Source: an uncultured Bacteroidia bacterium (GTDB taxonomy: Bacteria; Bacteroidota; Bacteroidia; Bacteroidales; UBA932). From it: a DNA stretch of 64,000 nt. The stretch is from NCBI GenBank assembly GCA_902762435.1, contig CACWOH010000001.1:62001-126000 (forward strand), in the 5' to 3' direction. This document shows, one piece after another, positions 1 through 64,000 of this stretch; positions within the stretch are counted from its first letter, which is position 1, and each line of letters opens with the position of its first letter. Below the pieces are notes generated by a model. That model was not told the origin of the DNA and searched no databases. It worked only from the letters and a program-made list of their open reading frames with translations. A program made the position numbers and the translations under genes.

Positions 1-819
1 GTCCATGCTGCCCTTGGTGTCCAGGACCCAGTTGTGGTCGTAGCCGTTGCCGTTCTTGAGCTGTTCGAACTCGAACTCGGTGATGTGGTCGCCCACCTTG
101 TGGGGCGTGGTAAAGTCCATCGGGGTGTCCGCGACGGGGAGGATCTCGCCGGTGGTCATGTAGGTGTCGTCCACCGGGGTGTAGGACGAGGCGTTCACAT
201 ACAGGACGTCGTCGCAGATGCTGTGGTTCGCCGGGTCGCCGGACAGGTTGAAGTAGGAGTGGTTGGTCATGTTGATGATCGTCGGGGCCGTGGTGACGGC
301 CTCATAGGCGATCTCGATCCGGTTGTCGTCCGTGAGGGTGTAGGTCACGTGCGCGGTGACGGCACCCGGGAAGTTGTTGTCGCCGTCCGGGGAGTCCATG
401 CGCAGCTTGATGTGGCGGGCGTCCGCCTCGACGACCTTGTAGGGCTGGTACTGCCAGCCGGTCGGCCCGCCGTGCAGGCAGTGGCCGAAATTGTTCTTCG
501 GCAGGTCATACTCCACGCCGTCCAGGGTGAACTTGCCCTGCGCGATACGGTTGGCATAGCGGCCGATGGAGGCGCCGAAGTCGGACTGGTTGTTCTCGGG
601 ATAGTAGTCCTCGACCTTGTCGAAACCCAGGACCACGTCGCGCTTCACCCCGTCCTTGTCGGGCAGGACGATGGACGTGATGCGGCCGCCGAAATTGGTG
701 ACGGTCACTTCCATCCCGGATTTGTTGGACAGCTTGTAGAAACGGTTGCCCTCCTCCTTCGTGCAGGAGAGGGCCGCCACGGCGCAAAGCGCCAGCAGAA
801 GGAATTTAGGAGTGTTCAT
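1..819 (-). CDS. galM: Aldose 1-epimerase (mutarotase) lipoprotein, 3' end outside window
   Basis: This enzyme interconverts the alpha and beta anomers of free aldoses such as arabinose, xylose or galactose released by the upstream glycosidases. I read 273 residues from the ATG at 819. The family is usually 340-380 aa, so the C-terminus lies beyond the window edge. The N-terminus is a lipoprotein signal with lipobox Cys19 (ALSC). The motifs LHGG (His116) and NHSYFNL (His187) match the two active-site histidines of the GalM family and keep the 71-residue spacing of E. coli GalM. It is the last visible gene of the hemicellulose operon, but a promoter-like pair (TTTG, 20 nt, TATCTTTA) sits between it and the GH127 gene, so it may also be transcribed separately. 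Confidence 0.93.
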   Translation of the reverse strand, partial: MNTPKFLLLALCAVAALSCTKEEGNRFYKLSNKSGMEVTVTNFGGRITSIVLPDKDGVKRDVVLGFDKVEDYYPENNQSDFGASIGRYANRIAQGKFTLDGVEYDLPKNNFGHCLHGGPTGWQYQPYKVVEADARHIKLRMDSPDGDNNFPGAVTAHVTYTLTDDNRIEIAYEAVTTAPTIINMTNHSYFNLSGDPANHSICDDVLYVNASSYTPVDDTYMTTGEILPVADTPMDFTTPHKVGDHITEFEFEQLKNGNGYDHNWVLDTKGSMD

Positions 820-825
820 ATCGTG

Positions 826-857
826 TAAAGATAGCAATTTCTCTGGAAAGTATCAAA
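826..857 (-). promoter_or_regulatory. Putative internal promoter for galM
   Basis: On the minus strand a TTTG (854-857) lies 20 nt before TATCTTTA (826-833), one mismatch from the Bacteroidetes -33/-7 consensus. The -7 box ends 6 nt before the galM ATG, so a transcript from here would be almost leaderless. The -33 box overlaps the GH127 stop codon. Confidence 0.5.
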
Positions 858-3237
858 TTTCCGTGTCCACCAGGCGGACTTCGTAGATTCCGCCGACCTG
901 CTTGCCGGGGTGCGCGACGAACTTGATCCGCACCGCGTCGCGGCCGCGGACCAGGGCGTCGGGCACCGGGATCTCCTCCGTGACGAAGGAAGAAGTGTTC
1001 CAGCGGCCGGTGTTGTTGACCGACTTCAGCAGGGTGCCGTCCACGAAGATGTCGAACTCGCGCGTCTTCCACTCGCCCACGCCCCAGTACTTCAGGAACA
1101 GGGACACGCCGCCGCGGCCGCCGGTCCGCATCAGGTAGCTGAAGGAACGGCCGTTGCGGGCGTCACGGTAGAAGACGTCGTTGTCGTTGCCCGTCACGGA
1201 GCCGTCCGTCTGCATCCGGTGGTCCGTCTCCGGCTGCTGCTCGCCCGGCTGCACCTTGTCGCGGCTGCGGGCGTCCAGCGCGGCGAGCGCCGCTTCCTCG
1301 CGGGCCGTCTCCTCCAGGTAGTCGGAGTACGCGTCCGGGGTCATCGCCAGCCAGTACATCATGTAACGGGCGTCGTGGATCTCGAAGAAGGGCTGCAGTT
1401 CGCCCTCGATGCGGTTGTGCACGTCCGCGGTCAGGCGGAAATGCAGGGGCTTGCCGGGCACCGGTTCCAGCGTACCGGCCAGGGCGTCGATGTCGTCGGC
1501 CACGATGAAGGGGGCGTCGGCAATGGGGAGTTTCGTCCCGCTTGCATACTGCCCGAAGCGGCTGTCGTCGGCCAGCAGGTCCTTGAGGTCCTCCGTGCCG
1601 GTCTTCTGGCCCAGGAGGATGGGGCCGTGCATCAGGGCCACGTACTGCGGCACGTTGGGCAGGTGCTCCACGCGGTCCGCCATCGGGAAGCGCACTTCCA
1701 CGACGTCGCCCTTCTTCCAGCGGCGCATCAGGCGCACGTAACCGGCGGGGGCCTTGGAAGCCCTTCTCTTCAGGCGGCCGTTGACGCGGACCTCGAAGGC
1801 GCCGTCCTTCACCCAGGCCGGTTTGCGGACCTGCAGGGCGAAGCGGGCGCGGCCGTCCGCGATGCGCAGCACGGCGGACTCCCCGTACGGGAAATCCGTC
1901 TCCTGGCGCAGCGTGACGCCCTTTTCGCGCCAGTTCAGTTCAGATGCGGCGAACAGGTTGACGTACAGGTCCTTGCCGCTGTGGGTATAGATGAACTGGC
2001 CGTATTTGCCGTGGTTTTCCATGCCGGTGCCCACGCAGCACCACATCGCCTCGTTCGGCACGGAATAGTTGCGGTAGTGGCGCGGGCGGGCGGAGGTGAA
2101 GTACACGTAGCCGCCGTGCTCGGGATGCTGGGTGGACAGGATGTGGTTGAACAGGGCCCGCTCGTAGAACTCGGCGTAGCGCGGCTCAGGCGAAACGCGA
2201 TGCAGATCCTCGGTGAGCTTGAGCATGTTATAGGTGTTGCAGGACTCCGGTCCGTCGATGTCACGGACGAAGTCGATGCAGGCGTCCTTGCTCGGGAAAT
2301 GCTCCCGGCGGCTGTTGCCGCCGAAGGCCAGGCTGCGGCTCCCGGTCACGTTCTCCCAGAACCAGCGGCCCGCTTCCAGGTAGCCGGCGTCGCCGGTCAG
2401 TTCCGCGATGCGCGTGAAGCCGACGGCCTTGGGCACCTGGGTGTTGGCGTGCATGTTGTCCAGGATGTCGTTGTGGTCGCGCATGGCGTCCAGGAGCAGC
2501 TTGTGTGAGAAGCGGCGGGCGCAGTCCAGGTATTTCTGCTCGCCGCTGATGGCGAACGCGTCGGCAAGCACCTCGTTCATGCCGCCGTGCTCGTTGCGCA
2601 GCATCTGTTCCATCTGCTCGTCGGACAGGCCGGAAGTAATCCACACCGCCCAATCGCAGAAGCGCAGGAACAGGGCGCGCGCCTGCTCGTTGCCGCAGTA
2701 CACCCAGGCGTCACGCAGGCCGGCGAACATCTTGTGGAGGTTGTAGAAAGGCGCCCAGGCGCTGAAATAGCGCCGGAACTCCCCTGCCTTGAATTCCGTC
2801 CACAGCGCGGCGCTGCCGGGGAAGCCGCCCACGTAGTCGAGGCCCCAGTCCGGGTGCTCGCGGGTGTTGGTGTCGGCGACCAGCTGCAGTTCGGACAGCA
2901 TGTATTCCATCCGGCGGCGGCACTCGGCGTCGCCGGTGGCGGCGTTGATGGCCATCGCCGTCAGGTAATGCCCGGCCACGTGGCCGTCCAGGCCGTCCCA
3001 GTTGGGATAGGTCGGCGCCTTGGGTTCCAGGCCCGCTTCCTTGCGGTACGGGGCCAGCAGGCGGTCGCAGTCATACTGCAGCAGGGTTTGGATATTGAGG
3101 TCGCGCGCGTGCTTGAGCGGACCGTCCAGCAGGGTGACGTCCCCGAGGGGGAACTCGTCGGCGTAAAGCTTGTCCTGCGCGGGCAGGAAAGAGGCGCAGG
3201 CCAGCAGGGCCAGCACACAGAGGAGGATTCTTTTCAT
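853..3237 (-). CDS. GH127 family beta-L-arabinofuranosidase, secreted
   Basis: Probable exo-acting beta-L-arabinofuranosidase that removes terminal arabinofuranose. The 794-aa protein has a Sec signal peptide (about residues 1-20, ending LPAQ). An alpha/alpha-barrel follows, with family-typical segments such as GHVAGHYLTA near residue 90. The signature MWCCVGTGMENHGKYG carries Cys400-Cys401, which corresponds to the cysteine-containing, zinc-linked active site described for GH127. The region after about residue 640 is an extra beta-sandwich-like domain that makes it longer than the roughly 660-aa bifidobacterial HypBA1. The start codon overlaps the GH31 stop by one base (TAATG), indicating translational coupling. 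GH127 also contains members of uncertain specificity, so the substrate is inferred from context. Confidence 0.9.
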   Translation of the reverse strand: MKRILLCVLALLACASFLPAQDKLYADEFPLGDVTLLDGPLKHARDLNIQTLLQYDCDRLLAPYRKEAGLEPKAPTYPNWDGLDGHVAGHYLTAMAINAATGDAECRRRMEYMLSELQLVADTNTREHPDWGLDYVGGFPGSAALWTEFKAGEFRRYFSAWAPFYNLHKMFAGLRDAWVYCGNEQARALFLRFCDWAVWITSGLSDEQMEQMLRNEHGGMNEVLADAFAISGEQKYLDCARRFSHKLLLDAMRDHNDILDNMHANTQVPKAVGFTRIAELTGDAGYLEAGRWFWENVTGSRSLAFGGNSRREHFPSKDACIDFVRDIDGPESCNTYNMLKLTEDLHRVSPEPRYAEFYERALFNHILSTQHPEHGGYVYFTSARPRHYRNYSVPNEAMWCCVGTGMENHGKYGQFIYTHSGKDLYVNLFAASELNWREKGVTLRQETDFPYGESAVLRIADGRARFALQVRKPAWVKDGAFEVRVNGRLKRRASKAPAGYVRLMRRWKKGDVVEVRFPMADRVEHLPNVPQYVALMHGPILLGQKTGTEDLKDLLADDSRFGQYASGTKLPIADAPFIVADDIDALAGTLEPVPGKPLHFRLTADVHNRIEGELQPFFEIHDARYMMYWLAMTPDAYSDYLEETAREEAALAALDARSRDKVQPGEQQPETDHRMQTDGSVTGNDNDVFYRDARNGRSFSYLMRTGGRGGVSLFLKYWGVGEWKTREFDIFVDGTLLKSVNNTGRWNTSSFVTEEIPVPDALVRGRDAVRIKFVAHPGKQVGGIYEVRLVDTEI

Positions 3238-5567
3238 TACAGTTGGATCTTTTGGGCTGAACCGTCATATTGGATTTCGCGGGTCGTTCCGTCCGGCGTC
3301 ACGATGCGGAAGCGGCGCTGCTGCAGCATGCCCGGGAAGGAACCGCGGCGTGCGCCGACGCTGAGCGTGCGGCCGCGGAGGGTGAATTCGATTTCGGAGC
3401 AGGCGCCCTGCTCGTAGCGGTAGGTGTCGCCTTCGTCCTCGTAGAGCACGAAGCGGCCGTCGGCGCCGGGATAGACGTGGATCTCCAGGTCGTCCCAGGG
3501 CTTCTCACCCGTGTATTGCACGTCCGGGCCGAGCGGGATGATGGCGCCGGCGCGGGCGTAGAGCGGAATGGTCTCCAGCTGCGTGGGGCGCGTGACGGTC
3601 TGGCCGCCCCTCAGGCGCCGGCCGGTCCAGAAGTCGTACCAGTCCGTGCCCTTGGGCAGATAGACCTGCGTGCTGCGCGGGGCGCTGAAGTCCACCGGCG
3701 TGTCGTCGAAGCGGACCTGTTCCGGGGTGTACTGGGCGTGCACCACCGGGGCGACCAGCAGCGAGCGGCCGAAGAGGAATTCATCGGCGCGCTCCCAGAC
3801 GGCCTTGTCGGCGGCGAAATCCATTACCAGCGCGCGCTGGAAGGTGCCGTCGGAGGCCGTGACCTCGTGCGAGACGGCATAGATATACGGCAGCAGCGCA
3901 TAGCGCAGGCGGATGGTCTTCTCGATGGCGTCATAGACCGGCTCGCCGGGGGCGCCGAACTCCCAGATCTCGCGGCGGGAGCTCTCGCCGTGGCTGCGCA
4001 TCATCGGGCAGAAGGCCCCGTACTGCAGCCAGCGCACGTACAGCTCCTGGAAGAGCGGGTTGCGCGAACAGGAGGCCGTTTCGCCGCGGCGGTTGTAGCC
4101 GTTCGGGAAGAAGCCGCCGCAGTCGGAGTTGAAGTTGGGGTTGCCGGTCAGCGCGAAGCCCAGGCCGGCGGGAATCTGCGCACGGAGCGACTGCCAGGAG
4201 GAGCCCACGTCGCCGCTCCAGGTGTTGGCGCCGGTGCGCTGCTGGCCCGTCCAGGCGGAACGGGTGAGGATCATCACGCGGCGGTCGGACACCGTCTTCT
4301 GCTTGTCGAAGATGCCCTCCACCGAAGCGATCGGAAAGGCGTTGCGCACCTTGCGGAAGGAACCGACACCGGCGTCGATGTCCAAGTCGCTCTCCTTGAA
4401 GTCGAGGTGGTCCGGCTCGGTGGAGTCCATCCACCAGGCGTCGATGCCCATATTCTCCAGGCGGAGCAGGTTGTTCCAGTAGATGTCGCGGGCCTCCTGC
4501 GAGAAGGGGTTGTAAGGCCGCACGCCGGACGGATAGTCCCGGCGCGGAGGCCAGTCGGTGAGACCGGACTGCGGCCAGGTCTGGAAGTCGAACAACAGGC
4601 CCTTCGGGGCCAGTTCGCGGTAGGCCTTGGTCATCGGGCCGAAGGAGGCCCAGATGGAAATCATCAGTTTCGCGTGCTGCGCGTGCACCTCGTCGATCAT
4701 CGCCTGGGCGTTCCGGAAGTCCTCGCTCAGGAACTCCATCGCGTTCCACTGGTAGTTGTTGCCCCAGTACTGCCAGTCCTGGATGACGCAGTCGATGGGG
4801 ATGCCGCGGTCGCGGTAGCCGTGCAGGACGTCCAGCAGCTCCTTGCTGCTCTTGTAGCGCTCGCGGCTCTGCATGAAGCCGTAGCTCCACATCGGCGGCA
4901 TGGGCACGTGGCCGGTCAGCTCGCGCACACCGGCAATCACCCCGTCGGCGTCGCCGCCCCAGATGAAGTAGTAGTCCACCACATCGCCGATCTCGGACTC
5001 GAAGAGCATCCCGTCGGCGCCGTCGCGGAAGACGGTCGGGGACGGATTGTCCCAATAGATGCCGTAGCCCTTGACAGACTGCACCACGGGCACGAAGTCC
5101 TCGGTGTTGCCCTGGATCATCCGGCGTTCCTTGCCGCGCAGCGACAGCGCGCCGTCCTGCAGGATGCCCAGGCCGTAGAAGGGTTCGCCCGCCTCCGGCA
5201 GGAAGGTCTGGCGGACGGTCTTCGCGCCCTTGTCCAGGCCGCCGGTGCGGGGTTCCAGGCCCCAGGCACCTTCCTGGAGCAGGAGTTTGCCTTTCGGCGA
5301 GAAGAAGCGGACCCGGCCCCCGGCGTCCACGCTTACCTTGAGCGCGGCGCTCGTGTACGTGGTGCCGGACTTGCCGGTCGTGGTCTTGACGGGAACCGCC
5401 TGCGGGGCGGCGGTCACGGCGAAGCTGTGCTCCGGCGCCGCACCGCCCTTGACGATGCGGACGATACCCGGGGTGTAGAACTGCACGGATACAGCCTCCT
5501 GCGCCGCTGCGGACAGGCCGGCGGCCAGGAGCAGGATGGTAATAACGGTTTTTTTCATATCGGTCAT
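3237..5567 (-). CDS. GH31 family alpha-xylosidase/alpha-glucosidase, secreted
   Basis: Retaining alpha-glycosidase of family GH31; in this xylan/arabinan context alpha-xylosidase is the likeliest activity, though alpha-glucosidase cannot be excluded. The protein is 776 aa. The nucleophile is Asp381 in WWMDSTEPDH and the acid/base is Asp453 in WSGDVGSSW. An N-terminal beta-sandwich, a catalytic barrel and C-terminal beta domains fit the family length. Two starts are possible: ATG at 5567, which overlaps the GH43 stop, or ATG at 5558, which directly begins the signal peptide MKKTVITILLLAAG. I favour 5558 for translation, although the first ATG gives the tighter coupling. Confidence 0.92.
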   Translation of the reverse strand: MTDMKKTVITILLLAAGLSAAAQEAVSVQFYTPGIVRIVKGGAAPEHSFAVTAAPQAVPVKTTTGKSGTTYTSAALKVSVDAGGRVRFFSPKGKLLLQEGAWGLEPRTGGLDKGAKTVRQTFLPEAGEPFYGLGILQDGALSLRGKERRMIQGNTEDFVPVVQSVKGYGIYWDNPSPTVFRDGADGMLFESEIGDVVDYYFIWGGDADGVIAGVRELTGHVPMPPMWSYGFMQSRERYKSSKELLDVLHGYRDRGIPIDCVIQDWQYWGNNYQWNAMEFLSEDFRNAQAMIDEVHAQHAKLMISIWASFGPMTKAYRELAPKGLLFDFQTWPQSGLTDWPPRRDYPSGVRPYNPFSQEARDIYWNNLLRLENMGIDAWWMDSTEPDHLDFKESDLDIDAGVGSFRKVRNAFPIASVEGIFDKQKTVSDRRVMILTRSAWTGQQRTGANTWSGDVGSSWQSLRAQIPAGLGFALTGNPNFNSDCGGFFPNGYNRRGETASCSRNPLFQELYVRWLQYGAFCPMMRSHGESSRREIWEFGAPGEPVYDAIEKTIRLRYALLPYIYAVSHEVTASDGTFQRALVMDFAADKAVWERADEFLFGRSLLVAPVVHAQYTPEQVRFDDTPVDFSAPRSTQVYLPKGTDWYDFWTGRRLRGGQTVTRPTQLETIPLYARAGAIIPLGPDVQYTGEKPWDDLEIHVYPGADGRFVLYEDEGDTYRYEQGACSEIEFTLRGRTLSVGARRGSFPGMLQQRRFRIVTPDGTTREIQYDGSAQKIQL

Positions 5568-7126
5568 TCCTGATGGAACCAGTCGAAGTCGGCGTAGCCG
5601 CCCAGTTCACGTGTGGCGTAGCAGTAGAGGGCGGAACGGTAGCCGGTAAAATAATCCAGGGTGAAGCGCATCTGCAGCGGCTCGGTGAGTTCGGTCCACA
5701 CGGCGCCGTCCCAGCTGTAGCCCAGCCAGGCCTTGTCCTGGTCGAAGTCGTAGCGGATGCGGAGCATCACCTGCTCCCTTTCGGCCGGGCTGCTGAGCAG
5801 TTCCTTCTGCTCGCGCGTCATCGTGCGGCCGGGGCCGCGACGGGTCCCCTCCTGTACGGCATAGAGTTCCAGGCCGGTGTCGGTGCGGCGCAGGCCGATG
5901 TCGGCGCGGTTGCTCTGGAAAGCGCTCAGGCCGGCGAAGTCGCCGGGCTTCAGGTTGGAAGCGTCCAGCAGCACCGTACTGGTGCACTTCGGGCCGAAAG
6001 TACGCTGGGTCAGGGTGTTGCGCGCATCGGGAAGGCCGGTGGCCAGCTGCCCGGTCGTCAGGCGCAGCCAGCCCGGACGCTCCGTGAGGGACCAGCAGCC
6101 GTCCAGCGGCTTGTGGTTCCACTGCCACACGAGCGCGAGTTTGTCGGAATCGAATTCATCGGAAGCCCAGACGTAATCCTCCCCGTCGGGGGCCAGGTTC
6201 ACGTCGAACTCCTTCACGGGCACGGTATTGTCGCCCAGGATGGGCCATCCGTCCACCCAGGTCACGGGCTGCAGCGTAGGGATGCGTCCCACGGCCCCGT
6301 GGTCCTGGAACATCACCGCATACCAGTCGCCGCGTTTCGTCTGCACGATGGCGCCCTGCGCCACGCCGTCCTGCCGGCCGTCGAACTGGCCCTGCAGGAT
6401 GGTCTTCGGTTCATAGATCCCCAGCAGTTCGCGGCTGCGCCAGCAGGTTTCCGTGCGCGGACCGCCGGAAGGCCAGTCGATCACGAGCACGTAGTACCAG
6501 TCGCCGATGTGATAGACGTGGGCGCCTTCCGCCCGCAGGCCGTAACCTTCGCGCGGGCAGGTGAAGAGCACCTGGTCCACCCCGCCCTCCCGGACGCCGG
6601 AGAAGTCCGGCTCCAGCTCGGTGATATGGATCTCGCCGTTGCCCCAGACCACGTACACGCGGCCGTCCTCGAAGAGGAGCGAGGCGTCGTGGAAGGGCCG
6701 GTCAATGATCTGGCGGGTCCACTTCTCCCCGATCTTCGGCGTAGAATAGATATAGGTCTTGCGCTGGTCGTTCGCGATGAACAGGGCCCAGAAGCGGCCG
6801 TTCTCGTAGCGCAGCGAGGTGGCCCACTGGCCCTTGCCGTAGGCGTTGGCGCCGTTCCGCAGGTTGTAGATGTCGTCGTCCGCCAGGTAATCGTAGATGT
6901 AATCCACGATGCGCCAGTGCACCAGGTCGCGCGACTGCATGACCGGGGCGCCCGGGCAGAAATACATCGTGGTGCTGACCATGTAGTAGTCATCCCCCAC
7001 CCGGATCACGTCGTTGTCCGGGATGTCGGTGTAGGTCAGCGGGTTGACGCAGTGCGTCTGCGGCTTTGCACAGGCCGCGAGGCAGGCGGCGAGCCCCGCC
7101 GCAAGGATCCATTTCAAGTAACGCAT
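5564..7126 (-). CDS. GH43 family beta-xylosidase/arabinofuranosidase lipoprotein
   Basis: Inverting glycosidase of family GH43, resembling the beta-xylosidase/arabinofuranosidase type that carries a C-terminal concanavalin-like domain. The 520-aa protein begins with a lipoprotein signal (lipobox LAAC, Cys19). The five-bladed propeller shows the catalytic base Asp37 (IPDNDVIRVGDDYYM), the pKa-modulating Asp in PFHDASLLFEDG and the acid Glu in GLRAEGAHVYH. From about residue 320 a beta-sandwich (WSLTERPGWLRL onwards) matches the xylan-associated C-terminal domain. The stop overlaps the GH31 start (ATGA), and the gene begins 13 nt after the double-GH43 gene, so it is part of one operon. It should act on xylo-oligosaccharides at the cell surface or in the periplasm. 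Confidence 0.92.
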   Translation of the reverse strand: MRYLKWILAAGLAACLAACAKPQTHCVNPLTYTDIPDNDVIRVGDDYYMVSTTMYFCPGAPVMQSRDLVHWRIVDYIYDYLADDDIYNLRNGANAYGKGQWATSLRYENGRFWALFIANDQRKTYIYSTPKIGEKWTRQIIDRPFHDASLLFEDGRVYVVWGNGEIHITELEPDFSGVREGGVDQVLFTCPREGYGLRAEGAHVYHIGDWYYVLVIDWPSGGPRTETCWRSRELLGIYEPKTILQGQFDGRQDGVAQGAIVQTKRGDWYAVMFQDHGAVGRIPTLQPVTWVDGWPILGDNTVPVKEFDVNLAPDGEDYVWASDEFDSDKLALVWQWNHKPLDGCWSLTERPGWLRLTTGQLATGLPDARNTLTQRTFGPKCTSTVLLDASNLKPGDFAGLSAFQSNRADIGLRRTDTGLELYAVQEGTRRGPGRTMTREQKELLSSPAEREQVMLRIRYDFDQDKAWLGYSWDGAVWTELTEPLQMRFTLDYFTGYRSALYCYATRELGGYADFDWFHQE

Positions 7127-7139
7127 ATGCCGTTTTCGT

Positions 7140-9749
7140 TTATTTCATGCTCCACCAGTCCCATTCGAATCCGCCTTCCTGGAAGACGAAATACAGGTCG
7201 TGAACGCCCTTGGCGCCGGAAAGTTTGCAGCTCTGCTGCGTCCAGCCCTTTCCGGGCTTGATGCTGAGCGTGCCCGCCAGCGGGCCGTCCGCCGCATCCA
7301 GGTGCACTTCGATGCAGCCAGGCGCCTCCGCGCTCACGCAGGCGGTCAGGGACCGGGCGCCCTTCTTCCCGAAATCGACGCCCTTCACGAGCAGGTGCTC
7401 GCCCGCGTCGATGTTGTTGACAACGATGCCGCGGTCCGCGTCCTTGCGGGTCTTGAGCCCGTAGCCCCAGGCCATCGTCTCCGCTTCCACACGGCGGAAG
7501 GGCTGGAAGGGCTCGATCTGCTCCAGCACGTTGTCCAGCCAGTACGGGACTTTGCGGATGGACCCGTCGGGCTCGTAGTACATCGGTGCGGCCGAGACGC
7601 TGCGCTGCTCGGCGTGCTTGAAGGTCGTCAGGTGCCAGAGGTCATAATTGAGGCCGAAGATGTAGGACCGGCCCTTGTAGTCGATGATGCCGGGATGATT
7701 GCCCCGGGTGCGCCAGGTGCGGTCCATGATGTGGCCCATCGAGCGCCAGGGGCCTTCGGGGCTGTCGGCCATCGCATAGCCGATGCCCTCCGGGCAACAG
7801 GTGGAGGCGAAGGCCAGGTAATAGTGCCCGTCGCGCTTGTAGAACCAGGGTCCTTCCTGGTAGTGCTCGATCTTGTAGTCGAGCTTGTGGATGGGGCCGC
7901 TGGTGGAGACCATGTCCTCGTTCAGCTTCACCCAATAGACGTTCGGGTTGCCCCAGTACATGTAGGCCTGGCCGTCGTCGTCGATGAACACCGAGGGGTC
8001 GATGTCCTCCCAGTGCTCCTTCTGCCAGACCAGCGGCTCGCCCAGCGGGTCCTTGAACGGGCCGAAAGGCGTGGGCGCCACCAGTACGCCGATGCCGTGG
8101 CCGTGGATCGGGCAGTACATATAGAACTTGCCGTTCCGCTCCACCACGCACTCGGCCCAGGCGCCGTTCTTGCCGTCATACCAGGCGAAATCGTCCAGCG
8201 AGGCCACGGCGCCGTGGTCCGTCCAGTTCACCATGTCCGTGCTGGTGTAAAGCAGCCAGTCGAACATCTGGAAGCCCCGGGCCCCGTCCTCGTCGTGGGT
8301 CGTGTACAGATACACCGTGCCGTCGTAGACCATCGGGGCCGGATCGGCGGTGTATTTGGTCTGGATGATAGGCATGTTCAGGTGGTTGTTGAACACCCAC
8401 CAGTCCAGGTCGAAGAGTTCCCCGTCGCCGCCGCGGAAGAGCAGGTACAGGTCGTGCACGCCCTTGGCGCGCTCGGAGACCGGCGCCTTCACCAGCATGT
8501 TCTCCCCGTTCACGGGCACGGAGGCGATGGCCCGCCCGCCCATCTCGTCCAGGAAGAAGTCCACGGTGCCGGGATTCTGGAAATTCAGCATCTCCAGCGA
8601 TACCATCACGGCCGGCTTGTCGCCGAAGTCCACGTTGCGCAGCTTGAGCCAGTCGCCGTTGTGGACGTGCGTCACCCAGTGCCGCGTGCCGGCCTCGCGG
8701 TCGGTCTTCAGGCCCCAGGATTCCGCCATGGTCTCCGCCTGCACCATCACGTACGGATTCACCGTCCCCAGGGGCTGCACGCCCTCTTTCGTGAACGGCA
8801 TGAAGGGGATGGACCCGTCCGGGCCGAAGGTGAATTCCTCCACGCAGGCCGCGCGGTGGAAGCCGCCGCCGTTGGGCAGGGCGCCGTTGTGATAGAACAT
8901 ATAATGGTGTCCGCGGAAGTCGACGTTGCCGCCGTGGATGGTGAAGCTGTTCTCTGCCTCGTCCATGATGCGGCCCCGGTAGGTCCAGGGACCGTGGATG
9001 GACGGCGCGGTGGAGTAGGCCATATGCTCGGGCACGCCGCCGGCCGGATAGGATAGGTAGTAGGTGCCGCCGCGCTTGTAGAGCCAGGGGCCTTCCTCGT
9101 AGCCGACCATCATCTTCTCCTTGCCGCCGTCGGACCAGTCGGGCTTCATCGATTCGGGACCGAAGCAGGCGGGGTCGCCCCAGCCGGGGATTTCCTTCCA
9201 GCCGTCCGGGAAGGAGGCCATGTCGTCGCCCAGGCGGCCGTACCAGCAGCCCTTGTTGCCCCAGACGAGCCAGGCGCTGCCGTCGTCGTCGATAAAGACG
9301 GTCGGGTCGATGAACCCGAAGCCGCGGGCCAGCGGGCCGCCGACGGCGTCCGTGTAGGGGCCCTGCGGATCGTCCGCCACGGCGACGGCCAGCGCGTCAC
9401 CGCGCGTGGCCGCCTCCGTCAGGCAGACGTACCAGTACCACTTTCCGCCCTTTTCCACCAGCTGGGAGGCCCAGGCGCGGTCGCCCTGGAAGGCCCAGGG
9501 GAAGGTGGCCGTGGAGACCGGGGTGCCGAGGTAGGTCCAGTTGGCCATGTCCTCCGTGCAGTAGAGCTGCCAGTCCTTCATCTTGAAGTAGGTGGCGTCG
9601 TCCTCGTCGTGGTCCACGGCCAGGTAGAGCTTGTCCCCGTGTGCATAGGGGGCGGGATCCGGCGTATAGGAGGTCCGGATGATCGGATTCTGTGCCCACA
9701 GGGCACCGGTGGCCAGCAAGGCCAGGGAGGCGGAAAGCAGTCGTCTCAT
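7140..9749 (-). CDS. Tandem GH43-CBM6-GH43-CBM6 protein, secreted
   Basis: An 869-aa exported protein with two complete GH43 propellers, each followed by a CBM6-like domain. Approximate layout: signal peptide 1-19, GH43 20-325, CBM6 330-455, GH43 456-745, CBM6 750-869. Both propellers keep all three catalytic acids. The base lies in YTPDPAPY and YTADPAPM, the central Asp in FIDPTVFIDDDG and DIDPSVFIDDDG, and the acid Glu in GYEEGPW and HYQEGPW. The halves are clearly homologous but diverged, so this is an internal duplication rather than an assembly artefact. Likely arabinofuranosidase and/or xylosidase action on substituted xylan. The two sites could have different specificities, which sequence alone cannot decide. 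Confidence 0.92.
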   Translation of the reverse strand: MRRLLSASLALLATGALWAQNPIIRTSYTPDPAPYAHGDKLYLAVDHDEDDATYFKMKDWQLYCTEDMANWTYLGTPVSTATFPWAFQGDRAWASQLVEKGGKWYWYVCLTEAATRGDALAVAVADDPQGPYTDAVGGPLARGFGFIDPTVFIDDDGSAWLVWGNKGCWYGRLGDDMASFPDGWKEIPGWGDPACFGPESMKPDWSDGGKEKMMVGYEEGPWLYKRGGTYYLSYPAGGVPEHMAYSTAPSIHGPWTYRGRIMDEAENSFTIHGGNVDFRGHHYMFYHNGALPNGGGFHRAACVEEFTFGPDGSIPFMPFTKEGVQPLGTVNPYVMVQAETMAESWGLKTDREAGTRHWVTHVHNGDWLKLRNVDFGDKPAVMVSLEMLNFQNPGTVDFFLDEMGGRAIASVPVNGENMLVKAPVSERAKGVHDLYLLFRGGDGELFDLDWWVFNNHLNMPIIQTKYTADPAPMVYDGTVYLYTTHDEDGARGFQMFDWLLYTSTDMVNWTDHGAVASLDDFAWYDGKNGAWAECVVERNGKFYMYCPIHGHGIGVLVAPTPFGPFKDPLGEPLVWQKEHWEDIDPSVFIDDDGQAYMYWGNPNVYWVKLNEDMVSTSGPIHKLDYKIEHYQEGPWFYKRDGHYYLAFASTCCPEGIGYAMADSPEGPWRSMGHIMDRTWRTRGNHPGIIDYKGRSYIFGLNYDLWHLTTFKHAEQRSVSAAPMYYEPDGSIRKVPYWLDNVLEQIEPFQPFRRVEAETMAWGYGLKTRKDADRGIVVNNIDAGEHLLVKGVDFGKKGARSLTACVSAEAPGCIEVHLDAADGPLAGTLSIKPGKGWTQQSCKLSGAKGVHDLYFVFQEGGFEWDWWSMK

Positions 9750-9770
9750 AAATACTTGTTCCTTAATTCA

Positions 9771-11297
9771 TTACTCTTGGCTCCGGCGCCAGGCGAAATA
9801 GCCGTCCAGCACCTTCATCGCCTCTTCCGAGGGCACGGGGGCGGCGTGGCAGCCCGCGCCGGTGAGCACCATGCTCTGCGGGTCGTCGCCGCGGAAGCGC
9901 GGCCACTGGGGAAGGCCTTCGCCGTTCGGGTCGCCCGTCTTGGCGAAGTTGGTCCAGTAGGACATCATCCAGCCGGACAGGGTCTTGTCCGTGGGCTGCA
10001 CCTCTTCGGGGTTGCCGAAAACGTAGGCCACGTCCTGCCCGTGCGGGGAACCCTGGCCGAAGCGCGGGTGGTCCGCCGGATAGTCCGGATGCTGATCGAA
10101 ATAGTACAGCCAGACGCGGCCCTTGCCGGTGCATTCCTGCAGGCGGGCCCAGGTCCAGGTCTGCCAGCCGAAGGCGGCGTCGCGCGTGAGGTCGCGGGCG
10201 GTCTTCCCTACCTTGCCGTCGGGTTCCACCGGATAGGCGGCCAGCAGCGCGTCGGCGAAGTCTTCGTACCGGGCGCGCACCTGGTCCTCGTGGCTGCCGC
10301 CGCCGGCGGCGAAGCCGAAGCTGAGGCCTTCGTCGGAGTTGTAGCCGATCAGCACGTCCACGTCGTTGTACTTCCCGGCCTCATAGAGTTTGTACTGGTC
10401 GTCCGGGATCACGTAGCCGTCCGTCACCGGCCAGCCGCCGGAGCCCCCGAAGCCGCCCATGACGGCCGGGGCGTCCGCAGCGCGGAGCTGCTCCAGGGTG
10501 TAGTTCTCGCCGAAAGCCCCTTTCGCCCAGGCCGCATTGGCCTCCTGGGCCACGGCGAGGGTCTGCATGTTCTCGCCGGGATAGGACTGGGGGTTCGTGG
10601 GGCCGAAGGAACCGCCGCTCTGCGAGATGGCGCCGCGGAACAGGCCCTTCGCCAGCGGCGAGGCGCACAGCATGCTCACGGAGATGCCGCCGGCGGACTC
10701 GCCGAAGATGGTCACCTTGGCGGGGTCGCCGCCGAACCTGGCGATGTTGTCCCGCACCCACTCCAGGCCGGCGATCTGGTCCAGCAGGCCGTAGTTGCCG
10801 CTCACGTGATGCGGATCCTCCGCGGAGAGTTCCGGCAGGGACAGGAAGCCCAGCTTGCCCACGCGGTAGGCCACGCTCACCAGGATCACGCCCCGGCGCG
10901 CGAGTTCCGCCCCGTCGTAATAGGAAGTGGCGCCGCCGGCGAATCCGCCGCCGTAGATCCACACCATCACGGGGAGTTTCTCCTTCGGACTCTTCGCGGG
11001 CGTCCAGACGTTCAGGTAGAGGCAGTCTTCGCTGCAGCCCTGGCCGTTGCCCTGCATGGGGTTGGGGGCGAAATCCTTGCATTCCAGGACGCCGTCCCAG
11101 GCCACGACGGGCTGGGGCGCCTTCCAGCGGAGCTCCCCTACCGGCGGAGCCGCGAAGGGAATGCCTTTATAAACCGTCATATCCTCCAGGACCGTTCCCT
11201 GGATGGTGCCGCCGGTCACCTTGACCTGGCCGGGAACCTGCCTGGCGCAGGCACACAGGGCCAACGCCGAGGCAAAAACCAGTAATAAGCGTTTCAT
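9771..11297 (-). CDS. Type-B carboxylesterase lipoprotein
   Basis: Serine esterase of the carboxylesterase type-B (COesterase, alpha/beta hydrolase) family. The 508-aa product has a lipoprotein signal (ALCAC). The oxyanion segment is YGGGFAGGA and the nucleophile is Ser201 in GESAGG. An acidic triad residue in GYNSDEGLSF and a His in SPHGQDVAYVFG complete the triad. Within a hemicellulose operon the probable job is removing acetyl, feruloyl or similar ester groups that block the glycosidases, but this family is broad and the substrate is inferred. It starts 3 nt after the CE1 gene stop and is followed 21 nt later by the double GH43. Confidence 0.88.
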   Translation of the reverse strand: MKRLLLVFASALALCACARQVPGQVKVTGGTIQGTVLEDMTVYKGIPFAAPPVGELRWKAPQPVVAWDGVLECKDFAPNPMQGNGQGCSEDCLYLNVWTPAKSPKEKLPVMVWIYGGGFAGGATSYYDGAELARRGVILVSVAYRVGKLGFLSLPELSAEDPHHVSGNYGLLDQIAGLEWVRDNIARFGGDPAKVTIFGESAGGISVSMLCASPLAKGLFRGAISQSGGSFGPTNPQSYPGENMQTLAVAQEANAAWAKGAFGENYTLEQLRAADAPAVMGGFGGSGGWPVTDGYVIPDDQYKLYEAGKYNDVDVLIGYNSDEGLSFGFAAGGGSHEDQVRARYEDFADALLAAYPVEPDGKVGKTARDLTRDAAFGWQTWTWARLQECTGKGRVWLYYFDQHPDYPADHPRFGQGSPHGQDVAYVFGNPEEVQPTDKTLSGWMMSYWTNFAKTGDPNGEGLPQWPRFRGDDPQSMVLTGAGCHAAPVPSEEAMKVLDGYFAWRRSQE

Positions 11298-11300
11298 ATC

Positions 11301-14177
<2,877 letters not shown>

Positions 14178-14178
<1 letters not shown>

Positions 14179-17100
14179 TATTTCACACCGCCGCTGACGA
14201 TCTTGAAGTCTTCAAAGGCCACCTTGAGCGGTGCGGCCGCCGGCAGCTGGAAGCCGCCGCGCGGCGCGTTGCGGCCCATCATGGGCATGGCGCCCTCGCA
14301 GGCCATCATACCCACCTTGACGTCCTTGAGCACGGCCGTCGCTTGGCCCACCTTCTCGAACTTGCGGCCGTCCACGGAATAGTAGGCGGTGTAGCTGTCG
14401 CCCTGCTTGACCAGGCGCAGCCAGAGCGCGTCGTTCACGCCCGCCACCCCTTCGAGGCTCAGGCTGGTGAGGGACTTCTGCTGTCCGTTCTCCTCCACCA
14501 TCAGCTGGAGCTGGCCCGCGGCGGGGCCGGCATCCGCCGGGCGGCGGTAGTTGAAGGTGGCGGCATAGACGAACTTCACGAAGTTGTCGTCGCACGCATA
14601 AGCCACCAGGCCGGCGTTCTGGGCCGGGGCGGCCGGGGCGTTGGCGCAGACCATCTTGGTCTCCACCGTCCAGTCGGTGTTGGCGCTCTGCAGCAGGATG
14701 TTGGAGGCGTCGTTGCCGGCCTGGGCGATGTCGCCGGGGCCGGTGGTCAGCTGGATCGCGCCCGGCTTTTCGGTCAGCGACCAGCGGGAAGGATCCTCAC
14801 GCACCCAGCTCCACTGCGGGCCCAGGGCGGGCTTCTGGAAGCTGTCGGAGACGCCCTTCGTGCCGAAGTTCACCGTCAGGGTGCGGTCTTCGCCCGTCTG
14901 GACGTCACGGAGCGTCACCACGGCCGTGCCGGGCACGCTCCCGGCCTGCTTCACGTTCACCGCGATGGCGGGATCGGCGGCAACGGCCTCCACCTTCGGA
15001 GCCTTGCCGGCCTTGCGTACGAAGCTGTACTGGGCGGCGTCGCCGAGCTTGACCGGCTTGCCGTCCACCTTCAGCGAGGCGAGGCCGAGGTTGGGCATCA
15101 CCTTCATGGGGAAGCTGTCCTCGACGGTCTTCCCGTCGATGGTCACGGAGCAGGTGACGGTGGCCACACCCATCGAAACGGCCTTCATGGAACCGTCGGC
15201 GGATACGGTCAGCACGCCCGGATTGTTGCTCGTCCAGACGGCCTTGGCACCGTCATAGAAGCTGTCGTCGTTCATGCAGGCGGTGAAAGTGGCCTTCGCA
15301 GCCTGGCCGATGCGCAGGACGGAAGCGTCGGCTTCAGCCCAGACCGTCTTGAGGGTGCGCTTCAGGCTGCCGGACATCGTGGCGCTCACGCTGCCGCGGA
15401 TATCCTGCGAGGAGGAGCCGAACTCGAAGACGTAGCGGCCCGGATCGAAGGTCATCCGCTCGGCCTTGTCATCCCAGAACCAGAGGTCCGCGCAATTGAC
15501 GTCGATGCGGACGGTGCGGGTCTGGCCGCGCGGGATGGTCACGCGCTTGAAGCCCTTCAGACGCTTGGCGGGACGCTCCAGCGAAGCCGGGCTGTCCGGG
15601 GTGCGGACATAGAGCTGCACCACCTCGTCGGCGCTGTAGTCGCCGGTGTTGGTCACGTCCACGCAGAGCGTGATCTTGTCGTTGGGGGTGATGGCGGACT
15701 GGCTGATGCGGAAGTTGCTGTACTGGAAGGTCGTGTAGCTCAGGCCATAGCCGAACGGGTAGGAGACCTCGCGGTTGAAGTACCACAGGGTGCGGCCCAC
15801 ATTGCCGGAGCTGCGGCGCAGGTTGTAGTCCGTGATGGCCGGCAGGTCCTTCACGCTCTTGAACCAGGTGGCGTTGAGCTTGCCGCCCGGGCTTACCTCA
15901 CCGAAGAGGATGCGCGGGATCGCCTCGCCCTGGGCCTGGCCGTTGTAGCCGGTCCAGATGATGCCGGGGATCAGGTTGCGGAATTCCTCCACCTCCACGC
16001 AGCCGAGGGTCTGCATCACTACGATGGTGCGGGGGTTGACGGCGGCCACGGCCTTGATCAGCTCGACCTGGTTGCCGGGGAGCAGGAGGGTCAGGCGGTC
16101 GGCCTCCTCCGTCGCGGTGTTCTCGTCGGTTCCCACGAACACGACCGCCACGTCGGCGTTGCGCGCCGTGTTGATCGTCTCTTCGTCGATGGGAGCGTCC
16201 GTCGGGGCCTTATAGACCAGGTACACGTTCTGCGGGCCGTTGTAGCCGAGCTTCAGGGCGTTGGTCTTCATCGGCATGGAGGAACCGTACACGCCGCCCA
16301 CGCGGGCGCCGGATGCACGGGTGGCCTCGATGCGGCCGATCAGGTTGCCGTCCGGGCCGCCCACGCGGACCTCCACGATACCGCCTTCGGTCGGGATGTT
16401 CAGGCCCACGGTGATGTTCTCGATGTTGGTGATGTCGATGTTGTCATAGGCGGTCCAGGAACCGTCGTCGATGGTGCGGACCTGGTCCTCGGTGCCCATG
16501 CCGGAACCGACCGTGATGCCCTCGGAAGAGGAGGTGTATTTCGTAGCGTCGTAGTGCGTCACGCTGCCGTCGGTCTTCTCGATCTCGAACCAGGCGACGT
16601 ACAGCAGGTTGCTCTTGCTCTTGATGTTGGCGCCGACAGCCAGCTTGACGTCCACGTCATAGCCCTTGTCCTTCAGGTACTTGCTGATACCGGCGTAGGG
16701 AGAGATCATCGCGGAGGCCTCCGGGCGTCCGGAATAGGGGCCGAGCTCCACGTCGTCTGCCTGCGGGCCGATCAGCGCGATGGTGCGCAGGGTCTTCGGG
16801 TCCAGCGGGAGGACCTTGCCATCGTTCTTGAGGAGGACCGGGGTGCGCACGGCGATCTCGGCCGCCAGGGCGCGGTTCGCAGCGGAGCTCACGCGGGCGG
16901 GCTCGAACTTCGTGTAGGGCACCATCTGCTCGGGATCGAACTCACCGGTGCGCATACGGACGGTGAACATGTGCACCAGGGCGCGGTCGATGTCGGCCAT
17001 CGGCAGGATGCCCTGCTCGTAGGCGCTGATCGCGAAATGCTGGTAGATGTTGCCGCAGTCGGAGTCGACGCCGGCACGCAGGCCGGCCGCTGCCGCCTGC

Positions 17101-17975
17101 TCGCGGGTCTCGACGTAGTAGTGACCGTCCCAGAGGTCCTGGACGGCGGAGCAGTCGCCCGTCACATAGCCCTTCATACCGTAGGTGCGGCGGGCCAGGG
17201 TGTCGATGTAGAAGTTGCCCGCGGTGGTCGGGATGTGGTTGACGGCGTTGTAGGAGGACATGATCGAAGGCAGGTTCTCGTCCTCGATCAGGCGCTTGTA
17301 CGGATACAAGTAGAACTCGCGCATGTCACGGCTGTCCATGTTGGAGCTGCTGACGTGACGGTCGAACTCACTGTTGTTGGCGAAGTAGTGCTTCGCGGTC
17401 GGGACGGCCTTGAGGTACTTCGCATCGGCACCCATCATGCCGCGCACGAAACCCCGGGCGATCTCGGCGGCCAGGAAGGGATCCTCGCCGTAGGACTCGC
17501 CGGTACGGCCCCAGCGGGGGTCGCGGATCGGCTCGACCACGGGCGACCAGAAGGTCAGGCCCTTCGTGCCGGTCTGGAAGATGGCGCGCGCCTCATCCGC
17601 AATGGCGGAGGCCATCCGCTCGGCGATGGACGGGTCCCAGGTGGATCCGATGGCGACGCTGTTCGGGAAGGAGGTGGGGCCGAGGATGCCCACGGAAGGG
17701 TTCGCTCCGGAGAGCACGCCGTGCAACGCCTCGCTCCAGACGTTGTAGTTCCGCACGCCCAGCCGGGGAACGGCGGCCATGTTGTTTCCCAGCAGGCTCT
17801 GCTTTTCCTCCAGGGTGAGGCGGGAAACCAGGTCGACCGCCCGCTCTTCGAAGGAGTAGGCGGTGTTCATGTAGATGGGCAGCGAGGCGTCGCTGCCGGC
17901 CGGCTGCGCGGCCAGGGTGACGGAAGCCGCCAGTGCGAGCGCCGCGGCCAGGGTCAGTTTTTGTAAGAAGTGCAT
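14178..17975 (-). CDS. Multidomain GH3 beta-xylosidase/beta-glucosidase, 1265 aa
   Basis: Lead gene of the minus-strand operon. After a signal peptide (about 1-23) comes a GH3 N-terminal barrel with the nucleophile Asp274 in GYVTGDCSAVQD. The GH3 C-terminal domain is split by a CBM6-like insert (roughly 470-590). A fibronectin-III-like domain follows (about 730-850, GRYVFEFGSSSQDI), then a Big2-like immunoglobulin repeat (about 860-960). The last 200 residues form a concanavalin-like domain (FQKPALGPQWSWVRED onward) of the type found at the C-terminus of GH43 xylosidases. Typical GH3 enzymes are 750-900 aa, so the C-terminal 400 residues are additional. The GH3 core resembles beta-xylosidases, but beta-glucosidase activity is possible. 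Confidence 0.92.
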
Positions 17976-18027
17976 ATCGGTTATATTGGTTATTGGGTAT
18001 TTCCGGTCATCCGGTTTTCTCCACTTA

Positions 18028-18035
18028 CAAATATA
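18028..18035 (-). promoter_or_regulatory. Putative -7 box of the GH3-led hemicellulose operon
   Basis: On the minus strand TATATTTG (18028-18035) matches the TAnnTTTG -7 consensus and lies 52 nt before the GH3 ATG, leaving a leader of about 45 nt. No well-spaced TTTG -33 box is visible. The 166-nt gap between this operon and the divergent GH51 gene is AT-rich and is where a shared regulator would be expected to bind. Confidence 0.55.
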
Positions 18036-18050
18036 ATCATTTCACTCAAA

Positions 18051-18067
18051 ACGCACGCACGCACGCG
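18051..18067. repeat. Short (ACGC)n tandem repeat in divergent promoter region
   Basis: Four copies of ACGC in tandem (18051-18066, plus one G) lie midway between the divergent -7 boxes of the GH3 and GH51 genes. It could be a slippage-prone tract or part of a regulator site; nothing more can be said. Confidence 0.5.
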
Positions 18068-18107
18068 AAAACTTTTCTCATTGATTCGTTATATCTGCAG
18101 TTTTTGC

Positions 18108-18115
18108 TAAATTTG
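18108..18115 (+). promoter_or_regulatory. Putative -7 box of GH51 gene
   Basis: TAAATTTG matches the TAnnTTTG consensus and ends 26 nt before the GH51 ATG. The upstream TTGA at 18081-18084 is 23 nt away, slightly long for a -33 box, so activation by a regulator may be needed. Confidence 0.5.
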
Positions 18116-18141
18116 TTAGCCTTACATCAATTATTACCGAT

Positions 18142-20676
18142 ATGCGTATTTTTACCCGACTCCTCCTGGCTCTCGCCTTCATTTTGCCGGGCCCCGCGGC
18201 CCTCGCGCAGGAAAGCGTCAGCCTCCATGTCCGTTCCACCGCCGTCGACGGCCGCATCGACCCGCTGGTCTACGGCCAGCTCTTCGAGCACATCTATTTC
18301 TCCGCCAACAACGGCGTGTGGCAGGAGATCATCTACGGCCGTTCCTTCGAGCCGGAACACTACCCCGGCATCCCGCCGCGCGACGGCTATTTCGACGGCT
18401 GGTTCGCCGATGCTGACGACGTGCTGCATTCCCCCACCCGCTACGAACAGCCCATCGAACTGGTCCGGCTGGACACGGACAGCTATGACATCGAGATGGA
18501 CGTGAAGTGGCGCGCCTACCGCCTGCCCGGACGGCGCTGGAGCGGCGGCCTGCTGGACCTGCGCTTCGCCGTGAAGGACCAGGCGAACGGGGATCCCTAT
18601 TTCCTGCGCCTGTACGACCCCGCCTTCGAGGGACAGCGTTTCGCCCTGGCCCAGACCCAGGCGCAGATCGAGGCCGACAACCAGGCCAAGGCCCTCGCCC
18701 AGGCCCAGAAGCAGGCCACGAGCGCCGAGTTCACCCTCGCCACCCGCGTGGAGAAGGAAGTCGAGATGTACCCCGGCCGCACCCGCCGGGTGGTGACCCT
18801 GGATCCCTTCGCCACCAAGGCCGCCCTGCCCTCGCAGATCGACCAGGACGCCTGGCATCATGTCAAGATCAGCTGCCGCGCCCGCAGCATCAGCGTCTGG
18901 TGGGACGGGAAGAAGATCCTTTCCAAGAACGTCCCCGGCGGCCGCAAGGAGAACACCGTCACCCTCTGGGAGAACTACACGGAGGCCCTGTTCCGCAACA
19001 TCCGCATCAGCTCCGGCAAGCAGGTCCTGTTCGAGGGCCAGCCCGAACAGGTGAAGGTTCCCGCAGTCGCTCCGGAATGGACCTCCTTCGGCGACGCCGC
19101 CTTCAAGCTCGTCAAGGGTGACGCCGTGAACATGGATTATGCCCAGCAGATTGCCGCCAAGGGCGTTTCCGGGCTGCAGCAGGGACCGCAGGCCGTCCGT
19201 CCGGGCGACCCCTTCGTGGGCTCGGTGTACGCCAAGGGCGACGGCCGGGCGCGTCTGAGCGTCGGCCTGCGCCGGAACGGCGAGTGGCTCGTCCGCAAGA
19301 GCCTGGGCTGCCCTTCCCCGGACTGGCAGAAATATGAGTTCGTCCTGGATGGCGGGGCCTACGAGGGCGACGCCGATTTCGCCATCGCGGCGGAGGACGG
19401 CACCCTGCTGGTCGACATGGCCACGATGTCCACGCAGAAGGGCCTCGCGCTGGGCGGTTTCCGCCCCGATATCTTCCAGGCCGTCAAGGATCTGCATCCG
19501 ACCTGCCTGCGCTGGCCGGGCGGCGGCTATGCCGCGCAGTACGACTGGAAGTGGGGCGTGGGGCCGCAGGAGGCCCGCCGCCGCTGGGACCACTGGCAGT
19601 GGCTGGACTACGACCAGAACTGCTTCGGCACGGACGAGTTCATCCGCTTCTGCCGCGAGATCGACTCCGAGCCGGTGATTGTGGTGAGCGTGGGTTTCGA
19701 GCGTCCCGAATCCGAATATGACCAGCTTCTGGAGAACGCCGTGAACTGGCTGCGCTACTGCAACGAGCCCGCCACGGGAGAATGGGGCGCCAAACGTGCC
19801 GCCAACGGCCATCCCGAGCCCTACAACGTCAAGTACTGGGAGATCGACAACGAGATGTGGGAGATGGGCATCGAGCGCTACGAGCGCTGCGTGCGCGACT
19901 ATTCCCAGGCCATGCGCGCGGTGGATCCTTCCATCAAGATCATCGTCTGCGGCGGCTTCCCCGAGGACGAGGCCTTCCTGAACCGCTCCGGCCGCTTCTT
20001 CGACTATATGAGCCTGCACCACTACGAGCAGCAGGGCGGCTACGCCACCGGCCCGGTGCGCCTGGCGCAGCAGTATCAGCGCTATGCCGACATGATCGCG
20101 AAGTGCCCGAACCCCAACATCAAGCTGTTCATTTCCGAGTGGAACCTCAACAGCACCGACTGGCGCACGGGCCTGTTCGCCGGCGGTTTCCTGAACGTCT
20201 GCGAGAACATGGACGTCGTGGGGATGGGCGCCGCCGCGCTGTTCATCCGCCGCACCGACGCGCCGGACTGGAACAACGCGTTCATCAACTTCGACTACAA
20301 GGACTTGTTCGTGGCGCCGAACTTCCTCGTCACCGAACTCTGGTACGACCACTTCTCCCCGCTCCGGCTCGCCTATGAGGGCGACACCAAGGACCTGAGC
20401 GTGTCCGCCACCCTCGCGGAGAACGCCGGCAGCGTCATCGTCAAGGTGGTCAACCCGACCGACAAGCCCTACTCGCTGCAGCTCCGCGGCGACTGGGGTC
20501 CGCTGTCCGGTGCCGAGTTCGAGTACATCGCGCCCGGCAGCCTGACCGCCGCGAACGACATGGCGCACAAGCACGCCGTCGGCCGGCAGAAGAAAGCCGT
20601 CCCCCTGCAGGACGACAGCGCTTCGCTGACCCTCGATCCGTACACCGCGGGCGTCGTCACCCTCTTCCGGAAATAA
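18142..20676 (+). CDS. GH51 alpha-L-arabinofuranosidase with LamG-like insert, secreted
   Basis: Retaining alpha-L-arabinofuranosidase that removes arabinofuranosyl side chains from arabinoxylan or arabinan. The 844-aa protein has a signal peptide (1-22, GPAALAQ). A laminin-G/concanavalin-like domain lies inside the N-terminal part (about 110-310) and includes a Gln/Ala-rich segment (TQAQIEADNQAKALAQAQ). It is followed by a carbohydrate-binding-like stretch, the catalytic barrel and a C-terminal beta domain. The acid/base is Glu571 in YWEIDNEMW, and the nucleophile is Glu666 in LFISEWNLN. Most GH51 enzymes have EIGNE where this has EIDNE. Transcribed divergently from the GH3 operon. Confidence 0.94.
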   Translation: MRIFTRLLLALAFILPGPAALAQESVSLHVRSTAVDGRIDPLVYGQLFEHIYFSANNGVWQEIIYGRSFEPEHYPGIPPRDGYFDGWFADADDVLHSPTRYEQPIELVRLDTDSYDIEMDVKWRAYRLPGRRWSGGLLDLRFAVKDQANGDPYFLRLYDPAFEGQRFALAQTQAQIEADNQAKALAQAQKQATSAEFTLATRVEKEVEMYPGRTRRVVTLDPFATKAALPSQIDQDAWHHVKISCRARSISVWWDGKKILSKNVPGGRKENTVTLWENYTEALFRNIRISSGKQVLFEGQPEQVKVPAVAPEWTSFGDAAFKLVKGDAVNMDYAQQIAAKGVSGLQQGPQAVRPGDPFVGSVYAKGDGRARLSVGLRRNGEWLVRKSLGCPSPDWQKYEFVLDGGAYEGDADFAIAAEDGTLLVDMATMSTQKGLALGGFRPDIFQAVKDLHPTCLRWPGGGYAAQYDWKWGVGPQEARRRWDHWQWLDYDQNCFGTDEFIRFCREIDSEPVIVVSVGFERPESEYDQLLENAVNWLRYCNEPATGEWGAKRAANGHPEPYNVKYWEIDNEMWEMGIERYERCVRDYSQAMRAVDPSIKIIVCGGFPEDEAFLNRSGRFFDYMSLHHYEQQGGYATGPVRLAQQYQRYADMIAKCPNPNIKLFISEWNLNSTDWRTGLFAGGFLNVCENMDVVGMGAAALFIRRTDAPDWNNAFINFDYKDLFVAPNFLVTELWYDHFSPLRLAYEGDTKDLSVSATLAENAGSVIVKVVNPTDKPYSLQLRGDWGPLSGAEFEYIAPGSLTAANDMAHKHAVGRQKKAVPLQDDSASLTLDPYTAGVVTLFRK

Positions 20677-20678
20677 GC

Positions 20679-20686
20679 TATATTTG
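20679..20686 (+). promoter_or_regulatory. -7 box abutting a GTG start
   Basis: TATATTTG ends 4 nt before the GTG at 20691. A transcript initiated at the usual distance would begin at or within a base or two of the start codon, so the mRNA is predicted to be leaderless. The box lies directly behind the GH51 stop codon. Confidence 0.55.
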
Positions 20687-20690
20687 CAGC

Positions 20691-21812
20691 GTGGTAAAGA
20701 ACGGATTCAACAAGCACGACATTACCCGCGACGCCTGCCAGCTCTTTGGTATTCAGGCGCATCAGGGTTACGATTGGTGGTGGCACTCTTTCACAGCGCA
20801 CGACGCGCAGACCGGTGCAGAAAAATCTTTCTTCATCGAGTTCTTCCTCTGCAATCCGGCCCTTGGAGGTGAAGAGCCCGTATTCGGTCAGATTCCCGGT
20901 CAGCCGAAAAAGCCTTCCTATCTGATGGTCAAGGCCGGCGCCTGGGGCGAAGATGCCGCCCAACTGCACCGCTTCTGGGGATGGAAAAAGATCCGGGTGG
21001 ACTGGGGCGTACCATTCCGCATTGAAGCGGACGACTGCTTCCTGACGGAAGACCGCTCTTTCGGCAGCGTTTGCGTGCAAGGCGCCGCGCAGCACCCCGA
21101 ATGGATGTGCGACGACGGGCAGATGTCCTGGGACCTTCAAATCCAAAAGGTCACCGCATTCAATGTGGGCTTCGGCGCCAGCGATATCTTCCGGCACGCT
21201 GAGGCTTTCGAGATGTTCTGGCACGCCGAAGGAATGAAGACCGCCTATGCGGGGGTGGTAAACTGGAACGGCCGCCGTTACGTCGTACGGCCGGAGGATT
21301 GCTACGGCTATGCCGATAAGAACTGGGGACGCGACTTCACCTCCCCTTGGGTCTGGCTTTCTTCCAATAACCTTACCAGTGAAATATCAGGCAAGCAGCT
21401 GACGGACAGCGTTTTCGATATCGGAGGCGGGCGGCCGAAGGTGGGGCCGTTGGCCCTGCCGCGCAAACTGCTCTCCGCCTTCTGGTACGAAGGTACCCCC
21501 TACGAATTCAACTTTTCCAAGACCTGGACCCTCGTCCACACAGACTTCGACTGCCGGGAGACCGACACGCAGATTATCTGGCACGTCGAGCAGCGAAGCA
21601 GTTCCGGCCGGATGATCACGGATATTACCTGCGAGAAAAAAGATATGCTGTTGGTCAACTATGAATCTCCGGACGGCGCCAGGCGTCACAAGCGGCTCTG
21701 GAACGGTGGAAACGGGGTCGGCACCATCCAACTGTTTGCAAGCGACGGCTCATTAGTGGACCGGATCCTCGCCCGGAACGTCGGCTGCGAGTACGGAGAA
21801 TACGAACCATAA
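20691..21812 (+). CDS. Tocopherol-cyclase-like / lipocalin-type protein
   Basis: A 373-aa protein without a signal peptide, read from GTG at 20691. It resembles the tocopherol cyclase-like family: a Trp-rich double beta-barrel with the conserved stretch YGYADKNWGRDFTSPWVWLSSNN near residue 210 and early motif AHQGYDWWWHSF. In plants and cyanobacteria the family cyclises prenylquinols. In gut anaerobes the homologues have no assigned reaction, so I make no functional claim beyond a hydrophobic-ligand or lipid-related barrel. By eye it is less GC-rich than its neighbours and lacks their codon bias, which may point to lower expression or a different history. It is not obviously part of either flanking glycosidase operon. 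Confidence 0.7.
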   Translation: MVKNGFNKHDITRDACQLFGIQAHQGYDWWWHSFTAHDAQTGAEKSFFIEFFLCNPALGGEEPVFGQIPGQPKKPSYLMVKAGAWGEDAAQLHRFWGWKKIRVDWGVPFRIEADDCFLTEDRSFGSVCVQGAAQHPEWMCDDGQMSWDLQIQKVTAFNVGFGASDIFRHAEAFEMFWHAEGMKTAYAGVVNWNGRRYVVRPEDCYGYADKNWGRDFTSPWVWLSSNNLTSEISGKQLTDSVFDIGGGRPKVGPLALPRKLLSAFWYEGTPYEFNFSKTWTLVHTDFDCRETDTQIIWHVEQRSSSGRMITDITCEKKDMLLVNYESPDGARRHKRLWNGGNGVGTIQLFASDGSLVDRILARNVGCEYGEYEP

Positions 21813-21813
21813 A

Positions 21814-21839
21814 AAAACCCGGCCGCTTGGCCGGGTTTT
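21814..21839. terminator. Bidirectional rho-independent terminator
   Basis: Perfect inverted repeat AAAACCCGGCC / GGCCGGGTTTT with a GCTT loop. An A-run on one side and T-run on the other let it serve both convergent genes (stops at 21812 and 21847). Confidence 0.9.
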
Positions 21840-21846
21840 TCAGTCT

Positions 21847-24066
21847 TTATTTGAGCGGGAAGGAGATCCAGTCCACTTCCGCGGCGCCGGAGACCAGCTC
21901 CACGGTCACGTCCTGCATGCCCTTGACCTTGGCCTTGAAACGGGCTTCCGCCACGGCCCAGCCGTCGCTCGGGGCAAGGGTGACAAGCATGTCGCGGTTG
22001 CCTCCCGGCGTGGAGATCTTCAGCACGGCGCCGGTCCGGGTGTTCACGCGCACGCGCACTTTCTTCGGAGCCTTGCGGCCGAAGTCCACCTCGTTGAAGC
22101 GCACCTTGTCGCCCGGATTGGCGAAGATGGTCTTCCAGCCGGCGAAGAGGTTGTACGGGTCGACGTAGTCCACCGTGGCGCCGGAAATCTCGCTGTAGCG
22201 GTCGATGTTCAGTTCGTCGGAGGCCCGGAAATAGCCCACGCCGCGCCAGGTCGGGATCACGGGGACGATGGTGCCGTCCTCGTTGAAGGAGACCTTGTCC
22301 ACGCGCACCGAACGGTTCTTGTCGAAGGTCGGACTGAAGTCGTTGTGGTGGTAGAAGAGATACCACTGTCCCTTGAACTCCACGAAGGAGTGGTGGTTGG
22401 TCCAGCACTTGGTGGGAGACTCGTCCATGAACACGCCCTTGAACTCATACGGGCCCAGCGGGTTGTCGCTCATGCCGTAGGCCAGGCACTCGGTGCCGCC
22501 CTGCTCGCGCACCCACGGATAAGTGAGGTAGTACTTGCCGTTCCGCTTAAACATGAACGGACCCTCGGTCTGTCCCTTCGGGAAAGCCTCGTCCAGGCGG
22601 ACGCCCTCGCCGTCGATCTCCGTCATGTTGGCTGCGAGCTTGCCGCCGCGCAGGCCCATGCCGGACCAGATCAGGTAGACCGTGCCGTCGTCGTCCTTGA
22701 ACGCGCAGGGGTCGATGCCGCCGGTGCCCTTCACCGTGTTCTCATAGATCGTGAAGGGGCCGGAAGGAGAATCCGACACCGCCACGCCGATGCCGAAACC
22801 GAAGCCGCGGCCGCTTCCCGGCGCGTTCGGGAAGTAGAAGTAATACTTGCCGTCCTTCTCCACGCAGTCCGGCGCCCACATCGAATTGGCCGTCGGGTTG
22901 CCCCAGGGCACGTCCTTCTGGTCCACGATGTTGCCGTGGTCGGTCCAGTGCGTCAGGTCGTCGGTGGAGTAGACGTGGTAGTCGGACATGCAGAACCAGG
23001 GCGTGGTCTCCCGCTGGTAGTTCACCGTAGGGATGTCGTGCGAAGGATACAGGTACAGCCGGCCGTTGAAGACGTGGGCCGACGGGTCGGCGGAGAACTG
23101 GTTGGTAATCACCGGGTTGGTACCGGTAACGAAGGTACCGCCGTGCTCGAAGCGCACCTTGTCCAGGAAGTTCGTCATGTAACGGAGGTTCCGCTCGGAA
23201 TACATGTTCATCCCGTGGCCGCCGCCCTCGACGAGGTACAGCTCGGTGCGGATGCCCGCCTTGTCCAGCAGTTCATAGAAATGCGAGCCCTGGCAGTTCG
23301 GGACCACGTTGTCTTCCGTACCGTGGAAGATGACCACGGGCGGGTCGGCCGGGTCGATGTAGGTGGTGGCGTTCAGGGCGCGGAAGCGCTCCTCGTTGCC
23401 CTTGAAGGAGAAGCCCATCACGGCCTCTTCCGGGGCGTGGTTCCAGGTGTCCTGGGCGGCGCCGCAGCTCATGTAATTGAGGTCCACGGGGCCGGACCAG
23501 TCGCAGGCGGCATCCACGCGGCTGCTGAAGCCGAGGTTGCCGCCCACGGCGCCTTCCAGTTCCGCCACGCCGCCGCTCGTCGCGGCCAGCGAGGAGAGGT
23601 GGCCGCCGGAGGAGAAACCGGAGGTGGCCACGAAGGACGGGTCGAGGCGGTACTCGGCGGCGTGGGCCCGCACGAAGCGGATCACGCCCTTGATGTCGTG
23701 GATCTGCGCCGGGAACTTGGCGTCGGCGGAGGAACGGTGGTTCGGGGTCACGACCGCGTAGCCCGCGTCCAGCAGGGCGTTCACGATGGTGCCGAGGTCC
23801 GCCATCCCCTTGGAATTGTTGGAATACCAGGCGCTTCCGTAGATGTGGACCACCACCGGATAAATGTCTTTCTGCATGCGGGGCAGGTAGATGTCCATCT
23901 TGTGATAGACCTGGTCGTCGCCCGCGTAGTCGATGTCCGCGAACTTCTCGGAGCAGTGGACGTCGATCTTGGGCATCTGGAAGCCGCCGAAACCGCCGGC
24001 GGGCTGGGCCTTGAGGGCGCCGGAGCACGCCAGGCAGACGGAGAGTACAGTCAGGAGCTTTTTCAT
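21847..24066 (-). CDS. Bifunctional esterase-GH43-CBM6 protein, secreted
   Basis: A 739-aa exported fusion of two enzymes. After the signal peptide, residues about 35-300 form an alpha/beta-hydrolase like the feruloyl/acetyl esterases of gut Bacteroidetes. It has oxyanion HIYGSAWYS, nucleophile Ser152 in SGFSSGG, an Asp in HGTEDNVVP and a His in EGGGHGMNM. Residues about 315-605 form a GH43 propeller with base Asp in QFSADPSAHV, central Asp in GGIDPCAFKDDDG and acid Glu in QTEGPFMFKR. A CBM6-like domain (about 615-739) ends the protein. The combination suggests deacylation and arabinose or xylose removal from the same arabinoxylan chain. It is monocistronic, with its own promoter upstream and a bidirectional terminator downstream. 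Confidence 0.92.
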   Translation of the reverse strand: MKKLLTVLSVCLACSGALKAQPAGGFGGFQMPKIDVHCSEKFADIDYAGDDQVYHKMDIYLPRMQKDIYPVVVHIYGSAWYSNNSKGMADLGTIVNALLDAGYAVVTPNHRSSADAKFPAQIHDIKGVIRFVRAHAAEYRLDPSFVATSGFSSGGHLSSLAATSGGVAELEGAVGGNLGFSSRVDAACDWSGPVDLNYMSCGAAQDTWNHAPEEAVMGFSFKGNEERFRALNATTYIDPADPPVVIFHGTEDNVVPNCQGSHFYELLDKAGIRTELYLVEGGGHGMNMYSERNLRYMTNFLDKVRFEHGGTFVTGTNPVITNQFSADPSAHVFNGRLYLYPSHDIPTVNYQRETTPWFCMSDYHVYSTDDLTHWTDHGNIVDQKDVPWGNPTANSMWAPDCVEKDGKYYFYFPNAPGSGRGFGFGIGVAVSDSPSGPFTIYENTVKGTGGIDPCAFKDDDGTVYLIWSGMGLRGGKLAANMTEIDGEGVRLDEAFPKGQTEGPFMFKRNGKYYLTYPWVREQGGTECLAYGMSDNPLGPYEFKGVFMDESPTKCWTNHHSFVEFKGQWYLFYHHNDFSPTFDKNRSVRVDKVSFNEDGTIVPVIPTWRGVGYFRASDELNIDRYSEISGATVDYVDPYNLFAGWKTIFANPGDKVRFNEVDFGRKAPKKVRVRVNTRTGAVLKISTPGGNRDMLVTLAPSDGWAVAEARFKAKVKGMQDVTVELVSGAAEVDWISFPLK

Positions 24067-24116
24067 TTCTTATAGGGTTTGATCATGCTTCGTCGGATGA
24101 ATGCCTTCGCATCCCC

Positions 24117-24148
24117 AAATCTACGGCTTTTCCGCCGATCTTCCAAAT
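24117..24148 (-). promoter_or_regulatory. Promoter of the esterase-GH43 gene
   Basis: On the minus strand TTTG (24145-24148) lies 20 nt before TAGATTTG (24117-24124), an exact match to the Bacteroidetes consensus and spacing. The leader to the ATG at 24066 is about 45 nt. The -33 box lies at the very end of recQ. Confidence 0.7.
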
Positions 24149-26008
24149 CTAGAGCGTCCCCTCGTCCAGCATCCGCCGGTACAGGGACACGGCGTCCGGC
24201 GGGAGTCCGGAGGAAGGGTCGGCGCAGGCGGCGCGGAACTCCGGGAGCCCGGCGCCCGGGTGCGCGGCCCACCAGGCCCGCACGAGGGCGGCGCCGTCCG
24301 GACCGGCGGCGCGCCGGGCGCGGCAGACGTCGCAGGTGCCGCAGGGTTCCGAATCCTCCTGCCCGAAATAGCGCAGCAGCCAGCGGGAGCGGCACTCCCC
24401 TTCTCCGGAGGCATACTCCGCCATGGCATCCGCACGGGCGCGGGCGTTTTCCAGCAGGAAGTCGTACTTGGCCTTCTGCAGGTCTACGTTGCCCGGCATC
24501 AGGCGGTTATGGTGCAAGAAAATGACGCTGCAGCGTTCGCCCGGGACATACTTGACGACGTGCTCGAGGGCCGTCCGGTAGAGAAGTTGGCGGAAGGCCG
24601 GGACGGCGAGCCCGCAGGCGGCCGCGACCTCCTCCTCGCGGATGGGAACCAGGTGCGAGAAGATGCCCGTGTAGCGGCGCATCAGCACCTCCAGGAGCGT
24701 GACCATCGCGGGATCCGGCAGGTCGATCTCGTACAGGGCGTCGCGGTCCGCCAGGATCTTGACCTGGGTGGCGATCTCGACGTCCTCGGAGAAGGTCAGG
24801 TGCTCCGAGCGTTCCAGGTAGCGCAGGGCGTAGTGCACCCGGGCGCGGTCGAGCCCGAAATGCTTCGAGAAGGCCTCCAGGTCGAATTTCAGCTGCCGGC
24901 CGATCCCGGCTTCATAAGGTATCTCGTAGAATACGTGGATCTTCTGGTACACGTCTTCGATGAACGGGAGCGACGGGAAGGAAACGTCCAGCAGCTGGGT
25001 CAGGCGCCGCAGGTCGGTGGCGTTCCAGAGCAGCACGGCGTAGGAACGCAGGCCGTCGCGGCCCGCCCGTCCGGCCTCCTGGAAATAGGATTCCGGGCTC
25101 TCCGGCAGCCCCGTGTGCACGACGAAGCGGACGTCGGGCTTGTCGATGCCCATGCCGAAGGCGTTGGTGCACACCATCACGCGGATCTCCCCGCGCTTCC
25201 AGGCCTCCTGCCGCTCCGTCCGGGCATGGCGGTCCAGGCCGGCGTGGTAAAAAGAGGCGCTGACCCCGTTCGCGGCCAGGAAGGCCGCCGTCTGCTCGCA
25301 GCGGGCGCGGTGCCGCATATAGACGATGCCGGAACCTTCCACCCCGCGGCAGATGTCGAGCAGGCTGCCGTCCTTGTCCTCGCAGCGGCGGACGATGTAC
25401 GAGAGATTCGGCCGCTCGAAGCCGCTCTTCAGCAGCAGGGGCTCCCGGAAGGCGAGCTTGTCCATGATGTCCTCCGCCACCCGGGGCGTGGCCGTGGCGG
25501 TCAGCGCAATCACCGGGGCGTCCAGCACCTCACGCAAGGCACTGATTCCCAGGTAGTCCGGGCGGAAGTCATAGCCCCACTGCGAGATGCAGTGCGCCTC
25601 GTCCACGACGATGTAGCTGACGGGCAGCACCTGCAGGTACGAGCGGAACAGCGAGGTGTTCAGGCGCTCCGGCGAGACGTAGAGGAACTTGTAATCCCCG
25701 TAGGCGGCATTGTTGAGCGCCAGGTCCACCTCCCGCCGGTCCATCCCGGCGTGGATCGCCAGCGCCCGGACGCCCCGGGCGGCCAGGTTCTGCACCTGGT
25801 CCGTCATCAGGGCGATCAGCGGGGTGACCACGAGGGCCAGGCCGTCCCGCATCAGCGCCGGCACCTGGAAGCAGACGGACTTGCCTCCGCCCGTAGGCAG
25901 GACCGCCAGCACGTCCCGGCCGGCGAGCGCCGCGGAGATGATCTCCTCCTGCATCGGCCGGAAAGCGTCGTATCCCCAATACCGCTTCAGTACTTCCAGA
26001 GCTTCCAT
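24149..26008 (-). CDS. recQ: ATP-dependent DNA helicase RecQ, short form
   Basis: 3'-5' superfamily-2 DNA helicase acting in recombination and replication-fork repair. The 619-aa protein shows Walker A PTGGGKS, Walker B DEAH ([19 protein letters not shown]) and the helicase C-terminal motifs ([10 protein letters not shown]). The RecQ zinc cysteines appear in [13 protein letters not shown] and [10 protein letters not shown], and a winged-helix region precedes the end. I see no convincing HRDC domain, although the length is close to E. coli RecQ. The protein ends in a degenerate tail ([24 protein letters not shown]). A -7 box (TATTTTTG) sits 5 nt before the ATG, predicting a very short leader. 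Confidence 0.96.
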
Positions 26009-26013
26009 CAGGG

Positions 26014-26021
26014 CAAAAATA
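26014..26021 (-). promoter_or_regulatory. -7 box abutting recQ start
   Basis: On the minus strand TATTTTTG ends 5 nt before the recQ ATG. No clear TTTG is found 19-21 nt upstream. The pattern matches the short-leader class seen at several other genes here. Confidence 0.5.
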
Positions 26022-26045
26022 CGGAAATAATCCCGAAAAGATTAC

Positions 26046-26077
26046 TTTGGAAAAGTAAAAGAAAAGCGTTATATTTG
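26046..26077 (+). promoter_or_regulatory. Promoter of pckA
   Basis: TTTG (26046-26049), 20 nt, TATATTTG (26070-26077): a textbook Bacteroidetes promoter. The leader to the ATG at 26137 is about 55 nt and AT-rich, as expected for a strongly expressed gene. Confidence 0.75.
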
Positions 26078-26136
26078 CATGATTTTTTGGACCCGACACG
26101 TTAGTACAATCATAAAACTTTATAAATCAAACAATT

Positions 26137-27741
26137 ATGCCTAAGATCGATTTAAGCAAGTACGGCATCAAGGGAGTCACCGAGATCCTCTACAACCCCA
26201 CCTACGAAGTCCTCTACAACGAGGAGACCAAGCCCGGCCTGGAAGGCTACGACAAGGGTCAGGTGACCGAGCTCGGCGCCATCAACGTGATGACCGGCGT
26301 CTATACCGGACGCTCCCCCAAGGACAAGTACATCGTGATGGACAAGAACTCCAAGGACACCGTGTGGTGGAACACCCCGGAGTATCCGAACGACAACCAC
26401 GAGATGTCCGAGAAGGTCTGGAAAGAGGTCAAGAACCTCGCCCTCAAGCAGCTCAGCGGCAAGCGCCTGTTCGTGGTGGACGGCTTCTGCGGCACCCACA
26501 AGGACACCCGCATGAAGATCCGCTTCATCATGGAGGTGGCCTGGCAGGCCCACTTCGTGACCAACATGTTCATCCGTCCGATGAACCAGGCCGAGTTCGA
26601 CCAGGAGCCCGACTTCCTCGTGTACTGCGCGGCCAAGGCCAAGGTGGACAACTACCAGGAGCTCGGCCTCCGTTCCGACACCTGCGTCGCCTTCAACGTG
26701 ACCAGCAAGGAGCAGGTCATCCTGAACACCTGGTACGGCGGCGAGATGAAGAAGGGTCTGTTCTCCATGATGAACTACTTCCTCCCGCTCAAGGGCATCG
26801 CCGCGATGCACTGCTCCGCCAACACGGACATGAACGGCGAGAACACCGCCATCTTCTTCGGTCTGTCCGGCACCGGCAAGACCACCCTCTCCACCGACCC
26901 GAAGCGTCTGCTCATCGGCGATGACGAGCACGGCTGGGACGACGAGGGCGTCTTCAACTTCGAAGGCGGCTGCTACGCCAAGGTCATCAAGCTGGACAAG
27001 GAGTCCGAGCCCGACATCTACAACGCCATCCGCCGCGACGCGCTCCTCGAGAACGTGACCGTGGACGCCAACGGCAAGATCGACTTCAACGACAAGAGCG
27101 TCACCGAGAACACCCGCGTCAGCTACCCGATCTACCACATCGAGAAGATCGTGCGCCCGCTGTCCCAGGGTCCGGCCGCCAAGCAGGTCATCTTCCTGTC
27201 CGCCGACGCCTTCGGCGTGCTGCCTCCGGTGAGCATCCTCACCCCCGAGCAGTGCAAGTACTACTTCCTGAGCGGTTTCACCGCCAAGCTGGCGGGCACC
27301 GAGCGCGGCATCACCGAGCCCACCCCGACCTTCTCCGCCTGCTTCGGCCAGGCCTTCCTGGAGCTGCACCCGACCAAGTATGCCGAGGAGCTCGTGAAGC
27401 GCATGGAGAAGAGCGGCGCCAAGGCCTACCTCGTGAACACCGGCTGGAACGGCACCGGCAAGCGCATCTCCATCAAGGACACCCGCGGAATCATCGACGC
27501 GATCCTGGACGGCAGCATCGACAAGGCCCCGACCAAGACGATCCCTTACTTCAACTTCGAGGTTCCCACCGAGCTCAAGGGCGTCGACACCGGCATCCTC
27601 GACCCGCGCGACACCTATGCCGACGCGAGCATCTGGGAGGAGAAGGCGAAGGACCTCGCCGGCCGCTTCATCAAGAACTTCCACAAGTACGAGTCCAACG
27701 AGGCGGGCAAGAAGCTCGTCGCCGCCGGTCCGCAGCTGTAA
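26137..27741 (+). CDS. pckA: ATP-dependent phosphoenolpyruvate carboxykinase
   Basis: Cytosolic enzyme interconverting oxaloacetate + ATP with PEP + CO2 + ADP. In fermentative Bacteroidales it commonly runs in the CO2-fixing direction on the way to succinate. The 534-aa protein matches the usual length. It has the P-loop [11 protein letters not shown] (near residue 250), the metal-binding [10 protein letters not shown] and the conserved FEGGCYAK. Codon usage is strongly biased to C-ending codons and the promoter is a consensus one, both signs of high expression. It is followed by a hairpin with a T-run, so it is probably monocistronic. Confidence 0.97.
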
Positions 27742-27758
27742 GCTGGGACAATCCGATC

Positions 27759-27788
27759 AAAAAAGGCAGCCGTACGGTTGCCTTTTTT
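27759..27788 (+). terminator. Rho-independent terminator after pckA
   Basis: Inverted repeat AAAAAAGGCA / TGCCTTTTTT encloses a self-pairing loop (GCCGTACGGT) and ends in a T-run, 18 nt after the pckA stop. Confidence 0.85.
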
Positions 27789-27799
27789 TGATTATTTCC

Positions 27800-27807
27800 T
27801 ATATTTA
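27800..27807 (+). promoter_or_regulatory. Putative -7 box of lemA operon
   Basis: TATATTTA (one mismatch to TAnnTTTG) lies 27 nt before the lemA ATG, with a TTG at 27778-27780 about 19 nt upstream, inside the pckA terminator arm. Confidence 0.45.
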
Positions 27808-27834
27808 CACATCGAATCATTTACACGTTCAGCT

Positions 27835-28383
27835 ATGACCTTAATTATTATCCTCGCCATCATCGCCCTCCTCGTGCTGTGGGTGATTTCCGTGCAGCGG
27901 AAACTCGTCAACCAGGACGAGCTCTGCAAGAATGCCATGAGCACCATCGGCGTCCAGCAGGAAAGCCGCTGGGACGCCCTGACCGGCATGGTCGAGCTCA
28001 TCAAATCCTACAACGAGCACGAATACAACACGCTCCGCGACGTGATCGCGCAGCGCCGCACCATCGACGGCAACAGCACCGCCGAGGAAGCCGACGCGCA
28101 GGAGAACCTGATGGGCCAGGTGGCCGCCCGCCTCAACGTCGTGGTGGAGAAGTATCCCGAACTTAAGGCGAACGAGAACTACGCCACGGCGATGGAAGCC
28201 GTCGACCGCTACACCAACATGGTCCGGACCAGCAAGATGGTGTTCAACGACACCGCAACCAAGTACAACAAGCTCATCCGCCAGATCCCCGATTCCATCG
28301 TGGCGTCGCTGTTCGGCTTCAGTGTCCGCGACTACCTCAAGATCGAGGACAAGAAGGCCGACATGCCTTCCCTCAAGATCTAG
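27835..28383 (+). CDS. lemA: LemA family membrane-anchored protein
   Basis: A 182-aa protein with one N-terminal membrane segment (MTLIIILAIIALLVLWVISV) followed by a long helical domain typical of LemA. It includes NAMSTIGVQQESRWDALTGMVELIKSY, and the C-terminal FGFSVRDYLKIED is close to the family's usual ending. The molecular role of LemA is not established. It recurs next to DUF2207 or TPM-domain membrane proteins, as it does here, where the DUF2207 gene starts 2 nt after its stop. I chose the ATG at 27835, since an upstream in-frame start would extend into the terminator region. Confidence 0.9.
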   Translation: MTLIIILAIIALLVLWVISVQRKLVNQDELCKNAMSTIGVQQESRWDALTGMVELIKSYNEHEYNTLRDVIAQRRTIDGNSTAEEADAQENLMGQVAARLNVVVEKYPELKANENYATAMEAVDRYTNMVRTSKMVFNDTATKYNKLIRQIPDSIVASLFGFSVRDYLKIEDKKADMPSLKI

Positions 28384-28385
28384 GA

Positions 28386-30092
28386 ATGAAGCGCTGGATT
28401 ACCCTCATGGCGGCATTGGTTTCGACCTTTGCCGCCTTTGCCGATGAACAGAAGGTCCGCGACCTGGACATCACGGTCACCCTGTATTCCCACGGGGTGG
28501 CCGGTTTCCACGAGGTCTGGGACCTGGACACCGGTGACCGGATCACGGAGTGGTACCTCCCCCGGGAGAATCTCGGCGACATCGAGGTGCTGAACCTGAT
28601 GGTCCTGGACGAAAATTACAACGGGGGCAAGTCCTTCACCGACACCGGCGAATGGAACGTGGACCTCAGCCGTGAGCAGAAAACCGGGAAAAGCGGCATC
28701 GTCCACAAGGGCAACGGCGTCGAGCTCTGCTGGGGCATCGGCGAATACGGGCACCACGTCTTCCACGCTTTCTACGGCATGAAGAAGGTGGTCAAGACCC
28801 TGAACGATTACGACATGTTCCATATGCAGCTGGTCAACGACGAGATGGCCGCGCCCCCGCAGCATGTCCGCGTCACCATCCAGACGGACACCTCCGTCCA
28901 CGCCGTGCTCGACACCACCAACACCCGCATCTGGGGCTTCGGCTTCCAGGGAACGGCCGCCTTCGAGGACGGCAAGGTGGTCTTCGAATCCACGGAGCCG
29001 TTCGGCTACTACAGTTCCGTGATCACGCTGCTGCGCTTCGAGAAAGGCCTGTTCACCTCGCCCAGCGTGCAGGAGCGGGATTTCCAGGAGGTGCTGGACC
29101 GCGCGATGGAAGGCGCCGACTTCGGCCCCCGCGAAGGGGACGACGAGGATGATGTCGCGGCGGGCATCGCCGGGCTCATCACCCTGCTGATCATGTACCT
29201 GTCCGGGCGCAAGGTCTACCGCAAGTTTACCGGGAAGGTCAGCCGGCGCGACAAGCGCAAGATCCTCGGAATGTCGCCGAACGCCGTGGGCTGGAGCCGC
29301 GAAATCCCCTTCGGCGGGGACCTCGTCGCCGCGGACTACACCCTGACGCGCCTGGGCGAGGACCGCAAGAAGAACGCGCTCGCCTCGGCGGAGATCCTCC
29401 GGATGATCTACACCGGCCTGATGGACGTGCGCAAGGACGCCGACGGCAAGGTCGAGATCACCTTCTCCAAAAAGGGCGGCGAAGGCATCGATTCCGTCGG
29501 CCTGGACCTGAAGAGCATGATGGTCGAGGCTTCCGGCGAGGACGCTGTCCTGCAGGACAAGGAATTCTCCGCCTGGTCCAAGCAGAACGCCCGGCGTCTG
29601 TACAACTGGACCGACAAGATCCAGGTTATGGGAGAAAGCACCCTGCGGCAGAAGAACTGGATGGTGGGATCCCGCTTCACGACCGCCGGGCAGAAGGAGG
29701 CGCGGGGGCTTCTGGGCTTCCGGAAATTCCTGGAAGACTTCACCCTGACCGGGGAACGGGAGGCCATCGAGGCGCACCTCTGGCAGGAATACCTCGTGTT
29801 CGGCGCCCTGCTGGGCGTGGCGGACAAGGTGGCAAAGCAGCTCAAGGACATCGATCCGGTGCGCTTCGAGCAGACGATGGTCTATGACTACCCCACCCTC
29901 AACACGATCATCTACATGACCAACAGCCTGTCCCGTTCCATCACCAACGCCGCAAGCTGGGGCGCCCCCGTCTCTTCCTACAGCGGAGGCGGCGGCAGCA
30001 GCAGCGGCAGTTGGGGCGGATTCGGCGGCGGCACCTCCTTCGGCGGCGGTGGCGGCTTCAGCGGAGGCGGCCACGGCGGCGGAGGGCGGTAA
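28386..30092 (+). CDS. DUF2207 family membrane protein with Gly/Ser-rich tail
   Basis: A 568-aa exported or membrane protein with signal peptide MKRWITLMAALVSTFAAFA and an extracytoplasmic beta-rich N-terminal domain typical of DUF2207 (EVWDLDTGDRITEWYLPREN). A transmembrane segment lies near residue 260 (AAGIAGLITLLIMYLS). A cytosolic domain follows, with a second weak hydrophobic region near residue 470. The last 45 residues are almost only Gly, Ser and Phe (SYSGGGGSSSGSWGGFGGG), a tail also common in this family and in TPM-domain proteins. Function unknown. It is coupled to lemA with a 2-nt gap, so the two products probably act together in the cell envelope. Confidence 0.87.
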   Translation: MKRWITLMAALVSTFAAFADEQKVRDLDITVTLYSHGVAGFHEVWDLDTGDRITEWYLPRENLGDIEVLNLMVLDENYNGGKSFTDTGEWNVDLSREQKTGKSGIVHKGNGVELCWGIGEYGHHVFHAFYGMKKVVKTLNDYDMFHMQLVNDEMAAPPQHVRVTIQTDTSVHAVLDTTNTRIWGFGFQGTAAFEDGKVVFESTEPFGYYSSVITLLRFEKGLFTSPSVQERDFQEVLDRAMEGADFGPREGDDEDDVAAGIAGLITLLIMYLSGRKVYRKFTGKVSRRDKRKILGMSPNAVGWSREIPFGGDLVAADYTLTRLGEDRKKNALASAEILRMIYTGLMDVRKDADGKVEITFSKKGGEGIDSVGLDLKSMMVEASGEDAVLQDKEFSAWSKQNARRLYNWTDKIQVMGESTLRQKNWMVGSRFTTAGQKEARGLLGFRKFLEDFTLTGEREAIEAHLWQEYLVFGALLGVADKVAKQLKDIDPVRFEQTMVYDYPTLNTIIYMTNSLSRSITNAASWGAPVSSYSGGGGSSSGSWGGFGGGTSFGGGGGFSGGGHGGGGR

Positions 30093-30116
30093 AGCCCCGG
30101 CGCAGGACGGAAAAGG

Positions 30117-30149
30117 AGCCGCCCCGGAAAGCAGTTTTCCGGGGCGGCT
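30117..30149 (+). terminator. Strong hairpin downstream of the DUF2207 gene
   Basis: A 14-bp perfect stem (AGCCGCCCCGGAAA / TTTCCGGGGCGGCT) with a 5-nt loop, 25 nt after the stop. There is no clean T-run behind it, so termination is likely but not certain. Confidence 0.6.
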
Positions 30150-30169
30150 GCCGTTTCTGCCGGGGCCGT

Positions 30170-30202
30170 TTTGTCCGGTCTCGGTGAAAATTCGTATATT
30201 TG
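30170..30202 (+). promoter_or_regulatory. Promoter of the recG operon
   Basis: TTTG (30170-30173), 21 nt, TATATTTG (30195-30202). The -7 box ends 6 nt before the recG ATG, so the transcript should start at or very near the start codon. Confidence 0.7.
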
Positions 30203-30208
30203 TGGTCT

Positions 30209-32485
30209 ATGGCGAACGAACTGAATACGAGCATCCAGTACCTCGGCGGAGTCGGACCCAAGCGGGCCGAACTGCTGCGGCGTGAACTCGGGATCGAGAC
30301 CCTCTCGGACCTCATCCATCTGTATCCGTTCCGCTATATCGACCGCAGCGGGATCGTCCCCATCGCGCAGGTGGCTCCGGACGTGGCTTTCGTCCAGATC
30401 CAGGCCACCGTCGTGTCCCGGACCCTTTACGGCCCGCAGAGCGCCGTCGTCTCGCAGGAGACGAACCCCATCCACTGGGGCGCCGTCAAGCGCCTGTCCG
30501 TCATCGTGGAAGACGCGTCCGGACGCATAGAGATCGTCTTTTTCAAGGGCATCCGGTGGAACTACCAGCGGCTGGCCCCGGGCAGCACCTTCCTGTTCTT
30601 CGGCAAGCCGCAGGGGTTCAATGGACGCATGAACATCGTGCATCCGGAAGTGGACGTGCCACAGGACGGCGCGATGGCCCAGGGAACGCTGACCGGCGTC
30701 TACCCCAGCACGGAAAAACTCAAGACGGGCGGCATTACCGGGAAGGTGATGTGCAAGATGCAGGCCGCCGCCCTGTCGCTCTGCCTGCCGGAAATCCGGG
30801 AGACGCTGCCGGACTACGTCCTGCGGGACAACGCCCTGGTGCCGCTCCAGTACGCCCTGCGCAACATCCATTTCCCGAAGGACAGCTATGCGCTGCAGAA
30901 GGCCACCTACCGCCTGAAATTCGAGGAGCTCTTCTTCCTGCAGCTGTCGCTGCTGAAGCAGAAGTACATCCGTTCGCGCGGCGAGCGCGGCCTGACTATG
31001 CCCAAGGTGGGCCCGGACTTCCACGCGTGCTACAACGCCCTCCCCTACACCCTGACCGGCGCGCAGCAGCGTGTGATCAAGGAGATCCGCGCGGACCTGA
31101 CGAGCGGCCACCAGATGAACCGCCTGCTGCAGGGCGACGTGGGTTCCGGCAAGACGATGGTGGCCGTGCTGAGCTGTCTGATCGCCATCGGCAACGGTTT
31201 CCAGGCCTGCATCATGGCGCCCACCGAGGTGCTGGCGCAGCAGCATTACGCCAATATCAAGAAGTATCTCGCGCCCACTTCCGTGCAGTGTGCGCTGCTT
31301 ACGGGCAGCACCACGCAGAAGGAGCGGCGCGCCATCCACGCGGCCCTGGAGGACGGGAGCCTCGGGATCCTCGTGGGGACGCACGCCCTGCTGGAGGACA
31401 ACGTGGTCTTCCGGAATCTCGGCCTCGCCGTCATCGATGAGCAGCACCGTTTCGGAGTGGACCAAAGAGCTAAACTCTGGGCCAAAGGACCGCGTCCCGG
31501 GAGCAGCGCTCCCTCTGAAAACTTCGCTTCGCTCATCCCACCGCAGCGCTCCGCTTGCGGTCCCCCCGTTCACGAGGCCACGGGCGGCCACGGTTTTCCG
31601 AGGGAGGCTGCTCCCGGCGACGCGGCTATTCCGCCGCATGTCCTTGTTATGACAGCGACGCCGATACCGCGGACGCTGGCGATGACGCTGTACGGCGACC
31701 TGGACGTGTCGGTGATCGACGAGATGCCGCCGGGGCGCAAACCGGTGCAGACGATGTGCATCGGGCAGAACCGGCGGGCGGCGATGTACAAGTTCATGCG
31801 GGACGAGATCGCCCGCGGCCGCCAGGTATTCGTGGTCTTCCCCCTCATTTTCGAGAGCGAGAAGACGGACCTGCAAAACCTCGAGAAGGGCTACGAGGAC
31901 ATCGTGTCCGCCTTCCCGCTGCCGGACTACAAGGTCGCCATCGTCCACGGGCAGCAGAGCAACGAGGAGAAGAACTTCAACATGGCCGCCTTCGTGGCCG
32001 GCCGCGCAAACATCCTCGTGTCCACGACGGTGATCGAGGTGGGCGTGGACGTGCCCAACGCCTCGGTGATGGTGATCGAGAGCGCGCAGCGCTTCGGCCT
32101 GAGCCAGCTCCACCAGCTGCGCGGCCGGGTGGGACGCGGCGCCGAGAAGTCCTACTGCATCCTCGTGAAGGATGTCAAGACCTCCAAGGAGGCGCAGGAG
32201 CGCCTGGATCTGATGTGCCGGACCGAAGACGGCTTCGAGATCGCCGAGCAGGACATGAAGATGCGCGGCCCCGGCGACCTGGAAGGCACGCAGCAGAGCG
32301 GCCTGCCGATCAACCTCGCCATCGCATCGCTGGCGAAGGACGGCACCCTGCTGATGCAGGCGCGCGTGTACGCGGACCGCGTCCTGGACGCCGACCCCGG
32401 CCTCCAGGAGCCTCGCAACGAACTTCTTCTCAAGGAATTACGCAAAGACAAATACGACATCAAAGATTACAGCAAGATATCATGA
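30209..32485 (+). CDS. recG: ATP-dependent DNA helicase RecG carrying an in-frame inserted repeat
   Basis: Superfamily-2 helicase that reverses stalled replication forks and branch-migrates recombination intermediates. Motifs include the wedge/OB region at the N-terminus, Walker A GDVGSGKT, DEQHRFGVDQRAKLW, TATPIPRTLAM and the C-terminal TRG-like region (QLRGRVGRG). It is 758 aa, against roughly 690-710 in most bacteria. The excess is a block of about 45 residues (about 428-473) between RAKLWAKG and IPPHVLVMTATP, where orthologues normally have only a few residues. That block is encoded by the palindromic repeat described separately. The ATG at 30209 is preferred over the upstream TTG because a -7 box overlaps that region. 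First gene of a four-gene operon. Confidence 0.95.
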   Translation: MANELNTSIQYLGGVGPKRAELLRRELGIETLSDLIHLYPFRYIDRSGIVPIAQVAPDVAFVQIQATVVSRTLYGPQSAVVSQETNPIHWGAVKRLSVIVEDASGRIEIVFFKGIRWNYQRLAPGSTFLFFGKPQGFNGRMNIVHPEVDVPQDGAMAQGTLTGVYPSTEKLKTGGITGKVMCKMQAAALSLCLPEIRETLPDYVLRDNALVPLQYALRNIHFPKDSYALQKATYRLKFEELFFLQLSLLKQKYIRSRGERGLTMPKVGPDFHACYNALPYTLTGAQQRVIKEIRADLTSGHQMNRLLQGDVGSGKTMVAVLSCLIAIGNGFQACIMAPTEVLAQQHYANIKKYLAPTSVQCALLTGSTTQKERRAIHAALEDGSLGILVGTHALLEDNVVFRNLGLAVIDEQHRFGVDQRAKLWAKGPRPGSSAPSENFASLIPPQRSACGPPVHEATGGHGFPREAAPGDAAIPPHVLVMTATPIPRTLAMTLYGDLDVSVIDEMPPGRKPVQTMCIGQNRRAAMYKFMRDEIARGRQVFVVFPLIFESEKTDLQNLEKGYEDIVSAFPLPDYKVAIVHGQQSNEEKNFNMAAFVAGRANILVSTTVIEVGVDVPNASVMVIESAQRFGLSQLHQLRGRVGRGAEKSYCILVKDVKTSKEAQERLDLMCRTEDGFEIAEQDMKMRGPGDLEGTQQSGLPINLAIASLAKDGTLLMQARVYADRVLDADPGLQEPRNELLLKELRKDKYDIKDYSKIS
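31490..31625 (+). repeat. Palindromic element, copy 1, inserted in recG
   Basis: Arms of about 33 nt (31490-31522 and 31593-31625) are inverted repeats with only a few mismatches or one-base bulges; their outer parts read CCGCGTC...GACGCGG. Between them lie a small GCTTCGC loop region, a hairpin at 31540-31561 (ACCGCA/TGCGGT) and a hairpin at 31565-31584 (CCCGT/ACGGG). Positions 31565-31592 are identical to 36530-36557 in the uvrD copy. The element is read through in sense with no stop codon and places VHEATGGH in the RecG protein. No target-site duplication is obvious. Confidence 0.85.
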
Positions 32486-34698
32486 AAAAAGTATTGACCG
32501 CATTAATGTGTCTGACCATGGCCATCAGTTGTGCACAAAAAGAAGACAGCGGATATGTCGGTCCGTCCGACATCAGCATCGCGGACGGCGTGATGACGCC
32601 CGAGACGCTCCTCGCGCTCGGCCGCCTGTCCGACCCCCAGCTCTCTCCCGACGGGAGCCGGATCCTTTACGGCGTTTCCTACACCTCCGTAGCCGACAAC
32701 AAGAGTTGCCGCAACCTGTTCCTCTGCAATCCGGACGGCAGCGGCAAGGTCCAGCTGACCCGCTTCGCCAAGAGCGTCAGCGCCGCCCGCTGGTCCGCCG
32801 ACGGCAAGAGCATCTTCTTCCTGCAGGGCGGGCAGCTCTGGAAGGCCCCCCTCAAGGGGAACAAACTCGGCAAGAAGGTGCAGCTGAGTGACGTTCCGAA
32901 CGGCATTTCCGACTACAAGCTCTCGCCGGACCAGAACCAGGTCCTGTATGTGAGCAGCGTCAAGAATACGGCCCTGCAGCAGCCTGCGGACCATTTCCAG
33001 GACCTGGACAAGGCGCAGGCCTATGCTACCGAGGATCTGATGTACCGCCACTGGGACCACTGGGTGACCGACGTTCCCCGCACCTACGTGGCCGCCCTCG
33101 GCAACGGCAAGGTCACCCCGGACAACTCCGCGGACATCCTGGGCACGGAAGAACTGTTCGAACTCCCGACCGAACCTTTCGGCGGCGCCGAGCAGCTGGA
33201 CTGGAGCCCGGACGGCCGTCACATCGTCTATTCCTGCCGCAAGCACGTGGGCAAGCAGTACGCCTTCAGCACCAACTGCGGCATCTATATCTATGACCTG
33301 CTGACCGGCGCCACCCTGGACGTCAAGACGGACGGCGGCTACGACACCGACCCGGTCTGGAGCCCCGACGGCAACCACATCGCCTGGATTTCCATGGCGC
33401 GGGACGGCTACGAGGCGGACCGCCAGCGCGTATTCGTCTGCGACGTCGAGCGCCTGGCAGACGAGGCGGACGGACAGAACGTGGGCATCGCCGTGAGCAA
33501 CGTGCGCGAACTGCTGCCCGGGTTCGACCACGACGCGGCCGGCCTGGTCTGGCACGGGGACGAGCTCTTCTTCAACGCCCTGGTGGGCGAAGGCATCCAG
33601 GCCATCTGGTGCGCCGACCTGACGGGCGACGTGCAGCGCGTCACCGCCCCGGACTGGAATTTCGACTTCTTCTCCCCCTTCGCCGTGCTCGACAAGGAGG
33701 ACGGCGTGGAGCTTCTCGCCTCCTACTACTGCCTGAAGTTCCCCACCGAGCTCGTGTCCATCCGCATCAGCTCCAAGGAACTGAGTTTCAAGCAGCTGAC
33801 GGAGGAGAACAAGCACATCTTCGACCAGCTTGCGGACGTGACGGACGAGCGCGTGTTCGTGGAGACGGTGGATCATCAGCAGATGCTCTGCTGGGTGCTC
33901 TACCCGCCGCAGTTCGATCCCGCGAAGCAGTATCCGGCCATCGAGATCGTGCTCGGCGGCCCGCAGGGCAGCAACTCCCAGGACTGGAGCTACCGCTGGT
34001 GCTACCGCCTGATGGCGCAGCAGGGCTACATCGTGATCCTGCCCAACCGCCGCGGCACCACCGCCTTCGGCCAGGCCTGGAAAGAGCAGATCTCCGGCGA
34101 CTACCCGGGCCTGAACATGCAGGACTACCTGAGCGCCGGCCGCTACATCAAGGGCCAGCCCTACGTGAGCAAGCTCGCCTGCGTGGGCGCCTCGTACGGC
34201 GGCTATTCCGCCTATATGCTGGAGGGCCTGCACGGCGACCTCTTCGACTGCTTCATCGCACACGCCGGCATCTTCGACGAGAAGCAGCTCTGGTTCACCA
34301 CCGAGGAAATGTGGTTCGCAAACTGGGACAACGGCGGTCTCACCGAGTACGCCTACACCCCGGGTCAGATCGGTCCCGCCGGCGACGGCATCACCTTCGG
34401 CGGCATGCAGCAGGCCGGCGCGCCCTACGCCTCCACGCCGAAGGCCCAGCGCCACTACGCAGCTTCGCCTTCGACGATGGTCACCAAATGGCACACCCCC
34501 ATCCTCTGCATCCACGGGATGATGGATTTCCGCATCCCCTACGAGCAGGGCATGGCCGCCTTCAACGCGGCGCAGATGCAGGGCGTCCCCTCCAAACTCG
34601 TGGTTTTTCCCGAAGAGAATCACTGGATCCTCCAGCCCCAGAACTCCCTCTACTGGCACCGCGTCGTCTACGACTGGCTGGACCGCTGGATGAAATAA
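32482..34698 (+). CDS. S9 family serine peptidase (dipeptidyl-peptidase type) lipoprotein
   Basis: Prolyl-oligopeptidase-family exopeptidase, probably periplasmic or surface anchored and involved in dipeptide release for amino-acid nutrition. The 738-aa protein has a lipoprotein signal (MAISC, Cys near 17). A beta-propeller of repeated LSPDGSRILY / WSADGKSIFF blades follows, then a C-terminal alpha/beta-hydrolase. The nucleophile is Ser571 in GASYGGYS, the Asp lies in GMMDFRIPYEQ, and the His in PEENHWIL. The ATG overlaps the recG stop (ATGA). The reading frame is open further upstream, but that part is a shadow of recG and the signal peptide fixes the start. Confidence 0.93.
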   Translation: MKKVLTALMCLTMAISCAQKEDSGYVGPSDISIADGVMTPETLLALGRLSDPQLSPDGSRILYGVSYTSVADNKSCRNLFLCNPDGSGKVQLTRFAKSVSAARWSADGKSIFFLQGGQLWKAPLKGNKLGKKVQLSDVPNGISDYKLSPDQNQVLYVSSVKNTALQQPADHFQDLDKAQAYATEDLMYRHWDHWVTDVPRTYVAALGNGKVTPDNSADILGTEELFELPTEPFGGAEQLDWSPDGRHIVYSCRKHVGKQYAFSTNCGIYIYDLLTGATLDVKTDGGYDTDPVWSPDGNHIAWISMARDGYEADRQRVFVCDVERLADEADGQNVGIAVSNVRELLPGFDHDAAGLVWHGDELFFNALVGEGIQAIWCADLTGDVQRVTAPDWNFDFFSPFAVLDKEDGVELLASYYCLKFPTELVSIRISSKELSFKQLTEENKHIFDQLADVTDERVFVETVDHQQMLCWVLYPPQFDPAKQYPAIEIVLGGPQGSNSQDWSYRWCYRLMAQQGYIVILPNRRGTTAFGQAWKEQISGDYPGLNMQDYLSAGRYIKGQPYVSKLACVGASYGGYSAYMLEGLHGDLFDCFIAHAGIFDEKQLWFTTEEMWFANWDNGGLTEYAYTPGQIGPAGDGITFGGMQQAGAPYASTPKAQRHYAASPSTMVTKWHTPILCIHGMMDFRIPYEQGMAAFNAAQMQGVPSKLVVFPEENHWILQPQNSLYWHRVVYDWLDRWMK

Positions 34699-34705
34699 CA
34701 CAGGG

Positions 34706-35482
34706 ATGAAACTCAAAGAAGTCATCGACGCGCTGGAGCGCCTCGCTCCGCTGCGGCTGCAGGACGAGTGGGACAACTCGGGGTTGCAGGTCGGTTTCCC
34801 GGATGCCGAGGTTTCCCGCGTCCTGGTCTGCCTGGACGTTACGGAAGAGATTGTAGAAGAGGCGATTGCGAAAGAATGCGAGTTGATCGTCTCCCATCAT
34901 CCCCTGTTGTTCAAGCCCCTGCGCCAGCTGTCCGACGCAACCTACCAGCAGCGTTGCATCGTGCGCGCGCTGTTCTCCGGCGTCGCCGTCTATTCGGCGC
35001 ACACCAGCCTGGACAACGCCCCCGGCGGTGTCAACCACAAGATCGCTTCGCTGCTCGGCTTGCAGGAACTCGCCTGGCTTTCCCCGAAGGCGGAGGAAGA
35101 GGCCGGTTCCGGCCTCGTGGGCGAGCTGCCCGAAGCGGAAGAGGACCGGGCTTTCCTGAAGCGGGTGGCCCGGACCTTCGGCGTACGGAATCTCCGGCAT
35201 TCCGAGCCGGACGGGCGGAAGATCCGCCGGGTGGCCCTGTGCGGCGGCGCCGGCGCCTTCCTGCTCCGGGAGGCCGTCCGCGCGGGAGCCGACTGCTTCC
35301 TGAGCGGGGAATTCCATTATCACGATTATTTCGAGAACGGCGGCGTGCTGCTCGCAGAGCTCGGCCACTACCAGAGCGAACAGTTCACGCAGGACCTCCT
35401 GCGGGACTATCTGCTGGAAAGCTGCCCGGCGCTGGAGGTCGTCAAGACCGCCCTCGACACCAACCCGATCCGCTATGAATGA
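34706..35482 (+). CDS. NIF3 / GTP cyclohydrolase I type 2-like metal-binding protein
   Basis: A 258-aa NIF3-family protein (also annotated YbgI/DUF34). It has the conserved N-terminus LAPLRLQDEWDNSGLQVG, the metal-binding SHHPLLFKPL and HTSLDNAPGGVN, and the C-terminal GEFHYHDY with further metal ligands. The family forms toroidal hexamers with a dinuclear metal site, and its physiological substrate is unsettled. The gene starts 7 nt after the S9 peptidase stop and overlaps the thioesterase start by 8 nt. Many longer homologues have a central PII-like insertion; this one is the short form. Confidence 0.92.
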   Translation: MKLKEVIDALERLAPLRLQDEWDNSGLQVGFPDAEVSRVLVCLDVTEEIVEEAIAKECELIVSHHPLLFKPLRQLSDATYQQRCIVRALFSGVAVYSAHTSLDNAPGGVNHKIASLLGLQELAWLSPKAEEEAGSGLVGELPEAEEDRAFLKRVARTFGVRNLRHSEPDGRKIRRVALCGGAGAFLLREAVRAGADCFLSGEFHYHDYFENGGVLLAELGHYQSEQFTQDLLRDYLLESCPALEVVKTALDTNPIRYE

Positions 35483-36230
35483 CAACTACTTCAGCGACAA
35501 GTTCGCGCAGGATTTTACGGTCGCCTGCTACCAGGTGGACAGCCGGGAACGGCTGCGCCCGTCCGCGTTCCTCGACCTGGCCCAGTATATGGCCGTTTAC
35601 GGAGCGGACCGCCTGAAGTTCGGGGACGATCAGCTCCGCCCGTACGGATGCACCTGGGTGCTCGCCCGCCAGCACGTCCGTTTCGAACGGCCCGTGACGC
35701 ACAAGGAGCCGTGCAAGATCCTCACCTGGCACAAGGGCTTGAAGGGCCTGTTCTTCATCCGCGACTACCAGCTGCTGGGCGCCGACGGGGAACCGTCCGT
35801 CAATTCCACCAGTTCCTGGGTGGTGATGAATATCGAGGAGCGGCGCGTCGCCCGCACCGACTTCCTCTCGGATATCGTCTCGCTCGACCCGCAGAGCACC
35901 GACTACGCCATCGAAGCGATGGCGCCCAAGGTAAGCCTGCCGCGCGGGGAGGAGCTGCAACTGATCGGAACGCACGTGGTCCGCTGGTCCGACGTGGACT
36001 ACAACCAGCACGCCAACAACGTCAAGTACACCGTCTGGGCGATGGACGCCCTGCCGGAGGAGCTGGTCTGCGGGAAGATGCTCCGCGAACTGACCATCAA
36101 CTTCAACAAGGAGGCCCGCCCCGGCGAAACCGTGGAACTGTGGCACTGCCTGGCACCCGACGGCGCCCACATCGTGGAAGGGCGCGCGGGCGATCACCAG
36201 GTATTTGTCGAAAGGCTGCTTTTCGAGTAG
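35475..36230 (+). CDS. Acyl-ACP thioesterase
   Basis: A 251-aa double hot-dog-fold thioesterase that hydrolyses fatty acyl-ACP and so sets chain length and free fatty acid release. The pattern fits the bacterial acyl-ACP thioesterase family: FLDLAQYMAVYGADRLKFG in the first hot-dog and the active-site-like WSDVDYNQHANNVKYTVWAMDALP in the second (Asp, Asn and His in DxNxH). It overlaps the NIF3 gene by 8 nt and is the last gene of the recG operon. Its stop lies 2 nt from the stop of convergent uvrD, with a hairpin across the junction. Confidence 0.92.
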   Translation: MNDNYFSDKFAQDFTVACYQVDSRERLRPSAFLDLAQYMAVYGADRLKFGDDQLRPYGCTWVLARQHVRFERPVTHKEPCKILTWHKGLKGLFFIRDYQLLGADGEPSVNSTSSWVVMNIEERRVARTDFLSDIVSLDPQSTDYAIEAMAPKVSLPRGEELQLIGTHVVRWSDVDYNQHANNVKYTVWAMDALPEELVCGKMLRELTINFNKEARPGETVELWHCLAPDGAHIVEGRAGDHQVFVERLLFE

Positions 36231-36254
36231 GATCAGGCCTGCAAGGGCCTGATC
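36231..36254. terminator. Hairpin at the thioesterase/uvrD convergent junction
   Basis: Perfect 9-bp stem GATCAGGCC / GGCCTGATC with a 6-nt loop. It starts immediately after the thioesterase stop and encodes the last uvrD codons on the other strand. There is no T-run, so it may act only as an mRNA end stabiliser. Confidence 0.4.
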
Positions 36255-38710
36255 TTCGCGTATTTGAGCAGGAGGAGCTTTTCGCCGTGGGCGTCGAAGC
36301 GGATGCGCGCCTTCATGTCGGGGGCGCTGCCGCTGAGTTCCAGGACGGTTCCGGGGCCGAAACGGTTGTGTTCTATGCGCTGTCCTACGGACAGTTCCGT
36401 CATCGGAACGCCTACGAAGTCAGCATCGGAGAGCATCTTTTCCACCATTCCGGCAGGAGAACCGGCTTGCCTCCGGATAGGTTCGGGGCTTCGCCCCTCA
36501 TCCCTCCCACTGCTTCGCAGCGGGCCCCTCCCGTTCACGAGGCCACGGGCGGCCACGCCTCCCGGAGGCAAGCGGTTCTCCCTGCCTGCAGAAGTCCCAC
36601 TCCGACGTTCAAATCGAGTTCCTGAGGACTGACCGTATGCCCCGCCCCCAACACCGAAACGTTCCAGCCGGCCGCCGGTAAAGCGGGATCCGAAGCCGCC
36701 CCACTCGTGGGTAACGCCGGAACTGTCGAAATCCGCCTCGTCCAGGGGACTGTCCAGATACTGCGGGTCGATCTCCTTCAGGAAGCGCGACGGCGCGTTG
36801 GACTCGTGCTTGCCGTTGCGCATCCGCGTCCCGGCGAAGGCGAGGCCCACCGCCCGCTTGGCGCGCGTGACGGCCACGTAGAACAGGCGCCGTTCCTCCT
36901 CGACATCCGACTTCGAAGAAAGCATCGTAAGGCTCGGGAACAGGTTCTCTTCCAGCCCGGCCACGTACACGTAGGGGAATTCCAGGCCCTTGGAGGAATG
37001 AACCGTCATCAGCGCCACCTTGTTGTTGGTGTCGCCGTCTTCCGTGACGTCCACGTTGCTCAGCAGCGAGACGTTCTCGAGAAAGTCGTCCAGGGTGAAC
37101 ACGCCCACCACTCCCCCTTCGTCCGCGTAGTCTTCCGCCTCCTCTTCCCGCTCCTCGACGAACTGCGCCACCGAGTTGAGCAGCTCGTCCAGGTTGGCCG
37201 TACGGGACAGCCCCTCGATGGAGGTATCCTGCTTGTAGAAGGCATACAGGCCGCTCTCGTCCGCGATCCGCTTCGCCAGCTCGTGGGCGTCCGTGACCGG
37301 CACGAGGCCGGACAGGCGTTCGATCATCTGGCAGAAGGGCTGCACCTTGGGCACTTCGCGCGCCGCCTGGAACAGCGGAATCCCCTGCTGCTGGGAAACG
37401 GCCTCCACGGCCCCCAGGGCCTTGTCGCCGATGCCGCGGGCGGGCTTGTTCACCACCCGGCGGAACGATTCGTCGTCGCGGGGGTTGACCACCAGCTTGA
37501 AATAGGCCATCATGTCCTTGACCTCCGCCCGGTCGAAGAAGGAGTTGCCGGAGTAGATCATATAGGGGATGTTGCGCCGGCGGAGCTGCTCCTCCAGCGC
37601 GCGGGACTGCGAATTGGTGCGGTAGAGGATGGCGAAATCCTGGTACTGCGCCCGCCTGGAACGCATCCGCTCCATGATGTCGGCGACGATCATCACCGCC
37701 TCCTCCTGCTCCGTGTAGGCCTTGATCACGTGGAGGCGCTCCCCCGCTTCGCCCACGGCGTAGCAGTTCTTGGGGATGCGTCCCTCGTTGTGGGCGATCA
37801 CGGAATTGGCCGCGTCCACGATGGTCTGCGTGGACCGGTAGTTCCGTTCGAGGCGGAAGAGCCGGCATTCCGGGTAGTCCTTCTTGAAATTCAGGATGTT
37901 CTCGATGCGCGCCCCGCGGAAGGCGTAGATGGACTGGCTGTCGTCGCCCACCACGCAGATGTTCCGGTGGAACTGCGCGAGTTTCTTGAGGATGAGGTAC
38001 TGGGCGGCGTTGGTGTCCTGGTACTCGTCCACCAGGATGTGCGTGAAGCGGCCCGCGATGGACTCCAGCGCCCCGCGGTCGTCCCGCAGCAGGATGTTCA
38101 TGTTCAGCAGGATGTCGTCGAAGTCCATCACCCCGCTCTGCCTGAGTTTCAGCTGGTAACGCTCATAGACCTCGCCCAGGCGCGGCCGCTTGGCGAAATA
38201 GTCCTGCTTCTGGAGTTCCGGGCTGGCCTGGTAGGCCTTCACCGTGATCAGGTTGTTCTTCGCCGAGGAGATGCGGGCGAGGACGTCCTTGGGCTTGTAT
38301 ACCTTGTCGTCGAGCCCCATCTCCTTGAGGCAGGCCTTGACGGCGCTCTGGGAATCGGAGGTGTCGTAGATCGTGAAGTTCACCGGATAGCCCAGCGCAT
38401 CGGCATACTCCCGCAGGAAGCGCACGAACACGGCGTGGAAGGTACCCATCACCACCCGCCGCAGGCTGCGGTCCCCCACCATCGCGGCGATCCGCTCCTT
38501 CATCTCCCCCGCGGCCTTCTTCGTGAAGGTGAGCGCCAGGACGCGCGCATCCTTCTGCAAGGCAAGGATATAGGCCACCCGGCTTGTCAGCACCCTCGTT
38601 TTTCCCGAACCCGCACCGGCCACGATCAGTTCCGGCCCTTCCACACAGGTGACGGCAGATTTCTGCTCGTCGTTCAACCCTTCCAGGATCATTTGCTCTT
38701 TCTCCTTCAT
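36233..38710 (-). CDS. uvrD: UvrD/PcrA-type DNA helicase carrying an in-frame inserted repeat
   Basis: Superfamily-1 3'-5' helicase for nucleotide excision and mismatch repair and for clearing recombinase from DNA. The 825-aa protein has Walker A VAGAGSGKTRVLTSR, DEYQDTNAAQY, QSIYAFRGA and the C-terminal VALMTVHSSKGLEF and YVAVTRAKRA motifs. The C-terminal Tudor-like domain (GQRIEHNRFGPGTVLE) is intact. The linker before it, about residues 709-753, is encoded by the same palindromic repeat found in recG, read here from the opposite strand (AARGLVNGR). Without that block the protein would be about 780 aa, near the family norm. A -7-like box (TATTTTCG) lies 7 nt before the ATG. Confidence 0.95.
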   Translation of the reverse strand: MKEKEQMILEGLNDEQKSAVTCVEGPELIVAGAGSGKTRVLTSRVAYILALQKDARVLALTFTKKAAGEMKERIAAMVGDRSLRRVVMGTFHAVFVRFLREYADALGYPVNFTIYDTSDSQSAVKACLKEMGLDDKVYKPKDVLARISSAKNNLITVKAYQASPELQKQDYFAKRPRLGEVYERYQLKLRQSGVMDFDDILLNMNILLRDDRGALESIAGRFTHILVDEYQDTNAAQYLILKKLAQFHRNICVVGDDSQSIYAFRGARIENILNFKKDYPECRLFRLERNYRSTQTIVDAANSVIAHNEGRIPKNCYAVGEAGERLHVIKAYTEQEEAVMIVADIMERMRSRRAQYQDFAILYRTNSQSRALEEQLRRRNIPYMIYSGNSFFDRAEVKDMMAYFKLVVNPRDDESFRRVVNKPARGIGDKALGAVEAVSQQQGIPLFQAAREVPKVQPFCQMIERLSGLVPVTDAHELAKRIADESGLYAFYKQDTSIEGLSRTANLDELLNSVAQFVEEREEEAEDYADEGGVVGVFTLDDFLENVSLLSNVDVTEDGDTNNKVALMTVHSSKGLEFPYVYVAGLEENLFPSLTMLSSKSDVEEERRLFYVAVTRAKRAVGLAFAGTRMRNGKHESNAPSRFLKEIDPQYLDSPLDEADFDSSGVTHEWGGFGSRFTGGRLERFGVGGGAYGQSSGTRFERRSGTSAGRENRLPPGGVAARGLVNGRGPLRSSGRDEGRSPEPIRRQAGSPAGMVEKMLSDADFVGVPMTELSVGQRIEHNRFGPGTVLELSGSAPDMKARIRFDAHGEKLLLLKYAKIRPLQA
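36452..36586 (+). repeat. Palindromic element, copy 2, inserted in uvrD (antisense)
   Basis: Arms at 36452-36481 and 36558-36586 pair over about 28 positions with small bulges. Inside are three hairpins: 36485-36497 (GGGGC/GCCCC), 36506-36524 (CCCxCTGC/GCAGxGGG) and 36530-36549 (CCCGT/ACGGG). Positions 36530-36557 are identical to the recG copy. The arm sequence differs from the recG copy but remains self-complementary. The strand that matches the recG sense strand is antisense to uvrD, yet the uvrD frame stays open. Confidence 0.85.
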
Positions 38711-38717
38711 AGCGGCA

Positions 38718-38725
38718 CGAAAATA
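38718..38725 (-). promoter_or_regulatory. -7-like box before uvrD
   Basis: On the minus strand TATTTTCG (one mismatch to TAnnTTTG) ends 7 nt before the uvrD ATG, fitting the short-leader class. Confidence 0.4.
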
Positions 38726-38738
38726 CGAAAAAAAGTGG

Positions 38739-38746
38739 TATCTTCG
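38739..38746 (+). promoter_or_regulatory. Putative -7 box of the nqr operon
   Basis: TATCTTCG (one mismatch to TAnnTTTG) lies 37 nt before the nqrA ATG. The intervening leader contains the ATATAACGTTATAT palindrome. Confidence 0.45.
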
Positions 38747-38767
38747 CGTCGCGATTTGCTAAATATC

Positions 38768-38781
38768 ATATAACGTTATAT
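38768..38781. promoter_or_regulatory. 14-bp perfect palindrome before nqrA
   Basis: ATATAACGTTATAT is a perfect inverted repeat ending 2 nt before the nqrA ATG, in an otherwise short AT-rich leader. It could be an operator for a dimeric regulator or a weak mRNA hairpin covering the start. No regulator is identified. Confidence 0.45.
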
Positions 38782-38783
38782 AC

Positions 38784-40139
38784 ATGTCAAAAGACTTCGT
38801 TTTGAAAAAGGGTCTGGACATCCCCGTAGCGGGAGAAGCAGAACTCCGTGTCTCCAAGACGACAGCACCGGGCATCGTGGCGGTCGAACCGACCGTCTTC
38901 AAGGGATTCCTTCCGAGACTTCTCGTGAAGGAAGGCGATCCCGTGCTCTGCGGCTCCCCCGTCATGGCGGACAAGAAGAACCCCGACATCCTCCTCGCCT
39001 CGCCGGTCAGCGGCACGGTCCGGGAGATCGTCCGGGGCGAGAAGCGCAAGCTGCTCTGCGTGCTCGTCGAATCCGACGGCAAGCGGCAGTGCGTGGACTT
39101 CGGCGTCAGAGAGGCCTCCGGGCTGGACGACGCGCAGGTTCGCGACGCGTTGCTCCGGAGTGGCCTCTGGCCCTGGCTTGTCCAGCGTCCCTATGGAATC
39201 GTCGCCGATCCGGCCGTCCGGCCCCGCGACATCTTCATCTCCGCATTCAGCACCGCCCCGCTCGCCGCGGACGCTGCGTTCTGCTTCGGCAAGGACGCGG
39301 CAGCCGCCCAGGCCGGTGTGGACGCCCTCTCCAAACTCACCGACGGTAAGGTGCACGTCAGCATCCCCGCCGACGGACCCGAATCCCCGTTCGCCTCGCT
39401 GACGGGATGCGAACTGCACCGCTTCAGCGGCAAGCACCCGGCGGGCAACGTCGGCGTGCAGATCAGCCACATCGCGCCCATCCGCAAGGGCGACACGGTC
39501 TGGACCGTCTCCCCGGCCGGGCTCGTCGCCATCGGCAAACTCTTCACCACCGGCCGCTATGACGTCGCCCGCAAGGTCGCCGTCACCGGCCCGATGGCGT
39601 TCGCCCCGGCCTACATCGAGGCCGTCCCGGGCATGCCGATGCGCGAAATCGCCTCTTTCTGCGGCAATTCAGAAGGGCTGCGCGTGGTCAGCGGCGACAT
39701 CCTCTCCGGCAGGACCGTCGGGCGGGAAGGCTACCTCGGCTTCTTCGACAACCAGATCACCCTGGTCCGCGAAGGCACCGACAAGGAGCTGCTCGGCTGG
39801 ATCCGCCCGCTGCGCTTCAACCAGTTCAGCGCCGACCGCAGCTACTTCTCCTGGCTCCTGCCGAAGAAGAAATATGCGATGGACACCAACCTCCACGGCG
39901 GCCCCCGCGCGTTCCTGATGAACGACGGTTACTACGCGCGCGTGCTCCCGATGGACATCTACCCGGTCTTCCTCGCCAAGGCCTGCCTCGCGGGCGAGAT
40001 CGAGAAGATGGAACGGTTCGGCATCTACGAAGTGCTCCCCGAAGACCTCGCCACCTGCGAGTTCGTCGATCCGAGCAAGAACAACATCCAGGATATGATC
40101 GAAAAGGGCATCGACTTGATGCTCAAGGAAATGGCTTGA
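38784..40139 (+). CDS. nqrA: Na+-translocating NADH:quinone reductase subunit A
   Basis: Peripheral cytoplasmic subunit of the sodium-pumping NADH:quinone oxidoreductase, implicated in quinone binding. The 451-aa length is typical. Recognisable NqrA features are the N-terminal KKGLDIPVAGEAE, the barrel-sandwich segment PTVFKGFLPRLLVKEGD, and FSWLLPKKKYAMDTNLHGGPRAFLMN near the C-terminus. First gene of the six-gene operon; nqrB follows after 4 nt. The operon supplies the Na+ gradient in fermentative Bacteroidales, usually feeding fumarate reduction. Confidence 0.96.
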   Translation: MSKDFVLKKGLDIPVAGEAELRVSKTTAPGIVAVEPTVFKGFLPRLLVKEGDPVLCGSPVMADKKNPDILLASPVSGTVREIVRGEKRKLLCVLVESDGKRQCVDFGVREASGLDDAQVRDALLRSGLWPWLVQRPYGIVADPAVRPRDIFISAFSTAPLAADAAFCFGKDAAAAQAGVDALSKLTDGKVHVSIPADGPESPFASLTGCELHRFSGKHPAGNVGVQISHIAPIRKGDTVWTVSPAGLVAIGKLFTTGRYDVARKVAVTGPMAFAPAYIEAVPGMPMREIASFCGNSEGLRVVSGDILSGRTVGREGYLGFFDNQITLVREGTDKELLGWIRPLRFNQFSADRSYFSWLLPKKKYAMDTNLHGGPRAFLMNDGYYARVLPMDIYPVFLAKACLAGEIEKMERFGIYEVLPEDLATCEFVDPSKNNIQDMIEKGIDLMLKEMA

Positions 40140-40143
40140 AAGT

Positions 40144-41259
40144 ATGAATAAGATTTTTGAAAAAGGCGGCAAACTTTACTGGCTGCATTCAACGGTCGAT
40201 GCTTTCGAGACCTTCCTGCACGTGCCCGGGACCGTCACCCGCAAGGGTTCCCACGTACGTGACGCCATCGATCTCAAACGCATCCTCATCCTCGTGGTGA
40301 TCGCCGCCGTCCCGGCCGCCCTCTTCGGCATGTGGAACGTCGGCTACCAGCACGGCCTCGCGGTGGGTGACCCCCGCCTCAACATCCTCGGGAACTGGTG
40401 GTACGGTTTCCTGCGGGTGCTCCCGCTCTACCTCGTCTCCTACATCGTGGGCCTGGGCATCGAGTTCGCCTGCAGCCAGATCCGCGGCGAGGAAGTGAGC
40501 GAAGGATACCTCGTGTCCGGTTTCTTCATCCCTCTCATCGTCCCCGTGGACATCCCCCTGTGGATGCTCGCCCTCGCGGTCGCGTTCGCGGTCATCTTCG
40601 GCAAGGAGGTCTTCGGCGGCACGGGCATGAACATCGTGAACCCGGCGATTCTCACGCGCGCATTCCTCTTCTTCTCCTACCCGAACTACATGTCCGGTTC
40701 CGACTGCTGGATCCACTACAAACCGGCCGAGAAACTGGTGGACGGCTTTACCGGCGCCACCCCGCTTGCGCTGGACGGCGCTTCCGCCCAGTACGGCACC
40801 GGCTTCTGGGACCTCTTCATCGGCACGGTCCCGGGCTCCGTCGGCGAGACCTCCGTCCTGGCCATCCTGCTGGGCGCCGCCATCCTCATCTGGACCGGCA
40901 TCGCCAGCTGGAAGATCATGGCCGGCGGCGTGCTCGGCGCCCTGCTTGTGGGTGCCATCGGCGACCTCGCCGGCATCAGCACCATCCCCTGCTACATGCA
41001 GCTCCTGTACGGCGGCTTCGCCTTCGGTATCGTGTTCATGGCCACCGACCCGGTGACCTCTGCGCAGACCGAATGCGGCAAGTGGATCTACGGCCTGCTC
41101 ATCGGCGCGCTCTGCATCATGGTGCGCCTGTTCAACCCCGGCTATGCCGAGGGCATGATGCTCGCCATCCTGCTCTGCAACGTCTTCGCCCCGCTGATCG
41201 ACCACTGCGTGATCAGCGCACACCTGTCCCGCAGGGAGAAAAAACGCCAAACCGCCTAG
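40144..41259 (+). CDS. nqrB: Na+-translocating NADH:quinone reductase subunit B
   Basis: Integral membrane subunit (371 aa, about ten hydrophobic helices such as ILILVVIAAVPAALFGMW and VDIPLWMLALAVAFAVIFG). Thr206 in GFTGATPLA matches the residue that carries covalently bound FMN through a phosphoester bond. It also holds riboflavin and part of the sodium channel in characterised complexes. It lies 4 nt after nqrA and 4 nt before nqrC. Confidence 0.96.
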   Translation: MNKIFEKGGKLYWLHSTVDAFETFLHVPGTVTRKGSHVRDAIDLKRILILVVIAAVPAALFGMWNVGYQHGLAVGDPRLNILGNWWYGFLRVLPLYLVSYIVGLGIEFACSQIRGEEVSEGYLVSGFFIPLIVPVDIPLWMLALAVAFAVIFGKEVFGGTGMNIVNPAILTRAFLFFSYPNYMSGSDCWIHYKPAEKLVDGFTGATPLALDGASAQYGTGFWDLFIGTVPGSVGETSVLAILLGAAILIWTGIASWKIMAGGVLGALLVGAIGDLAGISTIPCYMQLLYGGFAFGIVFMATDPVTSAQTECGKWIYGLLIGALCIMVRLFNPGYAEGMMLAILLCNVFAPLIDHCVISAHLSRREKKRQTA

Positions 41260-41263
41260 CCCT

Positions 41264-42010
41264 ATGAATACCAACAGCAACGTTTATACGGTAGTCTACA
41301 CCGCCCTGGTGGTGGTGGTCGTGGCGGCGATCCTCTCTTTCACGGCGATGAAACTGGGGCCCCTCCAGAACGCCAACGCCAAGGCGGAGACCCTCCGCCA
41401 GATGATGTCCGCGGCCGGAGTCAAGCCGACGGACGAACTTTACGCAACCCGCAACCAGGACATCCTGCGGCTGTACGCCGAGAACATCGAGCAAGCCTAC
41501 ACGATCGGCCTGGACGGCGCCCAGAACGGCACGCTCGGCACGGACGGCGGCCGGATCGAACTGGTCGACAGGCTCAAACCCCAGGACAAGGCCATCAAGG
41601 AAGGCGGCCAGGCCACGCTCCCCGTCTATGTCTTCAAAGGCGGCATCTGCGTGATTCCCGTCTACGGAGTCGGCCTCTGGGGCCCGGTCTGGGGCTACAT
41701 CGCCTTCCAGCCGGACGGCAAGACCATCGCCGGCGCCTATTTCGACCATGAGTCCGAGACCCCGGGCCTCGGCGCCAAGATCAAGGACGAAGCCTGGTTC
41801 CGCGAGAAGTTCGCGGGCCGGCAGGTGGCCTTCGGCTCCGAGCCGCTCTTCAACCTTTCCAAGAACGCCGAGACGGGCGGCGCCGCGAACGCGGTGGACG
41901 CCATCACCGGCGCGACGATGACCTCCAAGGGCCTGAACGATGCGCTGAACGTCTGGTTCAAGGCCTACGAGAAGCATTTCACGGACAACGCCAAAGCAGA
42001 GGAGGAATAG
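41264..42010 (+). CDS. nqrC: Na+-translocating NADH:quinone reductase subunit C
   Basis: Membrane-anchored flavoprotein subunit (248 aa) with one N-terminal transmembrane helix (VVYTALVVVVVAAILSFTAM) and a periplasmic FMN-binding domain. Thr218 in ITGATMTSKG is the predicted covalent FMN site; ApbE would attach it, but no apbE is in the window. It lies 4 nt after nqrB and 4 nt before nqrD. Confidence 0.96.
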   Translation: MNTNSNVYTVVYTALVVVVVAAILSFTAMKLGPLQNANAKAETLRQMMSAAGVKPTDELYATRNQDILRLYAENIEQAYTIGLDGAQNGTLGTDGGRIELVDRLKPQDKAIKEGGQATLPVYVFKGGICVIPVYGVGLWGPVWGYIAFQPDGKTIAGAYFDHESETPGLGAKIKDEAWFREKFAGRQVAFGSEPLFNLSKNAETGGAANAVDAITGATMTSKGLNDALNVWFKAYEKHFTDNAKAEEE

Positions 42011-42014
42011 CCTT

Positions 42015-42626
42015 ATGGACAAGAAACTCAAAGAAACCATCCTGAATCCGATCCTGAAGGGCAATCCGATCACCGTCCTCATCCTCGGCATCTGCTCTTC
42101 GCTCGCCGTCACGGTGCAGCTGAAGGGCGCGCTGGTGATGGCCATCTCCGTGATCGCGGTCACGGGCCTGTCGAGCCTCATCTGCTCACTGCTCCGCAAC
42201 AGCATCCCGAACCGGGTGCGCATCATCGTGCAGCTGGTCGTGGTGGCCATGATGGTCATCCTGGTGGACCAGATCCTCAAGGCCGGCGAAGGCACCTACG
42301 CCATCGACAAGCAGCTGAGCGTCTATATCGGCCTCATCATCACCAACTGCATCGTGATGGGACGCATCGAGGCGTTCGCCCTCGGCAACAAGCCCATCCC
42401 CTCGCTGCTGGACGGACTGGCCAACGGCGTGGGCTACGGCCTCATCCTGATCATCGTCGCCTTCTTCCGCGAACTGTTCGGAAGCGGCACCCTGTTCGGC
42501 CTGCGGGTCCTGCCTGCCGGCTATATCCCCAACAACCTCGTGATCCTGCCGCCGTTCGCGCTGATCCTGCTCGGATGCATCATCTGGGCGCACCGCGCGT
42601 TCGACAAGGACCTCCAGGAGAAATAA
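42015..42626 (+). CDS. nqrD: Na+-translocating NADH:quinone reductase subunit D
   Basis: Integral membrane subunit (203 aa, six predicted helices) homologous to NqrE and RnfA/RnfE. Typical motifs are NPVLxG-like NPILKGNPITVLILGICSS near the N-terminus and LIITNCIVMGRIEAFA in the middle. In characterised complexes the NqrD/E pair coordinates an iron centre between the membrane halves. It sits 12 nt upstream of nqrE. The order A-B-C-D-E-F excludes an Rnf complex. Confidence 0.96.
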   Translation: MDKKLKETILNPILKGNPITVLILGICSSLAVTVQLKGALVMAISVIAVTGLSSLICSLLRNSIPNRVRIIVQLVVVAMMVILVDQILKAGEGTYAIDKQLSVYIGLIITNCIVMGRIEAFALGNKPIPSLLDGLANGVGYGLILIIVAFFRELFGSGTLFGLRVLPAGYIPNNLVILPPFALILLGCIIWAHRAFDKDLQEK

Positions 42627-42638
42627 TCGCGACGCCCT

Positions 42639-43253
42639 ATGGAATACATCAGCTTATTCGTCAAGTCGATCTTCGTTGACAACATGATCTTCGCATACTT
42701 CCTGGGTATGTGCTCATACCTGGCGGTATCGAAGAACGTGAAGACGGCCAACGGCCTGGGCCTCGCCGTGATTTTCGTGCTTTTCTGCACGCTCCCCATC
42801 AACTGGGCGCTCAACCGCTTCGTCCTCCAGCCCGGCGCACTGGCCTGGCTCGGCCCCAAGTTCGCCGAAGTGGACCTGAGCTTCCTGAGTTTCATCATCT
42901 TCATCGCGGTGATCGCCGCCTTCGTGCAGCTCGTCGAGATGATCGTGGAGAAATACCTTCCCTCGCTGTATTCCTCGCTCGGCATCTTCCTGCCGCTGAT
43001 CGCGGTGAACTGCGCCATCCTGGGCGGTTCGCTCTTCATGCAGCAGCGCGACCTGGCGAACCTCGGGGAGGCGGCCGTCTATGCGCTCGGTTCCGGCATC
43101 GGCTGGTACCTCGCCATCGTCTGCCTCGCCGCCATCCGCGAGAAACTTTCCTACAGCAACGTCCCCGCCCCGCTCAAGGGGGTCGGCATCACCTTCATCA
43201 CGGTGGGCCTGATGGGCATGGCGTTCATGATCTTTATGGGTATTCAACTATAA
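42639..43253 (+). CDS. nqrE: Na+-translocating NADH:quinone reductase subunit E
   Basis: Integral membrane subunit (204 aa, six helices) and structural partner of NqrD. The N-terminus [20 protein letters not shown] and [18 protein letters not shown], with the conserved Cys in NCAILG, match the family. The gene follows nqrD after 12 nt and precedes nqrF by 6 nt. Confidence 0.96.
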
Positions 43254-43259
43254 GCGGCC

Positions 43260-44534
43260 ATGACACAGACTATCATCGCATCCATCGCAGTCATCGTCAT
43301 CGTGACGCTGATTCTCGTCGCCCTCCTGCTCTTCGTCAAGGACAAGATCACCCCGAAGGGCACCGTCCAGATCGACATCAACGACGGCAAGAAAGTCCTC
43401 GACGTGGCCCCGGGCGACTCCCTGATGAACACCCTCGCCTCCCAGAAGATCTTCCTCCCCTCCGCCTGCGGCGGCAAGGCCAACTGCGGCCAGTGCAAGG
43501 TGCAGGTGCTCGAGGGCGGCGGGGAGATCCTCCCCACCGAGACCGGCTTCTTCAACCGCAAGCAGATCAAGGACGGCTGGCGCCTGGGCTGCCAGGTCAA
43601 GGTCAAGGACAAACTGAAGATCCAGGTGGCCGAGTCCGCCCTCTCCGTCAAGAAACTCGAATGCGAGGTCATCTCCAACGAGAACGTCGCAACCTTCATC
43701 AAGGAGTTCACCGTCCGCCTTCCCGAAGGCGAGGACCTCGAGTTCAAGAGCGGCGAATACATCCAGATCGACATCCCGGCGTACGAGGCCGACTTCGCCG
43801 ACATGGGCGTGGCCGACATCTACAAGGGCGACTGGGAGAAGTTCGGCATCACCTCGCTCAAGTTCAAGAACACCGAGCCCACCATCCGGGCCTATTCCAT
43901 GGCCTCCTATCCGGGCGAGAAGGGCATCATCAAGCTCAACGTGCGCATCGCGACGCCTCCGTTCGACCGCACCCAGCCCAAGGGCGTCTTCAAGTTCGTC
44001 CCGGGCGTGCCGCCGGGCGTCGCCTCCACCTACGTGTTCTCCCGCAAGAAGGGCGACAAGGTGATGATCAGCGGCCCCTACGGTGAGTTCCTCCTCCCGA
44101 AGGACGATCCCGAGGATCTCGAGTACATCTTCGTGGGCGGCGGCGCCGGCATGGCTCCGCTCCGCAGCCACATCATGCAGTTGTTCAGGACCATGAAGAC
44201 CCCGCGCAAGGTCAGCTTCTTCTACGGCGCACGCGCCCTCGTGGAGGCCTTCTACCTGGAGGACTTCGCCGAGATCGAGAAGGAGTTCCCGAACTTCAGG
44301 TTCTACCTGGCCCTGGACCGTCCCGATCCCGCCGCGGACGCCGCCGGCGTGAAGTACACCCCGGGCTTCGTCCACAACGTGATGTACGAGACCTATCTGA
44401 AGAACCACGAGACGCCCGAAGACATCAAGTACTTCATGTGCGGCCCGCCGATGATGGTCTCCTCCGTCAACAACCTGCTGGATTCCCTGGGCGTCCCGCC
44501 CGAGAACGTCCTCTACGACAACTTCGGAGGATAA
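43260..44534 (+). CDS. nqrF: Na+-translocating NADH:quinone reductase subunit F
   Basis: NADH-oxidising subunit (424 aa). An N-terminal transmembrane helix (IIASIAVIVIVTLILVALLLF) is followed by a 2Fe-2S ferredoxin domain with Cys70, Cys76, Cys79 and Cys111 (SACGGKANCGQCK, LGCQVK). A ferredoxin-NADP-reductase-like domain follows, with FAD motif RAYSMASYP and NAD-binding GGGAGMAPLRSH. Electrons enter the complex here. The C-terminal ENVLYDNFGG is the usual family ending. Last gene of the operon; a hairpin with A- and T-runs lies after it. Confidence 0.97.
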   Translation: MTQTIIASIAVIVIVTLILVALLLFVKDKITPKGTVQIDINDGKKVLDVAPGDSLMNTLASQKIFLPSACGGKANCGQCKVQVLEGGGEILPTETGFFNRKQIKDGWRLGCQVKVKDKLKIQVAESALSVKKLECEVISNENVATFIKEFTVRLPEGEDLEFKSGEYIQIDIPAYEADFADMGVADIYKGDWEKFGITSLKFKNTEPTIRAYSMASYPGEKGIIKLNVRIATPPFDRTQPKGVFKFVPGVPPGVASTYVFSRKKGDKVMISGPYGEFLLPKDDPEDLEYIFVGGGAGMAPLRSHIMQLFRTMKTPRKVSFFYGARALVEAFYLEDFAEIEKEFPNFRFYLALDRPDPAADAAGVKYTPGFVHNVMYETYLKNHETPEDIKYFMCGPPMMVSSVNNLLDSLGVPPENVLYDNFGG

Positions 44535-44552
44535 AAAAGAGAAAAAGCCGTA

Positions 44553-44583
44553 AAAAAAAGCAATTACCCCCTGCGCTTTTTTT
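44553..44583 (+). terminator. Probable terminator of the nqr operon
   Basis: AAAAAAAGC / GCTTTTTTT can pair around a 13-nt loop, with a T-run on the 3' side, 18 nt after the nqrF stop. The stem is AT-rich and weak but positioned correctly. Confidence 0.5.
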
Positions 44584-44613
44584 CTGATCCTTGGGGGAAA
44601 GCCGCCCGCCGCG

Positions 44614-44621
44614 TACTTTTG
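44614..44621 (+). promoter_or_regulatory. -7 box abutting the lipoprotein gene start
   Basis: TACTTTTG fits TAnnTTTG and ends 6 nt before the ATG at 44628; a TTG (44591-44593) lies 20 nt upstream. Again a near-leaderless arrangement. Confidence 0.5.
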
Positions 44622-44627
44622 TTCCGT

Positions 44628-45560
44628 ATGGAATCCTTACGGAAAGCGAAGAACCGGCGGGCTGTTTTCTTGCCCGACCTAGTCCAGCGTCCCGGCAGTC
44701 TGCGGGATGCGGGGTCATTTCTTGCCTTTTGCTGTTTAATCTTGCTGCCGCCGGTTCTTCCGCTCTCCTGCCGCAAGCCGGATCCGCCCGAAATCATAGA
44801 AGAAGAGCCGCCGGAGGCCGTTCCGGATTCCGCCGGCTTTACCGTCCGCTGGCATCCTGCCGGCACGCCCGTGCGGCTGATGGACCTTTTCGTGTACGGC
44901 AGCGAAGGGACACGCGCGCTGGAGCGTCACGTCCGGCTGGATTCCCTGCCTGCGGAACTGACGCTGCGCGCGCTGCCCGGCGAGAAGATCCTCGTGGGCA
45001 TCGCCAATAGTCCGCAGCGCTTCAACCTGAAGGCGCTCGAGCGCTACGACGCGATGAAGCAGCTCGCCTTCGCCTTCCGGGACGACGACCCGGCCCGCCC
45101 TATCCTGGGCGGGGAGGCCGTTACCGAAAACGGAGCCGGGACGGTCCCGCTCCGCCCCCTGCTCTGCCGGGTGCGCCTGGCCGAAGTGGCCAACACGATG
45201 GACGGATACGAACTGCTGGAAGAACCGCGGGTGCGCCTGGTCGACCTGCCGGACAACGCGGAAATCCTGCGGCTGGAAGAGTTCCGGCCCGCGGAACTGC
45301 TGGACGCCGGCTCCTGGACGCCCCTCCCCTGCGATATCGGTTATTTCCCGCAGCACCCGGAAATCGACCTGTGGTGCTACCCCAACGACACCCCGGAAAA
45401 CATCCTGGGCACGCCGCGCCCCTCCCTGGAATTCGAGTGCAGGATCGGCGGGGAGACCTGCTCGTTCGAAGTTCCGCTGCCGCCCCTGCCCCGCGGCTGC
45501 ACGAAGGAAGTGGCGCTGACCATAGACGGTCCGGACGAGTTCCACTACTTTATTCGCTGA
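44628..45560 (+). CDS. Putative surface lipoprotein, possibly FimB/Mfa2-like
   Basis: A 310-aa protein. A long positively charged N-terminus (ESLRKAKNRRAVFLPDLVQR) precedes a hydrophobic segment (FLAFCCLILLPPVLPLSC) whose final Cys could be a lipobox cysteine. The mature part is beta-rich with FTVRWHPAGTPVRLMDLFVYGSEG, VGIANSPQRFNLKALE and CRVRLAEVANTMDGYELL. This vaguely resembles Bacteroidales fimbrial anchor lipoproteins (FimB/Mfa2) or their DUF relatives. I do not recognise it firmly. The unusually long N-terminal extension before the signal could mean that the real start is further downstream. It lies upstream of a GT14-type glycosyltransferase. Confidence 0.6.
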   Translation: MESLRKAKNRRAVFLPDLVQRPGSLRDAGSFLAFCCLILLPPVLPLSCRKPDPPEIIEEEPPEAVPDSAGFTVRWHPAGTPVRLMDLFVYGSEGTRALERHVRLDSLPAELTLRALPGEKILVGIANSPQRFNLKALERYDAMKQLAFAFRDDDPARPILGGEAVTENGAGTVPLRPLLCRVRLAEVANTMDGYELLEEPRVRLVDLPDNAEILRLEEFRPAELLDAGSWTPLPCDIGYFPQHPEIDLWCYPNDTPENILGTPRPSLEFECRIGGETCSFEVPLPPLPRGCTKEVALTIDGPDEFHYFIR

Positions 45561-45567
45561 AAATGCA

Positions 45568-45575
45568 TATCTTTG
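45568..45575 (+). promoter_or_regulatory. -7 box abutting a GTG start
   Basis: TATCTTTG ends 4 nt before the GTG at 45580. An ATG at 45578 is in the wrong frame. Predicted leaderless transcript for the glycosyltransferase gene. Confidence 0.5.
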
Positions 45576-45579
45576 TGAT

Positions 45580-46479
45580 GTGGATGCAGCCAGACATGCC
45601 TATCTCCTGCTCGTGCACACCTGTCCCGGACAAGTGCGCAAGTTGCTGGGTCTTCTTGACGATCCCCGCAACGACATTTTCGTCCATATCGACCGGAAGG
45701 CGCCTTTCGGGCCGGATGCGCTGGAAGGCTGCTGCCGGCATTCACGGGTCGTTTTCATCAGACCGCGCATCTCCGTGCATTGGGGCGGCGTAAGCATCAT
45801 GCGCGTCGAACTGGCCCTGCTGAAAGCCGCCGTTCCCGGCGGATATGCCTTCTACCACCTGCTCAGCGGGCAGGACCTCCCCATCAAGGACCAGGATACG
45901 ATCCATGGTTTTTTCGCACAGCATCCTGACCGGGAATTCCTGAATTACTGGCAGCTGAAACCGACCACCCCGAGCCGTTTCCGCTATTATACCCTGTTTC
46001 CGGAGGGGACCGGCTTCTTCCTGACCAACTTGCTGAACAACGCCTTCAAGGGCATCCTGATGGCCCTGGACATCCGAATCAACCGGGATGTGGACTTCCG
46101 CTTCGCCGCCCAATGGTTCAGCATCACGCACGACTGTGCGGAATACGTCCTGTCCCGGGAAGCCTGGCTGGAAAAGGTCTTCCGGCACACAAACACCCCG
46201 GACGAGGTTTTCCTGGCCACCCTGATCTGGGATTCCCCTTTCCGCGAGCGGCTCTTCGACCCGCTTGAACACGTCCAGAACCAGGACATCTACAATACCG
46301 CCAACCTGCGCTTCATCGACTGGACCCGGGGCAAAAGCATCCGGCATCCCTGGACGTTCACCCTGGACGACAAGGACCTGCTGCTGGGCCTGCCTCATTT
46401 CTGGGCACGGAAATTCGACGAGCGGGTGGATACCCGCATCATCGATTTCTTCTGTGACGCTTTGAAAACGAAGGACTAG
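45580..46479 (+). CDS. Core-2/I-branching-type glycosyltransferase (GT14-like)
   Basis: A 299-aa cytoplasmic glycosyltransferase of the beta-1,6-N-acetylglucosaminyltransferase (Core-2/I-branching) fold. Family features are AYLLLVHTCPGQVRKLLGLLDDPRNDIFVHID at the N-terminus, RISVHWGGVSIMRVELALLKAA, YHLLSGQDLPIK and FAAQWFSITHDCAEYVL. In bacteria such enzymes decorate capsular or exopolysaccharides, so acceptor and donor are unassigned. I read a GTG start because the family alignment begins there and a -7 box sits 4 nt before it. Its stop codon overlaps the stop of the convergent GT2 gene by 3 nt. Confidence 0.87.
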   Translation: MDAARHAYLLLVHTCPGQVRKLLGLLDDPRNDIFVHIDRKAPFGPDALEGCCRHSRVVFIRPRISVHWGGVSIMRVELALLKAAVPGGYAFYHLLSGQDLPIKDQDTIHGFFAQHPDREFLNYWQLKPTTPSRFRYYTLFPEGTGFFLTNLLNNAFKGILMALDIRINRDVDFRFAAQWFSITHDCAEYVLSREAWLEKVFRHTNTPDEVFLATLIWDSPFRERLFDPLEHVQNQDIYNTANLRFIDWTRGKSIRHPWTFTLDDKDLLLGLPHFWARKFDERVDTRIIDFFCDALKTKD

Positions 46480-47308
46480 ACGATGTCCGCGAAGCGGTCC
46501 GGGATGCGGACCACGATCCGGAGTTCGAACATCGCGGGCTTGTTCAGGGCGTAGGGCGGTCGGCAGATCGTCTGGCAGATGCGGCCGAAGCGGGTCCAGC
46601 GGTCGAAATCACGCGCGGGGAGTTCCGTGACATAGCGGATCGTACGGCCGCGCTTCTGCATATGGGGGCCTTCTCCCCGCCCGACCCGCTCGGCGTCCTG
46701 CAGGCGGGCTTGCAGGCGCTTCATATCGAAATAGCCGAAGTGCAGCAGATACAAATCCTTGCCTATGTGGAAGTTGTGCCCTTTAACCCGGTGGAAGCCG
46801 GACCCCCAGATGCAGGGCCTGGCCACGACGGAAGGCTTGGTGTAGCGCGTGCCGATCTGAGCATAGTGCCGCTGGCGGAGGAACGGCTCCGCGTCGGTGA
46901 TGTCGGCCTCTTCCCCCAGCTTCTGGCCGAAGTCCAGGCCAAGCGCCGACAGGCAGACCCGGATCTTCTTCCGGCTCAGGTACTCCGGCAGGCTCAGGCC
47001 CAGTTTCGGGTCCACGACGATGAACTCGTCGGCATCCACGCCGATCACGAGATCGTATCCCCGTTCAAGCAGGGCCGCGGCCTGTTCCGACAGGAAGCGC
47101 AGGCGGCCCTTCTCCGCGGATACCACGTGGAGGCCGATCTTCTCGTGCAATTCGGCGTGCGTTCCTTCGCAGAACGGGGCGATGACCTGGTCGGTGCCGT
47201 CGAAGAAGATGTACAAGTTCTCCTTTCCCAGCTGCGCACCGTAGTATTCCACCCACTTGCGCAGGAAGAAATCGTCGTTGCGGACCATCGTGAGGGCGGC
47301 TATCTTTT

Positions 47309-47312
<4 letters not shown>
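46476..47312 (-). CDS. GT2-like glycosyltransferase
   Basis: A 278-aa glycosyltransferase of the Glyco_tranf_2_4 type (distantly GT92/GT2). It has the N-terminal LTMVRNDDFFLRKWVEYYGAQLG, the metal-binding DxD in VIGVDADEFIV and C-terminal SGFHRVKGHNF. The start overlaps the uvrA stop by 4 nt (ATGA), so it is transcribed with uvrA and probably with the Wza/Wzz genes upstream. It is likely a capsule or exopolysaccharide sugar transferase; donor unknown. The stop lies inside the CTAG shared with the convergent GT14-like gene. Confidence 0.85.
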
Positions 47313-50098
<2,786 letters not shown>

Positions 50099-50110
50099 GG
50101 GAAAAGCTTC

Positions 50111-51253
50111 CTACGGACGAGAATCCGCCTCCGGCTGCTCCGGCGCCGGCGCGGAATCATCCCTCTTCTTGAGCCGGGAGACCCAACCGCGCCCCAGCAG
50201 AATCCAGAAACAGGCCGCAACGGCCCCCAGGAACGCCAGGGCCAGGATAATCAGCCCCCGGGAAGGACCGGAAGGACTCAACGGCCTTACCGGCGGATTG
50301 ATCATCGTGAATACCGGCGTCTCCTCCTGGACCTTGGCCTCGGCGGCCTGCAGCTGCTGTGCGCAACTGTTATAGAGCTGGAAATGGAGGTTCATCTCGT
50401 TCTGCAGGCGTTCCTGCTCGGTACGGACCCGCTGCAGGACCACCCCCTGATGGCTGTCCACATAGCTGGCATAGCGCTGCTGGGAACTGTAATACTTTTG
50501 TTTGTAGTCGTCGTAGAGTTTCTGGTAGTAGTCCAAATTCTTGCGGGCCTTTTCCGTCCGGTAGTCCACCAGATATGCCTTCAGGCGCTCGACCACCTCT
50601 GTCGCTACCTGGACCGCCACTCCGGGGTCCTGCGCCTTGACCGTCAATGATACGACATTCGTATTCTTGTCCACCTTCAGGGACAGTGAGTTCCGGATGC
50701 GCGATGCCACCCGGCTCTGCTCGGAAGTCAGACGGGAAAGATCCAGGTTCTCGTATCCGGTAACGGGCGTAGTCTTCCTGAACAGGGATTTCAGTTTGGA
50801 GGGGAGCCGTTTCAAAAACACCCACCAGGGTTCCCGATAGATATTCAGCATATAGGAATAGTAATCGGAAGAAACTGCTTCCTTTTTCCACTTATACTCG
50901 ACGGGAATGGGAAAGAGATCCGTTACGAAAGGGTTGGATGTGATGATGACCGGATACAGATCGGGAGAGAAAGCATCGGATGTGCTGGAGGCACCGAGAT
51001 TGATGCCCGCCATACTGGCGATGGCGGACACATTGTTGTTGCTCTGGCGCACCCGCTCGGGAACCATTTTGGCCGTCACGGAATACTGGTCCGGAATGCT
51101 GAAGGCGATCAGGATGCCGACGGCGGCCGCCACACCGGCCCACAGCAGGATACTCTTCCATTCCTTCAGCAGGCTGCGCAACAGTTCCAAAAGGTCTATC
51201 TCTTCGTATTCTTCCTCATTAAATGCAGGAACCTGGTATTTCTGCTCTTCCAT
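50111..51253 (-). CDS. Wzz/chain-length-determinant family protein
   Basis: Inner-membrane polysaccharide co-polymerase (380 aa) that sets chain length or gates export. Two transmembrane helices flank a periplasmic coiled domain: [19 protein letters not shown] (about 37-55) and [20 protein letters not shown] (about 340-360). The conserved Pro-rich segment before the second helix ([18 protein letters not shown]) is typical of Wzz/PCP proteins. The central region [22 protein letters not shown] is predicted coiled coil. No Walker tyrosine-kinase domain is present, unlike BY-kinase fusions. It begins 6 nt after the SLBB export gene stop and is followed by uvrA. Confidence 0.9.
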
Positions 51254-51259
51254 AAACGC

Positions 51260-53692
51260 CTAGTTTTTCGAACTTCTGATAATGCTGAAGACCGTGGCGG
51301 CGAGGGTGGCGAGCGACGAAGATGCCGATGCGATCGCCATCACCTCGGCACGGTCCATGCCCCTGCGCTCCGGCTTGTCCGGCACCATGATCACGCAGCC
51401 CGGCTCCACTTTCGCCATCATGCTGCTGACAGAGGCCGAGCGGCCGTTCTGGTACACGATGGTCACCTTGTTCCGCTTGGCCCGGAAACCGTAGCCGCCG
51501 GCCAGGTTCACATAATAGCCCACGCCTTTCCCCGGTTCATATAGCACCGTATTGGGCAGCATGACGTTACCTTGTACAGATACGGTATTGATATACTCCG
51601 GGATGAAGATCCGGTCGCCCTCCCGGAGGATGAGGTCATCCTTGGAACCTGGATTCGCGATCGCCTTGTCCATCTGGGTTCCCACGGAATACTCGGTGGA
51701 AAGGTCCACCGAATTCACATTGATGGTATCCCGGGCCGCGTCCCGCTGGAGAGCTTCCCGGGTATAGGTACGCAGGCGGCGTTCTTCGTCGTTCATCTGC
51801 CGCATCACGACACCGCCGTGCAGATAAGCGCGCGAAGTCGGTCCGCCGGCCCGGGCCACCACTTCGGAGAGGCGTTCCCCGTCGCTGACCAGCACATAAC
51901 TGCCGGGGAAATTGACCTCGCCCTCGACCGTCACGAAACGCTGGGGCTTGAATCCCGGACTCGGACGCACGGAAACGACGTCATAAGGCTGCAGGATGAA
52001 GTCCTCCCCGCCGTCCACGGCAAGCCCGTCCTTGATGGCAAAGGAGAAACTCTCGCCCATCTCGCTGCCGGAAACCGTGCTGGAAGGATCCGTCAGCCGC
52101 CGGGCCACGTCCACGCGGGCGGTCGAGGCACCTTCCAGCAAGCCGCCCGCCTGCAGGATCAGGTCCTCCACGGTCGTGTTCTCCGAGAACGGAAACGTGC
52201 CCGGGCTGGCCACCAGTCCGTTGATGGTCAGCGTCCCCCGGTTCGACAGTTCATAGATGCCGGAGACGACCAGGATGTCGTTCTTCCGCAGCAGGATATC
52301 CGAAGCGGAACCGGCGAGCACGGCGCCCAGGTCAAAGGAGACGGTCTCCAGGGAAAGGTCGTCCTTTTCCCGCAGGATGACCGCACGCGACAGGAAGGCG
52401 TCTTCCTTCAGGCCGCCGGCGCTTTCGACCAGCTGACGGACGGTGGCGATTCCGCCGCCCAGTTCAAACATGCCGGGGCGGAACACGTATCCCCGCACCT
52501 CCACCTTGTTGGAATAGCGGTCCAGGTTCGTTCCGACCGAGACGTAATCGCCGTCTTCCAGGCGGAAATAGGGGGCTTCGGAAGCCTTGACCGTGAACAC
52601 GCGGCGCTCGGGCCCCTTCTCGCGGATGACCCGGAAGTCATCCGGATAGGCGTCGCTCTTGAAGCCGCCCGCGTAGTCGATCAGGGTCTGCAGGCTTTCC
52701 CCGCCGCGCATCTCATAGGACATCGGGCGCTTGACGCTGCCGCTGATGGAAGCGATGTTCTGATAAGGAGGAACGATCACAATGTCCCCTTCCTGGAGGG
52801 CGATGTCCGTTTCGGACCGGCCTTCCAGCAGATACTCATAGACGTCCACCAGCGCCACCTGCTCCCCGCCGCGCATCACGCGGATGGCACGGAGCGAACC
52901 CGCGGGCTTCACGCCGCCCGCCCGGTACAGGGCGTTGAACACCGTAGAGAACGACGACAGGCGGAAGGTTCCGGGCGTGTTCACCTCGCCCATCACGTTC
53001 ACCTGGATGGTGCGGATCCGCCCGAGGGTCACGCTGACCGTCGTGTTCGGCCGGCTTCCGCCGATGCTCGCATATTTGGACACGAGCGCCTTCTTGATTT
53101 TCTCGGATGCCTCCCGGATGGTCAGGCCGCTGAGCTGGATCTGGCCCACCTGGCTGATGCTGATCATCCCTTCGGGCGAGATGGTCTTGTTATAGCTGGC
53201 TTCGCTGTATCCGAAAATCTCGATCAGGAGTTCGTCGCCGGGCCCCAGTTTGTAATTCTCCGGCGTGGCGGCATTCACGTTGGGCTCGAAACTCAAGGCG
53301 CGCTGGTTGAAGATGTCGTGCCCGAAAAGCCAGGTATCGGCTCCGGCGGCATTCGGGTCAGCCGTCTCGGCAGCCACGGCATCCAGGACTCCGTCCACTG
53401 CCTCAGCCTCAGCGTTTTCCTGACGAGACTCCCGGTCGACGACGCCTTGGCGGAGTGCCTGCTCGGTAACCGAAGCTGCCGAGGTACTCTGGCCAAAACG
53501 CGTCTTGGCCGATTCGATCTGCTCCGCCGTAACGCCACGGGCTTGCAGTTCCATGCCGATTTCAGCCTCGCTCCTTCCTGCGGCCACGCCCGCCTTCACA
53601 TAATTGATGATCTGCGTTTCCGTCATCTGCGCATATGCGGAGAAACCCAGGCAGAGGCAGAACGCGGTGATGATCAGTCCCGATCTCTTCAT
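51260..53692 (-). CDS. Wza-type SLBB-domain polysaccharide export protein
   Basis: Outer-membrane/periplasmic export component, 810 aa from the ATG at 53692 (MKRSGLIITAFCLCLGFSAYAQ signal peptide). After an N-terminal Gln-rich segment there is a Poly_export domain (YKLGPGDELLIEIFGYSEASYNKTISPEG near 170). Several SLBB domains follow (VMGEVNTPGTFRL, VRGYVFRPGMFELG, INGLVASPGTFPF, VEGEVNFPGSYVL, VQGNVMLPNTVLYE). The C-terminus is hydrophobic (SASSSLATLAATVFSII), consistent with a membrane tail. The protein is longer than E. coli Wza (379 aa), as is common for Bacteroidetes SLBB exporters. A promoter-like TAGATTTG lies 42 nt upstream. Confidence 0.91.
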   Translation of the reverse strand: MKRSGLIITAFCLCLGFSAYAQMTETQIINYVKAGVAAGRSEAEIGMELQARGVTAEQIESAKTRFGQSTSAASVTEQALRQGVVDRESRQENAEAEAVDGVLDAVAAETADPNAAGADTWLFGHDIFNQRALSFEPNVNAATPENYKLGPGDELLIEIFGYSEASYNKTISPEGMISISQVGQIQLSGLTIREASEKIKKALVSKYASIGGSRPNTTVSVTLGRIRTIQVNVMGEVNTPGTFRLSSFSTVFNALYRAGGVKPAGSLRAIRVMRGGEQVALVDVYEYLLEGRSETDIALQEGDIVIVPPYQNIASISGSVKRPMSYEMRGGESLQTLIDYAGGFKSDAYPDDFRVIREKGPERRVFTVKASEAPYFRLEDGDYVSVGTNLDRYSNKVEVRGYVFRPGMFELGGGIATVRQLVESAGGLKEDAFLSRAVILREKDDLSLETVSFDLGAVLAGSASDILLRKNDILVVSGIYELSNRGTLTINGLVASPGTFPFSENTTVEDLILQAGGLLEGASTARVDVARRLTDPSSTVSGSEMGESFSFAIKDGLAVDGGEDFILQPYDVVSVRPSPGFKPQRFVTVEGEVNFPGSYVLVSDGERLSEVVARAGGPTSRAYLHGGVVMRQMNDEERRLRTYTREALQRDAARDTINVNSVDLSTEYSVGTQMDKAIANPGSKDDLILREGDRIFIPEYINTVSVQGNVMLPNTVLYEPGKGVGYYVNLAGGYGFRAKRNKVTIVYQNGRSASVSSMMAKVEPGCVIMVPDKPERRGMDRAEVMAIASASSSLATLAATVFSIIRSSKN

Positions 53693-53734
53693 ATGAAAAA
53701 AAGTCGTATTAGTCGTTTCCAAGTTATAAACATG

Positions 53735-53742
53735 CAAATCTA
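53735..53742 (-). promoter_or_regulatory. Putative -7 box of the polysaccharide export operon
   Basis: On the minus strand TAGATTTG matches TAnnTTTG and leaves a leader of about 36 nt before the SLBB gene. The rest of the 200 nt up to tRNA-Asp holds homopolymeric T-runs and the tRNA promoter, with no gene visible. Confidence 0.5.
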
Positions 53743-53836
53743 ACGTTTTTTTTTCTCCCTTGCAATACACGCGCGGGCGAGCGGGAAACCGGGCCGTGGA
53801 GAAAACGGAATAAAACAAACTTTTTTTTCAAGATGC

Positions 53837-53866
53837 TTGCGGATTCCCAAAATATGGTTATCTTTG
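53837..53866 (+). promoter_or_regulatory. Promoter of tRNA-Asp
   Basis: TTG (53837-53839), 19 nt, TATCTTTG (53859-53866), about 28 nt before the mature tRNA 5' end. Confidence 0.6.
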
Positions 53867-53894
53867 CATCCGCTTTCCAAATGAAAGAACTCAA

Positions 53895-53969
53895 GGTGTG
53901 GTAGTTCAGTTTGGTTAGAATGCCGGCCTGTCACGCCGGAGGTCGCGAGTTCGAGCCTCGTCCGCACCG
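53895..53969 (+). tRNA. tRNA-Asp (anticodon GTC)
   Basis: 75-nt cloverleaf. The acceptor GGTGTGG pairs with CCGCACC with one G-T pair. The D arm is GTTC/GAAT, the anticodon stem CCGGC/GCCGG with loop CTGTCAC (anticodon GTC), and the T arm GCGAG TTCGAGC CTCGT. The discriminator base is G, and the 3' CCA is not encoded, as is usual in Bacteroidales. Confidence 0.97.
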
Positions 53970-53971
53970 CT

Positions 53972-54005
53972 AAAGAACAAAACCTTCTGGTTTTGTTCTT
54001 TTTTT
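53972..54005 (+). terminator. Rho-independent terminator after tRNA-Asp
   Basis: 13-bp perfect stem AAAGAACAAAACC / GGTTTTGTTCTTT with loop TTCT, followed by T-run; it starts 3 nt after the tRNA. Confidence 0.92.
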
Positions 54006-54007
54006 GT

Positions 54008-54046
54008 ATGCCGTTGCTCCCGTATGAGCAACGGCATTTTGTTTTC
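54008..54046 (+). terminator. Second hairpin in tandem after tRNA-Asp
   Basis: 12-bp stem ATGCCGTTGCTC / GAGCAACGGCAT with a 6-nt loop, followed by TTTGTTTT. It lies 2 nt after the first terminator and overlaps the -33 region of the next gene. Confidence 0.75.
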
Positions 54047-54068
54047 TCGTGACAAATATGTACATTGG
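54038..54068 (+). promoter_or_regulatory. Putative promoter of the CE1 gene
   Basis: TTTG (54038-54041), 19 nt, TACATTGG (54061-54068), an imperfect -7. The -33 box is formed from the tail of the preceding terminator. The leader to the ATG at 54102 is 33 nt. Confidence 0.45.
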
Positions 54069-54101
54069 AGCATTATTCGCTAAAACCAAACAATTCCTGT
54101 T

Positions 54102-55214
54102 ATGAAGAAACATTTCCTTCCGGGCTTGTGCGCACTCCTGCTTGGGGCCTCCGCAGCCTTTGCACAGTCCGTCGTTCTCGAGGATTTCCGTCCTTCCGAA
54201 CTGAATCAGCCGGGGCAGCAATATCCGATGGTCAACTCCCAGGGTTATGCCCGCTTCCGCGTAAATGCGCCCCAAGCCCAGTCGGTCATCGTGAGCCTCG
54301 GCCTGGGCGGCTTCGGCGGCACCGTTCTCCAGAAGACCGAAGACGGCTACTGGATGGGCACGACCGCCGGTCCCCTGGACGAGGGCTTCCACTACTATCA
54401 CCTCACCATCGACGGAGGAGTCGTGAACGATCCCGGCACCAACAACTACTTCGGTTCGTGTCGCTGGGAGAGCGGCATCGAGATCCCGGCACACGACCGC
54501 GCATTCTATGAGGAGCGCGACGTCCCGCACGGAACCGTACAGGAGGTGCGTTTCTGGTCCAAGAGCCAGAACAAACTCCTCCGCGCTTTCGTCTATGTCC
54601 CTCCGACTTACGACAGCGCCAGGAAGAAGCAGCGGTTCCCCGTCCTCTACCTGCAGCACGGCTGGGGTGAGAATGAATATGCCTGGTTCAACCAGGGCCG
54701 CGCCAACCTCATCATGGACAATCTCATCGCCGAGGGCAAGATAGAGCCTTTCCTCGTCGTGACCACCTATGGAATGATCAATGACGTCCCCTTTGGCCAT
54801 ATGAATGAATACACGGCCGAAGATTTCGAAACCGTACTCTGTGATGAACTCGTTCCGTATATCGAATCACACTATAAGGCCCGCACCGACAAGTTCGGCC
54901 GCGCCATGGCCGGCCTGTCCATGGGCGGATATGAGACGACGATCATCACCCTGCGCCGTCCGGAAATGTTCGGTTACTACGGTCTCCTCAGCGGCGGTTC
55001 CTACTCCCCGGACGACATCAAGGATCCCAAGCAGGTGAAGGGCATCTTCATCGGTTGCGGAAGCAAGGAGAACGGCGACGCCGTCACCAGGTCCGCCGCC
55101 GCCCTGCGTGCCGCCGGAATCAATGCCCGGTCCTATGTTTCCGAGGGTACCGCCCACGAGTTCCTGACCTGGCGCAGGATACTCCGCGAGATGGCTCCGT
55201 TCCTGTTCAAATAG
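54102..55214 (+). CDS. CE1-type esterase, secreted (paralogue of GH10-CE1 fusion)
   Basis: A 370-aa feruloyl/acetyl-xylan-esterase-type protein: signal peptide (1-21), N-terminal E-set/CBM48-like domain (about 25-135), and alpha/beta-hydrolase with oxyanion [11 protein letters not shown], nucleophile Ser273 in GLSMGG and catalytic His in GTAHEFLTW. It is nearly identical over long stretches to the C-terminal half of the GH10-CE1 fusion 3 kb downstream ([20 protein letters not shown], [15 protein letters not shown]). It differs in the region TYGMINDVPFGHMNEYTAEDFE, where the fusion has a long Ala/Pro-rich insert. Probably acts on arabinoxylan esters and is co-transcribed with the following carboxylesterase. 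Confidence 0.92.
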   Translation: MKKHFLPGLCALLLGASAAFAQSVVLEDFRPSELNQPGQQYPMVNSQGYARFRVNAPQAQSVIVSLGLGGFGGTVLQKTEDGYWMGTTAGPLDEGFHYYHLTIDGGVVNDPGTNNYFGSCRWESGIEIPAHDRAFYEERDVPHGTVQEVRFWSKSQNKLLRAFVYVPPTYDSARKKQRFPVLYLQHGWGENEYAWFNQGRANLIMDNLIAEGKIEPFLVVTTYGMINDVPFGHMNEYTAEDFETVLCDELVPYIESHYKARTDKFGRAMAGLSMGGYETTIITLRRPEMFGYYGLLSGGSYSPDDIKDPKQVKGIFIGCGSKENGDAVTRSAAALRAAGINARSYVSEGTAHEFLTWRRILREMAPFLFK

Positions 55215-55227
55215 CAAGTTCCCAACC

Positions 55228-56789
55228 ATGAAATTCCTGAACACTATTCTCTGCACGGCGCTCGCCCTGGCGGGATGCTGCGCCTGCACCCCCTCCGACC
55301 CGCTCGTCGTCCGCACGGAAAGCGGCCTCGTCAAGGGGCTCGAGGAAGAAGGGACGCTCGCCTTCAAAGGCATCCCCTACGCCAAGGTCGAACGCTTCAT
55401 GCCCCCGCTGCCCGTCGACAAATGGGACACCGTCATGGTCTGCGACCATTTCGGCCCGCAGGTGATGCAGGGGAACGGCCGCCGCGAAATGCCGGAAAGC
55501 GTGATGTCCGAGAAGAACTCCTGCGTGCTGAACGTCTGGACCACGGACACCAAGGCCCGCAAGCCCGTGATGCTGTGGATCCACGGCGGCGGCTTCGATT
55601 CAGGCTCGGCCGCCGGCAACCCCGGCTACGGACTGGCCCGGCAGGACGTGGTCGTGGTGAGCCTCAACCACCGGCTCAACATCCTCGGATTCCTCGACCT
55701 GTCCTCCTTCGGTGAGAAATACCGGCACTCCGGCATGGTCGGCATGCTCGACATCGTACAGGCGCTGGAATGGATCCGGGACAACATCCGGGCCTTCGGC
55801 GGCGACCCGTCCAACGTCACCATCTTCGGCGAGTCCGGCGGCGGCAAGGTCGGCACCCTGATGTGCATGCCCGCCGCGAAGGGGCTCTTCCACAAGGCCA
55901 TCATCATGAGCGGCACCATCCTGAACGTCAACACCAAGGCGATGGCGCAAGAGCTCGGCCGCGCCGTCGTGGAGCAGCTCGGAATCGGCCCGGACGAACT
56001 GGACAGGCTTGCGGACGTACCCTACGGCGAACTGGTCGCGGCCGGCCAGCGGGCCATGGCCGCCAGCATCGGCACCCGGGCGCCGGGTACGCCGATGATG
56101 TGGGGCTTCGGTCCCGCTCCGGACGGCGAAGTGCTGCTCCAGCAGCCCTTCCAGCCGGATTTCGCGGACATCTCCTCGGACGTGCCGCTGATGATCGGCA
56201 CTACCTTCAACGAACTCCAGCGCCGGGTTTACGGCACGCCGATGACCCTGGACGAAGCCAAGGCGCAGCTTAAGCCGACTTTCGGGGACCGCGTGGACGA
56301 GTATGTGGCCGCCTTTGCCGAAGCCTGGCCGGATTACACGCCCCAGGACCTCCTGTCGGTTGACATGATGTTCCGGCCCAAGACCCTGATCACCGCCGAC
56401 GCCGTGGCCACCACCCGCAAAGCCCCCACCTGGATGTACATGTTCACCTGGAAATCCCCCGCGGACCAGGGTTCCGTGCACGGCTACGAACTGAATTTCT
56501 GCTTCAACACGCCGGAGCTCCACGGCCGGGTGCTCCCCGAGCCTTCCGAGGCCGACCGGCGCCTGGCGGAGAACATGAGCCGCAGCTGGCCAATTTCGCC
56601 ATCAAGGGCGACCCCAACGTGGAAGGCCTTCCGGAATGGAAGCCCTACACGCCGGAGAACGGAATCTGCTTCATTTTCGACCATAACTGCAGCGTACGGG
56701 CCAACTTCGACCGTCCCCTGCAGGGCATCCTGAATGACTGCTGCTTCCGGCAGCTGGACGATTTCCGCCGTCGCCCCCGTGTCGAATGA
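55228..56789 (+). pseudogene. Type-B carboxylesterase lipoprotein, frameshifted near the C-terminus
   Basis: Alpha/beta-hydrolase of the carboxylesterase type-B family: signal with possible lipobox (LAGC), oxyanion HGGGFDSGS, nucleophile Ser203 in GESGGG, acidic residue in GTTFNELQ, His in GSVHGYEL. The 1-frame ORF ends at 56733, but its last 60 residues are garbage (Arg/Ser/Thr-rich). A one-base deletion between 56589 and 56590 (TGGCC for expected TGGGCC) explains this. Restoring it gives SWANFAIKGDPNVEGLPEW and a natural stop at 56787-56789. All triad residues precede the break, so the truncated protein could still fold. It may be a sequencing error in a G-run. It follows the CE1 gene by 13 nt. 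Confidence 0.85.
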
Positions 56790-56852
56790 TTATCACTCGT
56801 CTTCCATTTTTTATCAATTTTGGGTCGAACAGGACCCCTCTCCCTCCGGGGC

Positions 56853-56884
56853 TTTGCGATTGTTAGCAGGATTTCGTAAATTCG
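56853..56884 (+). promoter_or_regulatory. Promoter of the GH10-CE1 gene
   Basis: TTTG (56853-56856), 20 nt, TAAATTCG (56877-56884, one mismatch). The leader is about 35 nt. The 130-nt gap after the frameshifted esterase holds nothing else clear. Confidence 0.55.
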
Positions 56885-56889
56885 ACTGA

Positions 56890-59202
<2,313 letters not shown>

Positions 59203-59232
59203 GGAAAACGCCCCCGCGGGCGCAATCCGCGC

Positions 59233-59272
59233 GAAGAAGACGGCAGCACACGCTGCCGTCTTCTTCTTTTTT
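59233..59272 (+). terminator. Rho-independent terminator after GH10-CE1
   Basis: 15-bp perfect stem GAAGAAGACGGCAGC / GCTGCCGTCTTCTTC, ACAC loop, then TTTTTT. The T-run continues directly into the -7 box of the next gene. Confidence 0.93.
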
Positions 59273-59273
59273 G

Positions 59274-59281
59274 TATCTTTG
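59274..59281 (+). promoter_or_regulatory. -7 box abutting the transporter start
   Basis: TATCTTTG ends 4 nt before the ATG at 59286. It is fused to the preceding terminator's T-run, leaving no room for a separate leader. Confidence 0.5.
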
Positions 59282-59285
59282 CAGC

Positions 59286-60944
59286 ATGAAAGAACTGTTT
59301 TTCGGCACGGGTATCGCCCATACCCTGCTGCTGTTCGCCCTCGTCATCGCCTCCGGGCTCTGGCTGGGCAGATTCAAGGTCAAGGGCGTATCGATCGGCA
59401 CCACCTGGATCCTTTTCCTGGGCATCCTGCTCAGCCACTTCGGCTTCCGCGGAGACCCCACCGCCCTGGCTTTCATGAAGGATTTCGGTCTCATCCTCTT
59501 CGTCTTCTCCATCGGCCTTCAGGTCGGTCCCGGATTCTTCCAGTCCTTCCGGAAGGGCGGCGTCACGATGAACCTCCTCGCCACCGGCATGATCCTGCTC
59601 GCGGTGCTGGTCACCCTTTCCATCCACTGGATCACCGGCGAAAGTCTGACCACGATGGTCGGCGTGATGTCCGGCGCCGTCACGAATACGCCCGGCCTGG
59701 GTGCCGCCCAGCAGGCTCTGTCCGACGCGGGCCGGGACGACGCCTCCGTCCTCGCCTCCGCCTATGCGGTCGCCTATCCCCTGGGCGTGCTCGGCGTCAT
59801 CTTCCTGGTCATCCTGCTGCGCGGCCTGTTCAAGGTGGACGTCGATGCGGAAAAGGCGCAGCTGGAACGGGAAGAACAGGAATCCCAGGACACCGCCCGG
59901 CGCATGCACTGCGCGGTGGAGAATCCGGCCGTCTTCGGCAAGCGCCTCGTCGACGTGACCGCCGACATGAACGACAAGTTCGTCGTCTCGCGCATCATGC
60001 GGGACGGCGTCATCTCCATACCGGGGCCGGACACCGTCCTCCAACACGGCGACAAACTCCTGATCGTGACCTCGCAGCACCACGTTGACACGGTGCGGAT
60101 CATCTTCGGCGAGGAAGTCCCGATGCACCTCAGCGACTGGGTCCACCGGGACGAGCATCTCGTCTCGCGCCGGCTGACCGTGACCAAGCCCGCCCTCACC
60201 GGCACGAGCCTGCGCAACCTGCACATCCGCGCCAGATACGGCGTCTCCGTCACGCGCGTGGTGCGCGCCGGCGTGGAACTGGTGGCCAGTCCGAGCCTCA
60301 TCCTCCAGGTGGGCGACAGCATCCTGGTGGTCGGCCCCCTCGAAGGCATCGACCACGTCGCGCAGCTGGTCGGCAACAAACCCCAGGACCTCTCCCATCC
60401 GAACCTGATCCCGATCTTCGCAGGCATCGCCCTGGGCGTCATCTTCGGGTCCATCCCCATCGCCTTCCCGGGCATCCCGCAGCCGGTCAAGCTCGGCGTC
60501 GCGGGCGGTCCGCTCATCATCGCCATCCTGCTGGGCTACTTCGGCCCGAAGTGGAAAATCACCACCTACACCACCACCAGCGCCAATATGATGATACGCG
60601 AAATCGGCATCAGCTTCTTCCTCGCGGCAGTCGGCCTGGGGGCCGGCGAGCACTTCGTCGAATCGGTCCTGAACGGCGGATACTGGTGGATCCTCTACGG
60701 CGCCCTGATCACCCTGATCCCGGTGCTGCTGACCGGGCTCGCCGCCCGGCTGATCTTCAAGTTCAACTTCTTCCAGATCTGCGGCCTGCTCTCCGGCGGC
60801 ACCACCGACCCGGCGGTGCTCGCCTTCTCGCAGGGCGCGTACGGATCCGACCACATCTCCGTCAGCTACGCGACGGTGTATCCGCTCACGATGTTCCTGC
60901 GGGTGCTGGCCGCGCAGCTGCTGGTCCTGTTCGCCATCGCCTGA
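59286..60944 (+). CDS. AspT/YidE-type membrane transporter with TrkA-C domains
   Basis: A 552-aa inner-membrane protein of the aspartate:alanine exchanger (AspT/YidE/YbjL) family. Layout: about five helices, two central TrkA-C-like regulatory domains (about 200-350, including VLQHGDKLLIVTS and LQVGDSILVVGP), then five or six more helices. Both halves contain the family repeat with a G-rich loop: GAVTNTPGLGAAQQAL in the first and LLSGGTTDPAVLAF in the second. Members exchange or export carboxylates and the substrate here is unknown. It is followed after 2 nt by the amidase lipoprotein gene, with which it probably forms an operon. Confidence 0.9.
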   Translation: MKELFFGTGIAHTLLLFALVIASGLWLGRFKVKGVSIGTTWILFLGILLSHFGFRGDPTALAFMKDFGLILFVFSIGLQVGPGFFQSFRKGGVTMNLLATGMILLAVLVTLSIHWITGESLTTMVGVMSGAVTNTPGLGAAQQALSDAGRDDASVLASAYAVAYPLGVLGVIFLVILLRGLFKVDVDAEKAQLEREEQESQDTARRMHCAVENPAVFGKRLVDVTADMNDKFVVSRIMRDGVISIPGPDTVLQHGDKLLIVTSQHHVDTVRIIFGEEVPMHLSDWVHRDEHLVSRRLTVTKPALTGTSLRNLHIRARYGVSVTRVVRAGVELVASPSLILQVGDSILVVGPLEGIDHVAQLVGNKPQDLSHPNLIPIFAGIALGVIFGSIPIAFPGIPQPVKLGVAGGPLIIAILLGYFGPKWKITTYTTTSANMMIREIGISFFLAAVGLGAGEHFVESVLNGGYWWILYGALITLIPVLLTGLAARLIFKFNFFQICGLLSGGTTDPAVLAFSQGAYGSDHISVSYATVYPLTMFLRVLAAQLLVLFAIA

Positions 60945-60946
60945 CC

Positions 60947-61618
60947 ATGAAAAGGATAACCTTGTTGTCCGCAGGCTGCCTGCTGGCCCTCGCGACCGCC
61001 TGCGCCCCGGAAGCCGAAACCCTGAAGACCGGCGACCTCGTGTTCGTCGGCATCCCGGCCGACTATACCCTCGACCCTGATTCGATGGACAGCGCCATCG
61101 CGGACGCCACCGGCGACGCCGCCGGGCTCAACCTCATCCATACCGCCATCCTCGACCTGACGGACGGGGAGCCGTGGATCATCGACGCCACCATCCGTCG
61201 CGGCGTAGACCGGCATCCGCTGGACACCTTCCTGCGGGACTTCACGCTCCGGGACGGTTCGCTGCCCGTTTTCGAGATCAAGCGGCTCCGGGACGACGCC
61301 CGGGCGGAAGAGTTCGTCGCCAACGCCCGGCAATACCTCGGGCTCCCCTACGACTCCACTTTCCTGCCCGACAACGACGCCTTCTACTGTACGGAACTCG
61401 TTTACTGCAGCTACCTGGACCCGGACGGGAACCCCCTCTTCCGGTCCGAGCCGATGAACTTCAAGAACGCCGAAGGCGAGTTCCCCCTGTACTGGAAGCA
61501 GCTTTTTGACCGGCTGGGGCAGGACATTCCGCAGGGTGTCCCCGGCACCAATCCGCAGGGGATGGCCGCGGAAACGATTCTCCGGAGCGTCGATGTGCCG
61601 CTGCACGTTGAAAAATAG
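60947..61618 (+). CDS. YiiX/YebB-like papain-fold amidase lipoprotein
   Basis: A 223-aa lipoprotein (signal ALATAC) with a permuted NlpC/P60 papain-like fold, as in YiiX/YebB. LKTGDLVFVG begins the domain, the catalytic His is in NLIHTAILDL, and the catalytic Cys in DAFYCTELVYCSY. Such proteins are thought to hydrolyse amide or peptide bonds of the cell envelope; no substrate is assigned. In the circular permutation the His precedes the Cys, as here. It follows the transporter by 2 nt. Confidence 0.87.
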   Translation: MKRITLLSAGCLLALATACAPEAETLKTGDLVFVGIPADYTLDPDSMDSAIADATGDAAGLNLIHTAILDLTDGEPWIIDATIRRGVDRHPLDTFLRDFTLRDGSLPVFEIKRLRDDARAEEFVANARQYLGLPYDSTFLPDNDAFYCTELVYCSYLDPDGNPLFRSEPMNFKNAEGEFPLYWKQLFDRLGQDIPQGVPGTNPQGMAAETILRSVDVPLHVEK

Positions 61619-61628
61619 TTGCGGGGCC

Positions 61629-61659
61629 TTTGGGCTTTTGAGATAATTGGGTATTTTTG
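61629..61659 (+). promoter_or_regulatory. Promoter of the aminotransferase operon
   Basis: TTTG (61629-61632), 19 nt, TATTTTTG (61652-61659), with a 29-nt AT-rich leader before the ATG at 61689. Confidence 0.65.
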
Positions 61660-61688
61660 CAAGGATTAACAGTTAGTTTTAGTAGTAT

Positions 61689-62912
61689 ATGTCTCTGCAC
61701 ATCTCGGCCAAGAGCCAGGCGATGCCCGCATCCGCCATCCGCAAACTCGTTCCGCTCGCCGACGCCGCCAAGGCGAAAGGCGTCCACGTGTATCACCTCA
61801 ATGTCGGCGCGCCCGACATCAAATCCCCCGACTGCGCCTTCGAGGCGGTCGTCGGGAAATGCAAGGGGATGCACCACCTCTCCTACACCAATTCCGCCGG
61901 CCTGATCGAACTCCGGGAAGGCATGGTCGAGAAATACTACAAGAAGATCGGCATCGACATCAAGGTCTCCGACCTGCTCATCGACGTGGCCGGCAGCGAG
62001 GCCTTCGCCGTCGCGATGCAGGTGGCCGCGGACCCCGGCGATGAAATCATCGTCGTGGAGCCCTTCTACACCAACTACCAGACTTTCGCCTATCTCAACG
62101 GGCTGACGCTCAAGGCCGTACCGACCGACATCCGGGAAGGGTTCAAGGTCCCGGACATCGCCGAGTTCGAGAAACTGCTCACCCCGCGCACCCGCGCCGT
62201 GCTGATCAGCAACCCCTGCAACCCCTCCGGAAAACTCTTCACGAAGGACGAGATGCTCGCCATCGGCGACTTCTGCCGCCGCCACGACCTCTTCCTCATT
62301 TCCGACGAGGTGTACCGGGAATTCTGCTACACGGACGAGCCGCACTTCTCCGCGATGAACATCCCCGGCTGCGAGCAGAACGTCATCCTGGCGGACTCCG
62401 TGTCCAAGCGCTACAACCTCTGCGGCGCCCGCATCGGCTGCATCGTCTCGCGCAACCCCGAGGTGATGGCCGCCGCCCTGAAGTTCGCCCAGTCCCGCCT
62501 GTGCCCGCCGGTGCTCGGCCAGTATGCCGCCATCGGCGCGCTCGACACCCCGCAGAGCTACTTCGACGAGGTGCGCGAGGAATACATCCGCCGCCGCGAC
62601 TGCGCCCTCCGGATGCTCAACGACATGCCGGGCGTGTTCGCTCCGATGCCTTACGGCGCCTTCTACACCGTGGCGGAGCTGCCCGTGGAGGACGCGGAGG
62701 ACTTTGTCCGCTGGATGCTGAACGAGTTCCGCATCGACGGCGCCACCACGATGGTCACGCCCGCCGCCTCCTTCTACAAGTCGCCCGGCGTGGGCCGCAA
62801 CCACGTGCGCATCGCGTACGTGCTGGAGGTCCCCCAGCTGGAAAAGGCGCTGCACATCTTCGGCGAAGGCCTGAAGGAATACCGGAAACTGCACGGTTAT
62901 GAGGTGGCGTAA
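61689..62912 (+). CDS. PLP-dependent class I/II aminotransferase (aspartate-type)
   Basis: A 407-aa fold-type-I aminotransferase. Signatures are ISNPCNPSGKLF, SDEVYREFCY and the PLP-lysine in DSVSKRYNLCGARIG, with the C-terminal Arg region NHVRIAYVLE for substrate carboxylate. Closest in style to bacterial aspartate/aromatic aminotransferases; the amino donor is not predictable in detail. It overlaps the acyltransferase start by 14 nt, giving a lipid-metabolism partner in the same transcript. Confidence 0.92.
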   Translation: MSLHISAKSQAMPASAIRKLVPLADAAKAKGVHVYHLNVGAPDIKSPDCAFEAVVGKCKGMHHLSYTNSAGLIELREGMVEKYYKKIGIDIKVSDLLIDVAGSEAFAVAMQVAADPGDEIIVVEPFYTNYQTFAYLNGLTLKAVPTDIREGFKVPDIAEFEKLLTPRTRAVLISNPCNPSGKLFTKDEMLAIGDFCRRHDLFLISDEVYREFCYTDEPHFSAMNIPGCEQNVILADSVSKRYNLCGARIGCIVSRNPEVMAAALKFAQSRLCPPVLGQYAAIGALDTPQSYFDEVREEYIRRRDCALRMLNDMPGVFAPMPYGAFYTVAELPVEDAEDFVRWMLNEFRIDGATTMVTPAASFYKSPGVGRNHVRIAYVLEVPQLEKALHIFGEGLKEYRKLHGYEVA

Positions 62913-63453
62913 GTTCTGCGGCTGGCTCCTGCGCAAACTCGGATGGACGGCCGTGGAGCCGCTGCCCGAGGAAAAGAAATGCATCATGCTGGGCGTCCCC
63001 CACACCACCGTCTGGGATTTCTTCATCTCCTACCTGTACTTCAAGTCGATCGGCGGAGACGGCCTCTGCATGATCAAGAAAGAGATGTTCTTCCCGCCCC
63101 TGGGCTGGATCCTGAAGGCGATGGGCGGCATTCCCGTGGACCGGAGCAACTCCGGCGCCCTGGTGCGCAGCCTGATCCACCAGATGAACGAAAACGACAC
63201 TTTCTATCTCGCCATCGCCCCGGAAGGCACCCGCAAGCCGGTCCGGCGCTGGAAGAGCGGATACCACCTGATCGCCCGGGAGACCGGTGTCCCCGTGTAC
63301 CTGGGCTACTTCGACTGGAAGCGCAAGCGCATCGGCCGCGGGCAGAAATTCCCCCTGACGGACGACGCCGCGGCGGACACCCGGCGCATCCAGGAGATCT
63401 ACGAATCGATGGACCTGGGGGCCCGTTACCCCGAGAAATACCTCACCCACTGA
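62899..63453 (+). CDS. PlsC-like acyltransferase
   Basis: A 184-aa membrane-associated acyltransferase of the 1-acyl-glycerol-3-phosphate acyltransferase superfamily. The HX4D catalytic motif is HTTVWD, and the later motif APEGTRKPVRRWKSG contains the EGTR acceptor-binding signature. It is shorter than PlsC (about 240 aa) and lacks the long N-terminal helix, so it resembles small acyltransferases of lipid or lipoprotein decoration. It overlaps the aminotransferase gene (14 nt) and the following acyl-CoA synthetase (1 nt, TGATG). Confidence 0.88.
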   Translation: MRWRKFCGWLLRKLGWTAVEPLPEEKKCIMLGVPHTTVWDFFISYLYFKSIGGDGLCMIKKEMFFPPLGWILKAMGGIPVDRSNSGALVRSLIHQMNENDTFYLAIAPEGTRKPVRRWKSGYHLIARETGVPVYLGYFDWKRKRIGRGQKFPLTDDAAADTRRIQEIYESMDLGARYPEKYLTH

Positions 63454-64000
63454 TGCGACACGAGTTCAAGACCCTCTCCGACCTCTACGACTACGCTTCC
63501 CAGAAGTACGCCAAGCGTACCGCCGCCGAGTTCACCGACGGCGAGCAGGCCTACACCTACGCCCGCTTCCGCGAAGCCGCCGACAACCTGTCGCGCATCC
63601 TGGGGAACTTCGGCATCGGGGCGTCCGACAAGGTGGCCATCCTGTCGGAGAACATGCCCCACTGGAGCATCGCCTTCTTCTCCGTCACCGCTTACGGGCG
63701 CGTGGCTGTCCCGATGCTCAACGAACTGTCCGCCAGCGAGGTAGAGAGCATCCTGGACCATTCCGAGGCGAAAGCCCTCTTCGTATCCCGCCGCCAGCTG
63801 AAGAAAGTGGGCGAGCGGGCCATGGACCGGCTGTCGCTCGTCATCGACCTCGAGACCTTCGAATTCATCAAGCACGACGACCGCGCCTTCACCTGCGACG
63901 GCCGCGCGGCCACGCCCAACCCCATGGACATGGCTGCCCTCATCTATACCTCCGGCACCACCGGTGCGCCCAAGGGCGTGATGCTCAGCCACCGCAACTT
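63453..64000 (+). CDS. Long-chain acyl-CoA synthetase (AMP-forming), 5' part
   Basis: The first 182 residues of an ANL-superfamily AMP-forming ligase run off the window. The P-loop IYTSGTTGAPKGVMLSHRN is complete at the right edge, and N-terminal features (LSDLYDYASQKYAKRTAAEF) fit long-chain-fatty-acid CoA ligases. It would activate free fatty acids for the adjacent acyltransferase. Start at the ATG that overlaps the acyltransferase stop. Confidence 0.9.
   Translation, partial: MRHEFKTLSDLYDYASQKYAKRTAAEFTDGEQAYTYARFREAADNLSRILGNFGIGASDKVAILSENMPHWSIAFFSVTAYGRVAVPMLNELSASEVESILDHSEAKALFVSRRQLKKVGERAMDRLSLVIDLETFEFIKHDDRAFTCDGRAATPNPMDMAALIYTSGTTGAPKGVMLSHRN

Follow-up and report, generated by a model that had tools for sequence, protein, structure and literature searches.

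The window analysed here is a stretch of 64,000 nt from the genome of an uncultured Bacteroidia bacterium (G000), and its recG and uvrD genes each carry an in-frame copy of the same palindromic element. The genes and the parts of the element are listed below by window position.

30200..32485, plus strand: recG, host gene of the element, with the Pfam domains RecG_wedge, DEAD, Helicase_C and RecG_dom3_C flanking the insert on both sides
31490..31625, plus strand: palindromic element, copy 1, 136 nt, subfamily A, oriented as recG
31490..31522, plus strand: 5' arm of the recG element, last bases AAAAC, a 33-nt inverted self-match with 91% identity
31508..31508, plus strand: single bulged G in the recG element, base 15 of the 5' arm, numbering from the core end
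31534..31591, plus strand: conserved core, matched by the covariance model R1 with 79.2 bits and E 4.5e-16 (this core is among the 19 sequences used to build R1)
31540..31561, plus strand: core hairpin 2 (ACCGC...GCGGT) of the recG element, from the sequence, core alignment A3 and the fold
31565..31568, plus strand: 5' side of hairpin 3 (CCCG), partner 31581-31584 (CGGG); CCCG/CGGG marks subfamily A and CCCT/AGGG subfamily B
31576..31579, plus strand: 5' side of a proposed pseudoknot (GGCC), partner 31586-31589; outer pair A-T, G-C or T-A in 94 of 100 readable copies
31593..31625, plus strand: 3' arm of the recG element, first bases GTTTT, inverted match to the 5' arm
36233..38710, minus strand: uvrD, host gene of copy 2, with the Pfam domains UvrD_C and PcrA_UvrD_tudor, one on each side of the insert
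36452..36586, plus strand: palindromic element, copy 2, antisense to uvrD, from the 28-nt identity, R1 and the fold; ends set by eye

The preliminary description of this locus held that RecG is about 45 residues too long and that the excess is bounded by inverted repeats of about 33 nt, and both points proved correct: the insert site measures 144 nt here and 12 or 15 nt in five measured insert-free relatives, so that 132 nt net (44 residues) have been added relative to the 12-nt form, and 31490-31522 matches 31593-31625 in inverted orientation. The reading frame, described as passing through the block, is indeed open throughout, with no stop within the gene. Folded as single-stranded RNA, the block reaches -83.9 kcal/mol, whereas shuffled versions average -56.8 (z -6.7) and none of 200 shuffles equals it. 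The 28-mer at 31565-31592, reported as common to recG and uvrD, recurs exactly at 36530-36557 and had no match in 100 shuffles even when three mismatches were allowed; R1 also finds the uvrD copy (36499-36556, E 1.7e-12). As to the extent of the element, the 136-nt palindrome is real, though the net gain is 132 nt, while the view of its dispersed part has to be widened, as not only the 28-mer but the whole element occurs genome-wide. The candidate explanation that the arms derive from the target gene is unsupported at recG, where the net gain is about the whole palindrome.

An alignment of 30 RecG proteins (31 of the 61 matched genomes were left out) contained 26 insert-free orthologues and four proteins with an insert at this site: that of the window, that of G015, which has the same element, and those of G027 and G009, which have other inserts. 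In G015 the element has the opposite orientation and different arms at an equal site length (144 nt), so that the encoded peptide differs from that of the window. With a reversed element, a different peptide and abundant copies elsewhere, the outcome that the preliminary description had set against its own proposal, conservation at the protein level with no copies beyond uvrD, is not what we see. The recG site of G008, a close relative of both G000 and G015, is empty, and the opposite orientations in the latter two could therefore be due to inversion or to two insertions. This loop looks as if it were an insertion hot spot or a very permissive site. The inserts in G027 (L033) and G009 (L037) are likewise in frame and are unlike the palindromic element.

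The element belongs to a dispersed family. When the recG copy was used as a DNA query, 44 matches at E<=10 were obtained in this genome, and the first 22 (E<=1e-6) share 74-100% identity with it. Since early alignments that contained the arms (A1 and A2) misaligned them, the covariance model R1 was built on 19 aligned cores (alignment A3), its structure being hairpins 2 and 3. At E<=1 it has 42 matches in this 2.3-Mb genome, about 40 of which are real, in agreement with the scattered copies anticipated by the preliminary description; C7:87265 looks like a chance match, C1:6 and C35:37 are apparently parts of a single copy split between contigs, and two further matches are interrupted by contig ends. 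The two most similar copies share 97% identity over 117 nt. In a search of 101 genomes, made with stricter filters, R1 had matches at E<=0.001 in 52 genomes, comprising 51 of the 61 genomes of the same genus (this one included) and one of the 40 others, with 1 to 40 copies per R1-positive genome of the genus. These are draft genomes, many assembled from metagenomes, and counts in distant species are probably low, because R1 was built from this genome.

The exact core pattern is present in at least 118 stretches of named genomes, and all 80 matches listed carry the names Bacteroidales, Bacteroidia, Bacteroidaceae, Candidatus Cryptobacteroides or Candidatus Merdivivens; the genus carrying the element is probably Candidatus Cryptobacteroides or its kin. 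Viral carriage was considered and rejected, the exact core pattern being missing from the viral contigs searched (viral_contigs set). A described Rfam RNA was likewise rejected: in the window and 20 loci of the same genome no family exceeds its gathering score at the element, the only hits above threshold being a tRNA and a small SRP RNA away from it, and cold-seep-1 overlaps the element at 15.2 bits, far under its cut-off of 125.8. No account of this family was found among the papers listed on palindromic elements in Bacteroidetes or Cryptobacteroides, on Rickettsia palindromic elements and on REPINs, a literature without most subscription journals and without bioRxiv preprints.

Read in the recG orientation, the element consists of the 5' arm, AAAC, hairpins 1, 2 and 3, GTTT and the 3' arm. 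In 81 copies from three genomes, the stem of hairpin 3 is CCCG/CGGG in 46 (a G-C pair, subfamily A), CCCT/AGGG in 27 (a T-A pair, subfamily B) and other in eight. The bases GCC within the loop of hairpin 3 are able to pair with a GGC directly behind the hairpin, and in 100 readable copies the next outward pair is A-T 47 times, G-C 33 times and T-A 14 times (seven of the 107 tried were off pattern; of the 100, five were misread by the pattern and one has a mismatch). This covarying outer pair supports a putative pseudoknot within a single strand.

The arms differ wholly in sequence between many copies and are still complementary within each. In 32 of the 42 matches of this genome, pairing between the two sides exceeds that in every one of 30 shuffles, and four of the ten that fail this test are contig-end cuts or chance matches. 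Classical MITEs are marked by conserved terminal inverted repeats and a target-site duplication. Here the sequence of the terminal repeats is not conserved between copies, and the comparison of sites in G071 and G023 (see below) yielded neither an exact element boundary nor a target duplication. A bulged base 15 positions from the core end in the 5' arm is found in 19 of 34 copies with readable arms in this genome and in 6 of 54 in other genomes; it is C in 21 of these 25 cases.

Arm mismatches are distributed unequally between the strands. On the recG strand, C.T outnumbers A.G by 87 to 9 and A.C outnumbers G.T by 73 to 41 in 88 of 107 copies (the 19 copies that gave no arms were left out); the ratios are 81:9 and 72:39 when each local context is counted once, and there is little or no asymmetry in C.C versus G.G (20:10) and T.T versus A.A (13:10). 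Read on the opposite strand, the mismatches in excess are G.A and G.T, which are the gentler ones. Among 64 distinct hairpins with a three-base loop, GNA triloops occur 36 times on the opposite (minus) strand and once on the recG (plus) strand; GNA loops closed by C-G form very stable small DNA hairpins. The mismatch and loop asymmetries together suggest that the strand opposite to recG may be the one that folds and works.

We then considered the position of the copies relative to genes. After removal of C18:36041, C1:6, C35:37 and C17:45953 (contig ends) and C7:87265 (chance), 37 of the 42 R1 matches were usable, of which 17 lie in frame in long ORFs with Pfam matches and 20 lie outside any gene recognised by Pfam. 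Eleven of the 17 intragenic copies have domain support on both sides or lie inside a domain, and six have it on one side only. The host genes encode RecG, UvrD, a PG_1098/THUMP-like protein (two copies in one gene), two TldD/PmbA proteins, an HI0933-like flavoprotein, GcvP2, a DsbD-like protein, RsmF, a Radical_SAM_N-domain protein, a tyrosine recombinase (Phage_integrase), a SpoU methylase, RibF (FAD_syn and Flavokinase), an RNB-domain protein, an HHH_3 protein and a Methyltrans_SAM protein. The net length differences are multiples of three in all four cases measured, namely 132 nt in recG, 108 nt at C13:16620, and 114 nt at C48 and 84 nt at C2, the last two counted by eye; orthologues were compared across relatives for recG and otherwise between G071 and G023.

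The element has the same orientation as its host gene in seven cases and the opposite one in ten, and on account of this lack of bias a role as RNA within the host message was rejected. Avoidance of stop codons by intragenic copies was rejected too, the number of open frames not differing significantly between intragenic and other copies (3.9 versus 3.45 of six, p 0.21). All five intragenic copies of subfamily A have TTCAC in the core, compared with one among the others. At G000:C6:64013-64681 a single gene contains two copies, 612 nt apart and 96% identical over 123 nt.

The behaviour of individual copies was followed in the sister species G071 and G023, which are 91% identical over one 4.4-kb stretch and 85% identical in the flanks compared. 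Based on 22 of 28 R1 matches in G071 and 17 of 21 in G023 at E<=0.01, eleven element sites are shared, one of which (C14:19531) was paired by the left flank only, its right flank ending at a contig end. Over the eleven sites, identity is 96% in the core (599/623), a figure partly inflated because the copies were found by their cores, 85% in the flanks (2863/3365) and 80% in the arms (641/804); the better conservation of the core than of the flanks suggests that it may be constrained in place. At eight of the eleven sites the single best match of a core is its orthologue, and copy-specific cores have thus been inherited vertically there.

The arms, in turn, change in pairs. Of the 293 arm positions compared, 46 differ between the species on the left side and 51 on the right side, and both sides differ at 29 compared with 8.0 expected (p 7e-15); 26 of these 29 double changes are Watson-Crick in both species, in a count that took only positions facing each other in both species and so favours pairing. 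In addition, the core is inverted relative to the flanks at four of the eleven shared sites, and a further inverted core was read by eye at C80. Ten further sites of G071 were sought in G023, seven of them informative (C68, C33 and C9 were not, and C29 was left out). The core is missing in G023 at four of the ten, with a small palindrome remaining at one of the four; at the uvrD site G023 has kept both arms and lost the core. Of the two other informative sites, one has the element in the same orientation and the other has it reversed. Such presence/absence differences between species would be compatible with gain as well as with loss.

Opposite orientations could in principle reflect independent insertions at shared hot spots instead of inversion in place. 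The recG site, which holds different inserts in several species and is empty in G008, speaks for this. Most inverted G071/G023 pairs, on the other hand, keep arms that are alike in flank orientation, and the pair C20/C5:38872 has in addition an unusual core variant in common (CACATAGCC...GGCTAT), so that here a single inherited copy has been turned around. The inverted pair C31/C6:16557, with arms just 33/57 identical, makes a weaker case. We consider independent insertion a quite improbable explanation of the inversions.

The conservation of the core also raises the question whether the cell benefits from it as a structured site in RNA or DNA, which selection would maintain in each place, its spread being secondary. 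The core identity of 96% against 85% in the flanks, the covarying pseudoknot pair and the vertical inheritance at eight of eleven sites would all fit, and a site of this kind is nevertheless hard to reconcile with the lack of a favoured orientation to host genes, the many sites with an inverted or missing core, the lack of an Rfam match above threshold and the 10 of 61 genus genomes without an R1 match at E<=0.001; overall we hold it to be rather improbable. A cellular role is unneeded for most of the data, but a purely selfish element would not fully account for the high conservation of each core at its site.

We prefer to interpret the number of copies, their spread through the genus, the structured core with its complementary free arms, the presence/absence differences, the paired changes and the core inversions as a family of short non-autonomous mobile palindromes, which are found in and between genes and are tolerated in frame in proteins (probability about 0.7). 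The changes within the palindromes may arise when replication switches template inside the hairpin, copying one arm onto the other and possibly reversing the spacer, and we infer that this one process could explain both the paired arm changes and the core inversions. Precedents exist: in yeast, polymerase template switching between imperfect inverted repeats homogenises the arms and inverts the spacer (PMC8604942), and template switching has been proposed to create and maintain RNA hairpins (PMC8794818). In such quasipalindromes, as would be the case here, arm homogenisation and spacer inversion come from one process; there it is a mutation process at scattered sites, whereas here a dispersed family with a conserved core would be affected.

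For the mobility of the mobile palindromes, single-strand DNA transposases of the HUH/Y1 kind are candidates. Y1 matches are common in the genus (54 of 71 genomes at E<=0.001), and this genome has three Y1_Tnp matches at E<=0.001, one of them above the cut-off, and five Y1-protein matches at E<=1e-10. In the 61 genus genomes covered by both searches the element and Y1 occur together in 44, the element only in seven, Y1 only in two and neither in eight (p 7.6e-5); in genomes at least 90% complete the numbers are 20, 3, 0 and 3 in the same order (p 0.008), and with the protein search they are 46, 5, 3 and 7 (p 1.7e-4), all three p values ignoring the relatedness among genomes. By the protein search, then, Y1 has no match in five of 51 element-bearing genomes and is present in three of ten element-free ones. 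There is no clear R1 match near Y1 genes in 64 stretches (one place was included twice), which represent a subset of the Y1 genes of the genus with flanks of mostly about 1.5-2.5 kb, some ended by contig ends; the weak matches are one in L171 (E 0.0014, about 2.3 kb off) and another with E 0.69. A Y1 transposase as the regular neighbour of the element is therefore unsupported in these stretches, and the Y1 subfamily of L141 was rejected as a general partner, since apart from this genome only G082, G008 and G015 have close relatives of it (at least 66% identity). Many Y1 genes have their own hairpins alongside, and there seem to be several separate REP-like systems in the genus. The three Y1 genes L140, L141 and L142 of this genome (G000 C10, C14 and C5) are each flanked by different hairpin repeats.

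These observations bear on whether the element is a REPIN of a RAYT (TnpA-REP) system, that is, two inverted REPs moved by a dedicated, usually adjoining HUH transposase. The hairpins are of similar size, REPINs are likewise hairpin-forming, non-autonomous and present in many copies per genome, compensatory changes are known in them too (PMC3116915), Y1 (RAYT-like) genes are present in this genome, common in the genus and co-occur with the element, and Bacteroidetes possess their own TnpA-REP subclass with atypical structures (PMC6006769). The layout, however, is reversed: REPINs have conserved ends and a variable spacer (PMC3116915), whereas our element has a conserved multi-hairpin core and free, pairing arms. 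REPINs are also extragenic, in contrast to the often intragenic element, and no clear copy lies in the flanks of the 64 Y1 stretches. By the tests made, that is, by its conserved part and the RAYT neighbourhood, the element is not a REPIN, and we regard this assignment as unlikely.

The mobile palindromes would move as one folded strand, the one opposite to recG, on which an HUH/Y1 transposase supplied in trans would act; we put this forward tentatively, as somewhat short of an even chance. A more far-reaching possibility, which we think doubtful, is a class of mobile hairpins in which the enzyme would recognise nothing but the form of the stem and of the folded core, with ends free in sequence. 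The core would then be a functional single-stranded DNA structure under selection at every site, and its inversion in place would be an active process and not the result of accidental errors of replication.

Rickettsia palindromic elements (RPEs), with which the preliminary description had drawn a parallel in principle, are an apt comparison in kind, made by description and not by sequence; Rickettsia belongs to another phylum. They are about 150 bp long and dispersed, with 44 in R. conorii, nearly half of which lie within unrelated ORFs (PMC10969869). Both families are palindromic and dispersed, consist of hairpins of about 100-150 nt and have a large share of in-frame copies in unrelated genes, and by anatomy and habit the element works like RPEs. 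A conserved core with free arms and core inversion, as found here, are unmentioned for RPEs in the available part of PMC10969869. ERIC and other enterobacterial small repeats (RU) are also small mobile repeats that occur within genes (PMC2759123, PMC2229807); they have different hosts, and the likeness is one of description.

Rickettsia has been singled out for the frequent in-frame fusion of palindromic elements with proteins, and whether other prokaryotes match it was posed as a question (PMC10969869). The element provides such an in-frame example from the gut and rumen, and since dozens of species of this lineage have been sequenced, gain, loss and tolerance by proteins become measurable. 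Its shared sites are a natural experiment on template switching, with paired arm change and core inversion in the same palindromes. Protein-embedded palindromic mobile DNA is known as such; the reversal of the REPIN layout, the paired arm changes and the inversion of the core in place are new. Compared with the preliminary description, it is further evident that the centre and not the arms is conserved and that 20 of the 37 usable copies lie outside Pfam-recognised genes.

Other repeats were found close to some of the copies. A short-repeat cluster at G023:C25:2821-4976 has many matches to a flank of the G071 copy C68:9078. In the genome of the window, another dispersed repeat, about 120 nt long, occurs at ten places at E<=0.001, the query included. 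In two host genes, one TldD/PmbA-like and the other RsmF-like (L017:1600-1725, corresponding to G000:C7:13656-13781, and G000:C2:82278-82398), it follows directly downstream of the palindrome.
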